A stretch of DNA of 64,000 nt from Lentisphaera araneosa HTCC2155 (GTDB taxonomy: Bacteria > Verrucomicrobiota > Lentisphaeria > Lentisphaerales > Lentisphaeraceae): NCBI RefSeq assembly GCF_000170755.1, contig NZ_ABCK01000023.1, forward strand, positions 1 through 64,000. Reading direction: 5' to 3'. The notes below the pieces were generated by a model. It ran no database searches and was not told the origin of the DNA. It saw only the letters and a list, made by a program, of their open reading frames with translations. The position numbers were made by a program, and so were the translations under genes. Shown piece after piece: positions 1 to 64,000 of the stretch; the stretch's first letter is position 1, and every line of letters starts with the position of its first letter.

Positions 1-180
1 AAGTCTCAGCAAGTGTCAAGCCGTTTTGATTTCAAAGGAGTTGAAGCTGGTCTAGGGAGCAGCTTTTTAAGAGCTTGGGGAGAGCCTTTTATTGGAGCGA
101 TAGATGAATTAACCCTTTCCCCAAAAGCACTGAGTGCTAAGGAAGTTGCGGAGCTCTATCAGGCTGACTTGATAAAATAA
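1..180 (+). CDS. C-terminal end of a LamG/concanavalin-like protein (5' partial)
   Basis: The frame is open from the first base and stops at a TAA at 178-180, so only the last 59 residues are visible. The fragment (FDFKGVEAGLG, then GEPFIGAIDELTLSPKAL and AELYQADL) matches the end of a LamG-type jelly roll: the pattern 'F-I-G-x-(I/L)-D-(E/D)' followed by an 'L(S/N)xxE(V/I)..LY' helix is typical of LamG domains. The downstream gene at 516 carries the same pattern (FDFKGVSAGLAG, NFIGSLDDFRIY, EIKDLYPSDLF), so the two are probably neighbouring paralogues. The rest of the protein and its enzymatic partner domain, if any, lie outside the window. Confidence 0.75.
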   Translation, partial: KSQQVSSRFDFKGVEAGLGSSFLRAWGEPFIGAIDELTLSPKALSAKEVAELYQADLIK

Positions 181-409
181 TCTCATGCGGTTCTCACTCA
201 AGTAGAATCCCTTACTCTATAGCGCAAGAAGACGATCCCAGTACAGATTTTTTATTAGAATAGGGAGACTCATCAGGCCCGATGACGACATGAGTCACGA
301 TAGGACTTCAGGTGATAAGAGGATATTTACGAGGGTGCATAAATTTATAATATAATCTTCATTTTTGGGTAAAAAATATTTTATGTGCAATGAAAGATAG
401 TGAATTTTC
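181..409. other. Intergenic stretch upstream of the LamG/toroid gene promoter
   Basis: I see no gene here. A 7-bp inverted repeat (GACTCAT 267-273, ATGAGTC 290-296, 16-nt loop) lies in the middle. It is not followed by a T-run, so it is not a convincing terminator. The right part (355-409) is strongly A/T-rich and leads into the promoter at 410-438, which could act as an UP-like element (inference). Confidence 0.4.
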
Positions 410-438
410 TTGACATTCTATAAGATGTGGAGTATGAT
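410..438 (+). promoter_or_regulatory. Near-consensus sigma-70 promoter for the LamG/toroid gene
   Basis: TTGACA at 410-415 is a perfect -35 box. TATGAT at 433-438 matches the -10 consensus TATAAT at five of six positions, and the spacer is exactly 17 bp. Transcription would start near 445, giving a leader of about 70 nt before the ATG at 516. The -10 box overlaps the left end of a perfect 26-bp palindrome, which suggests strong but repressible expression. Confidence 0.75.
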
Positions 439-460
439 TGTTTGATTAATCAAACAATCA
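435..460. promoter_or_regulatory. Perfect 26-bp palindrome, probable repressor operator
   Basis: The left arm TGATTGTTTGATT (435-447) is followed directly by its exact reverse complement (448-460) with no spacer. It begins inside the -10 box and covers the expected start site, the classical position for a repressor. It is a two-fold symmetric site for a dimeric DNA-binding protein. No regulator gene is visible nearby, so the factor (LacI, GntR or other) is unknown. Confidence 0.7.
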
Positions 461-515
461 AAAATGGATTTTCCATAAGAGATTAGTTATTTTAATAACA
501 AAATTAAGGCTTTTT

Positions 516-2483
516 ATGAATTTCAATTTATTTATATTTCTCAGTTTCTGTGGATTCTCAGTCATGGCAACTGATCCTGTCTATCGTCATTGGTCTTTTG
601 ATGAAGTCTCGAATAATCAAGTAAAAGATCACTCTGGCAATCAAGTGGATTTAAATTTATCAAGCCAAAAGTCGGACGATGGCGTTCTGGGTAAAGGACT
701 TGAGTTTCCGGCAGGAAGTCAAGCGCTTGACTTAGGTGACTTAGGTTTAAAGGCTCCTGTGACGCTTAGTTTTTGGATGAAAACAAATACGACGCAAAAT
801 GATGGTAGAATCTTTTCACAGCTCAATGGTCCCGTTCATGGTCAAGCGGGTGCTTTGCGCATCAATGGGATTAATATTGAATTGTGGAATGCAAAGAATT
901 GGATTTCTATCATCAAAGGCATCAGTGATCAAGGCTTATGGCAGCATATAGCCTTTGTTTTTAGGCAAGATGGGAAAGTGATTGGCTACCTCAATGGTAA
1001 AGCGAGTAGTGCATACAGAAGTTCTTTTGATTTTAAGGGAGTCAGTGCAGGGCTGGCAGGCAAATATATGGGCCAATATGGTGAAAATTTCATTGGCAGT
1101 TTGGATGATTTTAGGATCTACAAAAGTGCTTTAAATGAGCAAGAAATTAAGGACTTATACCCTAGTGATTTATTTGAGAAGTCTCAAAAGTTACTTGCTA
1201 AAGAAGTGAAAAATCAAATTGGGGCTAATGGCCTATACGACTGGAAAGATAACATGGTGATTGCGCCACGAATGCGTGATGCGGCAGGACTTTTATTGCC
1301 TTTGCAATCCTATGATGAAACGATTAAACGCGGCATGTCTTTTATCTTAGATGATCACTTAGAGTGGTTTGGCGCAGAAGAAACCTTGCTAGATGACAAG
1401 GGGAAAATGCAGAGACCTTGGGTTTATTATTCTAACGTTCAGCACAATGGCATACCTTTCCCGAGAGCGGTCGATAGAATGACTTCTTACCCAGCTTTTC
1501 ACCATGCACTTAATATAAAAACCTTTATTTCTTATTGGAAATATGCGGGGGATGAACGAGCCTTGCAGGAGGCCATTGATTTAGCGGATTGGGATATAGC
1601 CAATAGCACACCAACTGACTGGGCTTATGGTAGCATGCCCTACAGTACTTTTGAGCACAAAAAGCCAGGTGGCTTTCGCGATGGTGCGGGGATTATGCCC
1701 GATAAATCAGCTATCTTAGCACTGGCTTATCTCGACCTGTATGAGGCGACTGGCAAAGATCGTTTCCTCAAAGCAGGAGAAGCGATTGCAAAAACCTTGA
1801 GCTTGCGTCAGCGTCCCAATGGAACTTGGCCCTTTAGAGTCGATCCCAAGACCGAAAGAGTGGTCGAGGAATATACCAGTAGCGTGATTTATGCGGTGAA
1901 GTTATTCGAGCGCGTGGACAAGTTTAACGAGAATAGTCATTATCGTCCCTATCGCGATAAAACTTGGCATTGGTTGGTGAATGGTCCCATCAAAACTAAA
2001 GAATTCCGTGGCTTTTACGAAGATATTCCCCCGAGCCCACGTGGCCGTACAAATTATGATTGCCTCGATACGATTCGCTACCTCTTGGCCAATAGAACAG
2101 AAGATAACGGCTACCTCGAAATGGCCATTGAACTGAATCAATGGATTGAGAAGATCTTTTTGGATAAGATTTCCGGTTTTGAGCCAGCGGAAGGGATTCG
2201 CGAGCAATTGCAATGCAATTATGTGATGGGGATCCATAGCTTGAACTGGGCGTCTATGCTGATGGAATTAGCACAAGCAACAGGCGACGAAAAGATGCGT
2301 CAACGCGCCCAACAAACCGCCAATTACACCACTTATTACCTTCAGCCTGATAATCGTATAGTTGTGGGTTTCGATTATAAGCAGTTGTGGTATAGCTGTC
2401 ACGTCGGTGTCATTCTTTACCTCTTTGATTTTGTTGAGACAAGTAAGAAAAATCCCAAGAGCAAGGTCAGATTTAAAATTTAA
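516..2483 (+). CDS. Secreted LamG domain plus alpha/alpha-toroid glycosidase- or lyase-like protein
   Basis: The 655-residue protein starts with a signal peptide (about residues 1-18, cleavage near VMA/TDP), so it is exported. Residues about 19-215 form a LamG/concanavalin-like fold (HWSFDE start, FIGSLDDFRIY end), which in this context usually binds or acts on carbohydrate. Residues about 220-645 are helical repeats rich in aromatic and acidic residues (GGFRDGAGIMPDKSAILALA, NGTWPFRVDPK, YEDIPPSPRGRTNYDCLDT) and look like a six-hairpin alpha/alpha-toroid as in many glycoside hydrolases, polysaccharide lyases and epimerases. I cannot assign a family or a substrate. It sits 75 bp upstream of a pseudopilin gene and is driven by the promoter at 410-438. 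A degradative role against an exopolysaccharide is inference. Confidence 0.7.
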   Translation: MNFNLFIFLSFCGFSVMATDPVYRHWSFDEVSNNQVKDHSGNQVDLNLSSQKSDDGVLGKGLEFPAGSQALDLGDLGLKAPVTLSFWMKTNTTQNDGRIFSQLNGPVHGQAGALRINGINIELWNAKNWISIIKGISDQGLWQHIAFVFRQDGKVIGYLNGKASSAYRSSFDFKGVSAGLAGKYMGQYGENFIGSLDDFRIYKSALNEQEIKDLYPSDLFEKSQKLLAKEVKNQIGANGLYDWKDNMVIAPRMRDAAGLLLPLQSYDETIKRGMSFILDDHLEWFGAEETLLDDKGKMQRPWVYYSNVQHNGIPFPRAVDRMTSYPAFHHALNIKTFISYWKYAGDERALQEAIDLADWDIANSTPTDWAYGSMPYSTFEHKKPGGFRDGAGIMPDKSAILALAYLDLYEATGKDRFLKAGEAIAKTLSLRQRPNGTWPFRVDPKTERVVEEYTSSVIYAVKLFERVDKFNENSHYRPYRDKTWHWLVNGPIKTKEFRGFYEDIPPSPRGRTNYDCLDTIRYLLANRTEDNGYLEMAIELNQWIEKIFLDKISGFEPAEGIREQLQCNYVMGIHSLNWASMLMELAQATGDEKMRQRAQQTANYTTYYLQPDNRIVVGFDYKQLWYSCHVGVILYLFDFVETSKKNPKSKVRFKI

Positions 2484-2557
2484 TTAGTACGATTTAGATG
2501 AACTGCCTGTAAGCATCGCAGGCGAAACTTAATAAGAGACATAAACAAGGAAATAGC

Positions 2558-3286
2558 ATGAATACAAATAGCTTAAAACAGCCAAGAAGTTTCACCTTGA
2601 TTGAATTGCTCGTGGTCGTAGCAATCATTGGAATATTAGCATCGCTTGTATTACCAGCTTTAGGAAAAGCGAGGAAAAAAGCTAGGACAGCAGTGTGCAA
2701 GAGTAACCTAAGACAAATAGGTACCCTGAGTCAAATGTATTCAGATGATCATAATGGATCATTTGCTAGTTATGATAGCAATACTGTTCAGGTTCAATAT
2801 GATTACCAGAACTGGGGTGGCAAGCAAGGGACAGAGTATCAGGGGACGATACGTTTTTTAAACCCCTATCTCGGAATAGAAGGTCCTGTGACAACAACAA
2901 GTAAAGGAGCCATTGAGGTTTTTAAATGTCCGAGTGACGATGGTACAGAAGGAACTTGGGGTAGGGGTCCAACGATTTGGGATGCTTTTGGAACGAGTTA
3001 TTTATATAATAATAGCGAAAATGGTAATAATCATATCTCGTCCATGGTGGGACGTACACAAAATAGTATAGCCAATCCATCACAAGTCATTCTTGCGAAC
3101 GATTTTTCCTTTAATGCGTTTTTTGTTAATTTGGTTCCTTTTCACATTAGTTCTTGGCACAAAGAGGATAATGGTTGGGGGAACGTTTTGTTTGTTGACG
3201 GCCATGTAGCTTTTCGACAAGCCAATTATACGGCGGGGAACAATCACACTTTTGATGATTGGACTTTCATGCTCGATGGACCGTAA
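2558..3286 (+). CDS. Pseudopilin-like protein (prepilin N-terminal motif, DUF1559/type II secretion G-like)
   Basis: The 242-residue protein has a class III (prepilin peptidase) leader, ending before [19 protein letters not shown], with the conserved Glu at +5 and a hydrophobic helix. It is followed by the basic segment [20 protein letters not shown]. The C-terminal end contains the DGHV signature ([12 protein letters not shown]) typical of the 'H-X9-DG' pseudopilins of Planctomycetes, Verrucomicrobia and Lentisphaerae. Here the histidine is 12 residues before DG, not nine. Such proteins are thought to be envelope filament or secretion components, but the function of this expanded family is not known. 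It probably shares a transcript with the upstream enzyme. Confidence 0.85.
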
Positions 3287-3346
3287 GAATTCTTTTAAAA
3301 GACAATGATTTGTATATAATAAGTAAAAAACATAAGGGTATAAAAA

Positions 3347-4588
3347 ATGAATCAAGATAAATCGAACTTATCTCGTCGTGGATTTTTACAGGGCATAGGA
3401 GGTGCTGGTGCTCTACTTGGCATGGGCGCTCTGAATCAACAGAGTTTAGCAGCTGAAGCACCGCGTGATGCCCAAGGCAATATTATTCCGGGTTTTGAAA
3501 AAAATCAGAATACAGGAACACATGCGCAAGGTTGGAAGCCCATTTCTGACCGTAAGATTCGTGTGGGGATAGCGGGCTACGGTCTCTGTCAATTTGGTGC
3601 TTCTTGGTTTTATCAAAATCATCCCAATGTTGAAGTTGTGGCGGCAACTGATCTCGATCCAGGACGTTGTGCGGCCTTAGCAAAAGCAGTGGGTGCGAAA
3701 AAAACTTATCCATCTTGTGAAGAGATGATCAAGGACAAGAGTATTGAGGCGGTATATATTGCCACTGATGCGCCGAGTCATGCTCGTCTCGCTATCATGG
3801 CGCTCAATCATGGCAAGCACGTCGCTTCTGCAGTTCCCGCAGTTTTTGGTTTTGAAGCGGAAGATGAAGCTGAAGAACTCTTTAATGCGGTCAAGAAAAG
3901 CGGTATGAAATACATGATGAACGAGACCTCAACATTTCACGCGGGGCTTTACGCCGATCGCATGCAGTACCAAGCAGGAGCCTTGGGTAAAGTAATTTAC
4001 TCTGAGGGTGAATATTATCATGACTTTGGCCCTCATGGCTTAGCAAGTTATAATCCCAAGAATGGTAAAATTGATAAGAATGGTTGGCGCCGTGGACTCG
4101 TTCCCATGTGGTATCCGACACATTCAACTGCTTATTATGTTTCTGTTACGGGTGGGCGTTTTACTGAGGTGTCAGGCTTGGGTACCAAGAGCCTTTACGC
4201 TGAATTCCAAGCAGAAAATAATGAGCATAAAAACCCCTTTGGCACTGAAGTTGCCATGTTGAAGACAAGTGAGGGAGGTATCTCCCGTATGGCCGTGAGT
4301 TGGGATATGAAAAATGCCCATGGAGAAAAGGGGCGTTGTTATGGTCAAAAACCACGAAGCAATAAAGTTAAGGGCACTCGACCAGCACTGCCTCCAGGGG
4401 TGAATGCAGGACATCATGGTGGATCACATGGTCAGTTAACCAGTAATTTCATCGAATCCATCTTATTGGATAAAAAACCGATAGTCGACATCGGTGATGC
4501 TCTCAATATGACTCTCGCTGGAGTGATTGCCCACAAATCAGCACTCGCTGGTGGCGAATGGATGAAGATTCCTCAGTACGATCTATAA
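3347..4588 (+). CDS. Tat-exported Gfo/Idh/MocA family protein, GH109-like
   Basis: The 413-residue protein opens with a twin-arginine signal (SRRGFLQGIGGAGALLGMG, RR at 10-11), so it is folded with its cofactor before export. The Rossmann glycine motif is VGIAGYGLCQFG, followed by AATDLDPGRC. In normal family dehydrogenases the EKP motif supplies the catalytic lysine. Here the corresponding stretch is KHVASAVPAVFG (K157 onwards), with valine 163 in the lysine position. A YPTH motif (256-259) follows. Both traits recall NAD-dependent GH109 glycosidases, which have 'KHV..EVPAA' and 'YPTHG' (family knowledge, from memory). I infer an NAD(H)-using glycosidase-like or otherwise atypical enzyme acting outside the cytoplasm. 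It is followed by a strong terminator. Confidence 0.75.
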   Translation: MNQDKSNLSRRGFLQGIGGAGALLGMGALNQQSLAAEAPRDAQGNIIPGFEKNQNTGTHAQGWKPISDRKIRVGIAGYGLCQFGASWFYQNHPNVEVVAATDLDPGRCAALAKAVGAKKTYPSCEEMIKDKSIEAVYIATDAPSHARLAIMALNHGKHVASAVPAVFGFEAEDEAEELFNAVKKSGMKYMMNETSTFHAGLYADRMQYQAGALGKVIYSEGEYYHDFGPHGLASYNPKNGKIDKNGWRRGLVPMWYPTHSTAYYVSVTGGRFTEVSGLGTKSLYAEFQAENNEHKNPFGTEVAMLKTSEGGISRMAVSWDMKNAHGEKGRCYGQKPRSNKVKGTRPALPPGVNAGHHGGSHGQLTSNFIESILLDKKPIVDIGDALNMTLAGVIAHKSALAGGEWMKIPQYDL

Positions 4589-4608
4589 AGATTGAAATGA
4601 ACGTCAAG

Positions 4609-4645
4609 AAAAAGCGTGAGTTTTCTTTTAAACTCACGCTTTTTT
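4609..4645 (+). terminator. Rho-independent terminator after the Tat-exported oxidoreductase-like gene
   Basis: Stem AAAAAGCGTGAGTTT (4609-4623) pairs with AAACTCACGCTTTTT around a 6-nt loop and ends in a run of T. It lies about 20 bp after the stop at 4588 and separates this gene from the next one. Confidence 0.9.
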
Positions 4646-4775
4646 CTGTCTGCTAGTGGGAGTGAGCTAGTCATTTATATGGTGAATTGTAATGTGAAAT
4701 AAACGATTGCACAATCTTGTGTTGATGGCGAAATTTGGAGTTCCTATGAACTCGTTTGAAACTTGATGGTGAATA

Positions 4776-5828
4776 ATGAAAAAAGCAAAAATTGGTTTGG
4801 GCGTGATTGGTATCAGTGCTGAGAATATGGGTAGTACGATGTTTTTGCTAAAGGATGAAGCGGATTTGCGCTATTCGCTAGAGGCCATTTGCTCTAATGA
4901 AGAGGGGATACACGATCTAGCTAAAGAGAAAACTGTGCCTTTTGCTACGATGGATTACCGAGAACTCGTGGAACATCCTCAAGTCGATGTGGTGGCGGTT
5001 TATTCACCGGATGGCTTACATGCTGAGCATTGCCTCGCAGCACTGGAGGCGGGCAAGCATGTGATTTGTACTAAACCCATGGTGACGAGTCTTGAGTATG
5101 CAAAGGCTATTGTCCAAGCAGTAAGAAAAAGCGGGACTAAATTTTTATTGGGTCAAACTATGCGTTTTGATCGTCAATTTAGCGCTCTGCGCAAATTTTA
5201 TAAAGAAGGTGATTTGGGCGAAATTATGGCCGCAGAGGCTTATTATAATCACGATATGCGCCCCGTTTATGACTTCACTCCTTGGCGCCTTAGCATGCCG
5301 CAAGATTTGATGTATGGCGGGGTGACTCATCCCGTCGATATTTTGCGCAGTTTTATGGGTGATATTGCCGAAGTTCACTGTTTTTCGACTAAGGGTAAAC
5401 TTACTCCCGAATTTCCCCAGGATAACTTATTCTTTCTCAATCTTAAATTTGACTCAGGCGCTATTGCGCAGGTACGCGGGCTCTATGATGTGGTTGAACC
5501 ACCAAGTCCGATGATGCAAGTGACGCTTTATGGGACTAAAGCTACAGCAGTAGCGGAATTTAGTGATAATGGTCCCGGAAGAATTGTTTATTCGATGGAT
5601 GGACAAAAAGAAAGGCAAGAGTTCCATTTTGAACCCGAAAAAGACCTCAGCGTTTATGGTCATGGTGCGACGGTTATTCGCTATATGCGCCATTTACAAG
5701 ATTGCCTAGATAAAGATCTTCCACCATCACCCAACGAGATAGATGGAGCCAAAGCCGTATCAGTAGCTCACTCTGCATGGGAGTCATCTAGGACGGGTAC
5801 AATGCAAACTATTTTTAATAATTTTTAA
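4776..5828 (+). CDS. Gfo/Idh/MocA family oxidoreductase (cytoplasmic)
   Basis: This 350-residue protein has no signal peptide. The N-terminal NAD(P)-binding fold begins with KIGLGVIGISAENMG, a slightly degenerate GxGxxG. The catalytic-lysine motif is present as GKHVICTKPMVTS, in contrast to the exported neighbour. The C-terminal alpha/beta substrate domain contains PWRLSMPQDLMYGGVTHPVD, in which the GGVTHPVD histidine is the usual active-site position. It probably oxidises or reduces a sugar or polyol, perhaps one released by the surrounding hydrolases (inference). It stands between a terminator and a 148-bp gap, so it may be monocistronic. Confidence 0.85.
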   Translation: MKKAKIGLGVIGISAENMGSTMFLLKDEADLRYSLEAICSNEEGIHDLAKEKTVPFATMDYRELVEHPQVDVVAVYSPDGLHAEHCLAALEAGKHVICTKPMVTSLEYAKAIVQAVRKSGTKFLLGQTMRFDRQFSALRKFYKEGDLGEIMAAEAYYNHDMRPVYDFTPWRLSMPQDLMYGGVTHPVDILRSFMGDIAEVHCFSTKGKLTPEFPQDNLFFLNLKFDSGAIAQVRGLYDVVEPPSPMMQVTLYGTKATAVAEFSDNGPGRIVYSMDGQKERQEFHFEPEKDLSVYGHGATVIRYMRHLQDCLDKDLPPSPNEIDGAKAVSVAHSAWESSRTGTMQTIFNNF

Positions 5829-5976
5829 TTCCATCAGGCATATTTTGTTTCTTTTTCGTCAATTTATATAATTTTAAAAGAAATATTCATGTATGGGCTT
5901 TAGTGATGTAGCATTAGGGTTTTTTTTTCTGTTTAAATTGTTTTTAGTATCAATAATTAAATTTCAGGTTAAGTCG

Positions 5977-8142
5977 ATGAAGAAGATCTATCTATTACTC
6001 GCATACATGTTTGCGACTTGTGCAATTATAGCGAATGAAGAAGGCCCTAATTTAGTCCCACAAGCGAAAAGCACAGTTGCTAATTATTGGTGTACTTGGT
6101 ATGCGCAAAATTATTGGATTGGACGAGGTTCTGATCTCAAAGACCTCAAGGGGGTGACCAATTCGGCTGCGCGGGAAGAGATCAATTATCACACAATATT
6201 TAATCCCAAGGATGGCTGGGCATCGACTTATTTGGATCGCGAAAGCCGGAAGGATTATGTTTTTCTGATTGACCATGGTTGGCAATCCAAACGCAAAGAA
6301 GAGTACATCGCCGGAGGGATGCCATTTTTTAATATGATCACTGACCCGCGTGATTTTGCGGAATACGCACATTTGGAGCCCAAGGATCGCCTTAAAAAGT
6401 TTAATGAAGAAATAAAAGCACTTGGCTGGAATTCACTGGGTCTTTGGACGCGGGGCAATATTACTGAAAAGCAGGCGCGAACTTTTGTTGAGTGGTCCAA
6501 GCATGCGGAGATTAAGTACTGGAAGATTGATGGCGGAAATGATGGCGGGAAATATTTTTCACAAAAAGTAAAGGATGCAATCTATCCAGAGCTCGTCCTC
6601 GAATACATCACGGGCTCAGGCGGCAATATCAATCCCAAATGGAATCAGGATCAGGCTTCTTACCCGTCGGTCTACGACTTTGGAGGCAATTTACGCAGGG
6701 CAATGCTGAGCATGGTGCAGAGTGTGGATGTCTTCCGCACTTACGATGCTTCGCCCCTATTAATGACCACGACGACTTTGCGAAGAACGCATGACGTTTT
6801 AAAACAAACTCAGCAGCAAGCCAAGTATAAAGCTTTAATTAATGTTCAGGATGATTGTAATGTCTCTGTAGGTTTAGGGGTGTTGGTGGCGAGTAAGCGT
6901 CACCCCAATATGGGAGAGAGAACGTATAATGGCAAAGATCTGCACCATCAGCTTTCGGGGCCAAGGCTCATGCAAAAGCGTTTCGATGAAGTGTCGCGCT
7001 TTGGACGTTGGGCACGCATTGCGCCAGCATTTTCAGCCGGAACGGGCACTTATCTGTCATCAGATAATGAATTAATTGATCGCTGTGTGTACACGCCTTG
7101 GGATACTTGGGCAGCGGGGACCTATGGTCGCATGGTGAGTCAGAGTGCACCAGCGATAATGGCGCGTAATATGCCTTTGCCGAAAGTCGAGAGTGATGGA
7201 CCGGCACCATTTGTTTGTGTGAGTACCTATCCTAATGGGCCGACGGGGATTGCCACTGATGGTCGCGTGAGTCCTGAGAAGCGTTGGTTTGAACCAAGAG
7301 CTAAAGTGACGGTAAAAATCAAAGATGCTTCACAGCCAATCGGCGTAGTCGGGCGCTATAAAGAATTGATTTTGGCGTTTGCCTCTTCACTGGAGGATGT
7401 TGAACACATTTGGGCACAAGATCTTTTAGACGATAGCTCGATGGATATAAAATCGAAAGTCAAAATTAGTGGCAATACCATTTCACTCTCTGGAGATCTC
7501 ATCGACGAGATTGGTTTATCAGCAGCGAGCCCCGGAGATTTGTCAGTGCCGGGTTTAGTTCTGCGTTTAGAGGGGAAAAATCTGCCGTTTTTTGGAAAGG
7601 AGTATACCCCAGTCGTACCAATACCTCAGGCGAGTGCTTTTGTGAAGGCAAAAACTAAGGGCTATGTCGGCCCAGCTTCAATCAAAAAAGTGAAGGATGG
7701 CCATGAAGTCATGTCCGATAATAAGTCTAAAATTGATTTTGCCCTCAAGAAATTAGCAAAGCCGATCAACACCGGCAAAGTGCAAATTACTTGGACGATG
7801 AGAGATCTTGATCCACGTGCGCTAACTCGCAATGGATTTCTGGTGGTGAGCAGCGATGAAGATGCGCTTTCTTCTGTTCTCGCAGGTGCTTGGACGGGCT
7901 CCAATGAAGTGACGGTGTTTGAGGGGCTTGGAGGACATAGTTCAGCGCCTAAGAAGAAATTTAAGCCAGGAAAAGAAATGAGCTGCAAACTGGTCTTGGA
8001 TTTAGATAAACGCAGTGCTGAACTAACAGTCAACGGAGTGAGTTCCAAGATTTTATTTTCCGAGAGCATGACCAGTGTAAGTTATGTTGGTTTTGGCGTG
8101 AAGGGAGCAAAAACCTCCTTTAGTGATATAACGATCAAGTGA
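5977..8142 (+). CDS. Secreted clan GH-D-like TIM-barrel glycosidase candidate
   Basis: The frame could begin at 5893, but the Met at 5977 (MKKIYLLLAYMFATCAIIA) gives a normal signal peptide and is chosen; the protein is then 721 residues. The first half contains TIM-barrel features: KALGWNSLGLWTRG and especially KYWKIDGGN, with Asp185. A 'W-K-x-D' strand end with nucleophilic Asp is characteristic of alpha-galactosidase-type clan D enzymes (GH27/GH36). The last ~130 residues look like a concanavalin-type beta-sandwich. I cannot name a family; clan D membership rests on one motif. It lies 14 bp upstream of an EEP-esterase fusion gene, so the two are probably co-transcribed and act on the same polymer. 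Confidence 0.65.
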   Translation: MKKIYLLLAYMFATCAIIANEEGPNLVPQAKSTVANYWCTWYAQNYWIGRGSDLKDLKGVTNSAAREEINYHTIFNPKDGWASTYLDRESRKDYVFLIDHGWQSKRKEEYIAGGMPFFNMITDPRDFAEYAHLEPKDRLKKFNEEIKALGWNSLGLWTRGNITEKQARTFVEWSKHAEIKYWKIDGGNDGGKYFSQKVKDAIYPELVLEYITGSGGNINPKWNQDQASYPSVYDFGGNLRRAMLSMVQSVDVFRTYDASPLLMTTTTLRRTHDVLKQTQQQAKYKALINVQDDCNVSVGLGVLVASKRHPNMGERTYNGKDLHHQLSGPRLMQKRFDEVSRFGRWARIAPAFSAGTGTYLSSDNELIDRCVYTPWDTWAAGTYGRMVSQSAPAIMARNMPLPKVESDGPAPFVCVSTYPNGPTGIATDGRVSPEKRWFEPRAKVTVKIKDASQPIGVVGRYKELILAFASSLEDVEHIWAQDLLDDSSMDIKSKVKISGNTISLSGDLIDEIGLSAASPGDLSVPGLVLRLEGKNLPFFGKEYTPVVPIPQASAFVKAKTKGYVGPASIKKVKDGHEVMSDNKSKIDFALKKLAKPINTGKVQITWTMRDLDPRALTRNGFLVVSSDEDALSSVLAGAWTGSNEVTVFEGLGGHSSAPKKKFKPGKEMSCKLVLDLDKRSAELTVNGVSSKILFSESMTSVSYVGFGVKGAKTSFSDITIK

Positions 8143-8156
8143 GCAAGGATTCATGA

Positions 8157-9929
8157 ATGAGTAATCCATTGAAAGCGGTTCTTTTTATTCTAGTAACAAT
8201 CAATTTGGCTCTGGCTCAGCTTTGTGCTCAAGAGTCAGCCGATTCTCAAGTTCTTGAAGTCAAGGCCATGTCCTTTAATATCCGCAATAGTTATGCTAGG
8301 GACAAAGAAAACTCCTGGGATCTCAGGAAAGAACTGGTTTATAAAGTCATACAAGATTATGCACCGGATGTTTTGGGACTACAGGAAGCTAATCACGAAC
8401 AACTCGGTGAGCTTAAAATACAGTTCCCGAATTATAGACACATTGGCGTGGCTTCTGATGGTGGAACGAAGGGGCAGTATTCAGCTGTTTTATACCTAAA
8501 GAGTAAAGTGAGGGTTCTTGATTCAGGGGACTTTTGGATATCGGAGACTCCTGAAAAAGTATCTAAAAGTTGGAGAAGTGCTCACAGACGGATTTGTACT
8601 TGGGCACGATTGCAGGAATTAAAAACATCTAAAGAATTAGTCGTGTATAATACTCATTTGGATGATGGCTCAGGCAAAGCCAGAGAAAAGGGAGCTGAGA
8701 TGATCATGAAGCATCTTCATGGTCAAAAACTCAAAGATGCATTTATTGTCATGGGCGACTTCAATGCGGCAGAAGAAAGTAAGGCCATAGCGCAAGTAAA
8801 AGGAACTGGGGCCTTTGTAAACGCCGTTTATCCCAAAGCAGTAGACCCTTTTCGAGTATTAAATCCTGAGGCAAAAAATGTTGGAACTTATCATGGTTTT
8901 TCCGGGAAGGATAGTGGGGCGAAAATTGACTATATTTTTGTTCCCAAAAACGCTCAGGTTTTAGCTGCTGAAATCTTAAAAACAAATCACAATGGGCGCT
9001 ACCCTTCTGATCATTTTCCTGTAACTGCACGAGTCAGTTTTAAACAAACGTCAAGTGAGGTGCCAAAGAAGAAAGAGGTGCCAAAGAAAAAAGTGGATTC
9101 TAGAGATACGCTGCCAACTTATGCCAATGTGACTTATGGGGATTTTGAGCGTAATAAGCTGGATTTTTGGCAAGCCAAAGGTGAGGGGATACGACCTGTT
9201 CATGTCTATATCCATGGAGGCGGGTGGATTCAGGGAGATAAGACCCGCATGAAGGGGATTAAGAAATATTTGGATCGGGGGATCTCTGTCGCGGCCGTCA
9301 ATTATCGCTTAACGGGTGAGAACCCATTGCCTGCGCCGGTACACGATGCCGCTCGAGCGATTCAGTTCCTGCGCTACAAGGCTAAGGAATGGGATATCGA
9401 TAAGAACCGTTTCGTTCTTTCTGGTGATAGTGCGGGTGGTTGTACTTCCATGTGGCTCGCTTGTCACGATGACCTGGCCAAGCCAGATTCAAAAGATCCG
9501 GTTGAGCGAGAATCTACTCGCGTTCAGGGCATTGCGGTTGCGGGTGCACAAAGTGCTATAGACCCAAAAATGATTGCGCCCTGGATTGCGCCCTATGTTT
9601 ATCACGGCATGATTGTCATGGCCGTGGGTGAAAAAAGCAAGGAAGACGTCATTGCCAATTACGCTAAGCACCAAGCGACTTATCAAGAGTTCTCGCCTAT
9701 TAATCACTTAAGTAAGGATGATCCTCCCATGTGGCTGGCTTATAATGGTGATATTAGCTTGCCATCCAAGAGTTTTGGTCATGCGATTCATCACGGAAAC
9801 TTTGGGATAAAAATGAAAGAAAAATCAAAGGCCATTGGCCATAATAAGCTTTACCTTCAGATCGGGAAAGACCGGGACCCAAAATACAAAAATGGCGATG
9901 ATTTTATATTTCAGATGTTACTACAATAA
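8157..9929 (+). CDS. Secreted fusion: endonuclease/exonuclease/phosphatase domain plus alpha/beta-hydrolase esterase
   Basis: A 590-residue exported protein (hydrophobic signal, cleavage near LAQLCAQES). Residues about 33-298 are an EEP-fold domain with all expected elements: MSFNIRN, LGLQEAN, YNTHLDDG, VMGDFNA, IDYIFV and the final SDHFPV. Such domains hydrolyse phosphodiester or phosphoester bonds with a divalent metal. After a Lys/Pro linker (PKKKEVPKKK) comes an alpha/beta-hydrolase (about 320-590) with oxyanion motif HGGGW (H353) and nucleophile elbow GDSAGG (Ser425), as in carbohydrate and carboxyl esterases. The EEP and esterase parts are usually separate proteins. A linked attack on a phosphorylated, acylated glycan is my inference. 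An AAGGA precedes the ATG. Confidence 0.85.
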   Translation: MSNPLKAVLFILVTINLALAQLCAQESADSQVLEVKAMSFNIRNSYARDKENSWDLRKELVYKVIQDYAPDVLGLQEANHEQLGELKIQFPNYRHIGVASDGGTKGQYSAVLYLKSKVRVLDSGDFWISETPEKVSKSWRSAHRRICTWARLQELKTSKELVVYNTHLDDGSGKAREKGAEMIMKHLHGQKLKDAFIVMGDFNAAEESKAIAQVKGTGAFVNAVYPKAVDPFRVLNPEAKNVGTYHGFSGKDSGAKIDYIFVPKNAQVLAAEILKTNHNGRYPSDHFPVTARVSFKQTSSEVPKKKEVPKKKVDSRDTLPTYANVTYGDFERNKLDFWQAKGEGIRPVHVYIHGGGWIQGDKTRMKGIKKYLDRGISVAAVNYRLTGENPLPAPVHDAARAIQFLRYKAKEWDIDKNRFVLSGDSAGGCTSMWLACHDDLAKPDSKDPVERESTRVQGIAVAGAQSAIDPKMIAPWIAPYVYHGMIVMAVGEKSKEDVIANYAKHQATYQEFSPINHLSKDDPPMWLAYNGDISLPSKSFGHAIHHGNFGIKMKEKSKAIGHNKLYLQIGKDRDPKYKNGDDFIFQMLLQ

Positions 9930-10153
9930 ACCATAGTTTTTAAGGTGTAAACAAGGGGCTTTTAACTCTGATTTAAAAGTGTGTTTTGTTCTAAAAATAG
10001 GTGATTAGCGCATTGTAAGTACCACTTTTCGTAATTCGAATAATGCATTCAGGCATGAAACGAAATATGAAAAATTCAAGCAAATCATTTAAGTAAAATA
10101 AGATTAGCTAAGGCTCGGACAATCTAGTCTTAGATAAATAAAAGAAAGGAAAA

Positions 10154-10834
10154 ATGATGTTGAGAAGATCGCTCATGAATATTTTAGGACTCTTAATATT
10201 GCTCATGCATGTCGCTCTGGCAAAAGAGAACAAATTGAGTATCGGTTTAATAGGGGATTCAACAGTAGCCACAACCTATGGATGGGGACCTGCCTTTGCC
10301 TTAGAAGTCAATAAAAATGTCAATGTATTAAACTATGCTAAAAATGGTGCCGCACTCGACTCACTATCCTCAAAGCTAGATGTGCTCCTCAAGCAAAAAC
10401 CTAATTATGTAATAGTGCAATTCGGGCATAACGATATGAAGCGATATGATACTAAAGCCTATGGTGATAAGCTGAAGAATTATGTAAAGAGAATTACAAA
10501 TGCTGGCAGTAAAGCTATTATTTTTAGTTCAGTCACTCGTCGAAATTTTGATAAACATGGTAAAATTGAGCCTCGGATGATCAATGGTAGATCTCTGGCT
10601 GATTACGCGCAAGTAGCCAAGTTTATCGCTACAGAAATGCATGTGCCGTTCATTGACCTGAATTCAATCAGTATTAAACATCACAACAAGATAGGACCAA
10701 AGTTGAGTGCTACATATAATTTCACAGAAACTGACACGACCCATTTTAGTAAAGAGGGTGCCAAAGCCATTGCAGCGCTCATAATCAAGGAGCTAAAAAG
10801 TGTTATTCCAGAACTCGGAACGCACTTTAAATGA
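10154..10834 (+). CDS. Secreted SGNH/GDSL hydrolase, rhamnogalacturonan acetylesterase-like
   Basis: The 226-residue protein has an N-terminal signal (to about LMHVALA). It shows the SGNH blocks: GLIGDSTVATTYGWG (nucleophile Ser, block I), AKNGAALDSL (block II Gly), VQFGHNDMK (block III Asn) and DTTHFSKEGA (block V Asp-x-x-His). 'GDSTVA..GWG' with 'DxTHF' is the pattern of the rhamnogalacturonan acetylesterase branch, which removes acetyl groups from pectin-like glycans. The exact substrate is unproven. The RBS AAAGGA sits just before tandem ATGs (10154 and 10157). It is convergent with the pseudopilin gene at 10888, and only 53 bp separate them. Confidence 0.88.
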   Translation: MMLRRSLMNILGLLILLMHVALAKENKLSIGLIGDSTVATTYGWGPAFALEVNKNVNVLNYAKNGAALDSLSSKLDVLLKQKPNYVIVQFGHNDMKRYDTKAYGDKLKNYVKRITNAGSKAIIFSSVTRRNFDKHGKIEPRMINGRSLADYAQVAKFIATEMHVPFIDLNSISIKHHNKIGPKLSATYNFTETDTTHFSKEGAKAIAALIIKELKSVIPELGTHFK

Positions 10835-10887
10835 TTGCGAATGGCCTATATGTAAATTTACCTTAAGCTGATAATTACGTTAAGTTT

Positions 10888-11640
10888 TTACTTATGTGCA
10901 TCCCACATAGTATTGTTTACTGGATTGTTGCTAAAGCTACCCGAGGAGGTCGTTGCTGTAGAGAAGTAATTGAGCTTTCGCACACTTCCGTCCATTAATA
11001 AATAATTAGTTCCTTGCAAGCCATCGTGAGGGAGCTCAGCATCAGGGAAGTCAAGTGCAACGTTGAGATTTTCGTTTGCTGTACTGGAGCCGAGGTAGTG
11101 CGTGTTATGTGGACGCTCCGCCATGGCGATGACATCTGAAGGATCAATGGTGTCTGTTATTCTGGATGAACCATAAGGAGGGACTTCTCCTGGCCCCCAA
11201 CTTGTTATGCCACGACAATATCCTCGCCAGTTAGTTTGACCCCATACAATTCTACCTAGGTTTAATCCGTAAGACATGCGTGCTTTTGTGCTGTCGTCTC
11301 GGGCGACTTCATCGGAGGGGCATACATAAACTTTTATATCTTCACCGATGATACCATTGGCATTTTTTTCTGCATCTGTATAATTCCGTCCATCATAATC
11401 AGAAAGTTTATCATCCCAAGACCCTGCGCCATTGGCATTGGCATTGACTGGGTAATAATTGTCGTTGTCATCCAAAAATGAGAAAAGAAATAAGTTAATT
11501 TGTTTTTGGTTGCTTTTACATACGGCAGTTTTAGCTTTCTCTCGAGCTTTACTCAAGGAGGGCATTAATAAACTGGCCAGTATACCAATGATGGCCACGA
11601 CGACGAGTAATTCTATGAGAGTGAATTTTTTCCTTTGCAT
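10888..11640 (-). CDS. Pseudopilin-like protein (prepilin N-terminal motif, DUF1559/type II secretion G-like)
   Basis: The start is placed at 11640 (MQRKKFTLIELL), because AAAGG lies at good distance there and a basic 5-residue leader is normal; the open frame runs further upstream. The 250-residue product has the prepilin site before [19 protein letters not shown], the basic SKAREKAKTAVCKSNQKQI segment and a C-terminal H-x9-DG type element (PHDGLQGTNYLLMDGSVRKL). It is a paralogue of the gene at 2558: the first 45 residues are nearly identical in protein although the codons differ, and the remainder is unrelated in detail. No other secretion gene is adjacent, so it is an 'orphan' pseudopilin as common in this phylum. 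Confidence 0.88.
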   Translation of the reverse strand: MQRKKFTLIELLVVVAIIGILASLLMPSLSKAREKAKTAVCKSNQKQINLFLFSFLDDNDNYYPVNANANGAGSWDDKLSDYDGRNYTDAEKNANGIIGEDIKVYVCPSDEVARDDSTKARMSYGLNLGRIVWGQTNWRGYCRGITSWGPGEVPPYGSSRITDTIDPSDVIAMAERPHNTHYLGSSTANENLNVALDFPDAELPHDGLQGTNYLLMDGSVRKLNYFSTATTSSGSFSNNPVNNTMWDAHK

Positions 11641-11772
11641 GATATAACCTTTAATAATTTCAAATCTTAAGCTTAAAAGCAAAAAAAGTTTTTAAGTGAT
11701 ACAAAAAAATCCCTAACGGTCCCTCATATTCTATGTTTTGAAGGTTTTGTTATATTTTATGGCGAATAAGCA

Positions 11773-11802
11773 CAAAAAAAGAGCATCAGTTAAGATGCTC
11801 TT
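11773..11802 (-). terminator. Terminator of the pepA-mtaB-larE-DUF2797 operon
   Basis: On the minus strand the stem AAGAGCATC / GATGCTCTT (arms 11794-11802 and 11779-11787) with a 6-nt loop runs straight into seven T. It lies 17 bp beyond the DUF2797 stop. Confidence 0.9.
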
Positions 11803-11818
11803 AGGCTTTAATTGGGTT

Positions 11819-12637
11819 TTAGTCTTCCCAAGAAAAAGCGATGTTGTAGCCTGAGTGGGCACGGATATTAAAGACTTCGTTAGTGTCAAAAATGAGGTAC
11901 TGACCTTTGATGGCGATAAGAGTCGCGGTGTAGATGGGGACTTTATCGAGTTTGACAGATTTTACTTTTGTTGGCCATTGCAAGTGCGGGTACTCAAGTT
12001 GAATGGTCTGAGGAGTTTCTAACAAAAATTGCTTTTGCTCATCGGTGAGGATCTCATGAACTTGTTCAATGATGGGCTCGAATGCGGTGTCCGCAACATC
12101 GTGTTTGAGCATTTTTTGCCATCCCGTGCGATCTGAAATTCCGCTTGAGCTGATCGCTTTTTCTGCCTTGCCCACATCGAGGCGGCTGGGGAAAAGTCCG
12201 AGTACGAGCGCTTCTGAAGCGCCTTGGTCAGCCCAACGTGTGAGGTGATTGCCCCCACGAGTGATACCGATTTTAACACCGGATGAACGGGCTAAATAAA
12301 GTGCTTGATCCGTCATGCAATGTTCATCGGCCCACTTGGGTTGACGACAAGTACCATTAGCATAGTGACAGGTTTCTGGTTTCATGATACAGAGGTCATT
12401 GCAGGCTAAGTTATTGAAGCAGGGCCAGCATGAACCTTGGCCAACGGCCTTTTTTGTGCGAGCGCCGCAATGGATACAATTAATTTGTCCTTGGTATGAC
12501 CACGAGATCTTCTTGCCGAGTAAAGAATTGAGCGGAAGTTTAGCTTCGCCATTCATAGTGAGTGAGTATTCCACTAAGCCGCCATTTGAGGGGCAGGAAG
12601 TGATCATTTTTTCGAGATTACCAATGAGCTGATTCAT
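11819..12637 (-). CDS. DUF2797 domain protein, putative zinc-binding, GIY-YIG-like
   Basis: The 272-residue protein has a cysteine-rich centre (NCIHCGARTKK, GSCWPCF, CNDLCIMKPETCHY) that looks like one or two zinc sites, followed by a CRQPKWADEHC stretch. Next comes QALYLARSSGVKIGITRGG, with TRWADQGA, which resembles the start of a GIY-YIG nuclease fold. This order is typical of DUF2797 proteins, whose function is unknown. It is the last gene of a minus-strand operon, 16 bp after larE. A role in nucleic acid processing or modification is only suggested by the fold. Confidence 0.8.
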   Translation of the reverse strand: MNQLIGNLEKMITSCPSNGGLVEYSLTMNGEAKLPLNSLLGKKISWSYQGQINCIHCGARTKKAVGQGSCWPCFNNLACNDLCIMKPETCHYANGTCRQPKWADEHCMTDQALYLARSSGVKIGITRGGNHLTRWADQGASEALVLGLFPSRLDVGKAEKAISSSGISDRTGWQKMLKHDVADTAFEPIIEQVHEILTDEQKQFLLETPQTIQLEYPHLQWPTKVKSVKLDKVPIYTATLIAIKGQYLIFDTNEVFNIRAHSGYNIAFSWED

Positions 12638-12653
12638 AGAGGTGAGTCCTAAT

Positions 12654-13451
12654 TTAGTGGGTTGATCCCGTGCGGTAACCCGCGAGATCTAAAGTGATAT
12701 GACGATAGCCAACTTTTTTGAGCTGGCTTAAAATGTTTTTGCGAAAGTCTTTGTCTAAAAAGCGCTCAATCGCCTCTTCTTCAACTTCAATTCGCAAGAG
12801 ATCGCCGTGATGACGGGCGCGGTATTGATAAAATTTTTGTTCCTTCAGGACTTCTTCGGCCATTTCGATTTGAGTGAGTTTTTGTACAGTGACTTTTTCA
12901 CCCACGGGCAAGCGTGAAGCTAAGCAGGCAAAAGAGGCGCGTGAAGCCGTAGGTAAATCACGTTCCCGCGAGAGCTCACGAATTTCTTCTTTACTAAGGA
13001 TTTGCAGTGGGGCAATGACGGCATGTTCTGCTGCCGCTTTTGCGCCAGGGCGGTGATCGCTCAAGTCATCTAAGATGGCTCCATAAGCTAAAGTGCGAAT
13101 ATCTTTTTCTTTAGCATAAGCCGACATTTCGGAAAAGAGCTCCGATTTGCAGTAGTAACAGCGGTCACCAGAGTTTTCTTGGTAGTTGGGGTTATCAATC
13201 TCGTGAGTGTAGATAATAGTTAAATCCCAATTCCTTTCTTCAGCTAAAGCTTTGGCTTCTTTGAGTTCCGAGCGCGGAATAGAGGGGGAATCAGCAATGA
13301 TGAGTTCAACTTTTTCAGGTGAGATGAACTCATAGGCTAAGGCGGCAAGAAGGCTGGAGTCAACCCCACCAGAGTAGGCAATGGCGAGGCTATCGAGACT
13401 TTGAAGTTCTTGTTTAACTTGAAGGAGTTTCTCTGTGAGTTCTTTATTCAT
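12654..13451 (-). CDS. larE: ATP-dependent sacrificial sulfur transferase LarE
   Basis: The 265-residue protein has the PP-loop SGGVDSS (27-33) of ATP pyrophosphatases and the LarE hallmarks SPSIPRSEL, GDRCYYCKSELF and RASFACLASRLPVGE. LarE converts the carboxylates of the nicotinic acid-derived intermediate to thiocarboxylates when the nickel-pincer cofactor of lactate racemase-type enzymes is made. Cys176 is the expected active-site cysteine. An additional C98-x-x-C101 pair makes this a three-cysteine variant; some such LarE proteins are reported to carry a 4Fe-4S cluster instead of being single-use. No larB, larC or larA is in the window. It overlaps the mtaB stop by 8 bp, so it is translationally coupled. 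Confidence 0.85.
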   Translation of the reverse strand: MNKELTEKLLQVKQELQSLDSLAIAYSGGVDSSLLAALAYEFISPEKVELIIADSPSIPRSELKEAKALAEERNWDLTIIYTHEIDNPNYQENSGDRCYYCKSELFSEMSAYAKEKDIRTLAYGAILDDLSDHRPGAKAAAEHAVIAPLQILSKEEIRELSRERDLPTASRASFACLASRLPVGEKVTVQKLTQIEMAEEVLKEQKFYQYRARHHGDLLRIEVEEEAIERFLDKDFRKNILSQLKKVGYRHITLDLAGYRTGSTH

Positions 13452-14757
13452 CGACTAATTCGGCCATTGCGAAGTCCGCAACAGTATGAGTGATTTTAAC
13501 GCGGCGAATATGACGGCTAAGGTTGCCGGGATACTCGACGGAGACGCGGATGAAGTTCTCGGTGTAACCGGTCCATAAGCCATCGTGACCTGATTCGAAA
13601 AGAACATCAAATTCCCTTCCGATGTAGTCATTATAAAACTTTAAACGTTTGCGTTCGCTGATCGCGCGTAGAACGGAGGAGCGATGTGATTTTTCTTTAG
13701 GATGTACTTTTTCCTCCATTTTAACTGCGGGAGTTCCATCGCGTTCAGAAAAAGTAAAAACGTGGAAATAATTCACCGGTGATTTAATTAGGAAGTCACA
13801 AGTATCTTCGAATTCTTTTTCGTCTTCGCCGCACATACCAACCATGACATCAGTGCCGATGCAGAGGTCGGGAACGCGTTCTGAAGCCATCTTGATAAAG
13901 TCGAGGAATTCTTGACGTTCATAGCGGCGTTTCATGATCTTGAGAACTTTATCAGATCCACTTTGAAGTGGGATATGCAAATAAGGAACTAAAGCGTGAT
14001 TGGGGTCCGCCATGTAGTCAAAGATCTTCTCGGGAATAGTGGTGGGCTCGATGGAACTAATGCGAATGCGTTCGATTCCTTCGAGCTCGTTGAGGCGATC
14101 GATGACGTCGAGGAAAGTTCTTCCTTGGGAATCATACGTTGCCACATTGACACCAGTGATGACGATTTCTCTAAAACCTTGGCCAATGAGTGTGCGGGCT
14201 TCTTCTAAAAGATTTTCCATGTCACGAGAGCGAGAACGGCCACGAGCCATGGGGATAATGCAGAAAGTACACATGAAGTCGCAACCATCTTGGATTTTGA
14301 GGTTGGCGCGAGTTTTTGAGTCGGATTGACCCATGGTGTCGATCGTGAAATCTTCTTTAACAATGCGGTCACGAATGATGAGCGGCTTCTCGTTTTTACC
14401 CATCTTGACGTAATCAAGCACAGACATTTTATCTTGGTTGCCGATGATGAGATCGACACCCTCGATTTCTGCGAGAGTTTTGTAGCCCATTTGTGAGTAG
14501 CAACCAACCACAGCCACAAAGGCATCGGGGTTGCGGCGGATGTACGAACGGATGACATTACGGCAGTCCGAGTCGGCACGAGCGGTGACAGTACAGGTGT
14601 TTACAATAGCTATATTTGATTCGCCTTTAAAATCGACGATATCAAACCCTTGTTCTTTGAGTCCTTGTTCCATGACGGATGATTCCGACTGATTGAGTCG
14701 GCATCCGAGAGTATATACACTAGCTTTTTTTGTTTCTAAATTTTCTGTTGGGGTCAT
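13444..14757 (-). CDS. mtaB: tRNA t6A37 methylthiotransferase MtaB (MiaB-like radical SAM)
   Basis: The start at 14757 gives an ATGA overlap with the pepA stop and a 437-residue protein; seven more codons upstream are open. The N-terminal UPF0004 domain carries the three auxiliary-cluster cysteines (LGCRLNQSES, VNTCTVT, VGCYSQ). The radical SAM CxxxCxxC is DGCDFMCTFC, followed by PMARGRSRSR and SSIEPTTIPE, and a TRAM-like tail (FDVLFESGHDGLWTGYTENFIRV) ends the protein. 'GCRLNQ' and 'ARADSDCR' place it in the MtaB/YqeV branch, which methylthiolates threonylcarbamoyl-adenosine at tRNA position 37. It is the second gene of the pepA operon. Confidence 0.92.
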   Translation of the reverse strand: MTPTENLETKKASVYTLGCRLNQSESSVMEQGLKEQGFDIVDFKGESNIAIVNTCTVTARADSDCRNVIRSYIRRNPDAFVAVVGCYSQMGYKTLAEIEGVDLIIGNQDKMSVLDYVKMGKNEKPLIIRDRIVKEDFTIDTMGQSDSKTRANLKIQDGCDFMCTFCIIPMARGRSRSRDMENLLEEARTLIGQGFREIVITGVNVATYDSQGRTFLDVIDRLNELEGIERIRISSIEPTTIPEKIFDYMADPNHALVPYLHIPLQSGSDKVLKIMKRRYERQEFLDFIKMASERVPDLCIGTDVMVGMCGEDEKEFEDTCDFLIKSPVNYFHVFTFSERDGTPAVKMEEKVHPKEKSHRSSVLRAISERKRLKFYNDYIGREFDVLFESGHDGLWTGYTENFIRVSVEYPGNLSRHIRRVKITHTVADFAMAELVDE

Positions 14758-16229
14758 TCTGAGATATTCATGAGCCATTTTGCTAGGAGTCGAGCTCCAA
14801 AGCCACTGGCAAGGTTTTCGTTAATATATGAGCAGCCTTTCATTCCCCAAGCAGTTCCTGCAATATCGAGGTGAGCCCAGCGAGTATCGCCGGTGAAGTT
14901 TGAGAGGAAACAAGCAGCCGTTACTGTGCCAGCATAGGGAGGGCCAATGTTACAGAGGTCAGCGTCTTTGCCCTTAAGTAAAGATTTGTAGTCGTCGTTG
15001 ATCGGCAAAGGCCAAAGACGTTCGTGAACTTGTTTGCCTGCTTCAATAAGCTCGCCTTGGAGTTCCTCGTCTTCCGAGATCACTGCAGCCATTTCATGGC
15101 CTAAAGCAACGATGGCAGCACCCGTAAGAGTGGCTACGTCGACCATGACATCAGGCTTGTGCTTTTCGACTGTATAAGCCATCGCATCACAGAGGATGAG
15201 TCGGCCTTCAGCATCAGTATTGTAGATTTCGATGGTTTTACCACTGTATGAAGTGACGATGTCGCCAGGCTTCGTTGCATCGCCATTGATCAAGTTTTCT
15301 GAGCTTGGAACAACGCAAACGACGTTGATAGCAGCGTTGCATTCGCAGATAGCTTTGAAAGCACCGAGTACGGCGGCTGCACCACACATATCGAACTTCA
15401 TGTCTTGCATGCCTTTACTTGGCTTAAGGCTTGTGCCACCCGCGTCAAAAGTTAAACCTTTACCGACGATGGCAACTGTTTTACTGGCACTTGGGTGAGT
15501 GTGTTTGAGAGTGATGAGCTGAGCTTCTTCAGAAGAACCTTGGGAAACAGAGAGTAGGGCGCCCATGCCGAGTTTCTCCATATCTGTTTCGCCAAGCACT
15601 TCGATTTCGGACTCAGTTTCTTTGGCGAGTTCGCGAGCTTTTTCCGCAAGGATTTTAGGTGTGAGGGCGTTGCCTGGGGCATTGCCTAAGTCACGTGCAT
15701 AATTAGCACATTCCGTGAAAGTCTGAGCACGATTAGCTTTGATCTGTTCGATAGTGATTTCTTTACTTGTGCAAAGGTGCACACAGAGGTTATCGACTTT
15801 GATTGTTTCAGAAGCTTTTGTTTTAAAGGCCGTGTGTTCGTATTGAGCGAGGTTAACTGCGGCAACGAAGTGGCGCGTTTGAAGTTCTGGTGCGTGTTCA
15901 AGTTCGAGGAGTAGGTGGTGCTTTTTGTACTTCTGTAAAAGCCCTACAGCTTTGCCCGCAGCATTGCGGAACTTATGGCTCATGTCGCCTTCTTTTTTAC
16001 CGAGACCTAAAATGAGGATGCCACGATAAGCACTCATGGGAGTGGGGAGATAAAAAAGATCTTTTCCAGAAATTGTACCACGATCATTAATAAGGTTGAG
16101 TGAAGTTTGATCTTCTAAAGCGATTAAAGAACTATTGATGGCGACATGGACTTCGTTCTCCCAAGCAGGGATAACGAGGCAGTCGACTTCAGGTTCAATT
16201 TCGCAGTTCGTGATAAAATGTATGTCCAT
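14754..16229 (-). CDS. pepA: Leucyl aminopeptidase (M17 family)
   Basis: A 491-residue cytosolic protein. The C-terminal catalytic domain has GKGLTFDAGGTSLKPSKGM (metal ligands Lys and Asp), DMCGAAAVLGAF and the M17 signature NTDAEGRLILCD (Asp and Glu ligands, Arg). Length and order match hexameric leucine aminopeptidases, which remove N-terminal residues from peptides and, in some bacteria, also bind DNA. It is the first gene of the minus-strand operon pepA-mtaB-larE-DUF2797. A 284-bp region separates it from the divergent HAD gene and should hold both promoters; I could not pick confident boxes there. Confidence 0.95.
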   Translation of the reverse strand: MDIHFITNCEIEPEVDCLVIPAWENEVHVAINSSLIALEDQTSLNLINDRGTISGKDLFYLPTPMSAYRGILILGLGKKEGDMSHKFRNAAGKAVGLLQKYKKHHLLLELEHAPELQTRHFVAAVNLAQYEHTAFKTKASETIKVDNLCVHLCTSKEITIEQIKANRAQTFTECANYARDLGNAPGNALTPKILAEKARELAKETESEIEVLGETDMEKLGMGALLSVSQGSSEEAQLITLKHTHPSASKTVAIVGKGLTFDAGGTSLKPSKGMQDMKFDMCGAAAVLGAFKAICECNAAINVVCVVPSSENLINGDATKPGDIVTSYSGKTIEIYNTDAEGRLILCDAMAYTVEKHKPDVMVDVATLTGAAIVALGHEMAAVISEDEELQGELIEAGKQVHERLWPLPINDDYKSLLKGKDADLCNIGPPYAGTVTAACFLSNFTGDTRWAHLDIAGTAWGMKGCSYINENLASGFGARLLAKWLMNISE

Positions 16230-16513
16230 AATTGCGTTCCGGAATGGTGGTTATAGTTTCAAAAATAAGCGCTAATATGTGTTGCAAGAGTGGGTTTGTA
16301 AAGTTTTCTAAAAATTAAAGCTATGCTTTTCCTTATGTTTTCTGCTGTAATGGATTGTTATTCAGTAGTTTTTGATTTTCTTAAATGTTCTAATTTAGTG
16401 GCTCAAAAAGTGTTCCGATGAACATATTTCTGTTCGACTTTAAGTATTGACTATTTAAGGCATATTCAACTTTGCTAAATTCTACTAAATTAATAAGCTT
16501 TAAAATAAACTTT

Positions 16514-17164
16514 ATGAAACGCGTAAAACATATCTTTTGGGACTGGAACGGAACCCTATTAAATGACGTTGACCTCTGTGTTCACGTAACGGGTAACTTT
16601 TTACAAGAGCGCCATGATAAATTATTGGATCGCGAGATGTACCTGAAAGAATTTGGTTTTCCAGTGATAGATTTTTACAAAAAGATTGGAATTGAACTCA
16701 AAGAAGAAGATTACGGTCAGATGTCGATAGACTGGATTGGAGCTTATAATCAATCTTTTGGTGAATTTGCCGAACTCCATAATGGAGTCGGAGAAGTTTT
16801 GCTAGGCCTGCAAAAGTTGGGTTACAAACAATCGATTTTGTCAGCCTGTGAAAAGGGGCTTTTGGATACATTAGTAAAAAAATTCGACTTGTGGGATCAT
16901 TTTGATTCAGTTCATGGGGTTGAAGACTTCAAAGCTCATGGGAAAGTGGATTTGGCGCACTCTGCTGTGCGTGCGAGTCAGCTTAAGGCAGAAGAATGTA
17001 TGCTTATTGGCGATACGATGCACGATTATGAAGTGGCGCGAGAAGCCGGAATGCAGTGTTTGCTAATTGGGGGAGGTCACCAAAATTCCGACCGTCTCAG
17101 AGCAACAGGCTGCGAAGTACTTGAGGATATCAGTCAAGTACTCAATAAATTTAAAAATATATAA
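16514..17164 (+). CDS. HAD-superfamily hydrolase, phosphoglycolate phosphatase-like
   Basis: The Met at 16514 (MKRVKHIFWDWNGTLLNDV) is chosen as start because the open frame before it is not HAD-like; the product is 216 residues. HAD motif I is DWNGT: the second acidic residue of DxDxT is Asn, as in a known subgroup of this family. Motif IV is LIGDTMHDYEVAREAG, and a Lys near FKAHGKVD serves motif III. A helical cap follows motif I. It probably acts on a small phosphorylated metabolite, with the substrate unknown. It heads the long plus-strand run and lies 18 bp before the aspartate kinase. Confidence 0.82.
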   Translation: MKRVKHIFWDWNGTLLNDVDLCVHVTGNFLQERHDKLLDREMYLKEFGFPVIDFYKKIGIELKEEDYGQMSIDWIGAYNQSFGEFAELHNGVGEVLLGLQKLGYKQSILSACEKGLLDTLVKKFDLWDHFDSVHGVEDFKAHGKVDLAHSAVRASQLKAEECMLIGDTMHDYEVAREAGMQCLLIGGGHQNSDRLRATGCEVLEDISQVLNKFKNI

Positions 17165-17182
17165 AAGTTAAGGATTCAATTA

Positions 17183-18586
17183 ATGTCTAAACATACAGTT
17201 GAAAAAATTGGTGGCACTTCGATGTCTCGTTTTGGCGAGATTGTGGATAATGTCATTTTGGGTAATCGCAAAGAAAATGAGATTTACAACAGAGTTTTTG
17301 TGGTGAGTGCCTATGGTGGAATTACGAATGCTTTGTTAGAGCACAAAAAAACTGGTGAGCCAGGTGTTTATCAGTACTTCAAAGATGGTGATCAGCGCTG
17401 GGAAGAAGCCCTTGATAAAGTGACGGAGCAGATGAAAGCAGTCAACGAAGAAATGGTGGCTGCGGGACTCAATCTCGAAGAAGCTAATAGTTATGTGGAT
17501 CAGCGCGTTGAAGGGATTCGCAATTGCTTAAGAGATATTTGCCGCATTTGTTCTTATGGGCACTTTCACTTAGACGAATTTTTAATGGCGGCACGTGAAT
17601 TATTGAGTTCAGTCGGTGAAGCACACTCGGCGTGGAACTCAGTTAATATTCTCAATAATCGTGGCATCAATGCTCTGCTGATTGATTTGACTGGCTGGAA
17701 AGATAATGAAGCCAAGCCTTTTGCCGAAAAGATTGAAAGCGAATTTGCGGGCGTTGATTACGCCAATAATATTTGTGTCGCGACGGGTTACACGAAATGT
17801 AAAGAAGGCTTGATGCATACTTTCGATCGCGGTTATAGTGAAATTACTTTCTCTAAAATTGCCTGTGTAACTGAAGCGCGCGAAGGCGTAATTCACAAAG
17901 AATTCCACTTGTCCTCAGGTGACCCCAATCTCATGGGTTTAGAAAAAGTTGAGATTATCGGCAGAACCAATTTTGACGTAGCCGACCAACTCGCCGATTT
18001 GGGCATGGAAGCCATTCACCCTAAAGCCTCCAAAGAAATGGAGAACTTAAGTATTCCAATCCGCGTCACAAATGCTTTTGAGCCTGAGCACCCAGGGACT
18101 TTGATCGACACGAGTTTCCGCAGTGAGTTCCCAAGGGTAGAAATGGTGACGGGTCGCGATGATATTTTAGCCATTGAAGTACACGACCCCGACATGGTGG
18201 GAGAAAGTGGTTATGATTTCAGAATCATGGAAGTTTTTGCTAAACATAAAGTGAGCTATACAGCTAAGAATACGAACGCCAATACCATTACGCATTTCTT
18301 GCCTGAGAAAGATGTGAAAGAACAATTCATGCTCGATTTGAAAGCGAATTTTCAAGGTGCTGAAGTTAGTATGAAGGAAGTGGCGATTGTCTCAGCGATT
18401 GGAAGTAACATGAATAAGCCCGGTTTCCTTTCGAGATCAGCGGAAGATTTAGCTCAAAATCAAATTAATATTTTGGCAGTCAACCAATGCATGCGTCAGG
18501 TTAATATGCAGTTTGTCGTTGAACGTCACGATTACGAAAAAGCCCTTAAGTCCTTACACAAAGGTCTCGTAGAAGAAGAGAAATAA
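17183..18586 (+). CDS. Aspartate kinase
   Basis: A 467-residue aspartokinase that makes aspartyl phosphate for lysine, methionine and threonine synthesis. The N-terminal motif is EKIGGTSMSRFGE instead of the usual KFGGTS. The family core continues with VVSAYGGITN, FDRGYSEITFSKIA (FxRGGSD-type variant) and KEFHLSSGDPN. Two ACT-type regulatory segments follow (VTGRDDILAIEVHDPDMVG; EVAIVSAIGSNMNKPGF). The KIGGTSM form resembles the separate 'Ask_Ect'-like aspartokinase lineage (from memory, not tested). No other gene of aspartate-family synthesis is nearby; it is embedded between a HAD gene and heme genes, and only 3 bp precede the next ATG. Confidence 0.9.
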   Translation: MSKHTVEKIGGTSMSRFGEIVDNVILGNRKENEIYNRVFVVSAYGGITNALLEHKKTGEPGVYQYFKDGDQRWEEALDKVTEQMKAVNEEMVAAGLNLEEANSYVDQRVEGIRNCLRDICRICSYGHFHLDEFLMAARELLSSVGEAHSAWNSVNILNNRGINALLIDLTGWKDNEAKPFAEKIESEFAGVDYANNICVATGYTKCKEGLMHTFDRGYSEITFSKIACVTEAREGVIHKEFHLSSGDPNLMGLEKVEIIGRTNFDVADQLADLGMEAIHPKASKEMENLSIPIRVTNAFEPEHPGTLIDTSFRSEFPRVEMVTGRDDILAIEVHDPDMVGESGYDFRIMEVFAKHKVSYTAKNTNANTITHFLPEKDVKEQFMLDLKANFQGAEVSMKEVAIVSAIGSNMNKPGFLSRSAEDLAQNQINILAVNQCMRQVNMQFVVERHDYEKALKSLHKGLVEEEK

Positions 18587-18589
18587 TTT

Positions 18590-19957
18590 ATGCCTGAGAA
18601 GACTCACAGAATTGCAGTTGTTGGTGCGGGGCTTAGTGGCCTCGCAACCGCCTATTTTTTGGGTAAAGAATTACCCGATGCCGAGATCACTGTGTTCGAA
18701 GAAGAGTCTGCTGCGGGCGGAAAAATTTTAAGTGAGCGTAAAGCCGAGTTTCCCCATGAAATGGGACCCAATGGCTTTTTATCGAGTCGTCGCGAAATTT
18801 TTGAATTGTGTCAAGAATTGGGACTAGAAGTTTTGTTTGCCAATGAAGACGCAGCCAAACGCTACCTGTGGATGGATGGAGCCTTAAAGCGCATTCCTGA
18901 AGGGCCAGTTTCGATGATGACCTGGGGCGAGTTGAGTTTAAAAACGAAACTTAGCCTCTTCGGTGATATCTTTAAAAAACCAAGGTTAGAAGAAGACGAG
19001 AGCCTTTATGATTTCGTGAGCCAGCAATTTACGGAAGAGTTTGCGATGAAAATTGCCGACCCATTTGTAGCGGGAGTTTTTGCTGCGGACCCGAAAAAAC
19101 TTTCTATGCGTTCGGCTTTTCCTGCAGTTTTTGAGGCTCAGCGTTCTCATGGCTCGGTCATTAAAGGCATGAAAGCGGCTTACAAAGAAAAAGTTGAGAA
19201 GGGTTTAGCTCCAGCTAAGCGCAAGCGTGGGCGACTTTGTAGTCTGAGGGGAGGTATGCGATCTTTACCAGCTGAGTTGTCTAAGCGTGTGAACCTAAAG
19301 AGTGATACACAAGTCACAACTCTCAATGTAGAAGATGAGAAACCTATATTATGTTTTGATGGGCAACAGCATGATTTTGATGCTGTCATCTTTGCGACGC
19401 CCGCAGATCGTACCAGTGAAATGATGACAGCTGCCATGCCAGGCGTTGCTGAAAATTTGGTTCATGTACCTTACACACCGGTGGGAGTGGCCGTTTGCGG
19501 TTTCAGCAAAACTTTAGATATCCCTCGTGGCTTTGGTTTTTTGGTTCCCAGTAATCAAGAGTCGCGAGTTTTGGGCGTCTTATTCTCATCTCAAATCTTT
19601 CCAGAAAATCATGCCGAAGGTACAACCTTACGAGTGATGTTTGGTGGAGCTAGAGAGCCTGGATTATTGGATCTGAGTGAAGAAGAGCTCAAAGAAATTA
19701 TCGCCAAAGAACTCAAAGAAAAACTGGGTGTTGATGATGCCATGGACTTTTTCCGAGTCATCCCTTGGAAGCGTGCGATCCCCATGTACGAATTAGGTCA
19801 TCACAAGAAAGTCGAATATATTCAAAATGCTTTACGTGAGAAATCAATTTTTATTACGGGGACTTCACTGTATGGTGTTTCAATGAATGACTGCATTGTT
19901 TCAGGGCAAAATTGCGCTGAGCAAGTGAAAAATTATTTGAGATCAAAATATGACTAA
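18590..19957 (+). CDS. hemY: Protoporphyrinogen/coproporphyrinogen oxidase (HemY type)
   Basis: A 455-residue flavoprotein. The dinucleotide-binding motif is VVGAGLSGLATAYFLG, then VFEEESAAGGKILSER and EMGPNGFLSSR, typical of the HemY/PPOX family. FVAGVFAADPKKLSMRSAFP and the C-terminal ITGTSLYGVSMNDCIVSGQN close the FAD site. It oxidises protoporphyrinogen IX (or coproporphyrinogen III in some lineages) late in heme synthesis. The genomic setting supports the role: it is coupled to hemX, hemA and hemC, overlapping hemX by 8 bp. Confidence 0.9.
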   Translation: MPEKTHRIAVVGAGLSGLATAYFLGKELPDAEITVFEEESAAGGKILSERKAEFPHEMGPNGFLSSRREIFELCQELGLEVLFANEDAAKRYLWMDGALKRIPEGPVSMMTWGELSLKTKLSLFGDIFKKPRLEEDESLYDFVSQQFTEEFAMKIADPFVAGVFAADPKKLSMRSAFPAVFEAQRSHGSVIKGMKAAYKEKVEKGLAPAKRKRGRLCSLRGGMRSLPAELSKRVNLKSDTQVTTLNVEDEKPILCFDGQQHDFDAVIFATPADRTSEMMTAAMPGVAENLVHVPYTPVGVAVCGFSKTLDIPRGFGFLVPSNQESRVLGVLFSSQIFPENHAEGTTLRVMFGGAREPGLLDLSEEELKEIIAKELKEKLGVDDAMDFFRVIPWKRAIPMYELGHHKKVEYIQNALREKSIFITGTSLYGVSMNDCIVSGQNCAEQVKNYLRSKYD

Positions 19958-20759
19958 TGTACTATTTTTCAGCGTGTACGCGCTCTTTATGCTCTCGGTT
20001 ACTGGGTTTTGTACACATGCCCTAAGACGAGATAAAAAGAGTTTTGTCTTTGGTACTTTAAGCTCACTTATGGGTTTTTTGGGTCTTACTGTGTTGTTGA
20101 TTACTCAGGTTTTTAATTCAGAAATTGACAATTTATTATTAACCAACTGGTTGATGGCAGTGATTTATTATTACACGGCCTACAAAACAAAAAATCGCTT
20201 ACTCGGTACGGCGTTTATGCCGATTGTTTTAGTCTTGATGACTTTTGTTGTGTTCAATGACGGTACGAGTTTGTTGACAAAGACGTCTTATGATGGCCAG
20301 TTCTTTTTATTCATGCACCAAGCTTTGTTGATTGCGGCCTTCGCAATTTTCTTTTTCACCTTTGCGCAAAGTGTGACTTACCTTGTTAAATTGAGAGCGC
20401 TTAAGAATCACAAAGAGATGGCTTTGGACCAAGAACTTCCTTCGCTGGACCGATTGCAACAAGTATTTAGTGTGTCGTTTAATCGTGGTTGGTCAGCAAT
20501 GACCGTGGGTATAGCTTTTGCGGTGATTTATTATTTTAAAAAAGACTCCGAGGGTTTTAACGAGCTCAAAGTTATTTGGGGTAGCATCCTTTGGGTTGTT
20601 TATACAGTTTTATTCGCCATGTATAATGCCAAGAAAATGACTTGCCGTACTCTGGCGCGCTTTGTCACCATTTTGTTTTTGGCCTTCATTATTTTCTATG
20701 GTTGCATTAGTACTTTTGCACCTGCTGCTGAGCCCGTGTTCACGGAGGTGCAGAAATGA
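19950..20759 (+). CDS. hemX: HemX/CcsA-family membrane protein
   Basis: A 269-residue integral membrane protein with about eight hydrophobic segments. The order (VTGFCTHALRR in the first helix region, a central FAIFFFTFAQSVTYLVKLRAL, then KVIWGSILWVVYTVLFAMYN) is that of the HemX/CcsA cytochrome c assembly superfamily. I see no WWD heme-binding motif, which argues for HemX over a true CcsA. In Bacillus, HemX lies next to hemA and controls glutamyl-tRNA reductase level. The same position, directly before hemA with a 4-bp overlap, supports that assignment. Confidence 0.82.
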   Translation: MTNVLFFSVYALFMLSVTGFCTHALRRDKKSFVFGTLSSLMGFLGLTVLLITQVFNSEIDNLLLTNWLMAVIYYYTAYKTKNRLLGTAFMPIVLVLMTFVVFNDGTSLLTKTSYDGQFFLFMHQALLIAAFAIFFFTFAQSVTYLVKLRALKNHKEMALDQELPSLDRLQQVFSVSFNRGWSAMTVGIAFAVIYYFKKDSEGFNELKVIWGSILWVVYTVLFAMYNAKKMTCRTLARFVTILFLAFIIFYGCISTFAPAAEPVFTEVQK

Positions 20760-22000
20760 CAACTCCCTTTATTTCGATCATTGGTTTAAATCATAAGAGT
20801 GCGCCTGTTGAATTGCGTGAAAGACTCTCTTTTGGTGCAGATAAGTTAAAGGAAATTCTGACTTATTGCTGTGATAGCTTGAGCGAATTTGTTTTGATCT
20901 CAACCTGTAATCGCACTGAGTTTATTTTTAATGGTGAGCAATCAGTTTTAGAGAAGTATTTGATGGAAGTTGGATCACTCAAAGAAAGTGATCTGCAAGA
21001 TTTTTTCTATAATTATAATGACTACGAGGCTTTGGAGCACCTTTTTAAAGTAGCTTCGGGTTTAGATTCACTCGTGGTTGGTGAAGTACAGATTTTAGGG
21101 CAAGTTAAGAGTGCCTTTGAATTGAGTTTTGAGCAGAATTATGCGACAGCAAATTTTGCACACATCTATCAGCAGATGCTGAAATGTGCTCGCCAGGTCC
21201 GACGAGATACTGAGATTGGCAAGGGTTCTGTGTCTGTAGCGTCAATTGCCGTGCAGTTATCTAAGAATATATTTGATCATTTATCAGGTAAAAAAGTTTT
21301 ACTCATTGGTGCTGGCGAAATGTGTGAATTAGCCGGTGTTCATTTCTTTGAAGCAGGCGTTGATCAAATTATGGTCGCAAATCGCAGTTTAGATAATGCA
21401 GAGAAGTTGGCTTCAAAGTTTAAGGGCAAAGCATTTGCTTTAGATCAATTGGAAGATGCAGTGTGGAATGCGGATATCATTCTTTCTTCAACTGGGTCTC
21501 CAAGTTATGTGCTGGAAAAAGATCTCATTAAAGGCGCTATGTCGAAACGTCGTGAGCCGATGTTTTTAATTGATATTGCCGTACCACGAGATATTGATCC
21601 GAAGATTAATAACTTAACGGATGTTTTTGTCTACAATATTGATGATCTCAATAAGATTGCCGAAGAGAATCGCAAGAAACGCGGTCGTGCCTTTGGTCGT
21701 GCCGAAGAAATTGTCGAAGCGAAGTTACGTGAGTTCCGTGAAGAACAGGCGCTTTCATCTGTAGGTCCATTGATTAATTCCTTCCGTGAGCGTTTACATG
21801 GTATCAAAGATGATGAGCAAAAGAAACTTTTTAAGAAATTGAATCATTTATCTGATTCTGATAAAGAGGCCATTAATAAAAGTTTGCATCAGATTGTGAA
21901 TAAGTTACTTCACGATCCTATTATCACTTTGCGAGACGAAGTGAAGCGCGATGATTCATCGCGTTTAGTTAAAGTTTTTAAAGATTTATTTAATTTATAA
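20756..22000 (+). CDS. hemA: Glutamyl-tRNA reductase
   Basis: The 414-residue enzyme reduces glutamyl-tRNA to glutamate-1-semialdehyde, the first step of C5-pathway tetrapyrrole synthesis. It shows GLNHKSAPVELRERLSF, the catalytic cysteine in STCNRTEF (Cys51), EVQILGQVK, the NADPH-domain GAGEMCELAG and the C-terminal dimerisation helix. The ATG overlaps the hemX stop by 4 bp. Together with hemC this shows that the organism makes heme from glutamate. Confidence 0.97.
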   Translation: MTTPFISIIGLNHKSAPVELRERLSFGADKLKEILTYCCDSLSEFVLISTCNRTEFIFNGEQSVLEKYLMEVGSLKESDLQDFFYNYNDYEALEHLFKVASGLDSLVVGEVQILGQVKSAFELSFEQNYATANFAHIYQQMLKCARQVRRDTEIGKGSVSVASIAVQLSKNIFDHLSGKKVLLIGAGEMCELAGVHFFEAGVDQIMVANRSLDNAEKLASKFKGKAFALDQLEDAVWNADIILSSTGSPSYVLEKDLIKGAMSKRREPMFLIDIAVPRDIDPKINNLTDVFVYNIDDLNKIAEENRKKRGRAFGRAEEIVEAKLREFREEQALSSVGPLINSFRERLHGIKDDEQKKLFKKLNHLSDSDKEAINKSLHQIVNKLLHDPIITLRDEVKRDDSSRLVKVFKDLFNL

Positions 22001-22015
22001 GATTTGGAGTCCCAA

Positions 22016-22939
22016 TTGAAATTGAGAATTGCCACCCGTGGATCACAGCTAGCACTTTGGCAAGCTGAGCATGTAAAGAGTCGTTTGTTAGAAGTCGATC
22101 CTAGTTTAGAAATTGAGTTGAAGATTATTAAGACTCAAGGAGATAAAATTCTCGATGTGTCACTCGCAAAAATCGGCGGCAAAGGACTTTTTGTTAAAGA
22201 AATTGAGCAGGCGATGATGGATGATGAGGCTGACTTAGCCGTGCATTCCATGAAAGACGTGCCAGCAGAATTGCCAGAGGGATTGATTCTTCAGGCTATT
22301 TTAGAACGTGAGGATCCGCGTGATGCTTTTGTATCTAATAAGTATAAGTCACTCGATGAATTACCTGAAGGCGCCGTTGTTGGGACGAGTTCACTTAGAC
22401 GTGCGAGCCAGCTTTATAGACAATATCCCGTTAAAACTGAGCTCTTGCGCGGCAATGTTAATACGCGTTTGGCTAAATTGGACGACGATAAATATGATGC
22501 GATTATCTTAGCGGCAGCGGGCTTAATCCGTTTAGAGTTTGGTGATCGTATTGCCGATAGTCTCGATCCAGATAAATTCATCCCAAGTCCAGGTCAGGGT
22601 GCCGTTGGTATTGAGTGTCGTGAAGACGACGCAGAGCTTTGTGCTTTGCTCAATAAATTAAATCATACTGAAACATCAATAAGAGTTAAAGTTGAGCGTG
22701 AGTTCAATTTAGCGATAGGTGGTTCTTGCCAAGTCCCAGCTGGCTGTTATGCGACAATCGATGGTGACTCATTCGAGCTTAGAGCTTTTGTGGCTTCTCC
22801 AGATGGCAAAGAATATTACCGTGAAGATATGTCAGGAGACCTAAAAGATCTTCCGGGTAAAGGAACTGAGATTGCCAATAAATTGATTGCTCGTGGAGCT
22901 GCTGAGATCATTAAAGATTTGTTAGGTAAAGACGTCTAG
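22016..22939 (+). CDS. hemC: Hydroxymethylbilane synthase (porphobilinogen deaminase)
   Basis: The start is a TTG at 22016, chosen because GGAG lies 6 nt before it and the protein then begins MKLRIATRGSQLALWQAE, exactly where family members begin; an upstream in-frame TTG at 22004 has no Shine-Dalgarno. The 307-residue enzyme condenses four porphobilinogens. VHSMKDVP and GTSSLRRASQL supply substrate-binding residues, and Cys238 in GGSCQVPAGCY should carry the dipyrromethane cofactor. It lies 15 bp after hemA. hemD and hemB are not in the window. Confidence 0.96.
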   Translation: MKLRIATRGSQLALWQAEHVKSRLLEVDPSLEIELKIIKTQGDKILDVSLAKIGGKGLFVKEIEQAMMDDEADLAVHSMKDVPAELPEGLILQAILEREDPRDAFVSNKYKSLDELPEGAVVGTSSLRRASQLYRQYPVKTELLRGNVNTRLAKLDDDKYDAIILAAAGLIRLEFGDRIADSLDPDKFIPSPGQGAVGIECREDDAELCALLNKLNHTETSIRVKVEREFNLAIGGSCQVPAGCYATIDGDSFELRAFVASPDGKEYYREDMSGDLKDLPGKGTEIANKLIARGAAEIIKDLLGKDV

Positions 22940-22955
22940 AAACTTAGTGAGTTAG

Positions 22956-23885
22956 ATGAAGCTTCTCATTAATTTATATAGCCCCGTTCATGCTTTTTGT
23001 GGGAGCAAAGAACATTTTCAGCCGCTCTTTGAAATTTTCGGTGAAGAGCAATGTATTTTGGCTGAGAGTAAAGAGCATTTCAGGTCTTTACTTCCTGAAG
23101 CAGAAGCCGTTTTTTGCTGGAATTTCCCAAAAGAGTTTTACTCTTTAGCAGATCAACTTAAACTGATTGTGACTCCTGCGGCAGGTCGTGATTGGGTCGC
23201 TCCTGCTCCAAGTTCAGTTGTTCAGGTCGAATTTTCAAGTTTTCATGGTCCCATGATTGCCGAATCTTTCTTGGCAATGATGTTGTTCTTCAATAATCAA
23301 TTTAGTAAGCAGCTTGAATTGCAGGGACAAAAAACTTGGGATCGCAATGCTTGTTTTGAGAGGCGCTTATTAAAAAATCAAAGCTTACTGATTCTGGGCT
23401 GTGGTAATATTGGCCAGCACTGTGCGGCTTTAGTCAAAACACTAGGAATGAAGGTAGTGGGAGCGAATCGTCGGGGAATAGGCGGGGGTGACTTCTCGTA
23501 TGTTAAGATGTCTGAACTCAGCGACATTATTGAAGATTTTGATCATGTTTTATCACTCATCCCCGGGGATGAAGAAAATGAAAAGGTCTTGGGGGATAAG
23601 TTTTTCTCATCTTTAAAATCAGGAGCTCATTTCTACAACTTTGGACGTGGTACAGTCGTCGATGAAGAGAGTTTACTCAGCTTCCTATGTAAAAACCCAA
23701 GTTCTTTCGCGGGCTTAGATGTCACTTACAATGAGCCTCTGAGTGAGGGGTCACCACTATATGCGCATAAGCAAGTATTGCTGACACCGCATAATTCTTG
23801 TACATATGAAGATTATTTACACCTATTTGTGGCTGAGTTTATAGGGCGTTTTGAACTTGGTCAATTTCCGAGTCTCAAGGCTTAA
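22956..23885 (+). CDS. D-isomer-specific 2-hydroxyacid dehydrogenase family protein
   Basis: A 309-residue protein. Its NAD-binding core reads LLILGCGNIGQHCAALVKTLG, then GANRR, with FYNFGRGTVVDEESLL, FAGLDVTYNEPLSEGSPL and LLTPHNSCTYEDY. The last element holds the catalytic His, preceded by the expected Glu. The N-terminal half is divergent, so the substrate (a 2-keto or 2-hydroxy acid) cannot be read. It lies 16 bp after hemC and may share its transcript. Confidence 0.87.
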   Translation: MKLLINLYSPVHAFCGSKEHFQPLFEIFGEEQCILAESKEHFRSLLPEAEAVFCWNFPKEFYSLADQLKLIVTPAAGRDWVAPAPSSVVQVEFSSFHGPMIAESFLAMMLFFNNQFSKQLELQGQKTWDRNACFERRLLKNQSLLILGCGNIGQHCAALVKTLGMKVVGANRRGIGGGDFSYVKMSELSDIIEDFDHVLSLIPGDEENEKVLGDKFFSSLKSGAHFYNFGRGTVVDEESLLSFLCKNPSSFAGLDVTYNEPLSEGSPLYAHKQVLLTPHNSCTYEDYLHLFVAEFIGRFELGQFPSLKA

Positions 23886-23947
23886 GTGGATTGAAAAGCC
23901 TAGTCACGAGGTTAAACTTGGTTAGCATTAATTTTGGGATACTTTAG

Positions 23948-24595
23948 ATGATCGATTTTGTTTTGAATTTAGCCAAAGATGGAGGGCCATTTGTTTGGCT
24001 CATTATGGTTTTGGCAATAATAATTGTTGTGCTTGCAGTTGAGCGCTTTTACTACTTTCACAGTACGGATATTGATCGTACTGACTTTATGCAGGGCATT
24101 TGTTCCAACTTAAAAAAGGGTAATGTGATCGAGTGCGTCAGTCACTGTGATGATACTCCCGGAGCGATTTCTCAAATTATTCGTGTGGCTATTTTGCACA
24201 GGAAAGATGAGCCAGTTATTTTAGAAGGCGCAATTCAAGAGGCCGCTCGCAACGAACAGTTTCGCCTCGAAAAACGCATGGATGTACTTGCGACTCTCGC
24301 ACAAGGTTGCGGAGTTTTAGGGCTTTTGGGTACAGTGGCAAAGCTGATTGAAGCTTTTCGCCAAATTGGTATAGAGGGGAGCTTCGTTAATCTTACAAAT
24401 TTAGCGCCTTATGTTGGCGGAGCTCTTGTTGCAGCAGCCAGTGGCATGACGGTTTCGTTCGTGGCCTACATGATTTATAATGTTTATTTATCGCGTATTC
24501 GTTCAATCTTGAGAGATATGGAAAAGACGGCTTATGAAATGATGTATTTCATTCGCAGCGGTGAATTTATTAGTGATGATAGAGACCTTAATTAA
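23948..24595 (+). CDS. ExbB/TolQ/MotA-family protein lacking the family's ionisable channel residues
   Basis: A 215-residue protein with three membrane segments (about 14-34, 110-140, 155-178). LGLLGTVAKLIEAF matches the family motif GLLGTVxGxxxxF (Thr129 corresponds to E. coli ExbB Thr148). The last helix aligns without a gap to the E. coli segment that holds Glu176 and Thr181, but here those positions are Gly158 and Ala163 (VGGALVAAASGM). The comparison uses my memory of the E. coli sequence. Normally such proteins form the pentameric proton channel that drives TonB or Tol. The 1-bp overlap with the ExbD-like gene shows they form one complex. Whether it conducts protons is doubtful. Confidence 0.82.
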   Translation: MIDFVLNLAKDGGPFVWLIMVLAIIIVVLAVERFYYFHSTDIDRTDFMQGICSNLKKGNVIECVSHCDDTPGAISQIIRVAILHRKDEPVILEGAIQEAARNEQFRLEKRMDVLATLAQGCGVLGLLGTVAKLIEAFRQIGIEGSFVNLTNLAPYVGGALVAAASGMTVSFVAYMIYNVYLSRIRSILRDMEKTAYEMMYFIRSGEFISDDRDLN

Positions 24596-25062
24596 TGCGT
24601 TTTGAGACCAAATTAGAGTATAGAAGTAAACCTGTTTCGATGACGGGTCTACTCTCTGTGTTTAGTTTGATTCTTTTTGCTTTCTTAGTATCTACTTCCT
24701 TGGATTTCCAGCAGGGGCTTAAGGCGACGATGCCGACTGCGAGTAGTGCTAGGCTTGTTGCGACAGATAAGTTGTCTGTTGTCATTGTCGATCACGAAGG
24801 TAAATATTTGCCTTACTTTAATAACAAGCCCGTGCCTTGGGAAAAACTCGAAGAGAGTTTGGTGGAAGTGGTTCAAGAAAAAACCTTAAATATCGAAGAG
24901 AATGGACGTTCAATTCAACGCCGTCCTGTGCTTTCCTTGAAAGCGGATAAAGCAGTTCCTTATGAATATGTGATCACTGTTCTAGATATCGTTAGGCATA
25001 TGAACATTGAGGTGAACTTAGTCACAAGTAAGCTCGAGAAAGAAGTTATAAAGAGTGAGTAA
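24595..25062 (+). CDS. ExbD/TolR-like protein with Ser in place of the conserved membrane Asp
   Basis: A 155-residue protein with one N-terminal membrane helix (MTGLLSVFSLILFAFLVSTS) and a periplasmic domain. The latter keeps the ExbD pattern: KATMPTASSAR after the helix, a 'VVIVDHEGKYLPYFNNKPV' strand pair, and RPVLSLKADKAVPYEYVITV, the equivalent of the 'xxxRADKxVxYexvxxV' core. In ExbD and TolR the helix carries an essential Asp (E. coli ExbD D25); the aligned residue here is Ser21 (24655-24657). It overlaps the ExbB-like gene by 1 bp and the TonB-like gene by 8 bp. Confidence 0.8.
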   Translation: MRFETKLEYRSKPVSMTGLLSVFSLILFAFLVSTSLDFQQGLKATMPTASSARLVATDKLSVVIVDHEGKYLPYFNNKPVPWEKLEESLVEVVQEKTLNIEENGRSIQRRPVLSLKADKAVPYEYVITVLDIVRHMNIEVNLVTSKLEKEVIKSE

Positions 25063-25825
25063 ATCCAATAAATCACTTAGGGTGACTATTATAAGTTTGG
25101 TAGTCATTATTTTATTTGTGAGTCCTTTCTTTTTCTTTAATTTCCAAGACTCGCTCAATACACCTTCTCTTACAAAAATGGACGAAGATGAAAAGCTTAT
25201 TTTACGGTCGCCTCTTGAACAAAGTGTCGAAGAACTAGATGAGGATCCCCGCGTTATTTATATGCCTGATCATGAGCAGGGTTTTTCGGTTTGGTTAAAT
25301 GAAAAAATTGATTTACCGTCTTTAGAGTTGCCTGATATGGAAATTAGAGAGGCTGACTTTTATTCTGAAGAAGATTTTCCCGAAGCTCAAAACTCACTCA
25401 CTTTGAATTTAGAATCCACAATCAGAAAAGAATGGCCCTTGCCTGAATTAGAAGAAGATTTGCCTAAGCTTGAGCTTAAGAAGGGTTTGGCCGAGTTGTT
25501 GGTTTTTGTTGACGAAGTGCCAGTTGAGAATACTTATTATACAGATGAAGCATTGCTTGTTTTATTTACAGATGTTTCAAAAGAAGAACTCGAGGGACCT
25601 ACTTTATTGAGCGTTAAGATTGAAGATGATGAAATGCAGGTTGATTTAGTTCATAGCTGTGGCGTGCGAAAACTAGAAAATGATTTTTCAAAACAATTAC
25701 TTCGTCAGTTTTATAAAGATAAAATTTTAAGCTCTATTACTCATAAAAAGGGTGATCGTAGCGGAGAAAGTACCGCATTTTATTTAATTGAATGGAGATT
25801 CGCTTTTTCCAGTTTAAAAAAGTAG
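25055..25825 (+). CDS. TonB-like single-pass periplasmic protein with acidic linker
   Basis: The GTG at 25055 lies inside the end of the ExbD-like gene (8-bp overlap). The 256-residue protein has one membrane helix (about 8-30) and then a long, strongly acidic segment instead of the Pro-rich spacer of TonB. The last ~70 residues (LLSVKIEDDEMQVDLVHSCG, VRKLENDFSKQLL, FYLIEWRF) fit the general TonB C-terminal pattern 'vxvxxdGxvxxvxvxxSSG...LDxaxxxxl....FxF' (inference). The membrane helix has no His, unlike TonB His20. Its position as third gene of an Exb set supports a TonB-like role, but the identity is uncertain. Confidence 0.55.
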   Translation: MSKSNKSLRVTIISLVVIILFVSPFFFFNFQDSLNTPSLTKMDEDEKLILRSPLEQSVEELDEDPRVIYMPDHEQGFSVWLNEKIDLPSLELPDMEIREADFYSEEDFPEAQNSLTLNLESTIRKEWPLPELEEDLPKLELKKGLAELLVFVDEVPVENTYYTDEALLVLFTDVSKEELEGPTLLSVKIEDDEMQVDLVHSCGVRKLENDFSKQLLRQFYKDKILSSITHKKGDRSGESTAFYLIEWRFAFSSLKK

Positions 25826-25894
25826 TGATTATAGGGGCAAATGATTGTTTTTATATGATCTACAATTACATTGAGGGAAAAATTACGGTAATGT

Positions 25895-26509
25895 ATGAAA
25901 AACACACTTTTTAAAATATTTTTATTCTTTTTTTTCGTGAGTTCGGCTTCTGCTCAGAACGTCAGTCCAGAGTTAAAGTTTGACGACTCAGGCTACGTTG
26001 ATGACTTGGCAGGTGAGCATGCACCTGATATGGGTGAAGAAGCGGCGCCAGAGTTAAAAGAGTTAAAGCCAGTTAAGAAAATTGAGAAAAAGAAAAAAAC
26101 TATTAACGTTGGACAAGCTCAAACTTTCCAAGGCAAGAAATATTCAACTGGCAAAGGTATGTCACTGCTCACTATACTGGCGATCGGTGGTGTTGTTATT
26201 CTCCTTATTGTTGGTGCCTTAGCCTACTTATTTGTTATTAAGAAGCCCAAATTTAAAGTGGATGAAGATGAATTTGAAGACTTTGATAAAGATATCGTAC
26301 ATAAAAATGATCAAGCTATTCAACAGGCACCTGAAAAAGTGGCGGATCCTAGTTCGACAGTTGTTTACTCCAAACCTTCACTTGGTTCTGATTTAGCTGC
26401 GGCAACACGAATTGATGAAATGGGTCGTAATCCATCTGGCATTATTGTAGATGAAGATAAATACTTCGCAGCAGGCGATGGTTTTGTAGATGAAGATTTA
26501 GATGGTTGA
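25895..26509 (+). CDS. Signal-peptide type I membrane protein of unknown function
   Basis: Not recognised as a known family. The 204-residue protein has a signal peptide (cleavage near SASA/QNV), a short acidic then Lys-rich periplasmic part (KPVKKIEKKKK), one membrane helix (LLTILAIGGVVILLIVGALA, about 90-113) and an acidic cytoplasmic tail of about 90 residues with EDEFEDFDKD and a DEDLDG end. It lies 69 bp after the TonB-like gene and before a strong terminator, so it probably closes that transcript. A link to the Exb-like complex is only suggested by position. Confidence 0.6.
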   Translation: MKNTLFKIFLFFFFVSSASAQNVSPELKFDDSGYVDDLAGEHAPDMGEEAAPELKELKPVKKIEKKKKTINVGQAQTFQGKKYSTGKGMSLLTILAIGGVVILLIVGALAYLFVIKKPKFKVDEDEFEDFDKDIVHKNDQAIQQAPEKVADPSSTVVYSKPSLGSDLAAATRIDEMGRNPSGIIVDEDKYFAAGDGFVDEDLDG

Positions 26510-26525
26510 AACCTACAACATTTTA

Positions 26526-26559
26526 TAAAAGCGAAGCAATTTCTTGCTTCGCTTTTTTA
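26526..26559. terminator. Bidirectional terminator between the Exb-like run and mnmG
   Basis: AAAAGCGAAGCAA pairs with TTGCTTCGCTTTT around a short TTTC loop. It is flanked by T on the plus strand and by A-rich sequence giving T on the minus strand. It lies between the convergent stops at 26509 and 26563, so it can end both transcripts. Confidence 0.9.
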
Positions 26560-26562
26560 TGT

Positions 26563-28392
26563 CTAGGATTTAATTTTCTTACTTTCTTCGAAGCGTTTGA
26601 TATGCACTTGGATCAAGCCAATTTCCGCCGGTGTCACGCCGTCAATTCGTGCAGCTTGCCCGAGGTCTACGGGACGATAGCGACTGAGTTTGTTCTTAGC
26701 TTCGTTACCAAGTCCGGTGATATTTAGGTAATCTAAATCTTCGGGGATAGGATTTTTGGCTAAGCGTTTTTGACGTTCCACTTGCTGTTTCTCGCGTTGA
26801 ATATAGCATTCGTATCGAGCGTCAATTTGTACCTGCTCCTTAACATCGTCAGGGAGGTCGCTTTCACCGACAACTGATTCGTAAGTGTTTTTATGGGAAC
26901 TCAAATGTTCCCATAAGCTTTTGCCATGATGCCGCTCGTTTTTGAGGCGCTCAATTTCATCGTCGATTAAAGTTTCTTTGTCTTTAGCGATTTTGTATTT
27001 CTCGTAAGGCAGTAAGCCATAATCATAAGCAATTTTAGAGAGGCGACGATCGGCATTATCCTGTCTAAGTAGGAGGCGGTACTCTGCACGTGAAGTGAAG
27101 AGTCGGTAAGGTTCAGAGATGTCTTTTGTGACTAAGTCATCAATCATCACGCCGATATAAGCTTGATCACGTTCAAGAATTAATGGTGGTTTGCCAGCAA
27201 CTAAGCCCGCAGCGTTTGCCCCAGCAATAAGTCCTTGGCCCGCAGCTTCTTCGTAGCCACTAGTGCCATTGATTTGACCAGCTACAAAAAGGTTGGGCCA
27301 AGATTTGAGGGCCAGAGAGTTTTGCGTTTGGTGAGGAGAAACCACATCGTATTCAACCGCGTAAGCGTAGCGAGCGATCTCTGCCTTTTCTAAACCAGGT
27401 ATGCTGTGAACGATTTTATTTTGAATTTGTACAGGAAGTGAAGTCGAAATGCCGTTGAGGTAATACTCTTCAGTGAAAACACCCTCTGGTTCGAGGAAAA
27501 CTTGATGTGAATCCTTGTCGCCAAAGCGGTGGATCTTATCTTCAATAGAGGGGCAATAACGAGTGCCAATCGCATCAATCGAACCATTATACATGGGGGA
27601 GAGATGCAAGTTGTCTGCAATGACCTGTTTTGTTTCTGCACTTGTTCTGCCAATGTAGCAAGGCATTTGCGGGATGCCACCGCGGTCAATTGTCTCGTAT
27701 TCTTTTTCACGAGGCCAATAAGAAAATTCGCCACACTCTCCATCTTGTCTTTCAAGCTTCTCAAAATCAATTGTCTTGGCTAAGACGCGCGGAGGTGTTC
27801 CCGTTTTTAAACGCATGAGTTCTAAGCCCAAGTCATTTTTGAGAGACTCAGAGATAGCATCGGCGGCAGTGTCGCCCGTACGTCCACCAGGGAGCTGTTG
27901 GGGACCAAAGTGCATAAGGCCGCGCATGAAAGTTCCGCAGCAAAGAACAAAAGATTTGGCTTCAAACTTGTCGCCAAACTGAGTTTGGACGGCAATGATT
28001 TTACTCTTTTCAGTAACAAAGGAGAGGCCTTCAGCTTGGTGGGTATGAAGCTTTTCAGTTTTCTCTAATTGTTGCTTCATACGTCTTTGGTAAAGTACTT
28101 TATCACACTGAGCGCGAGGTGACCAAACCGCAGGGCCACGTGAAGCATTAAGCATGCGGAATTGTAGTGCAGAGGCATCAGTATTTTGGCCCATTTCACC
28201 ACCCATGGCATCGATTTCACGCACCACATGACCTTTCGCAATACCACCAATCGCTGGATTGCAGCTCATTTGCCCGATGTGGTCTAAATTTTGCGTTATT
28301 AGCAGAGTTTCAGCACCCATTCTAGCAGAAGCGAGTGAAGCTTCTATGCCTGCGTGGCCACCGCCAATAACGATAACATCATAATTTTTCAT
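26563..28392 (-). CDS. mnmG: tRNA uridine 5-carboxymethylaminomethyl modification enzyme MnmG (GidA)
   Basis: The start at 28392 is preceded by AGGA at 7 nt and gives MKNYDVIVIGGGHAGIEAS, where family members begin; the frame is open for 18 codons upstream. The 609-residue FAD protein contains SCNPAIGGIAKGH, QCDKVLYQRRMK, GRTGDTAADAIS and RLKTGTPPR, and the C-terminal helical domain that binds MnmE. With MnmE it adds the (carboxymethyl)aminomethyl group to wobble uridine 34 of several tRNAs. Here mnmG has no rsmG or parAB beside it. Confidence 0.97.
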   Translation of the reverse strand: MKNYDVIVIGGGHAGIEASLASARMGAETLLITQNLDHIGQMSCNPAIGGIAKGHVVREIDAMGGEMGQNTDASALQFRMLNASRGPAVWSPRAQCDKVLYQRRMKQQLEKTEKLHTHQAEGLSFVTEKSKIIAVQTQFGDKFEAKSFVLCCGTFMRGLMHFGPQQLPGGRTGDTAADAISESLKNDLGLELMRLKTGTPPRVLAKTIDFEKLERQDGECGEFSYWPREKEYETIDRGGIPQMPCYIGRTSAETKQVIADNLHLSPMYNGSIDAIGTRYCPSIEDKIHRFGDKDSHQVFLEPEGVFTEEYYLNGISTSLPVQIQNKIVHSIPGLEKAEIARYAYAVEYDVVSPHQTQNSLALKSWPNLFVAGQINGTSGYEEAAGQGLIAGANAAGLVAGKPPLILERDQAYIGVMIDDLVTKDISEPYRLFTSRAEYRLLLRQDNADRRLSKIAYDYGLLPYEKYKIAKDKETLIDDEIERLKNERHHGKSLWEHLSSHKNTYESVVGESDLPDDVKEQVQIDARYECYIQREKQQVERQKRLAKNPIPEDLDYLNITGLGNEAKNKLSRYRPVDLGQAARIDGVTPAEIGLIQVHIKRFEESKKIKS

Positions 28393-28549
28393 TTTTAAAT
28401 CCTGTCTATTTGGGGAGGATTGTACTCGAATAAGTGAGTTTGTCAAGAAAAAATGAAGTTCTTAGCTTTTTGTTTAAATGACTGATAGTAATTACAAATG
28501 AATGACTTAGATGGACTTGAGGTGTTATTGATGTCACTTTTTACGAGGT

Positions 28550-30268
28550 TTAACTTTCCTCGAGAGCTATTTCATTAAGCGCTTTCTTTCTTTTGAGAAA
28601 TTGCAGGAGCATAAAGCCAAAAATAAAGAGAGATGCAAAGCTTAGGAAACTGGGTGTTAAATAATAGAGTTTATTGTAGAAGGTTTTTTCAGGGTTAACA
28701 CAAAAGTCGAGTTCAGTAAAAAGCACACCACGAGTGAAGCGTGAGCCGTTCTCAGGGTTGAGTAAGAGCTGTTCAACTTTGCCCTTAGATGAGACCAACA
28801 TGGTTTCGCAAGTATTGCCACATCGCAAAAAGGGGAGGCCATTTTCAACGGCACGAAAAATACTGTGAGCGGAGTGTTGAGCTCCACCAGCGGTTTCTCC
28901 AAACCATGAATCATTAGTGATTGTACAGAGGATATTGGCATTGTTGCGGGCAAAGCTTCGCGATATATTTTCAAATACATCATCAAAACAAATGTTGATA
29001 CCAATGCGACTTTGCTTGGCGAGGGGGAATACGGAGAATTCGCTTCCATGGCTAAGGCTAGGGCCCATTTGGCGGAATTTATTTAATTTCTCGTGGAGTT
29101 CATGGCTCATTAAATAACGTCCAGGTAAGTATTCGCCATAGGGGACGGTATGGATTTTATCGTAGCGAGCAATGATGTCACCGTTGGGATCGCTGATGAG
29201 GGCAGAATTATAATATTTTTTATGCTCAGGGTCTTGAGGGTTAACATCAGTCATACCAGTGCCAAAGAGCAAGTGAGCATTGGCTTTTTTACTTAGATAA
29301 CGAACAAGTTCGGGGAAGGCGGCATCGCGTTGGTAGCTTGAGGGCATGGGAGTTTCTGGCCAAATTATGAGGTCAGGCTTCTGAAGAATTGCCGCTTCGC
29401 TTAAATTTTTGTAGGTTTGATGATGAAATTGGTACTCTTCATAAGTTAGCGGTTTGAAGTAGGGTTTGAAATTGCCCTGTATCATCGCGACGCGGATAGT
29501 TGAGTCAGCTTTATTTTCGGGCTGAAGTTTGTCGGCAATGATGGTGGAGAGCAATAATGTGATCAAGGCCAATATGGGAAGGCTATAGTAGTTTTTTAAT
29601 TTAGGTAAACTTTTTGGTAAGTTTTGTTTTTCTGCGCTCTTTCTCACTAGATAAATTTCCAAGAGGATGGCGAGGCTGAAGTTGATGAGCGATATAAGGA
29701 AGGCAAGGCCATTGGCTCCGATGAAAGAGGCGTTTTTTAAGAAATGTAATTGATAAACTTGGCTGACTTCAATGCTATTCCATGGGAGGCCAGTGAAAAG
29801 CCATGTGCGGACCCATTCAAAAAATGACCAAAGCACGGCAGCTGCAATAAAAAGTTTATAACTTGAGCGCAAGTTAAGTATGCGTCTGTAATGAGGGGCA
29901 GAGACGTGTTCTTCACTGGCTTTTGGGAAGAGCAAGTAATGACGTAGTTTACAAGTGAGATAGAGCCATATTCCCGGAATAGGCGTCCAAATTAAGGCGA
30001 CCAATAGGGGGCATAATAGGAAGATGGGGTAGAGGAAGTAAAAGGTGCCTAGGAAATAGCCGAAGCCCCATGCCGAGCCAATATAAAAATTTCCACGGTC
30101 GTGCCGGCCTAAGCCAAGCAGATGAAGGGGGATTAATGCGAACCACGCAAGAAAATGTAAGTTGAAGGGCTCGAAACAAAGGTTGACTGATAAGCCTAAA
30201 GCAAAAGCAATTAGTGCTTTTAAAAGCGGGTGAACCTTGTTGGTGATGGTTGGGTTTTCGTTGGGCAT
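28550..30268 (-). CDS. lnt: Apolipoprotein N-acyltransferase
   Basis: The ATG at 30268 is preferred; the frame could start nine codons earlier at a TTG. The 572-residue protein has an N-terminal block of membrane helices (ALIAFALGLSVNLCFEPF, a long region to about 250) and a periplasmic nitrilase-fold domain with the three expected catalytic elements: Glu in IIWPETPMP, Lys in RYDKIHTVPYGEYLPG and Cys in INICFDDVFEN. A last helix anchors the C-terminus. It adds the third acyl chain to lipoproteins in the inner membrane, consistent with the lipoproteins at 50692 and 51379. It lies 56 bp before the AarF gene (minus strand order aarF then lnt). Confidence 0.92.
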   Translation of the reverse strand: MPNENPTITNKVHPLLKALIAFALGLSVNLCFEPFNLHFLAWFALIPLHLLGLGRHDRGNFYIGSAWGFGYFLGTFYFLYPIFLLCPLLVALIWTPIPGIWLYLTCKLRHYLLFPKASEEHVSAPHYRRILNLRSSYKLFIAAAVLWSFFEWVRTWLFTGLPWNSIEVSQVYQLHFLKNASFIGANGLAFLISLINFSLAILLEIYLVRKSAEKQNLPKSLPKLKNYYSLPILALITLLLSTIIADKLQPENKADSTIRVAMIQGNFKPYFKPLTYEEYQFHHQTYKNLSEAAILQKPDLIIWPETPMPSSYQRDAAFPELVRYLSKKANAHLLFGTGMTDVNPQDPEHKKYYNSALISDPNGDIIARYDKIHTVPYGEYLPGRYLMSHELHEKLNKFRQMGPSLSHGSEFSVFPLAKQSRIGINICFDDVFENISRSFARNNANILCTITNDSWFGETAGGAQHSAHSIFRAVENGLPFLRCGNTCETMLVSSKGKVEQLLLNPENGSRFTRGVLFTELDFCVNPEKTFYNKLYYLTPSFLSFASLFIFGFMLLQFLKRKKALNEIALEES

Positions 30269-30324
30269 GAATGGGTATCCAAATTGACTCTTCAATCTAA
30301 AGATAAAGAAAGATAAGTCAAAGC

Positions 30325-31989
30325 TTATTTGCCGTTTAGGTCACCAGATTTACGAATAGACAAGAGGAGTTTGATCGTGAGCACAAATGAGGTGGCATAG
30401 CCCATGAATCCGAGAATAGAGATTTCAAAAATCATTGGGGGGATACGCTGGCCAATGAGTTGAGATGAACCGATAAACAAAGCGGCAATGATAATGCCAT
30501 AGACGAGTCGGTTGATAACTGCATCGAGTTTTCGGTGCTCAAGTTTTACATCAAAGGAACCCGCCTTCATGTTTTCAACGAGATGGATGAGTTCCCGAGG
30601 CATCATTTCGATAAGGCGATCCCACTCTTTATATTTTTTCTTGAGCTTCTTATATGTTCGCAAGGGAGAGTGGCGAGCCTTGAGTCTTTGAATCTGGAAG
30701 CTTTTGATCAGTGGGATAAAATTGAAGTTACGGTCGAGTGAACGTGATGTTCCTTCAAGCATGATGAGGGTTTTGATGAGTAAAGATATGTTGCTGGGTA
30801 AAATAATTTTGTAGGTGCGAATTATGCGTGATACTTCTTTTAAAGCCCCGCTAAAATCAATGTCTTCGAGGTTTTCAACTTGGAATTCGTAAAGGAATTC
30901 GGTTATGTCTGCCTGCAGTTCATCGCGCTTTAGTTTGGGTTGACATTTGCCAATACGTAGAACATAATCAGTAATGAGTTGAGCATCTTGATCCAAAGCG
31001 GCAAAACCCACATCCTCAATCATTTCGCGGTATTCTTCATCAATAATGCCAATGAGACCAAAGTCTAAAAGGCCAATGCGTCCATCGTTAAGGATCCATA
31101 TATTTCCAGCGTGTGGATCAGCGTGATAGACTCCGTCACGAAGTATCATGTTGAGGAAGACGAGGGCGCCATTTTTTGCAATTTCCGCAGGAGTTACAGG
31201 GAGGTGGTGGTGAGTTTTTAATTCTGAAACACTCATACCATAAAGGCGTTCCATGGTGATAACTTTTTGAGATGATAGCTCTTTGTAGGTGTGGGGGATG
31301 TGAACTGTTTTATCATCGGCAAATTTTTTGCCGATTTTAGCCATATTTTGAAGTTCGCGTTCAAAATTCATTTCTCGGAAGAGACTTTTTTTAAAGTCTT
31401 CGAGGATCTTTGTTGGTTGGTAGGAAGCGAGGCCAGAGTCATATTTTTCAGCTAACTGCAAAATTTTTGAAAAAACGCTAAGGTCTTTGACGACTTTATC
31501 TTCAATGCCATGATGCTGGATTTTTACGACGACATCTGTGCCATCAAATAGTTTTGCGAAGTGCGCCTGTCCAACTGAAGCTGAGGCAAAAGATTCGAAT
31601 TCAAATTCAGCATAGAGTTCTTCGACTTTTTTGCCGAGTTCATCTTCAATAGTTTCACGAACTTGTTCAGCGCTGTCAGGCGTAGTGGAGTCCTGTAGAA
31701 GTTTGAGTTCGGCTGCGAGTTGCTCACCGACTAGGTCCTCTCTCGTGCTTAAGATTTGGCCGAGCTTGATGAAAGTTGGGCCGAGCTCAGTAAATGCGAG
31801 GCGCAAACGACAGGCATGAGACATGTTTTCTATGTTGGGGTGCGAGTGAATTTTCTGACGCAGGTTTTTCATGAACTCAGGTTCATAATTTTCGACCCAG
31901 TCAATTAATCCGTACTTAATGAATACGGTGATGACTTCGCGAAAGCGCTTGGTGTCTCGGGTTAATTCTGGGATTGACTGAAAGTTCAC
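30325..31989 (-). CDS. ABC1/AarF/UbiB-family atypical protein kinase
   Basis: A GTG start at 31989 is supported by AGGAG 6 nt upstream. The 554-residue protein carries the family signature: GPTFIKLGQILSTREDL (KxGQ motif), ASASVGQAHFAKL (Ala-rich loop replacing the Gly-rich loop), VVVKIQHHGI (ATP-binding Lys), MERLYGMSV and the catalytic ADPHAGNIWILNDGRIGLLDFG. Two hydrophobic helices end the protein. UbiB/ADCK proteins support isoprenoid quinone synthesis, probably as ATPases that handle lipid intermediates. No other quinone gene lies nearby. Confidence 0.9.
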   Translation of the reverse strand: MNFQSIPELTRDTKRFREVITVFIKYGLIDWVENYEPEFMKNLRQKIHSHPNIENMSHACRLRLAFTELGPTFIKLGQILSTREDLVGEQLAAELKLLQDSTTPDSAEQVRETIEDELGKKVEELYAEFEFESFASASVGQAHFAKLFDGTDVVVKIQHHGIEDKVVKDLSVFSKILQLAEKYDSGLASYQPTKILEDFKKSLFREMNFERELQNMAKIGKKFADDKTVHIPHTYKELSSQKVITMERLYGMSVSELKTHHHLPVTPAEIAKNGALVFLNMILRDGVYHADPHAGNIWILNDGRIGLLDFGLIGIIDEEYREMIEDVGFAALDQDAQLITDYVLRIGKCQPKLKRDELQADITEFLYEFQVENLEDIDFSGALKEVSRIIRTYKIILPSNISLLIKTLIMLEGTSRSLDRNFNFIPLIKSFQIQRLKARHSPLRTYKKLKKKYKEWDRLIEMMPRELIHLVENMKAGSFDVKLEHRKLDAVINRLVYGIIIAALFIGSSQLIGQRIPPMIFEISILGFMGYATSFVLTIKLLLSIRKSGDLNGK

Positions 31990-32211
31990 TATTTTCTCCT
32001 ACATGTCTTAAATATGTGTGATCTTTATTTGTATGCAAGTCTTGGATTGTATAAGTCAGTGTGTTTGGGAGGCTTTAAGACTTGTACAAATTGCAGCTTT
32101 ATAGTCCATGCAATAGCATTTAAGGTTTTGGGCTCTGATAAATATTTAAAAAGGTGATAGATGCTTTGCATTAAGCTAAAAAGTCTTTAGCTTAACTGAA
32201 GTCAAAAGAAG

Positions 32212-32925
32212 ATGGATTTTATGGGAGATAAAATAGACACGATTTTTTGGGTGGAAACACCCGAAGGCGTTAATTTGAGTATGCGTTTGGCAAGCTTGCC
32301 AATACGAATGACGGCGTATTTACTCGACTTTGTTTTTAAAGGTATCATTTTTATAGCGCTGGCTATTATTTTGGGACTTTTTGGAGATGCTTCTACAGGA
32401 CTTTTTCTCGTAGCAATTTTTGTTTTATGGTGGTTTTATCCCGTATTATTTGAGGTGCTTCATCAGGGGATGACTCCGGGTAAGAGAATCATGAAAATTC
32501 GCGTCTTACATGGCAATGGTACTCCCGTCGGTTGGCGGTCATCGATGATTCGAAATTTTTTACGTTTAGCTGATATGTTTGCCAGTATATGGGGCTTGGA
32601 ATTTCTTGCGATGTTCGCAGATTCACGAAATAGGCGCTTGGGCGATTTGGCGGCAGATAGCATTGTTGTTTACGCAGATAGTCAAAGGTCTAAAGTTTTT
32701 TTACCAGAGGTTGAGCCTTTGCTTCCTCCTGTGGCTCTCAATCCAGAAGAGCAAAAGAGCTTTATTGCCTTTGGCGAACGTTATCACATGTTGAGTAAAC
32801 AACGACAGGTTGAGTTGGCGGAGATTCTAGAAGAGATACATGGAGAGGAAGGCGCTGCAGCAGTGAAAAAACTTTATGCTTATTCCTTAGGTTTAGCCGG
32901 TGGAGAGGGAGTGAAAGATTCATGA
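32212..32925 (+). CDS. RDD-family membrane protein
   Basis: The 237-residue protein begins with an RDD domain: PIRMTAYLLDFVFKGIIF (Arg and Asp in the first helix), three to four hydrophobic segments, then TPGKRIMKIRVLHGNGTPVG and RNRRLGDLAADSIVVY. The C-terminal ~80 residues are soluble and helical. An in-frame ATG nine bases downstream is an alternative start. It is the first gene of a six-gene coupled operon (RDD, SpoIIM, DUF4129, DUF4350, MoxR, DUF58); the same partners occur together in other phyla, for example around moxR2 in mycobacteria (from memory). The function of RDD in this set is not known. Confidence 0.88.
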   Translation: MDFMGDKIDTIFWVETPEGVNLSMRLASLPIRMTAYLLDFVFKGIIFIALAIILGLFGDASTGLFLVAIFVLWWFYPVLFEVLHQGMTPGKRIMKIRVLHGNGTPVGWRSSMIRNFLRLADMFASIWGLEFLAMFADSRNRRLGDLAADSIVVYADSQRSKVFLPEVEPLLPPVALNPEEQKSFIAFGERYHMLSKQRQVELAEILEEIHGEEGAAAVKKLYAYSLGLAGGEGVKDS

Positions 32926-33887
32926 AACAAAGAGTTTTTGAAGATAAGCATCGCGATTTTTGGAAAGTACTGGAAGATCTGTTTAATAAAAAAATTAAAC
33001 GAGATGTTGAACTCAATGACAATTTTCCATCTATGTATCGCAACTTGTGCAAGCAGCTCGCAGTGGCAAGGGGTCGGAATTATAGTCCGATATTGATCCA
33101 ATACTTAGAGGAACTCGTGGCTTCTGGTCACCAGCGTCTCTATGGGCGCCGTGGTGGAGCTGAGATGAAAATTATTCGTTACTTTCAAAAAGATTTTCCT
33201 CGTATGGTTCGAAAGGAATGGAGGCTGATCCTTTTTTCTCATATTTTATTTTATCTTCCTTTAGTTAGTATAGCTGTTTTGATTCAGTATTACCCTGATT
33301 TAGCTCACATGCTCTTGCCGACGGATATGCTGATGCAAATGGAAGAAAGTTATGATCCCGCCAACGGTCACTTTGAAGAGGTTCGTCCTGCGAGTCAAGA
33401 CTTCATGATGTGGGGGTACTACATAATGAATAATGTGGGGATTGATTTTCGTTGTTTTGCCGGTGGTTTGTTTGCCGGAGTCGGCTCGATCTTTTTTATG
33501 ATTTATAATGGTGTGGCTATTGGTGGAGTGGCTGGGTATATTACGCAGATTGGCTATGGCGAAACTTTTTGGCCATTTGTCTGTGGTCATAGTGCACCAG
33601 AACTTACTGCAGCGGTATTTTCAGGCGCGTGTGGTATGAAGTTAGGGTTCTCTTTTATAATGCCAGGCAATAAGAGTCGTTTACAGTCTTTGAAAGATTG
33701 TGCGGCAGATGCCATGACGCTTCTATGGGGAACGGCATTCATGACTTTTTTGGCGGCATTTATCGAAGCCTTTTGGTCATCATCTCCACTCATTCCAGTA
33801 GATGTTAAGTATTGGGTCGCTGGATGCATGTGGTTGGGAATGATTTTATATTTCTTATTTATGGGTCGTCGTCGTGGATCTGAATAA
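32922..33887 (+). CDS. SpoIIM/DUF95-family membrane protein
   Basis: A 321-residue protein whose ATG overlaps the RDD stop by 4 bp. A soluble N-terminal part of ~100 residues (RDFWKVLEDLFNKK, ARGRNYSPILIQYLEEL) is followed by several membrane segments with the SpoIIM-like features NNVGIDFRCFAGGLFAGVGS, YNGVAIGGVAGYI and GHSAPELTAAVFSGACGMKLG. The HSAPEL motif is the usual mark of this family. SpoIIM proteins outside endospore formers are part of MoxR/DUF58 operons. No sporulation role is implied here. Confidence 0.9.
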   Translation: MKQRVFEDKHRDFWKVLEDLFNKKIKRDVELNDNFPSMYRNLCKQLAVARGRNYSPILIQYLEELVASGHQRLYGRRGGAEMKIIRYFQKDFPRMVRKEWRLILFSHILFYLPLVSIAVLIQYYPDLAHMLLPTDMLMQMEESYDPANGHFEEVRPASQDFMMWGYYIMNNVGIDFRCFAGGLFAGVGSIFFMIYNGVAIGGVAGYITQIGYGETFWPFVCGHSAPELTAAVFSGACGMKLGFSFIMPGNKSRLQSLKDCAADAMTLLWGTAFMTFLAAFIEAFWSSSPLIPVDVKYWVAGCMWLGMILYFLFMGRRRGSE

Positions 33888-35388
33888 TTTACAAATTGCA
33901 CTACGCCCCCGAAATAACTGGGAAGCTTTTGACTTGGGTCGAAGTTTACTGAAGAAAAATTTATTATCGTTTTATAAACCTTGGTTGGCACTTACGATCC
34001 CCTACACCCTGCTACTATTTCTCCTTTTTAAGGATTATCCATTTTGGGGCTTTTTTGTGTTTTGGTTTTTCTTACCTATTTTCGAACGTGTTATTATTTT
34101 TGATCTTAGTCGTATTATTTTTGGAGAGACACCGAGTGTCAAACATAGTTTAAAAGAGTTTCCCAAAGAACTCAAAAAAGGTTTCTTTAGTCTGCATTTC
34201 ATGTGGCGCTTCACATTCTCAAGAGCCTTTATGATGCCTATTTGGCAGTTGGAGGGTTTAAAGGGGGCGAGTCGTAAAAAACGTTTACGCGTTCTTTCTG
34301 GTTCGAGTACGAGTAGTAATTGTGCTTGGAATGGAGTGATGTACCTCCATATAGAACAGTTAGTTGCGGCAGGTATTTTAACTATCTGTTATTTATTTGT
34401 TCCAGTAGAAGTTAAGGGAGATATTCCCAGTAAAATCTTTGACTTGGATAGTTTTGTTTATTGGTTGGAGCAATTGCCCACGTGGCTGTCATTTTTTGTG
34501 TACCTAGTGACGGCGCTGTCGATGGTATTGATACGCCCCTTTTATGTTGCGGGTGGATTCACTCTCTATATTTGCCGCCGTATGGTTCTTGAGGGTTGGG
34601 ATATTGAACTTCAGTTTAGAAGTCTTGCGGATCGAATCAAAGAAAAAAGTATGTTGACAAATAAAATTGTTCCCTTGCTGATAATGGCATTTATCTTTCT
34701 ATGCCCTTCTCCCGTTCAGGCTCAATCTAGTGAAGTGGATCGTGAGTTAGAGACGATTATGGCCGATGAAGAATTTAACGAGTATAAAAATGTAAAGAAG
34801 CGTGAGTTTAAAGACATTGATGCGAGCTTTTTAGACTGGCTATTTGATGGGAGTAATCAAGAAGAACAAGAGGAGAGCGATTTTGATTGGGTGTCTATGG
34901 CGGGCTTCTTTAAAGGTTTGTTTATCTGTTTGATGGCAGGCGCTTTAATTTGGTTGATTTGGAAAATCATTGTGATTGTTATGGATGAACGTAAGCTAGA
35001 GTATAGAACTCCCAAAACGACGAAAGAAGTCATTAAGTTTATGGGCATGGATCTCAGTGAAGATTCATTGCCGGATGATATCGCAAAAGAAGTCACTAGC
35101 CTGTTACAGAAAGGCGACGTTCGCGGAGCTATCAGCCTGTTGTACCGAGGGAGTGTCTTTCAGCTCTTGGAAGCGGGGATGAAATTACGTTCAAGTGATA
35201 CGGAGATGGATTGCTTACGTCGTGTGGAATCTCTAGGTGAAAAAGATAAAAAATACTTTTTTAAGGACCTAACGAATATTTGGCTCAAAGCAGCTTATGC
35301 ACATGATTTACCTGAGAAGAATCGCTGTGAAGAGCTTTGTAAGCGTTGGCAACAGTTGTTTGAAAAGCGTGAAGAGGTACAAGCATGA
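33874..35388 (+). CDS. DUF4129 domain membrane protein
   Basis: A GTG start at 33874 overlaps the SpoIIM gene by 14 bp. The 504-residue protein has about five hydrophobic segments (around 45-75, 165-185, 205-235, LLIMAFIFLCPSPVQA near 270 and GLFICLMAGALIWLIWKII near 350). Its C-terminal cytoplasmic DUF4129 domain (DIAKEVTSLLQKGDVRGAIS, LLYRGSVFQLLEAG, CEELCKRWQQLFEK) is the recognisable part. Such domains accompany transglutaminase-like and MoxR/DUF58 systems. Function unknown. Confidence 0.8.
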   Translation: MDLNNLQIALRPRNNWEAFDLGRSLLKKNLLSFYKPWLALTIPYTLLLFLLFKDYPFWGFFVFWFFLPIFERVIIFDLSRIIFGETPSVKHSLKEFPKELKKGFFSLHFMWRFTFSRAFMMPIWQLEGLKGASRKKRLRVLSGSSTSSNCAWNGVMYLHIEQLVAAGILTICYLFVPVEVKGDIPSKIFDLDSFVYWLEQLPTWLSFFVYLVTALSMVLIRPFYVAGGFTLYICRRMVLEGWDIELQFRSLADRIKEKSMLTNKIVPLLIMAFIFLCPSPVQAQSSEVDRELETIMADEEFNEYKNVKKREFKDIDASFLDWLFDGSNQEEQEESDFDWVSMAGFFKGLFICLMAGALIWLIWKIIVIVMDERKLEYRTPKTTKEVIKFMGMDLSEDSLPDDIAKEVTSLLQKGDVRGAISLLYRGSVFQLLEAGMKLRSSDTEMDCLRRVESLGEKDKKYFFKDLTNIWLKAAYAHDLPEKNRCEELCKRWQQLFEKREEVQA

Positions 35389-36482
35389 GTAAGCTCTTTA
35401 AAGTTTTTCTTGTGCTCCTGATTGCCTTGATAATGTATATAATTTATTGGTTTATTTCGAACACAGAAGAAGTGGAAAAGCGTGAATATGTAGGTTTTCA
35501 GGGGGATGCTAAAGCCAAGCCTTATTTAGCCTTGCAGAGATTGTCGGAGAGCTTGATGAATTCTACTAATGCGGAGGCCAACTTGACGAGCTGGGGCAAA
35601 TTTGCGAAAGATGAAGTTGTGTTTGTTCCATTAGAGTACATCCCTACGGATATTAGTTTGTTTGGTGACTTGGAAGACTGGTTAGAGAATGGGGGCGTTT
35701 TGATTAGTGGTAGTGCGAGGAGCCGTAATGATTTTGAGGTTGAGCTTTCTCCTATGCACCAGCGATTGTTTAGCATAAGTGAAGTCGATGGTGGCGATAA
35801 GAAAGTTTTGAATGGCAAAGTGGGGGAGTATGACTTACATATGCCCAATGCATTGAGCTTGGAATTGGATGCTTATACGGAAGAATATCGTACCGATAAA
35901 GGAGTTTTGCTTTACGGTGTTAAGAAGTTTGGTAAGGGCAAAATCTATCTCTTTAATTCACTGCGCGCTTTTGATAATAATAACTTGCGACAAAAAGATA
36001 ACGCTAAGCTTTTGTTTGATCTAATTGATCGCGATAAGGCGATGGTTTTAGCAACGCGCCCTGAGTACATGGGAGTGTGGTCTTGGATCAAGACGCGAGC
36101 ACGGATTACTTTGATTTTGTTGATTTCCTGTGTTGTGGTTTGGTTGCTAATGGTTTCAAAAAGGTTTGGTCCCTTAAATTTGGATAAAAGTGCGAATTCT
36201 CGTAAGATTATGGAGCATATTCAGGTTAGTGGTGAGTATCAATGGAGAGCCAAGCAAGGGCATTTATTAGTTGAAGAATTGCGCTTTAACATACAAGAGC
36301 AATTAAAGATGCGACATCCGCAAAGCAATAGACTTTCACCTACGGAACAAACACAGTATTTGGGAGATTTGAGTCAACTTCCGAGTAATGAAGTTTTTCT
36401 TTCAATGACGGAGACCTACAAGACTCCGGATCAGTTTTATAAAATAGTAATGATTCTTAAAAAAATAAAGGATTCTTTGTGA
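35385..36482 (+). CDS. DUF4350 domain membrane-anchored protein
   Basis: The 365-residue protein begins with a signal-anchor (LFKVFLVLLIALIMYIIYWF). It has a GATase1-like extracytoplasmic domain (FVPLEYIPTDISLFGDLEDW, ENGGVLISGSARS, YGVKKFGKGKIYLFNSLRAF) and a second helix (RITLILLISCVVVWLLMV, about 238-256) with a cytoplasmic tail. This is the DUF4350 arrangement found in MoxR operons. The ATG overlaps the DUF4129 stop by 4 bp and its own stop overlaps the MoxR start. Function unknown, probably an envelope component of the complex. Confidence 0.8.
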   Translation: MSKLFKVFLVLLIALIMYIIYWFISNTEEVEKREYVGFQGDAKAKPYLALQRLSESLMNSTNAEANLTSWGKFAKDEVVFVPLEYIPTDISLFGDLEDWLENGGVLISGSARSRNDFEVELSPMHQRLFSISEVDGGDKKVLNGKVGEYDLHMPNALSLELDAYTEEYRTDKGVLLYGVKKFGKGKIYLFNSLRAFDNNNLRQKDNAKLLFDLIDRDKAMVLATRPEYMGVWSWIKTRARITLILLISCVVVWLLMVSKRFGPLNLDKSANSRKIMEHIQVSGEYQWRAKQGHLLVEELRFNIQEQLKMRHPQSNRLSPTEQTQYLGDLSQLPSNEVFLSMTETYKTPDQFYKIVMILKKIKDSL

Positions 36483-37546
36483 TGGATGAAGATAAAGTAA
36501 ATGATGAACAAGTTCCGGTTAATCTTGAGGAAGTCGCTCAAGAAGTAGAAACGACTGAAGAGATTGAATCGAATATTGAAGTAGCCTCCTCTTTGAATAT
36601 GGAGATGAACCAAATTATGCGAATTCGCGATCAAATAAGAAAGGTGGTGATTGGTCAAGATAAAATTGTTGATCAAGTTTTGGCGGCATTTTTGGCGGCA
36701 GGTCACGTTTTGATTGAGGGTGTACCTGGACTCGGCAAAACTCTTTTGGTAAAAGCGATTGCTCAAACTTTTTCAGGTGACTTCGCAAGGGTGCAATTCA
36801 CGCCTGACTTAATGCCTGCCGACGTTATGGGCCACGCTATGTTTAATATGAAAAATCAAGAATTCGTGATTCGCAAAGGGCCCGTGTTTTGTAACTTGCT
36901 TTTAGCTGATGAAATCAACCGTGCGCCCGCAAAAACTCAATCAGCTTTGCTTGAGGTTATGCAGGAGAGTCAAGTAACGATTGAAGGCGAATCGCATGCA
37001 GTGAAGCCACCTTTCATGGTTTTGGCGACTCAAAATCCACTTGAACAGGAAGGGACATATCCTTTGCCTGAAGCTCAATTGGACCGCTTTATCATTAAGG
37101 TAAGCGTGGAGTATCCTGAAGAAAAGGATGAGTTTGATTTAGTTAAGTTAGTGACGAAAGGGCAAAGCCGAGAAAAGCTCGATGTGAGTTTAGTAGAAAA
37201 TGTCATTAGTAATGACGAGGCGGAAGCTTTGCGCAAAAAAACCGCTGAGGTCACAGTAGACGAACAAGTCGTTGAATATGCAGTTTCAATTGTACGTCAA
37301 ACTCGTAATTGGTCGGGCATCTCAGTTGGAGCTGGTACAAGGGGAGCTTTGGCCCTAATACGTATTGCTCGTGCGATGGCTCTCATTGCTGGAAGAGATT
37401 TTGTTGTGCCTGCCGATATTAAAGAAATGGCTTTGCCTGTTTTACGTCACCGTATTACTCTTTCGGCTGAAATGGAGATCGAAGGTTTTAGCCACGATCA
37501 GGTTTTAGAAGATATGCTTGACAAGGTAGAGGCGCCACGTTTGTGA
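36482..37546 (+). CDS. MoxR-family AAA+ ATPase
   Basis: The ATG at 36482 overlaps the DUF4350 stop (TGATG); a GTG one codon earlier is possible, with AAAGGA upstream of both. The 354-residue protein has an acidic N-terminal extension of ~35 residues, Walker A GVPGLGKT, Walker B LLADEINRAP, sensor 1 LATQNP, EGTYPLPEAQLDRF (arginine finger region) and the C-terminal lid (GAGTRGALALIRIARAMALI). MoxR ATPases act as chaperone-like remodelers with VWA-domain partners, here the DUF58 protein encoded next. Confidence 0.95.
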   Translation: MDEDKVNDEQVPVNLEEVAQEVETTEEIESNIEVASSLNMEMNQIMRIRDQIRKVVIGQDKIVDQVLAAFLAAGHVLIEGVPGLGKTLLVKAIAQTFSGDFARVQFTPDLMPADVMGHAMFNMKNQEFVIRKGPVFCNLLLADEINRAPAKTQSALLEVMQESQVTIEGESHAVKPPFMVLATQNPLEQEGTYPLPEAQLDRFIIKVSVEYPEEKDEFDLVKLVTKGQSREKLDVSLVENVISNDEAEALRKKTAEVTVDEQVVEYAVSIVRQTRNWSGISVGAGTRGALALIRIARAMALIAGRDFVVPADIKEMALPVLRHRITLSAEMEIEGFSHDQVLEDMLDKVEAPRL

Positions 37547-38868
37547 AATTAAAAAGCTTCAGACCGGCATATAGATTACTCTTTGTCCTATCTGTCGCTT
37601 GTGCCTTTAGTGTGGGGCAGTTGTTTTATCCAGATTTGAAATGGTTAATGCTGAGTACTTGTGTGATCTTAGTATGTATATTTCTTTTCGACTTACTGAG
37701 CTTATGGAAGCAACCGATTATTGAATTTGAGCGAATTGTCTCGCATACGATGCCTTTAGGTGTGGCAAGTAAAGTTAAGTTAGCTTTGAGGAATCGTTCA
37801 AATCAACGTTTTGATTTTGAGCTCGTGGATCACTACCCAACGGAGCACGAGGTTAAAGACTTCCCTTTTAAAGTGAGCTTGGATCCAGGTCAGCGAATTG
37901 AGTTGGATTATGCGATTACACCACAGCAGCGTGGAGATTTTGAGTTTAAGCAATGTGAGCTTCGCTTCAATTCACTTTTGGGTTTTTGGAATCGTTACTT
38001 TAAGCTTGGTGAAGAAAGTTCGGTGCGAATTTATCCCAATTATGCAGAGGTTATTCGTTATGGTGTTTTAGCTGCAGAGCAGCGTTTGGCTCAGCTAGGG
38101 ATTATGAAAAAGCGTCAGAGAGGTTCAGGAACAGACTTTTTGCAACTTCGTGAATTCCGCAAGGGTGATCGAATGGGAAGTATTGACTGGAAAGCAAGCG
38201 CTCGTATGCAGAAGGTAATATCGCGCGAATACCAAGCAGAGCGAGATCAGCAAATCTTCTTTATGTTAGATTGTGGGCGTCGTATGCGATCAATGGACGG
38301 TCAGCTCTCTCACTTTGATCACACTATGAATGCGATGCTGTTGTTGACTTATGTAGCTTCGAGGCAAGGTGATGCGGTTGGTATGATGACTTATGGGACT
38401 CAAGAGCAGCGTCGTTTTTTACCAGTAAAAAAGTCCGTCAATAATGTTAACCGCTTCTTAACTGGTCTGTATGACTTACACCCAAGTACAATGGAAGGAG
38501 ATTCTGCTGCAGCGGTTCAAGAGCTTAAGAAGGTGTTAAAAAAGCGTGCACTTATTATCGTTTTAACTAATATGAGAGATCAGCAAGATCCAGAAATGCT
38601 CGAATCCTTAAAAGCTTTGCGTAAATCGCATTTGGTGGTTTTTGTAGCTTTGAGAGAAGAGGTTTTTGCTGAGCAAGAGCAGGCTGAAGTTACTGACTTC
38701 AAAGGTGCGTTGACGTATAGTGCTTTGAGTCAGTTTCTGCGCGCTCGGAAAAAAGCTCTTGAGTCAATGCAAGGTAATCAAATTATTACTCTTGACGTCG
38801 CTCCAAGCCAGTTGCACACAAAGCTAGTGAACTGTTATTTAGAAATTAAAAATTCAGCTGCTTTATAA
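37543..38868 (+). CDS. DUF58 domain protein (VWA-like, MoxR partner)
   Basis: A GTG start overlaps the moxR stop by 4 bp. The 441-residue protein has two N-terminal membrane helices (about 10-55), a beta-sandwich region, and the DUF58 signature GTDFLQLREFRKGDRMGSID followed by WKASARMQ. The VWA-like domain has FFMLDCGRRMRSMDG, where the classic MIDAS DxSxS is replaced, as in many DUF58 proteins. It closes the operon; its stop overlaps the converging 900-residue gene by 6 bp. Confidence 0.92.
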   Translation: MKLKSFRPAYRLLFVLSVACAFSVGQLFYPDLKWLMLSTCVILVCIFLFDLLSLWKQPIIEFERIVSHTMPLGVASKVKLALRNRSNQRFDFELVDHYPTEHEVKDFPFKVSLDPGQRIELDYAITPQQRGDFEFKQCELRFNSLLGFWNRYFKLGEESSVRIYPNYAEVIRYGVLAAEQRLAQLGIMKKRQRGSGTDFLQLREFRKGDRMGSIDWKASARMQKVISREYQAERDQQIFFMLDCGRRMRSMDGQLSHFDHTMNAMLLLTYVASRQGDAVGMMTYGTQEQRRFLPVKKSVNNVNRFLTGLYDLHPSTMEGDSAAAVQELKKVLKKRALIIVLTNMRDQQDPEMLESLKALRKSHLVVFVALREEVFAEQEQAEVTDFKGALTYSALSQFLRARKKALESMQGNQIITLDVAPSQLHTKLVNCYLEIKNSAAL

Positions 38869-41565
38869 GATTAAACGATGAGAGAAGTACCAAGCAACTA
38901 AGTCACGTAAACTGTGGAGGAACTTTAGTTGATTTGTATTTGGCCATGGTGAGCTGTGAATGCAAGTGAAGTAAACATTGCCCGCAATGCTGACGGAGAG
39001 GCAGTTGTCCCCTAGATAAAATGAGAAATCTTGTGCTTGTGGAATATTGGTGTTTTCTAAGAAGTCTTTTTTCGTTGAAATAAGTTTCGGGATGTAAGCA
39101 GCGAGTTCTTCTTTGTCAATACTGTTAGTTGTTCCACAATCAGTGATATTTAAACCATCTAAAGTTGAGAGCATCACAAAATCAAATTCACATTTATCTT
39201 TGAGTTGCTTTATGAAAGTATTGACTGAGGAATCGTTAGTTTCTCCGGCAATAGAGAATAGATAAGTCTCTTTTTGGATGTGGTATTCCTTAGCACTAAG
39301 TCCAGTTAGGCTGTGGTACTCATCATTACTGAGCTGAGCTTGGTGTTTTAGACTCTCAAGGCTGGGGTAGGGCTCAGTGCGTGCATCGAGTACTTTTTGT
39401 GCAAGTTCTTTGTTACAGATGAGTAGCAAGTCGTCAAGCGTACATTGATTAATATGGATACCGTTAGGTGCAACAGAGGCACATTCTTGAGTGTGGGGGT
39501 GATCAGATTTTTTGGTGGCTTTGCGTTCAGGTGGGGTAGGGTGCGGGATTGAATGGGGGTTGAGTTCTTGCTCACGATTTTCAATGAGGCTATGCAGCTC
39601 CATATCGTATTCATTTGAAACCACAGTCTTCGTTTTAGGTGGTTTGCGGAAATGAGAATTAGTTATTCCTTTTTCAGCTTTTTTACCGACTTCTTCGTCT
39701 TCTACATCGAGATCGACAAAATCAACCGAGGTGTTTTCTTCAGTTAAAGCATCTTTGATGGGAGTCGCTTCTTTGATTGCATCGTCTTTGCTTAAGCCAA
39801 TATGAATTGTCTTATGTGTTTTGATGTCGTTCTCCAAACCACTTTTGTCTGCATCGAGCACGGATGTGTCCATTGGAGAGACTTCTCCGGTAGCTTCATC
39901 ATCACTTTCTTGTAAAAAGCCCATAATTGAAGAGTTAGCTCCTATAAGGTTATCCAATAAGCTCCCCCCTCCTCCAGGATAGACTTGCGTTTCTTCATCA
40001 TGCATAGGTTCAGTAGCTGTCTCTAGAGCAGTAGATGCGCGTGTAGTCGATTCTTCGGTTTGATCATCGATATTTTCTAGCTGAGCTTCCATGTATTTGG
40101 AGTCGGCGAGTTGTTCGAGTTGTTTCTCAGTAAAAACATCACCCATATTTTTCAGAACATTTTCTAACTCTTGTGATTGGTCAGATAGATACCAATCATT
40201 TGGTATGAGCTCGAGGATATCTGTAAGCGGGAGATCTAAATCGCCAGTTTTTGGGCTGCCATTAGGGAGTTTAAGGAATTGGTGGATAGTTTCTTGAGAG
40301 ATCGAACAAGTTCCCTTTTTTATAATATTTAAAATATCTTGTTGAGGGATTTCTAGGAATTCTTCGGGGTTTAAAGATGAGGACTCAAAAGTGAGCTTAG
40401 CTAAGATATATGAAGTGGAAAAAGAAATACATTCTGCATAGACGACGATGTCGCCGGTAGGACGATTGTACATGCAGACAGTTTGTTTTGGATCTTCAAG
40501 AATGACTGCGTTTTGAACAGGAGTAAGAGTTGAAAGGTCGAAATCAGTTTTTTTCTTTTCAAAAAACTTTTCCTCGCTATGAGGAGAAATTTCGAGGGCC
40601 TCAGAGCTTACAGTTTCGTCAACTTCAAGGACGACACTTTCTTCTTTAGGTTCTTGTAAGTCAAAGACCGAGCTTTGGCGTCTACGCTGAGCGCTATTAT
40701 TTATTTTGGTAACTCGTGGATTTAAAGGTTCTGAAATTGGCGAAGCAGCGGTGATAGATTTGGGTCTTGAACTCGGTGCTTGATTGTTTTCCTTGTCCCA
40801 AAAATCACTGACGGAAAATTGCGCTGTTTCAGGGTACTGAGGTTGAGATGAGCTAATGAAATCAGGGGGAGCTTGGAGTTCCATTTCTTGCGTGATCGCC
40901 ATGTCTGGATGATTGTTTTTAGGGGACTGGGGAAGTACGGTTGGTTTAGGTAGTCGATTATTAGGTTCTGTAGCAGGTGTATGGACTGGAATTGAAGTGG
41001 TTTCATCAGCGCTTTCACTATATTCATGTGTCGCAGAATTAACCGTGTCTTCAAGTTCAAAAGGGTTGTCCATGGCGGCAATCGTCTCGTCGAGTGCGCA
41101 GGATTGATAAGGGTTCTTAAACCAATCTTTTGGGATAACTTCTAGAAGTTCATCTAAGGGGAGTTCAGTGACGGCGGTAGAATGGTAGCCTTCTGCAGTT
41201 ACCAGTGTGTTGGGTAGGAGGCAGGCTAATGGGCCAACCGTAATACGAAAGGTACCCTGTTGTAATACGTTGAGGATATCTTCTTTATTGAAGGTGATTA
41301 AAGGTTCAGAAGTGTCCAGTTGACTGTGCCAATTTTGATGTAGACAGTCTTTTGGGAGAGAGTCAAGTATAGTCAAGGTAGGGATAGATAAAGTATCGTC
41401 AAGTATAGACATGACGACTTCATGATGATGAGGCAGGCCTGAAGGAGTTTCAGTCTTATCGGTGGATTGACCAAAGCTTATCGATGGTGGTGCATCTGGA
41501 GTCTTAGTTGTTGATCCTCTGCGAAGTACTGGCTCATTAGTATTATGATTATTCTTAAAACCCAT
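38863..41565 (-). CDS. 900-residue multidomain protein with duplicated unit, HhH-like and roadblock-like C-terminal regions
   Basis: Not a family I can name. Two copies of a ~95-residue unit occur at about 52-150 and 365-458. Each has 'DIL(N)(V/I)(L/I)(Q/K)(Q/K)GT..I' and ends in 'LPL(D/T)(E/D)(L/I)LE(V/L)IP(K/N)DW(F/Y)'. Between and after them lie long acidic, Ser/Thr/Pro-rich linkers (150-340, 460-690). Residues about 701-760 (INQCTLDDLLLICNKELAQK, PYPSLESLKHQ) resemble a ComEA-type helix-hairpin-helix. Residues about 766-900 (VNTFIKQLKDKCEFDFVMLS, TLDGLNITDCG, LSVSIAGNVYFTCI) fit a roadblock/LC7 pattern, usually a small-GTPase regulator fold. There is no signal peptide or membrane helix, so it is cytoplasmic. 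It may be a signalling scaffold (inference). It lies 117 bp downstream of holA. Confidence 0.6.
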   Translation of the reverse strand: MGFKNNHNTNEPVLRRGSTTKTPDAPPSISFGQSTDKTETPSGLPHHHEVVMSILDDTLSIPTLTILDSLPKDCLHQNWHSQLDTSEPLITFNKEDILNVLQQGTFRITVGPLACLLPNTLVTAEGYHSTAVTELPLDELLEVIPKDWFKNPYQSCALDETIAAMDNPFELEDTVNSATHEYSESADETTSIPVHTPATEPNNRLPKPTVLPQSPKNNHPDMAITQEMELQAPPDFISSSQPQYPETAQFSVSDFWDKENNQAPSSRPKSITAASPISEPLNPRVTKINNSAQRRRQSSVFDLQEPKEESVVLEVDETVSSEALEISPHSEEKFFEKKKTDFDLSTLTPVQNAVILEDPKQTVCMYNRPTGDIVVYAECISFSTSYILAKLTFESSSLNPEEFLEIPQQDILNIIKKGTCSISQETIHQFLKLPNGSPKTGDLDLPLTDILELIPNDWYLSDQSQELENVLKNMGDVFTEKQLEQLADSKYMEAQLENIDDQTEESTTRASTALETATEPMHDEETQVYPGGGGSLLDNLIGANSSIMGFLQESDDEATGEVSPMDTSVLDADKSGLENDIKTHKTIHIGLSKDDAIKEATPIKDALTEENTSVDFVDLDVEDEEVGKKAEKGITNSHFRKPPKTKTVVSNEYDMELHSLIENREQELNPHSIPHPTPPERKATKKSDHPHTQECASVAPNGIHINQCTLDDLLLICNKELAQKVLDARTEPYPSLESLKHQAQLSNDEYHSLTGLSAKEYHIQKETYLFSIAGETNDSSVNTFIKQLKDKCEFDFVMLSTLDGLNITDCGTTNSIDKEELAAYIPKLISTKKDFLENTNIPQAQDFSFYLGDNCLSVSIAGNVYFTCIHSSPWPNTNQLKFLHSLRDLVAWYFSHRLIL

Positions 41566-41682
41566 TTTTTCATTCCCAAATTGACATATATTATTTGTAG
41601 TTTACAGGAACTGGCGAGCAAAATCAAGAATGGATCATAGGACTGAGAAAGTTTTCGAGATAAAAGCAGATTTATTTAACTT

Positions 41683-42780
41683 TTAGGCACTTGTTTTCGA
41701 GATTATGCGATGAGTTAAACTTTCTAAGATAAGTCTTTTTGAACTGCCACTTTTAAAGAGTTTTTGCATGGAAGTATTTATGAGGTCCATAGCTCCTAGT
41801 GTTTCTTTGTTCGAGTAACGACGAGAATCTTCCACAATTAGTTTAAGTCTGTAAGGGTGAAAGCTCACAATCGGATATTTACTTTTATAATATTTGAAAG
41901 TATCGGGATCTACAGATTTTAGGGTGGCTTCAAGTTCGCTACTGTTCTTTAATTTCAATGCTTGCATTACGAGTTTGGCTTGGACAAAGTTGTGGAAGAG
42001 GGATGAAGCCTGCATGAGTAAGCGCGAGACTAAAGACTCGGGGTCTTTTTCGCGACTCATGAGTATGTTAAGTGAATTGAGAGCTATCTCTAGACTACGC
42101 TTTGATAGTGCATTGGAATAGATCCAAGCATCAGCGGCTTCGTTGCCACTAATAACATTTTGTACTTGATTAAGGTTGATTGGGTTTTGGCCGTTAGCAT
42201 AGCACCACAGCGTTTCGAGAGTGGGCTGGACTCGTTGGGTGTCATTTCCTAAGCAGGTGACTAAATAATCGAGGGCTTGAGGCTGAATGGATAAATGCAT
42301 TTCATTGGCCTGTTCGCGAACAATTTGAGTCATTTCTACTTGCCAATTACGATTTTTTTTCTCAGGTTTATTAAAGAGGTGAACTTCACCATTTTTTGAG
42401 CAGGCTTTGTAGAGGGCTTTGCGCTTGTCGCAATCATTACCACTGATAACGAAGTTGATATTATCAGCGGGGAATTGGCTGATTTGCTCTACAAGATTAC
42501 GGATTTCTAGAGCAGTCGCCGATTTTGAGGTCCCATTTTCTTGTTTGAAAGCGGGAAAATCATCTAACCAAATCGTTTTTTTGCCAAAGAAGGGTGGAGA
42601 CATGTAAGAGAGTATGGTTCGTTTAAGCATCTCATCGGGGCTTTCACTCTCTTGGCGACTAATGACCTCCAATGCAAAAGGGTCAGTGGAGCCTTCGCTG
42701 AGTATTTCAACGAGCTCTTTCGCTTTGAGCTTGATGCGAGCTTCATCGTTTCCGCTGATAAGGTGGAGTGCTGAGGTCAT
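41683..42780 (-). CDS. holA: DNA polymerase III subunit delta
   Basis: The 365-residue protein has the HolA layout: an N-terminal AAA-like module beginning ALHLISGNDEARIKLKAKEL, the PFALEVIS and PPFFGKKTIWLDDF strands, NINFVISG, then the helical middle (LDYLVTCLGNDTQRVQPTLETL) and the C-terminal collar helices (LIVEDSRRYSNKETLGAMDL). Delta opens the beta clamp during loading. It is transcribed away from pheA. Sequence conservation of holA is low, but length and order fit well. Confidence 0.85.
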   Translation of the reverse strand: MTSALHLISGNDEARIKLKAKELVEILSEGSTDPFALEVISRQESESPDEMLKRTILSYMSPPFFGKKTIWLDDFPAFKQENGTSKSATALEIRNLVEQISQFPADNINFVISGNDCDKRKALYKACSKNGEVHLFNKPEKKNRNWQVEMTQIVREQANEMHLSIQPQALDYLVTCLGNDTQRVQPTLETLWCYANGQNPINLNQVQNVISGNEAADAWIYSNALSKRSLEIALNSLNILMSREKDPESLVSRLLMQASSLFHNFVQAKLVMQALKLKNSSELEATLKSVDPDTFKYYKSKYPIVSFHPYRLKLIVEDSRRYSNKETLGAMDLINTSMQKLFKSGSSKRLILESLTHRIISKTSA

Positions 42781-42965
42781 TAGCGATCCTTAAGTTTTCT
42801 ATAATTTAGGGTCAATATATCTACGATTGAAGCAAAGTTCATCTAGGTGAGCTTAAAAACTCCCAAGTTTTAGTCGTGGGAAGGTAAAATTAAACTTTTA
42901 GGTTTGAAGGCTCAAGTTTCTGAACTTTATTAGCATAATTATAATGTGTATTTAAAAAAGTGTTT

Positions 42966-44048
42966 ATGAAGAAAAATTTGAGTGAGTTGCGATCTGAAAT
43001 AGATCGTTTAGACCGTAGCATAGTAGCGATGATTAATGAACGTTACACATACGTACGCCAAGTAGGGGATTGGAAACATGCGAATTCTAGCGAAATTTAT
43101 GTTCCAGAAAGAGAGAAAGCACTCCTCGAAAAATTAGAAACAATCAACGAGGGACCTCTAAAGAATGAGACGCTACATGCCATATATCGCGAAATTATGT
43201 CTGGAGCAATTGCCTTAGAATCACCGGTGAAAATTGCATTTCTTGGGCCTGAAAATACATTTTCTCATCAAGCAGCCTTATCAAAATTTGGTCGTAGTGT
43301 TTCCTATATGGCTAAAAATAGTATTGCCGATGTCTTCGAGGCAGTGGATAGAGCTAAAGTTGATTATGGAGTTGTTCCAATAGAAAATTCAACAGAAGGT
43401 GCAGTTACTTACACTTTGGATATGTTTAATCAGGCTGAGGTAAGTATTTGTGCAGAGATTAATTTGGCGGCTCATCAGAACCTCATGGCTCGCTGTGCTA
43501 AAGAGCAAGTGAGAGTGATTTATTCTCATCCTCAAGCTTTAGCTCAGTGTCGTATTTATCTACACAATAATTTCCCTTTAGTGCCACAAGTTGAAGTTCG
43601 TTCTACTGCTGAAGCAGCGAAACGAGCTGCACTGGACGATCATGCTGCTGCGGTAGCAAGTGGTCTAGCCGCAGATGCCAATGGACTCAATATACTTGAT
43701 GGGTCAATTGAAGATAATTCTCGAAACGTAACGCGTTTCCTAGTTATTGCTCGTCAAAATCCTAAGCCAACTGGAGATGATAAGACTTCAATCGTTTTTG
43801 CTTTAAAAGATAAAGTTGGTGCCTTAATGGAGTGTTTAGCTGCCTTCGGTACACAGGGTGTGAACATGAGCATGATTGAGTCAAGACCAGCAAAAACTCA
43901 CCAAGGCGAGTATTTATTTTTTGTGGACTTTAATGGTCATCGCACAGATGAAAATGTCTTAAACCTTATCGAAGAGCTTAAAAAACATTGCCTCTACGTA
44001 AAAGTGCTTGGATCGTTTCCTTGTGGCTTGAGCATAGCGGCGGATTAA
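42966..44048 (+). CDS. pheA: Bifunctional chorismate mutase/prephenate dehydratase
   Basis: The ATG at 42966 is preferred to the GTG at 42960. The 360-residue protein has an AroQ chorismate mutase domain (LSELRSEIDRLDRSIVAMIN, VPEREKALLEKL), a prephenate dehydratase domain (AFLGPENTFSHQAALSKFG, VPIENSTEGAVTYTLDMF, NVTRFLVIARQ) and an ACT domain (DKVGALMECLAAFGTQGVNM, with ESRPAKTHQGEYLFFVDF, the phenylalanine-binding ESRP). It makes phenylpyruvate from chorismate and is probably feedback inhibited by phenylalanine. Confidence 0.96.
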   Translation: MKKNLSELRSEIDRLDRSIVAMINERYTYVRQVGDWKHANSSEIYVPEREKALLEKLETINEGPLKNETLHAIYREIMSGAIALESPVKIAFLGPENTFSHQAALSKFGRSVSYMAKNSIADVFEAVDRAKVDYGVVPIENSTEGAVTYTLDMFNQAEVSICAEINLAAHQNLMARCAKEQVRVIYSHPQALAQCRIYLHNNFPLVPQVEVRSTAEAAKRAALDDHAAAVASGLAADANGLNILDGSIEDNSRNVTRFLVIARQNPKPTGDDKTSIVFALKDKVGALMECLAAFGTQGVNMSMIESRPAKTHQGEYLFFVDFNGHRTDENVLNLIEELKKHCLYVKVLGSFPCGLSIAAD

Positions 44049-44066
44049 CTAGGTATATTATAACAA

Positions 44067-46889
44067 ATGCGCTACGCAATAGTAACAGATATCCATGCCA
44101 ACTGGCAATCTTGGAGTGTTACCTTAAAAGATATTCGCAAGCGCGGCGTTGATAGTATTTTGTGCCTAGGTGATGTGGTCGGTTATGGCCCATCTCCCGT
44201 AAAAGTTCTTGAAAGCACTTATGAAAACTGCGATGGTTTTATTCTTGGTAATCACGATGCCGTTATTGGTAATCGCTTAGATTCTGATCTATTCAACGAT
44301 CACGCAAAACAGATTATTGAGTGGACGCGTGAGCAAATGAGTGATCAAGCAGTTGAACTCTTTGCAAATATGCCTTTGAAAATGGAAGGGCCTGGCTTTG
44401 AATGTGCTCATGCGGAATTAGCAGTTCCAGGTCGCTTCGGTTATATTTATCAATCGGAAGATAGCATTGAGTCATTTGGCGCGACACAATCATCTTTGAT
44501 GTTTGTTGGCCATACTCATTTGCCCGGATATTTCCAATGTGATATAAGAAAAGGTGAAGTGAAGAAATGTGATCCACTTCAATTCCAAATACAAAAGGAT
44601 TTTCGTTATTTAGTTAATGCAGGATCAACGGGAGATCCCCGGGATGGCTCACTCAAGTCAAGTTATGTGATCTACGATGCGGTTAAACAGACGGTTGAGT
44701 TCTGTTATGTTCCCTTTGATGTGGAAGCTTATAAGCAGGAAGTCTTAAAGGCTTCGATCCCCGCAAGAAATTATTTTTTACAGGTGTACTCGGGTCAATT
44801 AGAAGAAACTGAAACGCTACGCGATATGCGTATTTCAACCGAAGGCATGGCGAAAGAAGTCAAACGAAAACCGGTAAAACTCAATGCGAACTCCGCAAAA
44901 CGTAAAAATGTTAACTTTCGAAAAGTGGATACTCGACGTATTGCCAAGCGAGCAGCGTCATCCAAAACTATTGAAGAAGAAGGATCCAGAAGAAGAGTAG
45001 TTCCAAGAGAGTCGGGAGCGAAGAAGAGTAACTCTATTTTGATGATTACTGGTGGTGGCTCGTTATTACTCATCATTATTTCTTTAGTGATCTTTTTTAT
45101 GGGGGGAGAGGATAAGAAAGAAGCAGAACTTGTTGCTCAAGAAAAGGTAGAAAGTAAAGAGCCGCCTTCTGAAGAAGAAGCCCTGCAACGAGCTCTACAT
45201 AATGTACCAACTCAACCTGGTCTTAAGGACGCAAAAGTTGGAAGCTTAGGTTTTGAGAAGAGAAATATTCCCCAAGACCAACAGGTGCACGGGAAAAATG
45301 GTTGGGATGTCATTTCTGATTTTGATGTGATGAAGGAAGGTTGGTTAATGCACTCACAGGTACCTCGAAAAGCAATTTTTAGAAGTGAGGAAATTCATCA
45401 GAAATATTTAGAAAATGCTAAATTTAGATCTCATGATTTTTTACATACTTATGTGGTGAGAGTTCAAGATAAAAGCCTATTTAGAATCTACAGCCCAGGA
45501 TTTTTACTGAAAAAAGATTTTTTACATTTGCAGAAAGATTATCAGGGTGAGAGTATAAAACTTTATTTGATCAAAGATGGTTCAACAACCGCCGAATCGA
45601 TCATTCCTTATAGCGAAGATCAAAAGGCGGTAGCGACTATAAATGTTAAGGACTTTAAAAAAGAGCGTGTCCGCTTTTTAATTGATGGCAATGAAATTGA
45701 AAAGGGTGATTACCTTCAAATAGATAATTTGGGTCAGTCTACTAGTCAGTCCGGTCATTTAGTTAGAAGGCCTTTGTCCTCAGAGACTGGTGATGGTAGA
45801 ATGTTCGTCTCTAGTTTATTGTGGGGGAACCCTAGGGACGCTGTCAAAAATTTAGATGATTTGGCTAAAGATTTATTTGGTGTAAATGCGAAACTCTTGA
45901 GAGGGCAGGTAGCCGAGCTTGGCGTTTTGTACGATGAAGCGCTTGCCTACTTAACAGGGAAAGTTGGTCAGCGAATTGATTTGCAACTCGCAGGTATGGA
46001 GGCCCCCCGAAAGTTAGAATTTCAACAAGGTAAAAGTGAGGACGTATTTCAAGTTGAAATTGATGGACGTAGCTATGCTTTTTATCCTTTTGAGCTTCAT
46101 CCCGAGTATTTGAGTCAAATTATTAGTCAAGAATCTCAAGTCTTAGGGCTCATAAAAAAGTATCAGTCGCTACACGACTTTTATTCTAGTGAAGATTTTC
46201 CAGCTCAGAAACTTTACAAAAAATTTAATTACATTGTCTTTGCAAATGAAATAAAAATTCAAAGTAAGAAATTAAATGATGAGGTCAGTATCTCTTTAAA
46301 TGCCGACAATGCTCAAGCTGTTTTTAAGGCAGAGAATAAACCGGAAATAAAAATTTCTTTACCTTACTTGATGCCGGTGAAGAGAGTTGACGTAGACAAA
46401 TTAGACTTTGGTAAAGTCTTGACTTTGAGTAGAGATTCTAAACAGCTTTGGCAGGGAGCTGGAGAACAAAATTTATTTCATACACACAATTATAATTCCT
46501 ATATAATGGGACAAGATATCTCTGCCTATGCCAGTATTGATGGTGAGCGATTATCTAGTATGGATTTACTTAATTTGAATAGGTCGTTGCAATCGGATAC
46601 AGAATTTTCACTCAGTTTTGATAAGCCTACACAAGCCGATTATATACGCATACTTTTTTGGTCGCCAGTGGGTTTGGAAGACGATAGTACTTTCTATTTA
46701 AAGGTACGGCATAAGGAAGAAGGGATGACGCGTGGTAACTTAACTTTTCAGGGAGTTTTACGCCCTTATAAGGGACTGAATTATATGACTCTTGCTTTAC
46801 CGGCAGAAAAACTTAAAAGTATAGACCTTGAGTTTGGGTTAAGTGAGTCGATAACTATTCGTTCTATAAAGCTTTTCAGAACGAAGTAA
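44067..46889 (+). CDS. Metallophosphoesterase fused through a membrane helix to a large extracytoplasmic domain
   Basis: A 940-residue protein. Residues 1-235 form a complete calcineurin-like phosphoesterase: DIH (8-10), GDVVGYG (35-41), GNHD (61-64), CAHAEL, GHTH (148-151) and NAGSTGDPRDG. It is followed by a very basic linker (about 260-320; KEVKRKPVKLNANSAKRK) and one membrane helix (about 323-346; ILMITGGGSLLLIIISLVIF). The remaining ~590 residues are extracytoplasmic and of no recognised family, predicted mostly beta. The positive-inside rule puts the esterase in the cytoplasm. Stand-alone YfcE-like esterases are common, but this fusion is not one I know. It lies 18 bp after pheA. Confidence 0.75.
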   Translation: MRYAIVTDIHANWQSWSVTLKDIRKRGVDSILCLGDVVGYGPSPVKVLESTYENCDGFILGNHDAVIGNRLDSDLFNDHAKQIIEWTREQMSDQAVELFANMPLKMEGPGFECAHAELAVPGRFGYIYQSEDSIESFGATQSSLMFVGHTHLPGYFQCDIRKGEVKKCDPLQFQIQKDFRYLVNAGSTGDPRDGSLKSSYVIYDAVKQTVEFCYVPFDVEAYKQEVLKASIPARNYFLQVYSGQLEETETLRDMRISTEGMAKEVKRKPVKLNANSAKRKNVNFRKVDTRRIAKRAASSKTIEEEGSRRRVVPRESGAKKSNSILMITGGGSLLLIIISLVIFFMGGEDKKEAELVAQEKVESKEPPSEEEALQRALHNVPTQPGLKDAKVGSLGFEKRNIPQDQQVHGKNGWDVISDFDVMKEGWLMHSQVPRKAIFRSEEIHQKYLENAKFRSHDFLHTYVVRVQDKSLFRIYSPGFLLKKDFLHLQKDYQGESIKLYLIKDGSTTAESIIPYSEDQKAVATINVKDFKKERVRFLIDGNEIEKGDYLQIDNLGQSTSQSGHLVRRPLSSETGDGRMFVSSLLWGNPRDAVKNLDDLAKDLFGVNAKLLRGQVAELGVLYDEALAYLTGKVGQRIDLQLAGMEAPRKLEFQQGKSEDVFQVEIDGRSYAFYPFELHPEYLSQIISQESQVLGLIKKYQSLHDFYSSEDFPAQKLYKKFNYIVFANEIKIQSKKLNDEVSISLNADNAQAVFKAENKPEIKISLPYLMPVKRVDVDKLDFGKVLTLSRDSKQLWQGAGEQNLFHTHNYNSYIMGQDISAYASIDGERLSSMDLLNLNRSLQSDTEFSLSFDKPTQADYIRILFWSPVGLEDDSTFYLKVRHKEEGMTRGNLTFQGVLRPYKGLNYMTLALPAEKLKSIDLEFGLSESITIRSIKLFRTK

Positions 46890-46893
46890 GGCT

Positions 46894-47589
46894 CTAGTTC
46901 ATCTTTCGAATATCTACAAAAGATCCACTCGGGTAAGACTTGAGTTCTTCAAATACATTTGGTAGTTTGATGGCGAGCTCGTCAGCGGTCGGCATATTTT
47001 CTGTTCCTCGAGCACTCTGAATGCGTTCTAATGAAGTGAAATCCCCAATATCATCTATTGCGCAGAGTTGATCTTGCATGGCGGTATCGACTAGCCCTGG
47101 TGCAAAAGCACAGAAATGTGTTTGAGTGAACTCTTTCGCATAAAGACTTGTCATCATATTAAGTGCAGCCTTTGAAAGTGAGTAGCCATTCCATCCACGA
47201 CTACCATTTACAGAGGCTCCAGAAGATAGTGTAATAATTTGCTCAGTTCGTTTTTCCTTACATATGTAATCAATAATTACTTTGTTTGACCATAAGTTGA
47301 TGTCCATCGCCTGCTTCAGAGCATCAAGAGGAGCATCTTGGAGATCTTTGATTTCTCCTAATACTCCTGCGTTGAGGATTGCTAAATCGATTTGGTCAAT
47401 TTCTGAGAGCAATTGCGATAGGAGGGGTTCTATGTCTTCAAGTTTTGATAAATCACATGCTAGCCATTGCACGCCCTTGTTGGGGCAAGGACGACGACTC
47501 AGGCCATAGACTTCGTGGCCTTCAGCGAGGTATTGTGAGGCTAAAGCAAGACCTATTCCACTACTAACTCCAGTAATGAATACCTTCAT
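46894..47589 (-). CDS. Short-chain dehydrogenase/reductase
   Basis: The 231-residue protein has the NAD(P) motif ITGVSSGIGLALASQYL, the LAILNAGVLG strand, the catalytic Ser (TLSSGASVNGSRG) and YSLSKAA (YxxxK). It begins 4 bp inside the nitroreductase gene, so the two are coupled. The substrate is unknown; sepiapterin-reductase-like family members are the closest in style (inference). Confidence 0.92.
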   Translation of the reverse strand: MKVFITGVSSGIGLALASQYLAEGHEVYGLSRRPCPNKGVQWLACDLSKLEDIEPLLSQLLSEIDQIDLAILNAGVLGEIKDLQDAPLDALKQAMDINLWSNKVIIDYICKEKRTEQIITLSSGASVNGSRGWNGYSLSKAALNMMTSLYAKEFTQTHFCAFAPGLVDTAMQDQLCAIDDIGDFTSLERIQSARGTENMPTADELAIKLPNVFEELKSYPSGSFVDIRKMN

Positions 47590-48161
47590 TCAGTAATCCA
47601 AGTGATCTTTTCATCTATAGAAGATTTTCTCACCCCATCGTGGACTTCATCTTTTGCGTAGCCAAGGTGAATGAAGCCAATGATGCAATCGTCCTTACCA
47701 TCAAGGCCTAAAGCCTCCGCTGTTCCAGGGAGATGACTAATCGAGGAACCCCAGTAGGAGCACACACCATGAGCTTCAGCAGTTAACAAGATGTTTTGTG
47801 TAGCTGCGGAGACAGCACAGAGTTCTTCGATTAAAGGGATTTTACAAGCTTCAGTTCTCTTCATTCCAACTGCAATGATAACAGGGGCTAAGAGTGCATT
47901 AGACTGCCATTTCTTGAGCTTTTCAGGTGGGTAGACATCTGGGTTCTCATTATAGATCTTTTCGATTAGGTCCTGGAATTTGATTCGACCCTTGCCAGAA
48001 AATACAGTAAAGCGCCAAGGTTCAGTGCGCCCGTGGTTGGGTGCCCAATTAGCACTCTCCAAAATTTCCTTTAAAACGGCTTCGGGGATTTCTTCTTCGG
48101 TAAAGTTTGCGGGTTTAACGGTTCTGCGTTTGGAGATTAATTTAAATATATCGCTGCTCAT
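47586..48161 (-). CDS. Nitroreductase-family flavoprotein
   Basis: The 191-residue FMN-binding protein contains KRRTVKPANFTEEEIPEAVL, ESANWAPNHGRTEPWRFTVF (FMN-binding Arg/Asn segments), LLTAEAHGVCSYWGS and IIGFIHLGYAKDE. The pattern is that of the YdjA-type small nitroreductases, which use NAD(P)H to reduce nitro compounds or quinones. It overlaps the SDR gene by 4 bp, so both may act on the same compound. RBS and promoter lie in the 246-bp gap before the divergent Hsp20 gene. Confidence 0.92.
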   Translation of the reverse strand: MSSDIFKLISKRRTVKPANFTEEEIPEAVLKEILESANWAPNHGRTEPWRFTVFSGKGRIKFQDLIEKIYNENPDVYPPEKLKKWQSNALLAPVIIAVGMKRTEACKIPLIEELCAVSAATQNILLTAEAHGVCSYWGSSISHLPGTAEALGLDGKDDCIIGFIHLGYAKDEVHDGVRKSSIDEKITWITE

Positions 48162-48407
48162 GAGTTCCCTTATTGTTTTTATTTTTATAATTTAGTCCGC
48201 TTTGATAAGGAGCAAATCTATTCCGTGTCAAAATATCACAAATTGAGTGCCAGCAATGTGTCAGTATGACGGTAGCTGAATATGTTTCCTTATGGTCGTA
48301 TTTATGTAAAGTGTTTATTACTAATATTTTGAGGTTTATTTTTGTTGTTTGTGCACGGCTTCTTTTATTTATCTTTCACACAAATTATAAAACATAAGGA
48401 GAAAAAA

Positions 48408-48833
48408 ATGTATAAGAATAAATTTGTATTGGACCCTTGGTCTTCATTAGATAAGATCTTTAATAACTTCAACCATAGCCTTTCGACTCGAGAAGGTGAT
48501 CAGTACCCAAAAGTGCACACCATTAAAGGCGAGAATGAATTAACACTGAGTTTTGAATTACCTGGAGTTGACCCAGAAAAGGTAGAGTTGACATACAAAG
48601 AAGATTCTTTGAACCTTAAGGCTGAGCGTAAAATTTTAGTTGAAGACGGACAGAAAATCTTAAGAAGTGAGCGTCCACAAGGACGATTTGAAAGAAATTT
48701 CATTCTCCCTTTTAAAGTCGATGAAGATAAAGTAAAAGCACAATATAAGGATGGAATCTTGACAGTGAAGCTTCAAAAAGAAGCGGCTCAAGCATCAAAG
48801 AAAATTTCAATTCAAACACAAGGAGTTGCATAA
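48408..48833 (+). CDS. Hsp20/alpha-crystallin small heat-shock protein
   Basis: The ATG at 48408 is fixed by AAGGAG 7 nt upstream (the frame is open to 48342). The 141-residue protein has a short N-terminal arm (FVLDPWSSLDKIFNNF) and an alpha-crystallin domain with SFELPGVDPEKVELTYKEDS, RSERPQGRFERNFILPFKVD and the dimer/oligomer strand YKDGILTVKLQKEA. It holds unfolded proteins during stress. The stop TAA overlaps the next ATG by 1 bp, forming a tandem Hsp20 pair upstream of htrA. Confidence 0.95.
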   Translation: MYKNKFVLDPWSSLDKIFNNFNHSLSTREGDQYPKVHTIKGENELTLSFELPGVDPEKVELTYKEDSLNLKAERKILVEDGQKILRSERPQGRFERNFILPFKVDEDKVKAQYKDGILTVKLQKEAAQASKKISIQTQGVA

Positions 48834-49156
48834 TGAAACACAAAGTTCAACCATTAGTCGATATTGTCGATTCAGCAGAAAATTTTTATCTTTATTTTGA
48901 TTTGCCAGGAGTTAATGAGTCGGATTTGGATGTGGGAGTCGAAGGGCATGTACTTAGTGTTCAGGCTAAGCAGCTTATAGGAGACCCAGATAAACCGGAG
49001 ACATATAGAGAAAAGAATTATGAATGTCACTACGAATTAGGTGAAACAATTGATGTAGAAAAGATTAAAGCAAAACTCGATCAGGGTGTTTTGAAGCTCG
49101 ATTTGCCAAAAATCGCTAAAAAAGGGCCCTCAAAAATCAAGATTGACGTTGCTTAA
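48833..49156 (+). CDS. Second small heat-shock protein (Hsp20/alpha-crystallin)
   Basis: The 107-residue protein is an alpha-crystallin domain almost without arms: VDIVDSAENFYLYFDLPGVN, LDVGVEGHVLSVQAKQ and DQGVLKLDLPKIAKK. The typical C-terminal IxI/V anchor is present only as a weak KIKID. It is coupled to the first Hsp20 (1-bp overlap). The pair probably forms mixed oligomers, as seen with other tandem Hsp20 genes (inference). Confidence 0.93.
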   Translation: MKHKVQPLVDIVDSAENFYLYFDLPGVNESDLDVGVEGHVLSVQAKQLIGDPDKPETYREKNYECHYELGETIDVEKIKAKLDQGVLKLDLPKIAKKGPSKIKIDVA

Positions 49157-49199
49157 TTATGAAAAATAAAAAAAATGGAACATCTTAATGTATCATTTG

Positions 49200-49226
49200 C
49201 TAGCCCCTACCATCAGATGGGGCTAG
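49200..49226. promoter_or_regulatory. GC-rich hairpin between the Hsp20 pair and htrA
   Basis: CTAGCCCC (49200-49207) and GGGGCTAG (49219-49226) pair perfectly with an 11-nt loop. Neither side is followed by a T-run, so it is not a standard terminator. It is 31 bp upstream of the htrA ATG in an otherwise A/T-rich spacer; it may be a processing or attenuation element, or an operator (inference). Confidence 0.5.
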
Positions 49227-49256
49227 TACATTTAAAAATTCAACATTGGAGATAGC

Positions 49257-50642
49257 ATGAAAAAAATACTCTGTTTCACAGCTATGGCCTTACTTGCAAG
49301 TCCAGCTTTAGCGGAAGAAGATGTAAAAAAAGAAATTTCACAACTTAAACAAACCAGTCGAGCATTTGCGCATGTCGCAAAAAAAGTCTCGCCAGCAGTA
49401 GTGCAAATACGTGTGGAAAAGGATGTAGAGCGAAGAAGCAGGGGACGTAATAGTCAACAAGAAGAATTTTTACGTCGTTTTTTTGGTCAAGCACCAGAAA
49501 GAAATAAAGAAGAAGAGGAACCCCGTAAGCGTCGCGAAGAAGTCGGTCAGGGTTCAGGATTTATTATCTCTGAAGATGGCTACGTCTTAACAAATAATCA
49601 CGTTATTGGTGAGGCCGACCACATTAAAGTGAGTTTAGCTGATGGGCGCGAACTTGAAGCCAAAGTTATTGGTAAAGATCCTAAGTCTGATGTGGCAGTT
49701 GTGAAAGTTGATGCCAAAGATTTACCTACATTAGCGCTCGGTGATTCATCTAAACTCGAAATTGGTGAGTGGGTAATGGCGATTGGTAATCCCTTTGGAC
49801 TCTCCCATACAGTGACAGCAGGTATTGTTTCGGCAAAAGGACGCAACAGTGTCGGTATCACAGATTACGAAAACTTCATTCAGACTGATGCTGCTATTAA
49901 TCCTGGTAATTCAGGGGGTCCATTAGTTGATCTCGATGGAAATGCAGTGGGAATCAATACAGCAATTTTTAGTCAGAGTGGTGGTTATATGGGCATCGGT
50001 TTTGCCATTCCTATTGATATGGTGAAGAATATTACTGAGCAACTCATTGCCGATGGCTCCGTTACGCGTGGTTTTATAGGTATCTACATGCAGGAATTAA
50101 CCTCTGAGTTAGCGGAAAGTTTTGGAGTTAAATCGGGTATTTTGATTTCTCAAGTGAGTCCTGGTTCTCCAGCTGAAGACGCTGGTCTGCTCTCGGGTGA
50201 TGTCATTGTAAAACTTAAAGGGAAAGCCATTAAGAATTTGGCTGACTTCAGAAATAAGATTGCCATGGAAAAACCTGGAGACAAAATCTTACTAGATATC
50301 ATTCGTGAAGATAAAGAAAAAGAAGTTAAGATTGTGGTTGGTTCACGCGATAAAGTTTTAGCTAAAGTAGAAAAGTATGGACTCACGGTGGAAGAGACGA
50401 GTTCTATAGATGCAAAGGAATTTGGTTCTGATCTTCCGGAAGGTTTAATTATTACACAAGTAAAGGCCAATTCTATTGCGGAAGATGCGGGCTTGCGAGC
50501 TGGAATGGTTATTGCGCAGGTTAATCGCCGAAGTGTAAAGACTACAAAAGAATATAACGAAGCTTTATCTTTAAAGCCTGGCCAAGCTTTACTGCTAGTG
50601 AAAGCGAATGGCGTCTCGCGCTATGTGCTCTTAAAGAAATAA
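49257..50642 (+). CDS. Periplasmic serine protease of the DegP/HtrA (Do) family
   Basis: The 461-residue protein has a signal peptide (cleavage near PALA/EED), a charged linker (EEEEPRKRREEVGQ) and a trypsin-like domain with triad His115 (TNNHVIG), Asp145 (KSDVAVVKVD) and Ser219 (NPGNSGGPLVD). Two PDZ domains follow (about 275-355, with GVKSGILISQVSPGSPAEDA, and 375-460, with GLIITQVKANSIAEDAGLRA). It degrades or refolds damaged envelope proteins. Its position next to the Hsp20 pair suggests a shared stress response. Confidence 0.96.
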   Translation: MKKILCFTAMALLASPALAEEDVKKEISQLKQTSRAFAHVAKKVSPAVVQIRVEKDVERRSRGRNSQQEEFLRRFFGQAPERNKEEEEPRKRREEVGQGSGFIISEDGYVLTNNHVIGEADHIKVSLADGRELEAKVIGKDPKSDVAVVKVDAKDLPTLALGDSSKLEIGEWVMAIGNPFGLSHTVTAGIVSAKGRNSVGITDYENFIQTDAAINPGNSGGPLVDLDGNAVGINTAIFSQSGGYMGIGFAIPIDMVKNITEQLIADGSVTRGFIGIYMQELTSELAESFGVKSGILISQVSPGSPAEDAGLLSGDVIVKLKGKAIKNLADFRNKIAMEKPGDKILLDIIREDKEKEVKIVVGSRDKVLAKVEKYGLTVEETSSIDAKEFGSDLPEGLIITQVKANSIAEDAGLRAGMVIAQVNRRSVKTTKEYNEALSLKPGQALLLVKANGVSRYVLLKK

Positions 50643-50662
50643 GAACTCATTCAAATGAAATA

Positions 50663-50694
50663 AAAAAAGGTCCGTATTTACGGGCCTTTTTTTA
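50663..50694. terminator. Terminator after htrA, shared with the converging lipoprotein gene
   Basis: AAAGGTCCGT pairs with ACGGGCCTTT (one G-T pair) around a TATTT-type loop and ends in a T-run. The A-tract on the other side gives a T-run on the minus strand. The lipoprotein stop at 50692 lies in its right flank. Confidence 0.85.
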
Positions 50695-51144
50695 TGGATT
50701 TGAGGAAGCCGGAGTAATTTTAGTTACGGGATAAATTGGGTATGAGCTATGGTTTTTAGTGACGTAATCATGTCTCCAATTCAGGATGACTTTGTCGCCT
50801 TCTTTAAGTGTTTTGGGAAGTGGGTAAACATTATCCAAAGGCTGTTTGTTAAAGTCACTCACTTGAAAATGGAATTGCTTTTGTTTAGCGCCGTATTTGC
50901 CAGTCTTTACGAATTTGGTGTATTCTAAAATTGTAAAAGAGGCGATTTCTCCCGATTTACCGCACTTATCAGGACATTCAGTCGTGCGACCCATGCATTT
51001 TTTGTATTTTACACCATCGAATCTGGCAATAGTTTCATGAATGGCTAGATTTTCGCGTTTATCATAAGGTTCGGGAGCTTTGTTAGAGTAACAGGAGCTA
51101 AATAAAAAAAAGGAAAAAACTATTAATAATAGTGATTTCCTCAT
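50692..51144 (-). CDS. Putative lipoprotein with a cysteine cluster
   Basis: Not recognised. The 150-residue protein has a lipoprotein signal (SLLLIVFSFFLFSSC, Cys18 as lipidation site). The mature part has KKCMGRTTECPDKCGKSGE, three closely spaced cysteines that could bind a metal or form a disulfide. A beta-rich end follows (FHFQVSDFNKQPLDNVYPLP, GDKVILNWRHDYV). It starts within the stop of the 40-residue ORF (ATGA overlap), so both are translated together. Confidence 0.6.
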   Translation of the reverse strand: MRKSLLLIVFSFFLFSSCYSNKAPEPYDKRENLAIHETIARFDGVKYKKCMGRTTECPDKCGKSGEIASFTILEYTKFVKTGKYGAKQKQFHFQVSDFNKQPLDNVYPLPKTLKEGDKVILNWRHDYVTKNHSSYPIYPVTKITPASSNP

Positions 51145-51263
51145 TTTCTTCTGCGTCGCAGTCTCTTAACTGTAACGGGGACTGGACGAGGTTTTACTTC
51201 TGGAGCTTTCATGACTTGAGCGATAGCAACAAGTGCAAGAAGAGCAATAATTAAACTAGTCAT
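51141..51263 (-). CDS. 40-residue membrane microprotein coupled to the lipoprotein gene
   Basis: A short frame from ATG at 51263 to TGA at 51141-51143, with GGGA 9 nt upstream. The peptide starts MTSLIIALLALVAIAQVMKA, a hydrophobic segment that could span the membrane, and ends in a Pro/Arg/Lys-rich tail (PEVKPRPVPV, then TVKRLRRRRK). The stop overlaps the ATG of the lipoprotein gene as ATGA, which is strong evidence that it is a real gene. No family is recognised. The basic tail would favour a cytoplasmic C-terminus. Confidence 0.6.
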   Translation of the reverse strand: MTSLIIALLALVAIAQVMKAPEVKPRPVPVTVKRLRRRRK

Positions 51264-51378
51264 AATTTTTCCCGTTGGTGTTTCTGTTACAAAGCTAAAC
51301 TAACACGAATTTGGATCAAATACAAAAAAAAATATAACAAGATCGAAATTATCTTAACATTTTTTTCATGAAAGACTT

Positions 51379-51759
51379 TTAATCGTAGACCTCATGGCAC
51401 TTATCACAGGACCTTTTGACGAAGGTCCATTTATCGAGTCGTTCTTCTAGGCTCATTTTTGGGAGATTGGCTACGAATTGATCAATAGCCTCAGCCACAC
51501 GTTTCGCTTCATCTTGAAAGAGTGTGTCTGGGTGATTGAGAGCGATTAAATCATGGCTCTCTTTTTGTAGAATATGTAGTTGATCTAACCAGTCTGATTT
51601 TTGTGGGTGTTTGGCCTTTTGCATACGGTTAAGCAACCAAGTAGGCTCATCCATGTTTTCCATGATTTCATCAATTTGGACAGACTTATAGTGATAGTTA
51701 GGTTCTGAGCTCGTACAGCTGAACAATAGGGTGCTTAGGAGTAGGATATTTTTTTTCAT
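51379..51759 (-). CDS. Lipoprotein class II cytochrome c (cytochrome c'-like)
   Basis: The 126-residue protein has a lipobox (LLFSC, Cys15) and a helical body. The heme motif C118-D-K-C-H122 lies only four residues from the C-terminus, the arrangement of class II cytochromes such as c' and c-556 (four-helix bundle, His122 as ligand). It is the last gene of the efflux operon and its start overlaps the TolC stop by 1 bp. Linking a heme lipoprotein to an efflux system is unusual; sensing or redox protection is inference. Confidence 0.75.
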   Translation of the reverse strand: MKKNILLLSTLLFSCTSSEPNYHYKSVQIDEIMENMDEPTWLLNRMQKAKHPQKSDWLDQLHILQKESHDLIALNHPDTLFQDEAKRVAEAIDQFVANLPKMSLEERLDKWTFVKRSCDKCHEVYD

Positions 51760-53033
51760 TATTGCTTTAAATATAATAAGTTTTCACGAAGAACTTGCAT
51801 CTGATAAATGATCGAAAGCAAGCGGTAGCGGGATTCAACTAACTGTAGATTAACATCGCTAACTTGCAAGAGGGTTAAGAGGCCAGCGCGGTATTGTTCG
51901 CGGGCAATTGTGTAGTTTTCTTCGGCAAATTCTAAAGCTTTTTTTTCGTTATAGATTTGTTCTGCAAGGCTTTCCCATTGGCTTTCGAGTTGGAGGTAGA
52001 TGCGTGTGCGTTCTCTAATCTCTGCTTTGACCGAGAAATCATTGGCAAGAATGTTTTTTGACTCAAATAATTGACGTGAGCCGCGTTGTTTGCCATCTAA
52101 GATAGTCCAGTTTAATGTAACTCCCACGAGCCAGCCATCTTCGAGATCATCAGTTTCAGGCCCTGTGACACCAGCACTCGCTAAACCGTAGAGTTCAGGT
52201 GCATATTCAGATTTGACTTGTTCAATCTTGGTTCGTGACACATTTGAGTCCGCTTCCAGGATGGCAATTTCCAAACTCTTATCGAGCATGGTTTTGACTT
52301 GAACTAAAAGCTTTTCTACATTTTTTGGAGGTACTAAAGTTTCTAATGATTTAATTTTTGCGGTGACTTCGCCAATCGAGGAGGCGAAAGCAAACATACT
52401 TTCGTTGAGTCGAGATTGTTGTGCACGCGTTGTGTTTAAGGATTGCATCTTAGTCACTTTTGTTTGCAAGACATCGACACGACTTAAGGTACCGACTTCA
52501 AATAAACTCTCGGTATCTTGCTCTTCTTCTTCACTGAGTTTTAAACGTTCTTTGGCCACTTCTAAGCCAGCTTGTTCAAAGATGTAGCTCCAGTAATCGA
52601 GTCGAGCCTTAAAGCTGAGGTCACGAATCATCATGGCATTTTGTAAACGGCTCAATTTAACTTCGGCTAAGCCTTCTTCTAAGGCCCATTTTTTACGGCC
52701 AAAACCATAGAGGTATTGACTGATTTTCAGAGAACTACTTAGGCGTTCATCCTCATCATTGTCATAGCCAAAGGCTAGAGGTTCACTACTCTCAAAAAGG
52801 TTTTCGTATCCTGCAGTTACATCGCCTTGAGTTTTAAAACGGGCAATGCGAAGATCTTTATTAACTTCAGTTTGTTGGATGCGAATTTCGCTATTGCGAA
52901 TTTCGCTTAGGTTCTTGATGACAAGTGAACGAATGTCATCGAGTTTAATTTCGAGTGCTTTGGCTACTTCGCTATCTTGAGCCTGTACAGCCATAAGCGT
53001 GAAAAGGCATAATATGGTGAGATGTTTTTTCAT
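51759..53033 (-). CDS. TolC-family outer membrane efflux protein
   Basis: The 424-residue protein has a signal peptide (ILCLFTLMAVQA) and the two OEP repeats of long helices (about 25-215 and 225-424), with LKISQYLYGFGRKKWALEEG, ESLFEVGTLSRVDVLQTKV, VGVTLNWTILDGKQRGSRQL and REQYRAGLLTLLQVSDVNLQ. The 'F..G..s..dvLq' periodicity is typical of TolC-like channels. It overlaps the RND gene by 4 bp and supplies the outer channel of a complete tripartite pump. Confidence 0.93.
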   Translation of the reverse strand: MKKHLTILCLFTLMAVQAQDSEVAKALEIKLDDIRSLVIKNLSEIRNSEIRIQQTEVNKDLRIARFKTQGDVTAGYENLFESSEPLAFGYDNDEDERLSSSLKISQYLYGFGRKKWALEEGLAEVKLSRLQNAMMIRDLSFKARLDYWSYIFEQAGLEVAKERLKLSEEEEQDTESLFEVGTLSRVDVLQTKVTKMQSLNTTRAQQSRLNESMFAFASSIGEVTAKIKSLETLVPPKNVEKLLVQVKTMLDKSLEIAILEADSNVSRTKIEQVKSEYAPELYGLASAGVTGPETDDLEDGWLVGVTLNWTILDGKQRGSRQLFESKNILANDFSVKAEIRERTRIYLQLESQWESLAEQIYNEKKALEFAEENYTIAREQYRAGLLTLLQVSDVNLQLVESRYRLLSIIYQMQVLRENLLYLKQ

Positions 53034-56000
53034 CTTTCCTCCAAGGTATTGTGAAAACGTTTGAAAAACTTATTGCGTCGAAACTTCTCTAATATTTCGA
53101 AAAGTACAGGTATAATTAAAAGAGTCATGCTCGTACTCACAGTTAAGCCTGCAATAAATGCGGTGGCAAAAGGGCTCCAGGCAATACTGAAATCAGGAAT
53201 TCCAATAGCCATGGGGAGTAAACCAGCAATGGTAGTGAAGGTGGTCATCATAATAGGTCGCATACGTTGATGTCCGGCAGTCAGTAGGGCTTGCTGTAAT
53301 GGTAAGCCATCTTTGATACGTTGATTGATAAAGTTAATTAAAACAATCGCATCATTAATCACGAGTCCAGTCAAACCGACCATGGCCATGAAGCCATTAA
53401 CAGTCAAAAAGGAGCGTTCGGGACGAATGCTGCCCTCGGGGAGTAAATCTGAGCCAATGCCGAGTAAAGCCATAACAATGATAACGCCAGTAAAACTGAA
53501 GACGATATTGGACATAATGAGTAATGGTTGAAGATAACTGCGGAATTGACTAGCTAAAATTCCGTAGATGAGAATGATTGCGAGCAAAAAAGCTGATGCT
53601 AAGGAGCGGTAGCTTTTGCCAGTACTTTCGGATTCACCTCCAAAAGAAATGACTGTGCCAGGATAATTGGCTCGATTTTCTAGCCACCACTTATTGAGCC
53701 TTGAACTAACATTAATAGCGCCGATTTTGGTGTCTTCATCAAGGTTGCCGGAAATGGTCACGATGCGTTGGAAATCCCAGCGAATGAGTGAAGAAGAAAC
53801 GGTTGATGAAGTAAAATGACCGAGGTCACTAAATAAGACTCGTTTCCCATCCGCTTGATTAATAAAGGGGATGTTAAGTAAATCAACGGGATCTTGTATA
53901 TGGCTTTCGGCTAAACGTAGCTTGAGGGGAATATCTTCGTCGGAGCGCCTAAAGTCAGCTATGTAGGCACCATCTAAACTATCTGCAATAAAGCGCTGGA
54001 CATCGACTTCTGAGAGCTTTAGCCCTGCAAGCTTTTCACGATCAATTTTAAATGAAAGGATATTGGAGCGCAGTTGACGATCGTGTTTAAGATCAATGAT
54101 GCCTTTTAGACTATTGTTGGATTCCTCGTCTAAATAGGACATGATATCATCGACGGCTCTCATGATGGTTTCGTCATTATTCCCAGAGACACGAACATTT
54201 ATGGGGAGGCCTACGGGGGGACCGTCTTTAGCTGAAACAACTTCTAAATCTATACCATTTACTTCGAACTCATTTTCTAGTTCTGTGCGCGTATCGCGAA
54301 TGAAACCTGCCGCATCGGTAAATTCGCGTTCAGCTTTCGGGGGTAATTCGGCCATGATGAATCCGTACTGATTACTCATGACAGGTTTGTAATCTAAGTC
54401 AACCAACATGCCTGATTGAGCTGTAGTGCTTGAAATACTTTTTGGCCCTTTAGCCATAAGTTTTTCACTTATTTTACGCACAACTTTATCTGTTTCTTCC
54501 ATTGGAGTCCCTCCAGGCATGCGCACATAGATTTGCATGATTGATGTGTTGTCAGGAAAAAAAACAAGTTTAAGTAAAGGAGTGAAGCCAAATGCGGGCA
54601 TGATAATAATGAAGATAGCAATTAAAAAGAGGAGGCCCGAAGATAAGATACTGATGACCGGGTGGTTTAGGCACCAATTTAAGCAGGTGTGATAAAAGCG
54701 AGAGATTTTACCCAAGAGTCCTTCGCGATTCAAGAAGTCATCTAAACATTCTTCTTTATGGGTCTCGGGAGCGGAATCTCGTCCCAATAAGTTTTCTAAA
54801 TCGATGACGTGAAGGGGCAATAAGATGAGGCATTCAATAATACTGATGGCTAGGGCAGTACAAACTGCGATGGGGACAAGAGAGAAAAAGTCGCCCACGG
54901 AACCTGTCATCAAGAGTAAAGGTAGGAAGGCCGCCATAGTTGTTAATGTGGCACTTAGTACTGGCCAAAAAACTTCTGAAGTTCCATCAATTACGGCGAT
55001 TTTGATTTTTTTACCCATTTCACGATGGCGTTGAATATTTTCTATAACAACAATCGCATCATCAACCACAATACCCGAGACTAAAACAAAACCTAATAGA
55101 GTAAGCTCATTAATGGATTGGCCCGTGAGATAAAAGATAAGTAAACTGCCTAAGAAACTAAAAATAATTCCCGAAATAGTGAGGACCGCAGCTCGGCAGG
55201 CATACATAACGAAGCAAGCTAAGACGCCAATGGCAATTGCTTGGACGAGGGTTGAGCTAGAAGCATAACTAACCACGGTTGCGGAGAGCGCAATAACAGT
55301 GCCGATAGTCGTGAGTTTCTTGCTTCTTTTCGCTAAAAATATGAAGAGGAGGTACATCACGAAGATAATGGAAAGAACTAGACTTTCTGATAAGACTCCG
55401 AGGCCATCTTTAATTTTCTTAGTAGTATCGAGTGTATAGACAATTTCAAATGAATATTGGTCATAATCTTTTTTGAAAAGTTCAACAGCCTCTTTGACAT
55501 CGCTTTTAATTTTAAAGGCATTTCCTGAGCGTAGTTTGAGAACTTTACACGCGGTAGAATCGGCAGCATTGATACTATTAATTAAGTTGCCTTGAAGTTT
55601 ACGAATCCCCGATTCCTCATCAATGACTAAGTCACCAACTGTAACTTGGTTGCCATCACCATCTTGTCGAATCGTGATGCTGTATATGTCGCTTGATGAG
55701 CGATAGCGTTGGTCAATGCGGATTAGGCTTTCTCCTGCAGAACTAGTGATACTTCCTGAGGGGGGTGCTTGACCAGCAAGGCGCATTTTTGCAGCTACAT
55801 CTTGAAGTGTAATTCTATTTGCATCGAGTTTTTGAGGATCTAGGGCAATAGTATATTGTTCTTGATTATCTCCTAGGAGTAAGACTTTTTTAACTTTATC
55901 TATTTGCTCTAGTCTAAGTCTTAGGTCCTTAGCTAGCAGAACTAGCGTTCTTTTTGGTAAAGGATTCGCGTCATTTTTTGAAATTAGATTGACTTGGATG

Positions 56001-56431
56001 ACAGGTAGCCATTCATCTACATCAGCTTCTGAGAAAAAAGGAGTTAATGGTTCGCCATTTTGAACAGGGAGTCGATTTTGGATTCCCATGACGCGAAAGC
56101 GCAGCTCGTTATATAGGGCTTTGTAATCTGTGTCATCAACAAACTTTACATTTATGTTTGAACGGTCAGCTTGGGAAGTAGATTTAATATAATCGAGGTC
56201 TTCCATACCACGCAAACTGTCTTCAATCTCCTCTGTCACGAGTCTTTCGACTTCGTCAGGCGTGGCTCCTGGATACATGGTAGAGATTTGAACTTCCCCG
56301 AAGGTGAAATTAGGGAATTGCTCGACAGGCATATTGGGGAGTGCAATGGTCGCACTAAAGATGATCATCCCAACAAAGATGATGTTCAGCAAGACTCCCT
56401 GCCTCAGAAAAAATGCAATAAAATTTTTCAT
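53030..56431 (-). CDS. RND-family efflux transporter permease
   Basis: The 1133-residue protein has the RND layout: an N-terminal helix (FFLRQGVLLNIIFVGMIIFS), ALPNMPVEQFPNFTFGEVQI, a porter domain, helices 2-7 with LLGFVLVSGIVVDDAIVVIE (the VDDA Asp pair of the proton relay), a second porter domain and a matching second helix set with AMVGLTGLVINDAIVLINFI. The Lys of the AcrB relay in the second half is replaced by Ile-Asn-Asp, as in several non-AcrB subfamilies. It exports lipophilic compounds using the proton gradient, with the substrate unknown. Confidence 0.95.
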   Translation of the reverse strand: MKNFIAFFLRQGVLLNIIFVGMIIFSATIALPNMPVEQFPNFTFGEVQISTMYPGATPDEVERLVTEEIEDSLRGMEDLDYIKSTSQADRSNINVKFVDDTDYKALYNELRFRVMGIQNRLPVQNGEPLTPFFSEADVDEWLPVIQVNLISKNDANPLPKRTLVLLAKDLRLRLEQIDKVKKVLLLGDNQEQYTIALDPQKLDANRITLQDVAAKMRLAGQAPPSGSITSSAGESLIRIDQRYRSSSDIYSITIRQDGDGNQVTVGDLVIDEESGIRKLQGNLINSINAADSTACKVLKLRSGNAFKIKSDVKEAVELFKKDYDQYSFEIVYTLDTTKKIKDGLGVLSESLVLSIIFVMYLLFIFLAKRSKKLTTIGTVIALSATVVSYASSSTLVQAIAIGVLACFVMYACRAAVLTISGIIFSFLGSLLIFYLTGQSINELTLLGFVLVSGIVVDDAIVVIENIQRHREMGKKIKIAVIDGTSEVFWPVLSATLTTMAAFLPLLLMTGSVGDFFSLVPIAVCTALAISIIECLILLPLHVIDLENLLGRDSAPETHKEECLDDFLNREGLLGKISRFYHTCLNWCLNHPVISILSSGLLFLIAIFIIIMPAFGFTPLLKLVFFPDNTSIMQIYVRMPGGTPMEETDKVVRKISEKLMAKGPKSISSTTAQSGMLVDLDYKPVMSNQYGFIMAELPPKAEREFTDAAGFIRDTRTELENEFEVNGIDLEVVSAKDGPPVGLPINVRVSGNNDETIMRAVDDIMSYLDEESNNSLKGIIDLKHDRQLRSNILSFKIDREKLAGLKLSEVDVQRFIADSLDGAYIADFRRSDEDIPLKLRLAESHIQDPVDLLNIPFINQADGKRVLFSDLGHFTSSTVSSSLIRWDFQRIVTISGNLDEDTKIGAINVSSRLNKWWLENRANYPGTVISFGGESESTGKSYRSLASAFLLAIILIYGILASQFRSYLQPLLIMSNIVFSFTGVIIVMALLGIGSDLLPEGSIRPERSFLTVNGFMAMVGLTGLVINDAIVLINFINQRIKDGLPLQQALLTAGHQRMRPIMMTTFTTIAGLLPMAIGIPDFSIAWSPFATAFIAGLTVSTSMTLLIIPVLFEILEKFRRNKFFKRFHNTLEER

Positions 56432-57492
56432 TACTTTCTCTTAACTAAAATGCTTTTTTCGGGGATGTCACTTTTTTTGATAATGTAAGAGTTTTTATTT
56501 CTTCGTAATGCTTGGAAAATGATTTTGTTTCCTTTCTCATCTAAGAGCCAAGTTTGTTCGAGGCCCATGTGCACAAATTCGTTAGGTACAATGACGGCTG
56601 GGGATGGGTAGTCAACTGCTAACTCAAGTTTCACCTCTAAGCCTCCTGAGGGATCTGCAAACTGATCACCGGCCACTCTCAGTTCTACATGGCGTTTACG
56701 GCTCACGGGGTCATAGTTTCGATCACTTCGGTGGAGTTTGGCTCTTAACTGCTTTTCTTTATATTTGAGTTGTATAGGTGATTTGGTGAGTACTTCATAC
56801 TCTTCTTGGCTAATTCGAAAATCAATACTCAATTCCTGAGTGTCGACTATTTGACAAATGACTTCATTCGCATTTAGCCAACTACCTGCTTCGCTGATTT
56901 GATGGTTTAATATCCAGCGCTTAGGTCCGTAAATATAGTGGCGAGCAAGCTTTTCTTTAACAAGTTCTGAGGCAACTTCGGCCTCTGTGATTTTTTGTTT
57001 TTGTAAAGCAATATTTTGATTCACTTCAATCAAGGTGAGCTCGGATTGGTCATATTCATATGAAACTCTATCGAAGTTTGATTTGGCGATTTTCCCGTCA
57101 TCACTCAAGCGACTAATGCGGTCCATTTCGAGTTTGCGGTACTTCACATTTCTTTTTTCAAGAAGGGCTCGAGCTTCTTGAGTTTTTAGAGTTTGTTTTT
57201 GGCTTTCTAGGGCGGCGTGCGAAGCTTTGAGCTCTAACTCAACTAAACTCGTGTCCTGCTTGGCAATAAGGATTTTATCGCTTGATCCTTTAAGGGTAGA
57301 GCCTTCGGTCACTTCATAAGAGATTAATCTAGCCGCATATTCAGCTTCCACATCGATGACTTTACATGGTTGGGTGAAGCCCATAATAACTCGTGTTAAT
57401 TTTGCAGGGTGCTTATGGGGCTCCCAAGTTTTTTCATTCGCATTAATAAATAAGCACGAACAGAAGGTCAGTGCAATGAGCAAATTTTTCAT
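56431..57492 (-). CDS. RND efflux periplasmic adaptor (membrane fusion protein)
   Basis: The 353-residue protein has a signal peptide (LLIALTFCSCLFINA), half-barrels around a coiled-coil hairpin (LEKRNVKYRKLEMDRISRL, DRVSYEYDQSELTLIEV), a lipoyl-like segment (GSTLKGSSDKILIAKQDTSL) and a beta-barrel end. The order is that of HlyD/AcrA-type adaptors. Its stop overlaps the RND start by 1 bp, and its start overlaps the regulator stop by 4 bp. Confidence 0.9.
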   Translation of the reverse strand: MKNLLIALTFCSCLFINANEKTWEPHKHPAKLTRVIMGFTQPCKVIDVEAEYAARLISYEVTEGSTLKGSSDKILIAKQDTSLVELELKASHAALESQKQTLKTQEARALLEKRNVKYRKLEMDRISRLSDDGKIAKSNFDRVSYEYDQSELTLIEVNQNIALQKQKITEAEVASELVKEKLARHYIYGPKRWILNHQISEAGSWLNANEVICQIVDTQELSIDFRISQEEYEVLTKSPIQLKYKEKQLRAKLHRSDRNYDPVSRKRHVELRVAGDQFADPSGGLEVKLELAVDYPSPAVIVPNEFVHMGLEQTWLLDEKGNKIIFQALRRNKNSYIIKKSDIPEKSILVKRK

Positions 57493-58118
57493 TTGATGAA
57501 TTCCTCCAGACGGTGGGGTTCTTTGAGTATTAAATTGAGGTACATGTTGGCCATGCGTTCAGGTCGAGTGAGTAACTCGTCTTCGTTGGCCCATTGCATT
57601 TGCCAAATCAAGCCATCTATCGTTGCAACTATGAAGCACGCTAAGTCTTCAGGATTGTCAATATCACGAAAGTATCCTTGCTCTAAACCTTTTTGGTAAT
57701 CGGCGAGAGCTAAACTTTGCCAATGAGCCACTTTTAGTTGGAATTCTTGACTGACAATAGTTTTAATTTGCGGATTCGTAGCAATTAAGAGTGAGAGTTC
57801 ATAGAAGAGGCGGTTCTCTTCAACGCCTTTTTTGAAAAACTCCGAAAGCACTGTGTGGATGGTCGTGTAGATGATTTTGACAGGATTATTATTACTTTCT
57901 TCAAAGGCCTCAACCAAGCTGTCAAGGCTCGCTTCAACTGCTTGGCAATTTTCTATACAGCAATACATGAGCAACTCCTCTTTAGAGTTGAAGTATTCGT
58001 AAATAGTTCCTTTCCCGATGTTTGCGTCTTTAGCAATCTTTGAGATTGTTGTGCTCGCAAAGCCTCGGTCTTTAAAGTTTTTGCTCGCTGCTTCTAAAAT
58101 TTTTTCACGTTTATCCAT
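57489..58118 (-). CDS. TetR/AcrR-family regulator of the efflux operon
   Basis: Start at 58118 (AAGGA 5 nt upstream); an ATG two codons earlier overlaps its own Shine-Dalgarno. The 209-residue protein has the TetR helix-turn-helix ILEAASKNFKDRGFASTTIS, with KIAKDANIGKGTIYEYFNSK, and a ligand-binding helical C-terminal domain. It is the first gene of regulator-adaptor-RND-TolC-cytochrome and is preceded by a TetR-type palindrome, so it should repress its own operon until a toxic ligand binds. Confidence 0.93.
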   Translation of the reverse strand: MDKREKILEAASKNFKDRGFASTTISKIAKDANIGKGTIYEYFNSKEELLMYCCIENCQAVEASLDSLVEAFEESNNNPVKIIYTTIHTVLSEFFKKGVEENRLFYELSLLIATNPQIKTIVSQEFQLKVAHWQSLALADYQKGLEQGYFRDIDNPEDLACFIVATIDGLIWQMQWANEDELLTRPERMANMYLNLILKEPHRLEEFIK

Positions 58119-58131
58119 TATCATCCTTCTT

Positions 58132-58147
58132 GACTGACCAGTCGGTC
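58132..58147. promoter_or_regulatory. Probable TetR/AcrR operator upstream of the efflux operon
   Basis: GACTGACC (58132-58139) and AGTCGGTC (58140-58147) form an imperfect palindrome with 12 of 16 symmetric positions. It lies 14 bp before the regulator start. The GACCGACC/GGTCGGTC style resembles known AcrR-type operators. Confidence 0.6.
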
Positions 58148-58286
58148 GGTTCTTAAAGCTATAACTTAGTCAGAAGAAAACAAAGTTATTTGGCAAGGAA
58201 TTATGTACTTATTTGTTGACTAAGCAAAAATAGTATGGAAAAAGCAGCTAGTTTTTTGAGCTTTGGACTTAGGCCTTGGCTTTAAG

Positions 58287-58733
58287 TTAAAGTTTAGTCC
58301 AAGTTTTGTGGATACCTTTGCTTCCTGCTTTAATCATTTTGTGTTTCTCTAGGTTTTTCAGAGTGCGAATAATATTGGAATCGCCATGCTTACGGAATTT
58401 GCTAAGGATTTTTCCTTGGACTTTGCTGACTTCGCAAAATCCGAGAATTTCTTGAGCAAGTAAATCGGTAAATGGAGCCATTTTTTGATTGGGATAAATA
58501 ATTGTGTACCCTGGGTTGCCATCAATATCTTCCCCGTAGGAGTATTTGAGTTTGTCAGAATTATCTTGGAGGATTTGACGGACCCTACGCATGATTTTCC
58601 CACCTTCACCAGAGCTACCATAGCCGTGGACGAGCCTGAAAGCTTCACGCGTCTTTTGGTAGTTTTCATATTCGTTCAAAAAGCATTTAATCGCTTCGTC
58701 AGCTTTTAATTCATGGAGGTCAAGAGTCTGCAT
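58287..58733 (-). CDS. Small Smr-domain protein
   Basis: The start at 58733 (MQTLDLHELKADEAIKCFLN) is the first ATG. The longer frame begins at a TTG within the preceding terminator, so it is not credible, but no clear Shine-Dalgarno is visible. The 148-residue protein has the Smr elements LDLHE (for LDLHG) and VHGYGSSGEGGKIMRRVRQI (THGxG-type). The rest is a helical tail with a KHGDSNIIRTLKNLEKHKMI segment. Stand-alone Smr domains are nucleases or RNA-binding proteins; the substrate here is unknown. Confidence 0.75.
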   Translation of the reverse strand: MQTLDLHELKADEAIKCFLNEYENYQKTREAFRLVHGYGSSGEGGKIMRRVRQILQDNSDKLKYSYGEDIDGNPGYTIIYPNQKMAPFTDLLAQEILGFCEVSKVQGKILSKFRKHGDSNIIRTLKNLEKHKMIKAGSKGIHKTWTKL

Positions 58734-58780
58734 TGAGGGGTGGCTTTGGTATTGTTTATGAGTTACACAGGCTATTACAC

Positions 58781-58819
58781 AAATAAAAAACGTCAATTGA
58801 ACTTAATCAATTGACGTTT
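58781..58819 (-). terminator. Terminator of the coiled-coil membrane protein pair
   Basis: A perfect 13-bp stem (AAACGTCAATTGA 58788-58800 with TCAATTGACGTTT 58807-58819) and 6-nt loop runs on the minus strand into TTTTTTATTT. It lies 21 bp after the stop at 58840. Confidence 0.9.
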
Positions 58820-58839
58820 GGGTTATTGCTGTAGAATTA

Positions 58840-59562
58840 TTATTCAGCTATGGGTTGATTCGCCTTGTCTAAAAGATCTAAAGTTTTGCCTTTGAGGTCT
58901 TCACGATAGGCTTCGTCACTGGCAAGGACCCACGCATAAGCAAGTACTTTTTTCTGGGTGTACTCCTCTTGAGTGAGGTCTTTTTTGTATTGTAATTTTG
59001 CTAACATACTATCAAGAGCATCGATTTTTAGGTGAGTGTCGATGAGGTCATCGAGTTGAAGTTTAATACCTTCACTGAGATCGTGTGCAAGTCTATCGAG
59101 ATTATCTTTATCTTTAACAAGCGATTTATTGCTGTCGAGTTCTTTTCTGACATCGCGAAACATTTGTGCAACTTCTGTGCTGATGATATCATTGACACTA
59201 TTAGTGGCGATGGCGAAGTTTTTGTCCGCTAAAGAAATAATTTCCTTTTTGAGATGAGGGATTTCTTTGTCAAGTTGATCGAATGCATTAGACATCTCAC
59301 GATTAGCTAAGTCTTCGACACCTGTGATAATGTCGTCATTGCTAGGTATTTTTTGTTCAATAATATCCATCGCCATGGTTGAAATCACTTCTGGTTGTGT
59401 AATAGCTTGAAGTTTTGATGGGACATAGAAAGCATAGATGCCGACAATGATAATTAAAATTGAGTAAACAATTTTAGTTATATTTTGAGACTTCTCTGCG
59501 GAGTTTTCGAGAGCTTCTACTTTAGAAGCAATGACTTCGAGTTGTTTTTGAATTTCGCTCAT
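58840..59562 (-). CDS. Membrane-anchored coiled-coil protein (paralogue A)
   Basis: Not recognised. The 240-residue protein has a short N-terminal heptad region (IQKQLEVIASKVEALENS), one membrane helix (ITKIVYSILIIIVGIYAFYV, about 27-46) and then long amphipathic helices rich in Asp, Glu and Lys (DNLDRLAHDLSEGIKLQLDD). Its layout matches the upstream neighbour at 59575, with which it shares an operon (AGGAG before the ATG). It has the topology of small HAMP-less scaffold proteins. Function unknown. Confidence 0.65.
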   Translation of the reverse strand: MSEIQKQLEVIASKVEALENSAEKSQNITKIVYSILIIIVGIYAFYVPSKLQAITQPEVISTMAMDIIEQKIPSNDDIITGVEDLANREMSNAFDQLDKEIPHLKKEIISLADKNFAIATNSVNDIISTEVAQMFRDVRKELDSNKSLVKDKDNLDRLAHDLSEGIKLQLDDLIDTHLKIDALDSMLAKLQYKKDLTQEEYTQKKVLAYAWVLASDEAYREDLKGKTLDLLDKANQPIAE

Positions 59563-59574
59563 GATTAATTTCTC

Positions 59575-60300
59575 CTATTGCACTGCTGGTTCAACAGCAT
59601 CTTCTGGGACGATTTGATATTTTAAGAGGTCGAGCAAGGCAGCGACAAGCTTTCTTTCGGCAAGATCCGGATCAATTTTCTCAATATTGACAACGTCCAC
59701 GCTTATGGAAGTGAGTCGATCGGCAATCGCGTCAAATTCGGGCTCGAGCTTTATAATACTGTCCGCGGAGCTCGCCATGACATTTTCTGTAATCTTGATA
59801 GCAATTGTTTCAATATTTTCTTCGAGTTCTTTGATTTCAGCTTCTGAATAAGTTTCGCCGATATTATCAAAAGCTACATTTAGGGCATTTTCTAGTAGTT
59901 TGTAAATTCTCTCCTCAGTCACCTTACGTAAGTCAGTTTCTAGAGATTTAATGTGTCCCTCAAGTTTTTCTGAGTTTTTTGCATATTCTTTTTTAACACT
60001 TTCACTCAAACTCGGTAAAAGTTCTTTTTGAGCTTTAGCTTTCAAGCCAGTGAGCCTTTGCTTAAGGAGCTCTTCGGCATCCTTTTGGAGAGTTTCTACA
60101 ATGGCTTCTTGATTGTTTTTAAGTTCATTGGCGATGTTGTTGAGTCGCATAAACAGAAGGCCAATTAGAGCGAGAATTACAATGAGAGCAATGTTTCTAA
60201 AGCCCGTTTGGCTCTTCTTAATTTGCTCAATTTTATCAATTCGATTTTGGATATTTTTTATAATTTCCAAATCTTTACTATCATCTTGCTTGTCACTCAT
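59575..60300 (-). CDS. Membrane-anchored coiled-coil protein (paralogue B)
   Basis: The 241-residue product has the same layout as its downstream neighbour: a heptad N-terminus (IIKNIQNRIDKIEQIKKSQT), a membrane helix (NIALIVILALIGLLFMRL, about 42-59) and ~180 residues of acidic helices (ELLKQRLTGLKAKAQKELLP, EEIKELEENIETIAIKI-like segments). The gene sizes differ by one codon, which points to a duplication. It is divergent from the Pol II-like gene across a 142-bp gap. Confidence 0.65.
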   Translation of the reverse strand: MSDKQDDSKDLEIIKNIQNRIDKIEQIKKSQTGFRNIALIVILALIGLLFMRLNNIANELKNNQEAIVETLQKDAEELLKQRLTGLKAKAQKELLPSLSESVKKEYAKNSEKLEGHIKSLETDLRKVTEERIYKLLENALNVAFDNIGETYSEAEIKELEENIETIAIKITENVMASSADSIIKLEPEFDAIADRLTSISVDVVNIEKIDPDLAERKLVAALLDLLKYQIVPEDAVEPAVQ

Positions 60301-60442
60301 TATTGACTCTCCTTAATCAGATGTGTTAGTGGGTGTGGATTAAGTAAAAAACAAATTATTCAGCTTGTCAAGGTTTGCGTTGTAAGATATGGGGAATGCG
60401 TCCATATTGGTGAGATTTTAATTTACAATTTGGGGTAATGAA

Positions 60443-62725
60443 TTGAGTTACGCTGCAAGTGCTTTTTTATTAACTGGTGAAACGATCGATGTCACAGCTG
60501 GTCGCATGGGTTTTCGTTATTTTGGGCGATCTCCAGAGTTAGGGCCAATCGAGATACTTATTACAGATATTCCTGGGATAGTTTTTTCTGGCGACTTAGA
60601 ATCTTCGGATGGTTTGCCAGATTATGATCAAAAATCTTCACCACTTAAAAAGGTCAATGGTGAGAATTTAAATGCTTACACATTTAAAACGCGAAATGCT
60701 CAGCATGCTTTGATGAATGCCTTTAAGGAGAAGGGCCAAGAAGCTTTTGAGACAGACATTAAACATCACGAACGTTTTTTGATGGAGCTTGGGATTCGTG
60801 GGGGCATTTGGCTTGAGGGCGATGCAAAAGTTAAAGATGGCCGCGCTGTATTTAAAAATCCACGTATAAAACCATATGAAGTTAAGACTGATTTTCGTAT
60901 TGCTTCAATCGATATCGAGAATGGCGTCAACATAGATAGCCTCTTTTCCATAGCAATACATATGAAAGGCTGTGGCCCTGAGCGTAAAAAAGTTCTTATG
61001 CTCGACGACCATAGTCACGAGATGAATGACTTTACTACTTGCTTCAATACAGAGACAGATCTACTCAATGCCTTCATGGATTATATAGCGGCAGAAGATC
61101 CAGATATTATCATTGGATGGAATGTCATTGGTTATGACTTGGCACAATTACAAAAGTACTGCGAACGCAATTACTTAGACTTCAAACTTGATCGACTGGG
61201 AAAAGAACCCGATATTTTCTCTCCTATGATGGGAGTGAGTTTTGCCTTTATGTCAGGGCGCGTCGTGATTGAAGGCATGTCAGCGATTCGAGATATGGGC
61301 TACACCTTTAAAAATAATCGTTTGGAAACTGTGGCAGTTGAACTTCTTGGGGAAGGTAAACTGATTCATGATGAAGATGATAAACTAGCAGAAATTGAAC
61401 GTCAGTTTCTCGAAGAAAAAGAAAATTTAGCGAAATATAACTTACAGGATGTTGAGTTAGTCACACGCCTTTTTGAAAAAATCGGTGTTGTGGAGTTCAT
61501 GGCAACACGTACGTGCTTGTCGGGTGTGATGTTTAGTCAATTAGAGATTAATAATGCCATACTCGAAAATCTATGGATACCTGAAATCCACAAGGGCGGC
61601 TTTGTTGCCTTGGGTGATGGCGAAAAGAAAACCTCGCGCAATGACGCCTATCGCTACCTAGCTTCTGAGGCAGGTGTCCACGACAATGTGGTGCAATTGC
61701 GAATCCCGCAAATCACAGCATGGCTTGCGAGCTTATTTGATATTGATCCTTATTCCTTGGCTCAAGCTGAGAATGGTGAAGAGTTGCCTTGGGGGGCTAA
61801 ACGTTTAAAAGACCAAGCCTTTATTGCCAAGGAGCTAAAAAAGCTTTTGACTTACCGCAGTCAGTTTAAAGACTGTGATTGGCAGTGCCGTGCAGTGAAC
61901 CACACATTAAAGCAATGTATGGAAGAAAGTTTAAAATCAGCAAATCGTTTTTTTACTCCCACCTATAAAGGGGCGATCATGCAAGCCTGTGCTTGGTTGA
62001 CTGAAGAGATCAATCAAGGCCTTCTTGCGGTCTCCGCAAAACTTGTGGCATCAAATGATACAAGCCTTTATGTGAGTGTAGAGGAGTACAGTGAGCTTGA
62101 TGTTGAGACTCATTTGAATCAGTGTATCCAGAATGCCTGCTCAGATTTGGGTTTAGAAGCAGTAGTTCCACTTTGCGAAAAGATAGCGATCTTTGAGAAG
62201 ATTCTCTTTATTAAACGCAATAATGATAACTTTCTTCGCTACGCTTATTTATGTGAAGAAGGTGAAGTGAAAATCACTGGTTTGTATAACACTGGACCTC
62301 GTTGGACTCAGCTTGCCCATTATTTCCAAGAAGAGTTGATGAAGCAGATCCTGACTGGGAAAGATTGGCAAGTTTGGATAAGAGAATTTACTGAAAGCGT
62401 GCGCGATGGTGCTCATCGTGATAAAATATCTTATTTCAGAAAAGTTAAACAGTCAGATTTACTAGAGAAAAAGGATCAGGCACAAGTTGTGGCTTTGCTA
62501 AAATACCTTGATTATTATAAACCTACGGCACCAGTCAATGTTATTTCATACATTATGACTTTGGATGATGGTCCTGTACCAAGTGTATTGAATCCTAGGA
62601 CCCCTGATATAGAGCATTATATAGAGTCTCAACTTGCGAGGGTCGCAAATCCTTATTTAGCCTTAGTGGGAAAAACTTTTGAAGAGTTATTTCATGCGGA
62701 GCAATTAAGTCTTTTCGAATTTTAG
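60443..62725 (+). CDS. Family B DNA polymerase II homologue with degenerate polymerase active site and intact exonuclease
   Basis: A TTG start with GGGG 7 nt upstream; 760 residues, close to E. coli Pol II (783). The exonuclease domain keeps Exo I (D157-I-E159), Exo II (N227..Y231-D232) and Exo III (Y332-NLQ-D336). The polymerase motifs have lost their key residues, compared with E. coli Pol II as I recall it. In motif A, DYKSLYPSI corresponds to R420-IPQITAWL, without a gap. In motif B, KxxxNxxYG corresponds to K490..E494..L497-K498 with a short deletion. In motif C, YGDTDS corresponds to A536-SNDTS541. The C-terminal thumb still aligns (WTQLAHYFQEELM), and the end is QLSLFEF (754-760), a near-ideal beta-clamp motif. 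I infer a clamp-targeted 3'-5' exonuclease or scaffold, not a polymerase. Confidence 0.85.
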   Translation: MSYAASAFLLTGETIDVTAGRMGFRYFGRSPELGPIEILITDIPGIVFSGDLESSDGLPDYDQKSSPLKKVNGENLNAYTFKTRNAQHALMNAFKEKGQEAFETDIKHHERFLMELGIRGGIWLEGDAKVKDGRAVFKNPRIKPYEVKTDFRIASIDIENGVNIDSLFSIAIHMKGCGPERKKVLMLDDHSHEMNDFTTCFNTETDLLNAFMDYIAAEDPDIIIGWNVIGYDLAQLQKYCERNYLDFKLDRLGKEPDIFSPMMGVSFAFMSGRVVIEGMSAIRDMGYTFKNNRLETVAVELLGEGKLIHDEDDKLAEIERQFLEEKENLAKYNLQDVELVTRLFEKIGVVEFMATRTCLSGVMFSQLEINNAILENLWIPEIHKGGFVALGDGEKKTSRNDAYRYLASEAGVHDNVVQLRIPQITAWLASLFDIDPYSLAQAENGEELPWGAKRLKDQAFIAKELKKLLTYRSQFKDCDWQCRAVNHTLKQCMEESLKSANRFFTPTYKGAIMQACAWLTEEINQGLLAVSAKLVASNDTSLYVSVEEYSELDVETHLNQCIQNACSDLGLEAVVPLCEKIAIFEKILFIKRNNDNFLRYAYLCEEGEVKITGLYNTGPRWTQLAHYFQEELMKQILTGKDWQVWIREFTESVRDGAHRDKISYFRKVKQSDLLEKKDQAQVVALLKYLDYYKPTAPVNVISYIMTLDDGPVPSVLNPRTPDIEHYIESQLARVANPYLALVGKTFEELFHAEQLSLFEF

Positions 62726-62797
62726 TTAGAAAGAGTTGTTTTTATCTAAGGTTCACACAAATTAAAAAAGTTAATTCTAAATTAGAAAGGAAATACA

Positions 62798-63745
62798 ATG
62801 AAAAAAGTGATTATCGTAGGCTCAGGCCCTGCGGGACACACAGCTGCTATTTATGCAGCTAGAGCAGAAATGAAGCCTCTCATGTTAGAAGGTTTTATGG
62901 CAGGCGGCGTTGCAGCTGGCGGTCAGTTGACAACTACGACTGAAGTAGAGAACTTTCCTGGCTTCCCAGAGGGCATTGATGGTCCTACTCTGATGATGAA
63001 TATGCGTGAGCAATCAGCTCGTTATGGTACAGATATTATAACTGAAACTGTTGATAAAATTGATTTTAGTTCTCGTCCATTTAAACTCGTGGCCAATGGG
63101 GTTGATTACGAAGCAGCATCTTTAATTATAGCAACTGGTGCTACGGCGAAGAGATTGAATTTGCCTGGTGAAGATACTTACTGGCAAAATGGTATTTCTG
63201 CATGCGCAGTATGCGATGGTGCCCTTCCCATTTTCCGTAACAAACCAATGGTAGTAATTGGTGGTGGCGATTCAGCTTGTGAAGAAGCCATGTTCCTTAC
63301 AAAGTTTGCTTCAAAAGTGTACTTGGTTGTTCGTCGTAACGAAATGCGTGCTTCAAAAGTGATGCAAGAGCGTACGAAAGCCAACGAGAAGATTGAGATC
63401 CTTTGGGAGACGTCTCCAGTGGAAGCTTTAGGTGACGACAAAGTTCTCACACACGTAAAAGTGAAAAGCAATGTTGATGGAACTGAAAGAGATGTTGAGG
63501 CTAATGGCCTTTTCTATGCGATTGGTCACAAGCCAAATACAGATTTCTTAAATGGGCAACTTGATCTAGATGATGCAGGTTACATCTTAACGGCACCAGG
63601 TACAGCTAAAACTTCTATTGAAGGTGTTTTTGCTTGTGGTGACGTACAGGATCACGAGTGGCGTCAAGCTATAACCGCTGCAGGTAGTGGTTGTATGGCA
63701 GCTCTCTCTGCTGAAAGATTTTTGGGTGAGCTCGGTGAAATCTAA
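62798..63745 (+). CDS. trxB: Thioredoxin-disulfide reductase
   Basis: The 315-residue flavoprotein has the FAD motif [20 protein letters not shown], the redox-active C136-A-V-C139 ([11 protein letters not shown]), the NADPH motif [16 protein letters not shown] and the C-terminal [20 protein letters not shown]. It passes electrons from NADPH to thioredoxin. AAAGGA lies 7 nt before the ATG. It follows the Pol II-like gene by 72 bp and ends in a terminator. Confidence 0.97.
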
Positions 63746-63763
63746 AAGTTTTTAATAGACTTT

Positions 63764-63795
63764 AAAAAAGCGGCGAATTTATCGTCGCTTTTTTT
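63764..63795. terminator. Terminator after trxB
   Basis: AAAAAAGCGGCGA pairs with TCGTCGCTTTTTT (one G-T pair) around a 5-nt loop. It is followed by T and preceded by A, so it can serve both trxB and the converging partial gene at 63800. Confidence 0.85.
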
Positions 63796-63799
63796 GTGC

Positions 63800-64000
63800 C
63801 TAAAATTTAGTGAAGAAAACGAAGTAGAGGCCAATGTTCATAAAAATGAGTAGAGCAATGATATGTAAAGTGAAGTCGGGGAAGAAGTAGAGACCTATGA
63901 GTGAGGAGCTATTGCTTAGGGCATAGGTGAAAATAATGAGTTTCTTTGAGAAGGCTTGACCATTTTCGTATTTGTCTAACAAATGAGCTAGTCGTGGAGA
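63800..64000 (-). CDS. C-terminal end of a small membrane protein (5' partial)
   Basis: The frame is open to the edge of the window, so the true start lies beyond 64000; the in-frame TTG at 63982 has no Shine-Dalgarno that I can see. The visible ~66 residues contain two hydrophobic segments (LIIFTYALSNSSSLIGLYFF and LHIIALLIFMNIGLYFVFF) and no known motif. It converges with trxB across the terminator. Confidence 0.5.
   Translation of the reverse strand, partial: SPRLAHLLDKYENGQAFSKKLIIFTYALSNSSSLIGLYFFPDFTLHIIALLIFMNIGLYFVFFTKF

Follow-up and report, generated by a model that had tools for sequence, protein, structure and literature searches.

Surveys of family B DNA polymerases have described members in which the exonuclease was lost and the polymerase kept, or in which both were disrupted (PMC7544198, PMC12926913, PMC2527604, PMC2669801). 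In the Pol II group, G1, both active sites are conserved (PMC12926913). Archaeal PolB2 and bacterial G2 lack Exo III as well as a conserved Exo I and keep one Asp of motif C (PMC7544198); later work showed that PolB2 is an extender in translesion synthesis (PMC2527604, PMC7544198, PMC8764526). The C-terminal half of Pol epsilon has both domains inactivated and is fused to an active module (PMC2669801). In another polymerase family, PolX is a clear case of a 3'-5' exonuclease that is conserved above the polymerase, and it has relatives without the polymerase region (PMC12926913). A 3'-5' exonuclease can also come from another polypeptide, as with the DnaQ subunit or with PolC, which proofreads in trans for DnaE (PMC12926913, PMC5627055). 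In the open-licence literature, no description was found of a family B member that has kept the exonuclease but lost the polymerase. The conserved clade presented here has this missing combination. One of its members is encoded at positions 60443-62725 of the window, i.e., the whole stretch of 64,000 nucleotides from Lentisphaera araneosa HTCC2155 that was analysed.

Active-site residues and surroundings of the polB-like gene

The reading frame 60443-62725 (+) is open throughout, free of stops and shifts as an earlier, sequence-only reading of this DNA had stated, and comprises 760 residues (Table 1). The closest solved structure to its product is E. coli Pol II (E 2e-60). The NCBIfam model NF004421 matches the protein over its full length (5-758, E 1e-101), with 341.6 bits, which is under the curated cut-off of 570. 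Pfam detects the exonuclease domain PF03104 and gives no match to the polymerase domain PF00136.

Residue equivalences were taken from an alignment of 43 sequences including E. coli Pol II, and the coordinates of the motifs were verified codon by codon. The exonuclease residues D156/E158, D229 and Y331/D335 of E. coli correspond to D157/E159, D232 and Y332/D336, and the DEDDy site, with its four acidic residues and Tyr, is complete. The sequence-only reading had already pointed to these residues, and to N227 as well; the latter is not diagnostic: most clade members have His or Tyr at this position, and His is seen in ordinary Pol II proteins as well (GWHVIGFDL). As had been claimed, none of the three polymerase carboxylates remains: D419 of E. 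coli corresponds to R420, D545 to N538 and D547 to T540. The loss of motif B also holds, since KIIMNAFYG of E. coli aligns to NHTLKQCME and the motif is unrecognisable. Intact DxxSLYPS, KxxxNxxYG or YGDTDS motifs are not present elsewhere in the protein. The QLSLFEF tail is found where it had been placed and is indeed close to the clamp consensus. Judged from its sequence, the protein is a homologue of Pol II (family B, G1) and not a member in the enzymatic sense, as motifs A, B and C are gone.

Table 1. Coordinates of the features in and around the polB-like gene, given as positions of the window.
Feature	Position	Strand	Remarks
polB-like gene, Pol II homologue with dead polymerase and intact exonuclease residues	60443..62725	+	760 aa; TTG start, same start in both congeners
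Family B exonuclease domain, residues 101-279	60743..61279	+	PF03104, E 3.4e-15; matched in 10/10 clade members
Exo I, D157 and E159 (SIDIE)	60911..60919	+	Alignment; invariant in 10/10
Exo II, N227...D232 (GWNVIGYDL)	61121..61138	+	Alignment; D232 invariant, N227 variable (N/H/Y)
Exo III, Y332 and D336 (YNLQD)	61436..61450	+	Alignment; invariant in 10/10
Degenerate motif A, residues 415-431, NVVQLRIPQITAWLASL	61685..61735	+	Alignment; R420 (61700-61702) at the position of the catalytic Asp
Degenerate motif B, residues 482-496, CRAVNHTLKQCMEES	61886..61930	+	Alignment; Lys, Asn, Tyr and Gly of the motif gone
Degenerate motif C, ASNDTS replacing YGDTDS	62048..62065	+	N538 (62054-62056) and T540 (62060-62062) at both Asp positions
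Thumb-like region, about residues 600-742	62240..62668	+	Best-kept part of the polymerase half
C-terminal clamp-binding-like motif QLSLFEF	62702..62722	+	Q[LMI]xLF in 10/10 clade members
Upstream block, promoter-like (TTGTCA ... TAAGAT)	60342..60388	+	Near-identical in three Lentisphaera species; read by eye
Thioredoxin-reductase-like gene	62798..63745	+	Downstream neighbour in 5/6 Lentisphaeraceae genomes; not part of the mechanism

The structural comparison with E. coli Pol II that had been suggested gives a full-length Pol II fold in the AlphaFold2 model (pLDDT 88.6). In a Foldseek search with this model, E. coli Pol II-DNA complexes rank first with TM 0.79-0.80, the best being the ternary complex (0.79). 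The model of the exonuclease-dead second Pol II of the genome, described below, is nearer to E. coli Pol II (TM 0.91); the predicted fold of either protein is no proof of activity.

The upstream block looks like a sigma-70-type promoter, a function which it may have. In two genomes (G004, G005), a Fur-family gene sits between the polymerase-dead gene and the thioredoxin reductase gene (loci: window 62798-63745; L040:1822-2247), and a link of this neighbourhood to oxidative stress is possible. There is no conserved repair operon, and DNA-repair genes are absent among the conserved neighbours of the polymerase-dead gene. On the other side, 58840-60300 (-) encodes a pair of neighbouring proteins, both around 240 aa long and both showing charged helical stretches and one apparent membrane segment. 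This pair adjoins the polymerase-dead gene across the genus, and no convincing Pfam family was found for it. A complete RND efflux operon, consisting of an outer membrane protein, an AcrB-type pump, an HlyD-type adaptor and a TetR regulator, is located at 51759-58124 (-).

Descent and selection

Orthologues that show this pattern of kept and lost residues are present in all six Lentisphaeraceae genomes (G000-G005, of which G000 is the source genome) and in four Acanthopleuribacterales genomes. The group of Acanthopleuribacter pedis belongs to the Acidobacteriota, a different phylum from that of the Lentisphaeraceae. A tree had been suggested to see whether all Lentisphaerota share the losses: these are common to one clade, but the group reaches beyond the Lentisphaerota. 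D157, E159, D232, Y332 and D336 are invariant in the ten homologues from two phyla, and each of the ten proteins has Q[LMI]xLF at its end, so that the pattern goes beyond chance. In a full-length tree, the ten polymerase-dead proteins form one clade with an SH-aLRT of 100. They still do so in a tree of the exonuclease part alone (support 96/91), which is independent of the decayed half. On the trees the clade is placed inside the diversity of Pol II, with the Pol II proteins of Ignavibacteria and Calditrichia as nearest ordinary relatives. The same query also detected about 75 other Pol II loci, in Ignavibacteria, Calditrichia, Spirochaetes, Bacteriovoracales, Desulfobacterota and other groups; all of those with a complete sequence have retained motifs A and C. 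Vertical descent of the gene from within the Lentisphaeria Pol II lineage was rejected (AU p 4e-4, with long branches involved). So was a viral origin, for which no close viral copy was found and only three weak matches with 23-26% identity.

All ten clade members differ from 27 ordinary Pol II proteins at sixteen positions that are near-invariant in the latter, including Tyr and Gly of motif B as well as Tyr-Gly of motif C; this pattern fits a putative single early loss. Loss of the polymerase carboxylates followed in the Lentisphaeraceae: the Asp of motif A is absent in six out of six, and in the genus Lentisphaera both Asp residues of motif C are absent too. For this family, the polymerase-dead status as read from the motifs is firm. 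The Acanthopleuribacterales members retain the Asp of motif A and one or two acidic residues of motif C, two of the four even both motif C Asp residues (FADRDL). At their loci (L061:6001-8295 (+), L157:1501-3789 (+), L159:1486-3798 (+) and L160:1489-3768 (+)), motif B is lost and SLYPS is degraded, and by these motifs their polymerase-dead status is probable, not certain. The Pfam exonuclease domain is matched in ten and the polymerase domain in two of the ten clade members. The protein of A. pedis lies above the NCBI cut-off for 'DNA polymerase II', which is an annotation trap, as it may not synthesise DNA.

Because of the saturation of pairwise dS within the genus, the analysis relied solely on codon-model omega and on amino-acid rates, and the omega values are rough. 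The exonuclease part of the 60443-62725 gene has an omega of 0.011, the polymerase part one of 0.026 and the palm one of 0.036; the adjoining thioredoxin reductase gene has a value of 0.023. The comparison by domain that had been proposed thus gives the lower value for the exonuclease part. Rough as the values are, neutrality is excluded: the rejection of omega = 1 amounts to 158-337 log units in these three parts of the gene. The relaxed selection by which a pseudogene would have been recognised is not seen, and purifying selection extends over the whole gene.

Amino-acid rates differ between the two halves in the same direction. The ratio of within-clade branch lengths, polymerase to exonuclease part, is 2.41 for the polymerase-dead clade as a whole and 2.14-2.88 in its subclades, compared to 0.70, 0.83 and 0.84 in three ordinary Pol II clades. 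In a comparison of three Lentisphaera species, 39 out of 270 exonuclease sites are variable, versus 106 out of 364 polymerase sites (p = 1.5e-5). Retention of residues that are near-invariant in ordinary Pol II is highest in the exonuclease domain, at 86% for the Lentisphaeraceae and 97% for the Acanthopleuribacterales; the thumb follows with 60% and 76%, and palm and fingers with 15-33% and 34-45%, respectively. Retention of 60%, against 15-33% in palm and fingers, makes the thumb the best-kept part of the dead half. In family B polymerases, the thumb grips duplex DNA. Altogether, the shared clade, the omega values and the predicted fold support the view of the sequence-only reading that synthesis was lost while selection preserved the exonuclease and the clamp motif; the functions that it proposed are candidate roles.

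The second Pol II of the genome

The search for a second polB, also suggested earlier, yielded a gene in the same genome at G000:C7:199518-201779 (-), which equals L032:5519-7780 (-). It encodes 753 aa and is the sole PF00136 polymerase of the source genome. Its polymerase motifs are intact (DFKSLYPSI, KILMNSFFG and YGDTDS) but its exonuclease is dead: Asp is changed to Ile in Exo I and to Val in Exo II, and Exo III is wholly lost. Orthologues with the same kind of loss are found in G001, G002, G004 and G005, and both genes occur together in five of the six Lentisphaeraceae genomes examined. In this partner family Pfam detects the polymerase domain only, the exonuclease domain remaining undetected. 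The branch-length ratio is 0.48-0.50, and the direction of the variable sites is reversed, with 110/230 in the exonuclease and 123/401 in the polymerase part (p 2.5e-5). The clamp motif is present in the polymerase-dead protein as well as in the partner. Motif B of the partner reads NSFFG, where nearly all ordinary Pol II proteins have NSFYG; this change of Tyr to Phe is seen in all five Lentisphaeraceae copies.

The partner is a member of a Pol II lineage of the class that also includes the proteins of G018, G060 and G064, which keep both sites. In G024, from another family of the class, a related exonuclease-dead, polymerase-intact Pol II (L043:4197-6455 (+)) occurs without the polymerase-dead gene. 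A recent duplication inside the Lentisphaeraceae was rejected, as a sister relationship of the two families does not hold (AU p 2e-59). The reciprocal losses are therefore two histories that meet in one lineage and not a split gene, and phylogenetically the two Pol II families are old, separate lineages. The two genes are unlinked, and a search upstream of both for a shared SOS-type operator gave no common palindrome or shared motif.

In five genomes (G003, G388, G455, G457 and G458), no other PF00136 polymerase is found beside the polymerase-dead gene. PF00136 has no match at all in G003 and three Acanthopleuribacterales genomes, and in G458 the single match is the polymerase-dead gene itself. 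Since G457 consists of one contig of 11.8 Mb, absence of the partner there is unlikely to be an assembly gap. Without another recognisable family B polymerase in these five genomes, the polymerase-dead protein must also work without a Pol II partner. DnaQ-like exonucleases, of which each of the 12 genomes has two to six, are uninformative as a clue. Much of the class has a divergent further family B polymerase (L051, L054, L055, L056, L057, L143) of about 730-800 aa, with EMDTDG or EIDTDG as motif C and apparently both sites intact.

Possible functions and known systems

Based on the catalytic residues kept and lost, the common descent and the purifying selection seen in the sequences, and on the predicted fold, we infer that the product of the 60443-62725 gene is a Pol II that has become a dedicated, clamp-tethered 3'-5' exonuclease, with the old polymerase half as DNA grip, at a probability of about 0.62. 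The sliding clamp, binding to which is read from the C-terminal motif, would hold the protein at primer ends. The old palm, fingers and above all thumb would grip the duplex DNA and so bring 3' ends that are frayed or mismatched to the exonuclease site. The protein would remove 3' nucleotides without extension, after which another polymerase would resume synthesis. Because five genomes are without another recognisable family B polymerase, it would have to be able to work either on its own or for polymerases of other families via the clamp. One natural client in Lentisphaera would be the exonuclease-dead Pol II of the same genome. Against the dedicated exonuclease, it can be argued that an intact catalytic set is in itself no proof of nuclease activity, that with several DnaQ-like exonucleases in these genomes the need for another is not obvious, that the conserved neighbours include no gene for DNA repair, and that loss of synthesis is less certain in the Acanthopleuribacterales, where acidic residues of motifs A and C are kept.

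Somewhat below even odds stands the idea of two unrelated specialisations, which is compatible with a dedicated exonuclease encoded at 60443-62725. The exonuclease-dead protein would be a translesion polymerase for which the lack of proofreading is an advantage, and the polymerase-dead one an end-trimming repair nuclease, the two meeting by coincidence. Translesion polymerases such as PolB2 commonly lose the exonuclease (PMC12926913), and the two families have separate origins and distributions that overlap only in the Lentisphaeraceae. However, coincidence leaves the retention of both genes in 5/6 genomes of that family unexplained.

A narrower version of the dedicated exonuclease, not exclusive of it, is a two-protein polymerase in which the polymerase-dead protein edits in trans for the G000:C7 Pol II, either as a heterodimer or by exchange of the primer end on the clamp. 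We consider it rather unlikely. The co-occurrence in 5/6 Lentisphaeraceae genomes, the reciprocal loss of polymerase and exonuclease motifs, the mirrored rate ratios (2.1-2.9 versus 0.48-0.50), the complementary Pfam pattern (exonuclease 10/10 and polymerase 2/10 versus polymerase only) and the clamp motif in both proteins agree with it. Yet the pairing is not obligatory, five genomes having the polymerase-dead gene only and G024 the exonuclease-dead one only; the losses come from separate, old lineages, the genes are unlinked without a shared upstream motif, and the co-occurrence amounts to one lineage. Judging by the motifs, the one other Pol II of Lentisphaera appears to lack proofreading, and trans editing in this genus is possible as a natural extension of the dedicated exonuclease. 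The fuller proposal, that the reciprocal pair forms one proofreading system in Lentisphaera through a shared clamp or a heterodimer while the polymerase-dead protein also serves polymerases of other families in Acanthopleuribacterales, seems to us a shade more doubtful than the two-protein polymerase.

Improbable is a structural or regulatory pseudo-enzyme, similar to PolB2 as first proposed or to the C-terminal half of Pol epsilon, i.e., a scaffold whose nuclease is absent or incidental. The whole fold is kept and the dead half, with an omega of 0.026, is under purifying selection too. The sequence-only reading had named these two as parallels; the polymerase is indeed inactivated in them, but the parallel is weak, as the exonuclease motifs are disrupted there as well (PMC2527604, PMC2669801), whereas here the catalytic exonuclease residues are the best conserved. 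A decaying pseudogene or an assembly error is refuted, in spite of the fast evolution of the polymerase half, by stop-free frames in ten genomes, by their grouping in one clade, and by omega values well under 1 for either half, where the rejection of omega = 1 exceeds 150 log units.

The reciprocal pattern within one genome, with a second Pol II in which the polymerase is intact and the exonuclease dead, is new here. As the genus is culturable and the two functions are separated there in a natural pair, a long-standing question becomes testable, namely whether proofreading and synthesis must share one polypeptide.

Compared to the known systems, the protein resembles E. coli Pol II in full-length homology, domain order, DEDDy motifs and C-terminal clamp motif, and has it as best structural match; G1 keeps both sites (PMC12926913), whereas in Lentisphaeraceae all polymerase catalytic motifs are lost. 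With PolB2 and G2 it shares the family B fold with a disrupted motif C, but it keeps Exo I and Exo III, has lost both Asp residues of motif C, and has the exonuclease as its conserved half. Like the C-terminal half of Pol epsilon, it is a polymerase-dead family B module beside an active one, although it stands as a protein of its own and its exonuclease is intact. PolX and PolX-like proteins also have an exonuclease site that is more conserved than the polymerase site; they belong to another polymerase family and use another nuclease, the PHP domain. Lastly, DnaQ and PolC acting for DnaE likewise supply a 3'-5' exonuclease in a separate polypeptide, which in those cases is a small DEDDh protein or an active polymerase and here a former polymerase of 760 aa with a DEDDy-type site.
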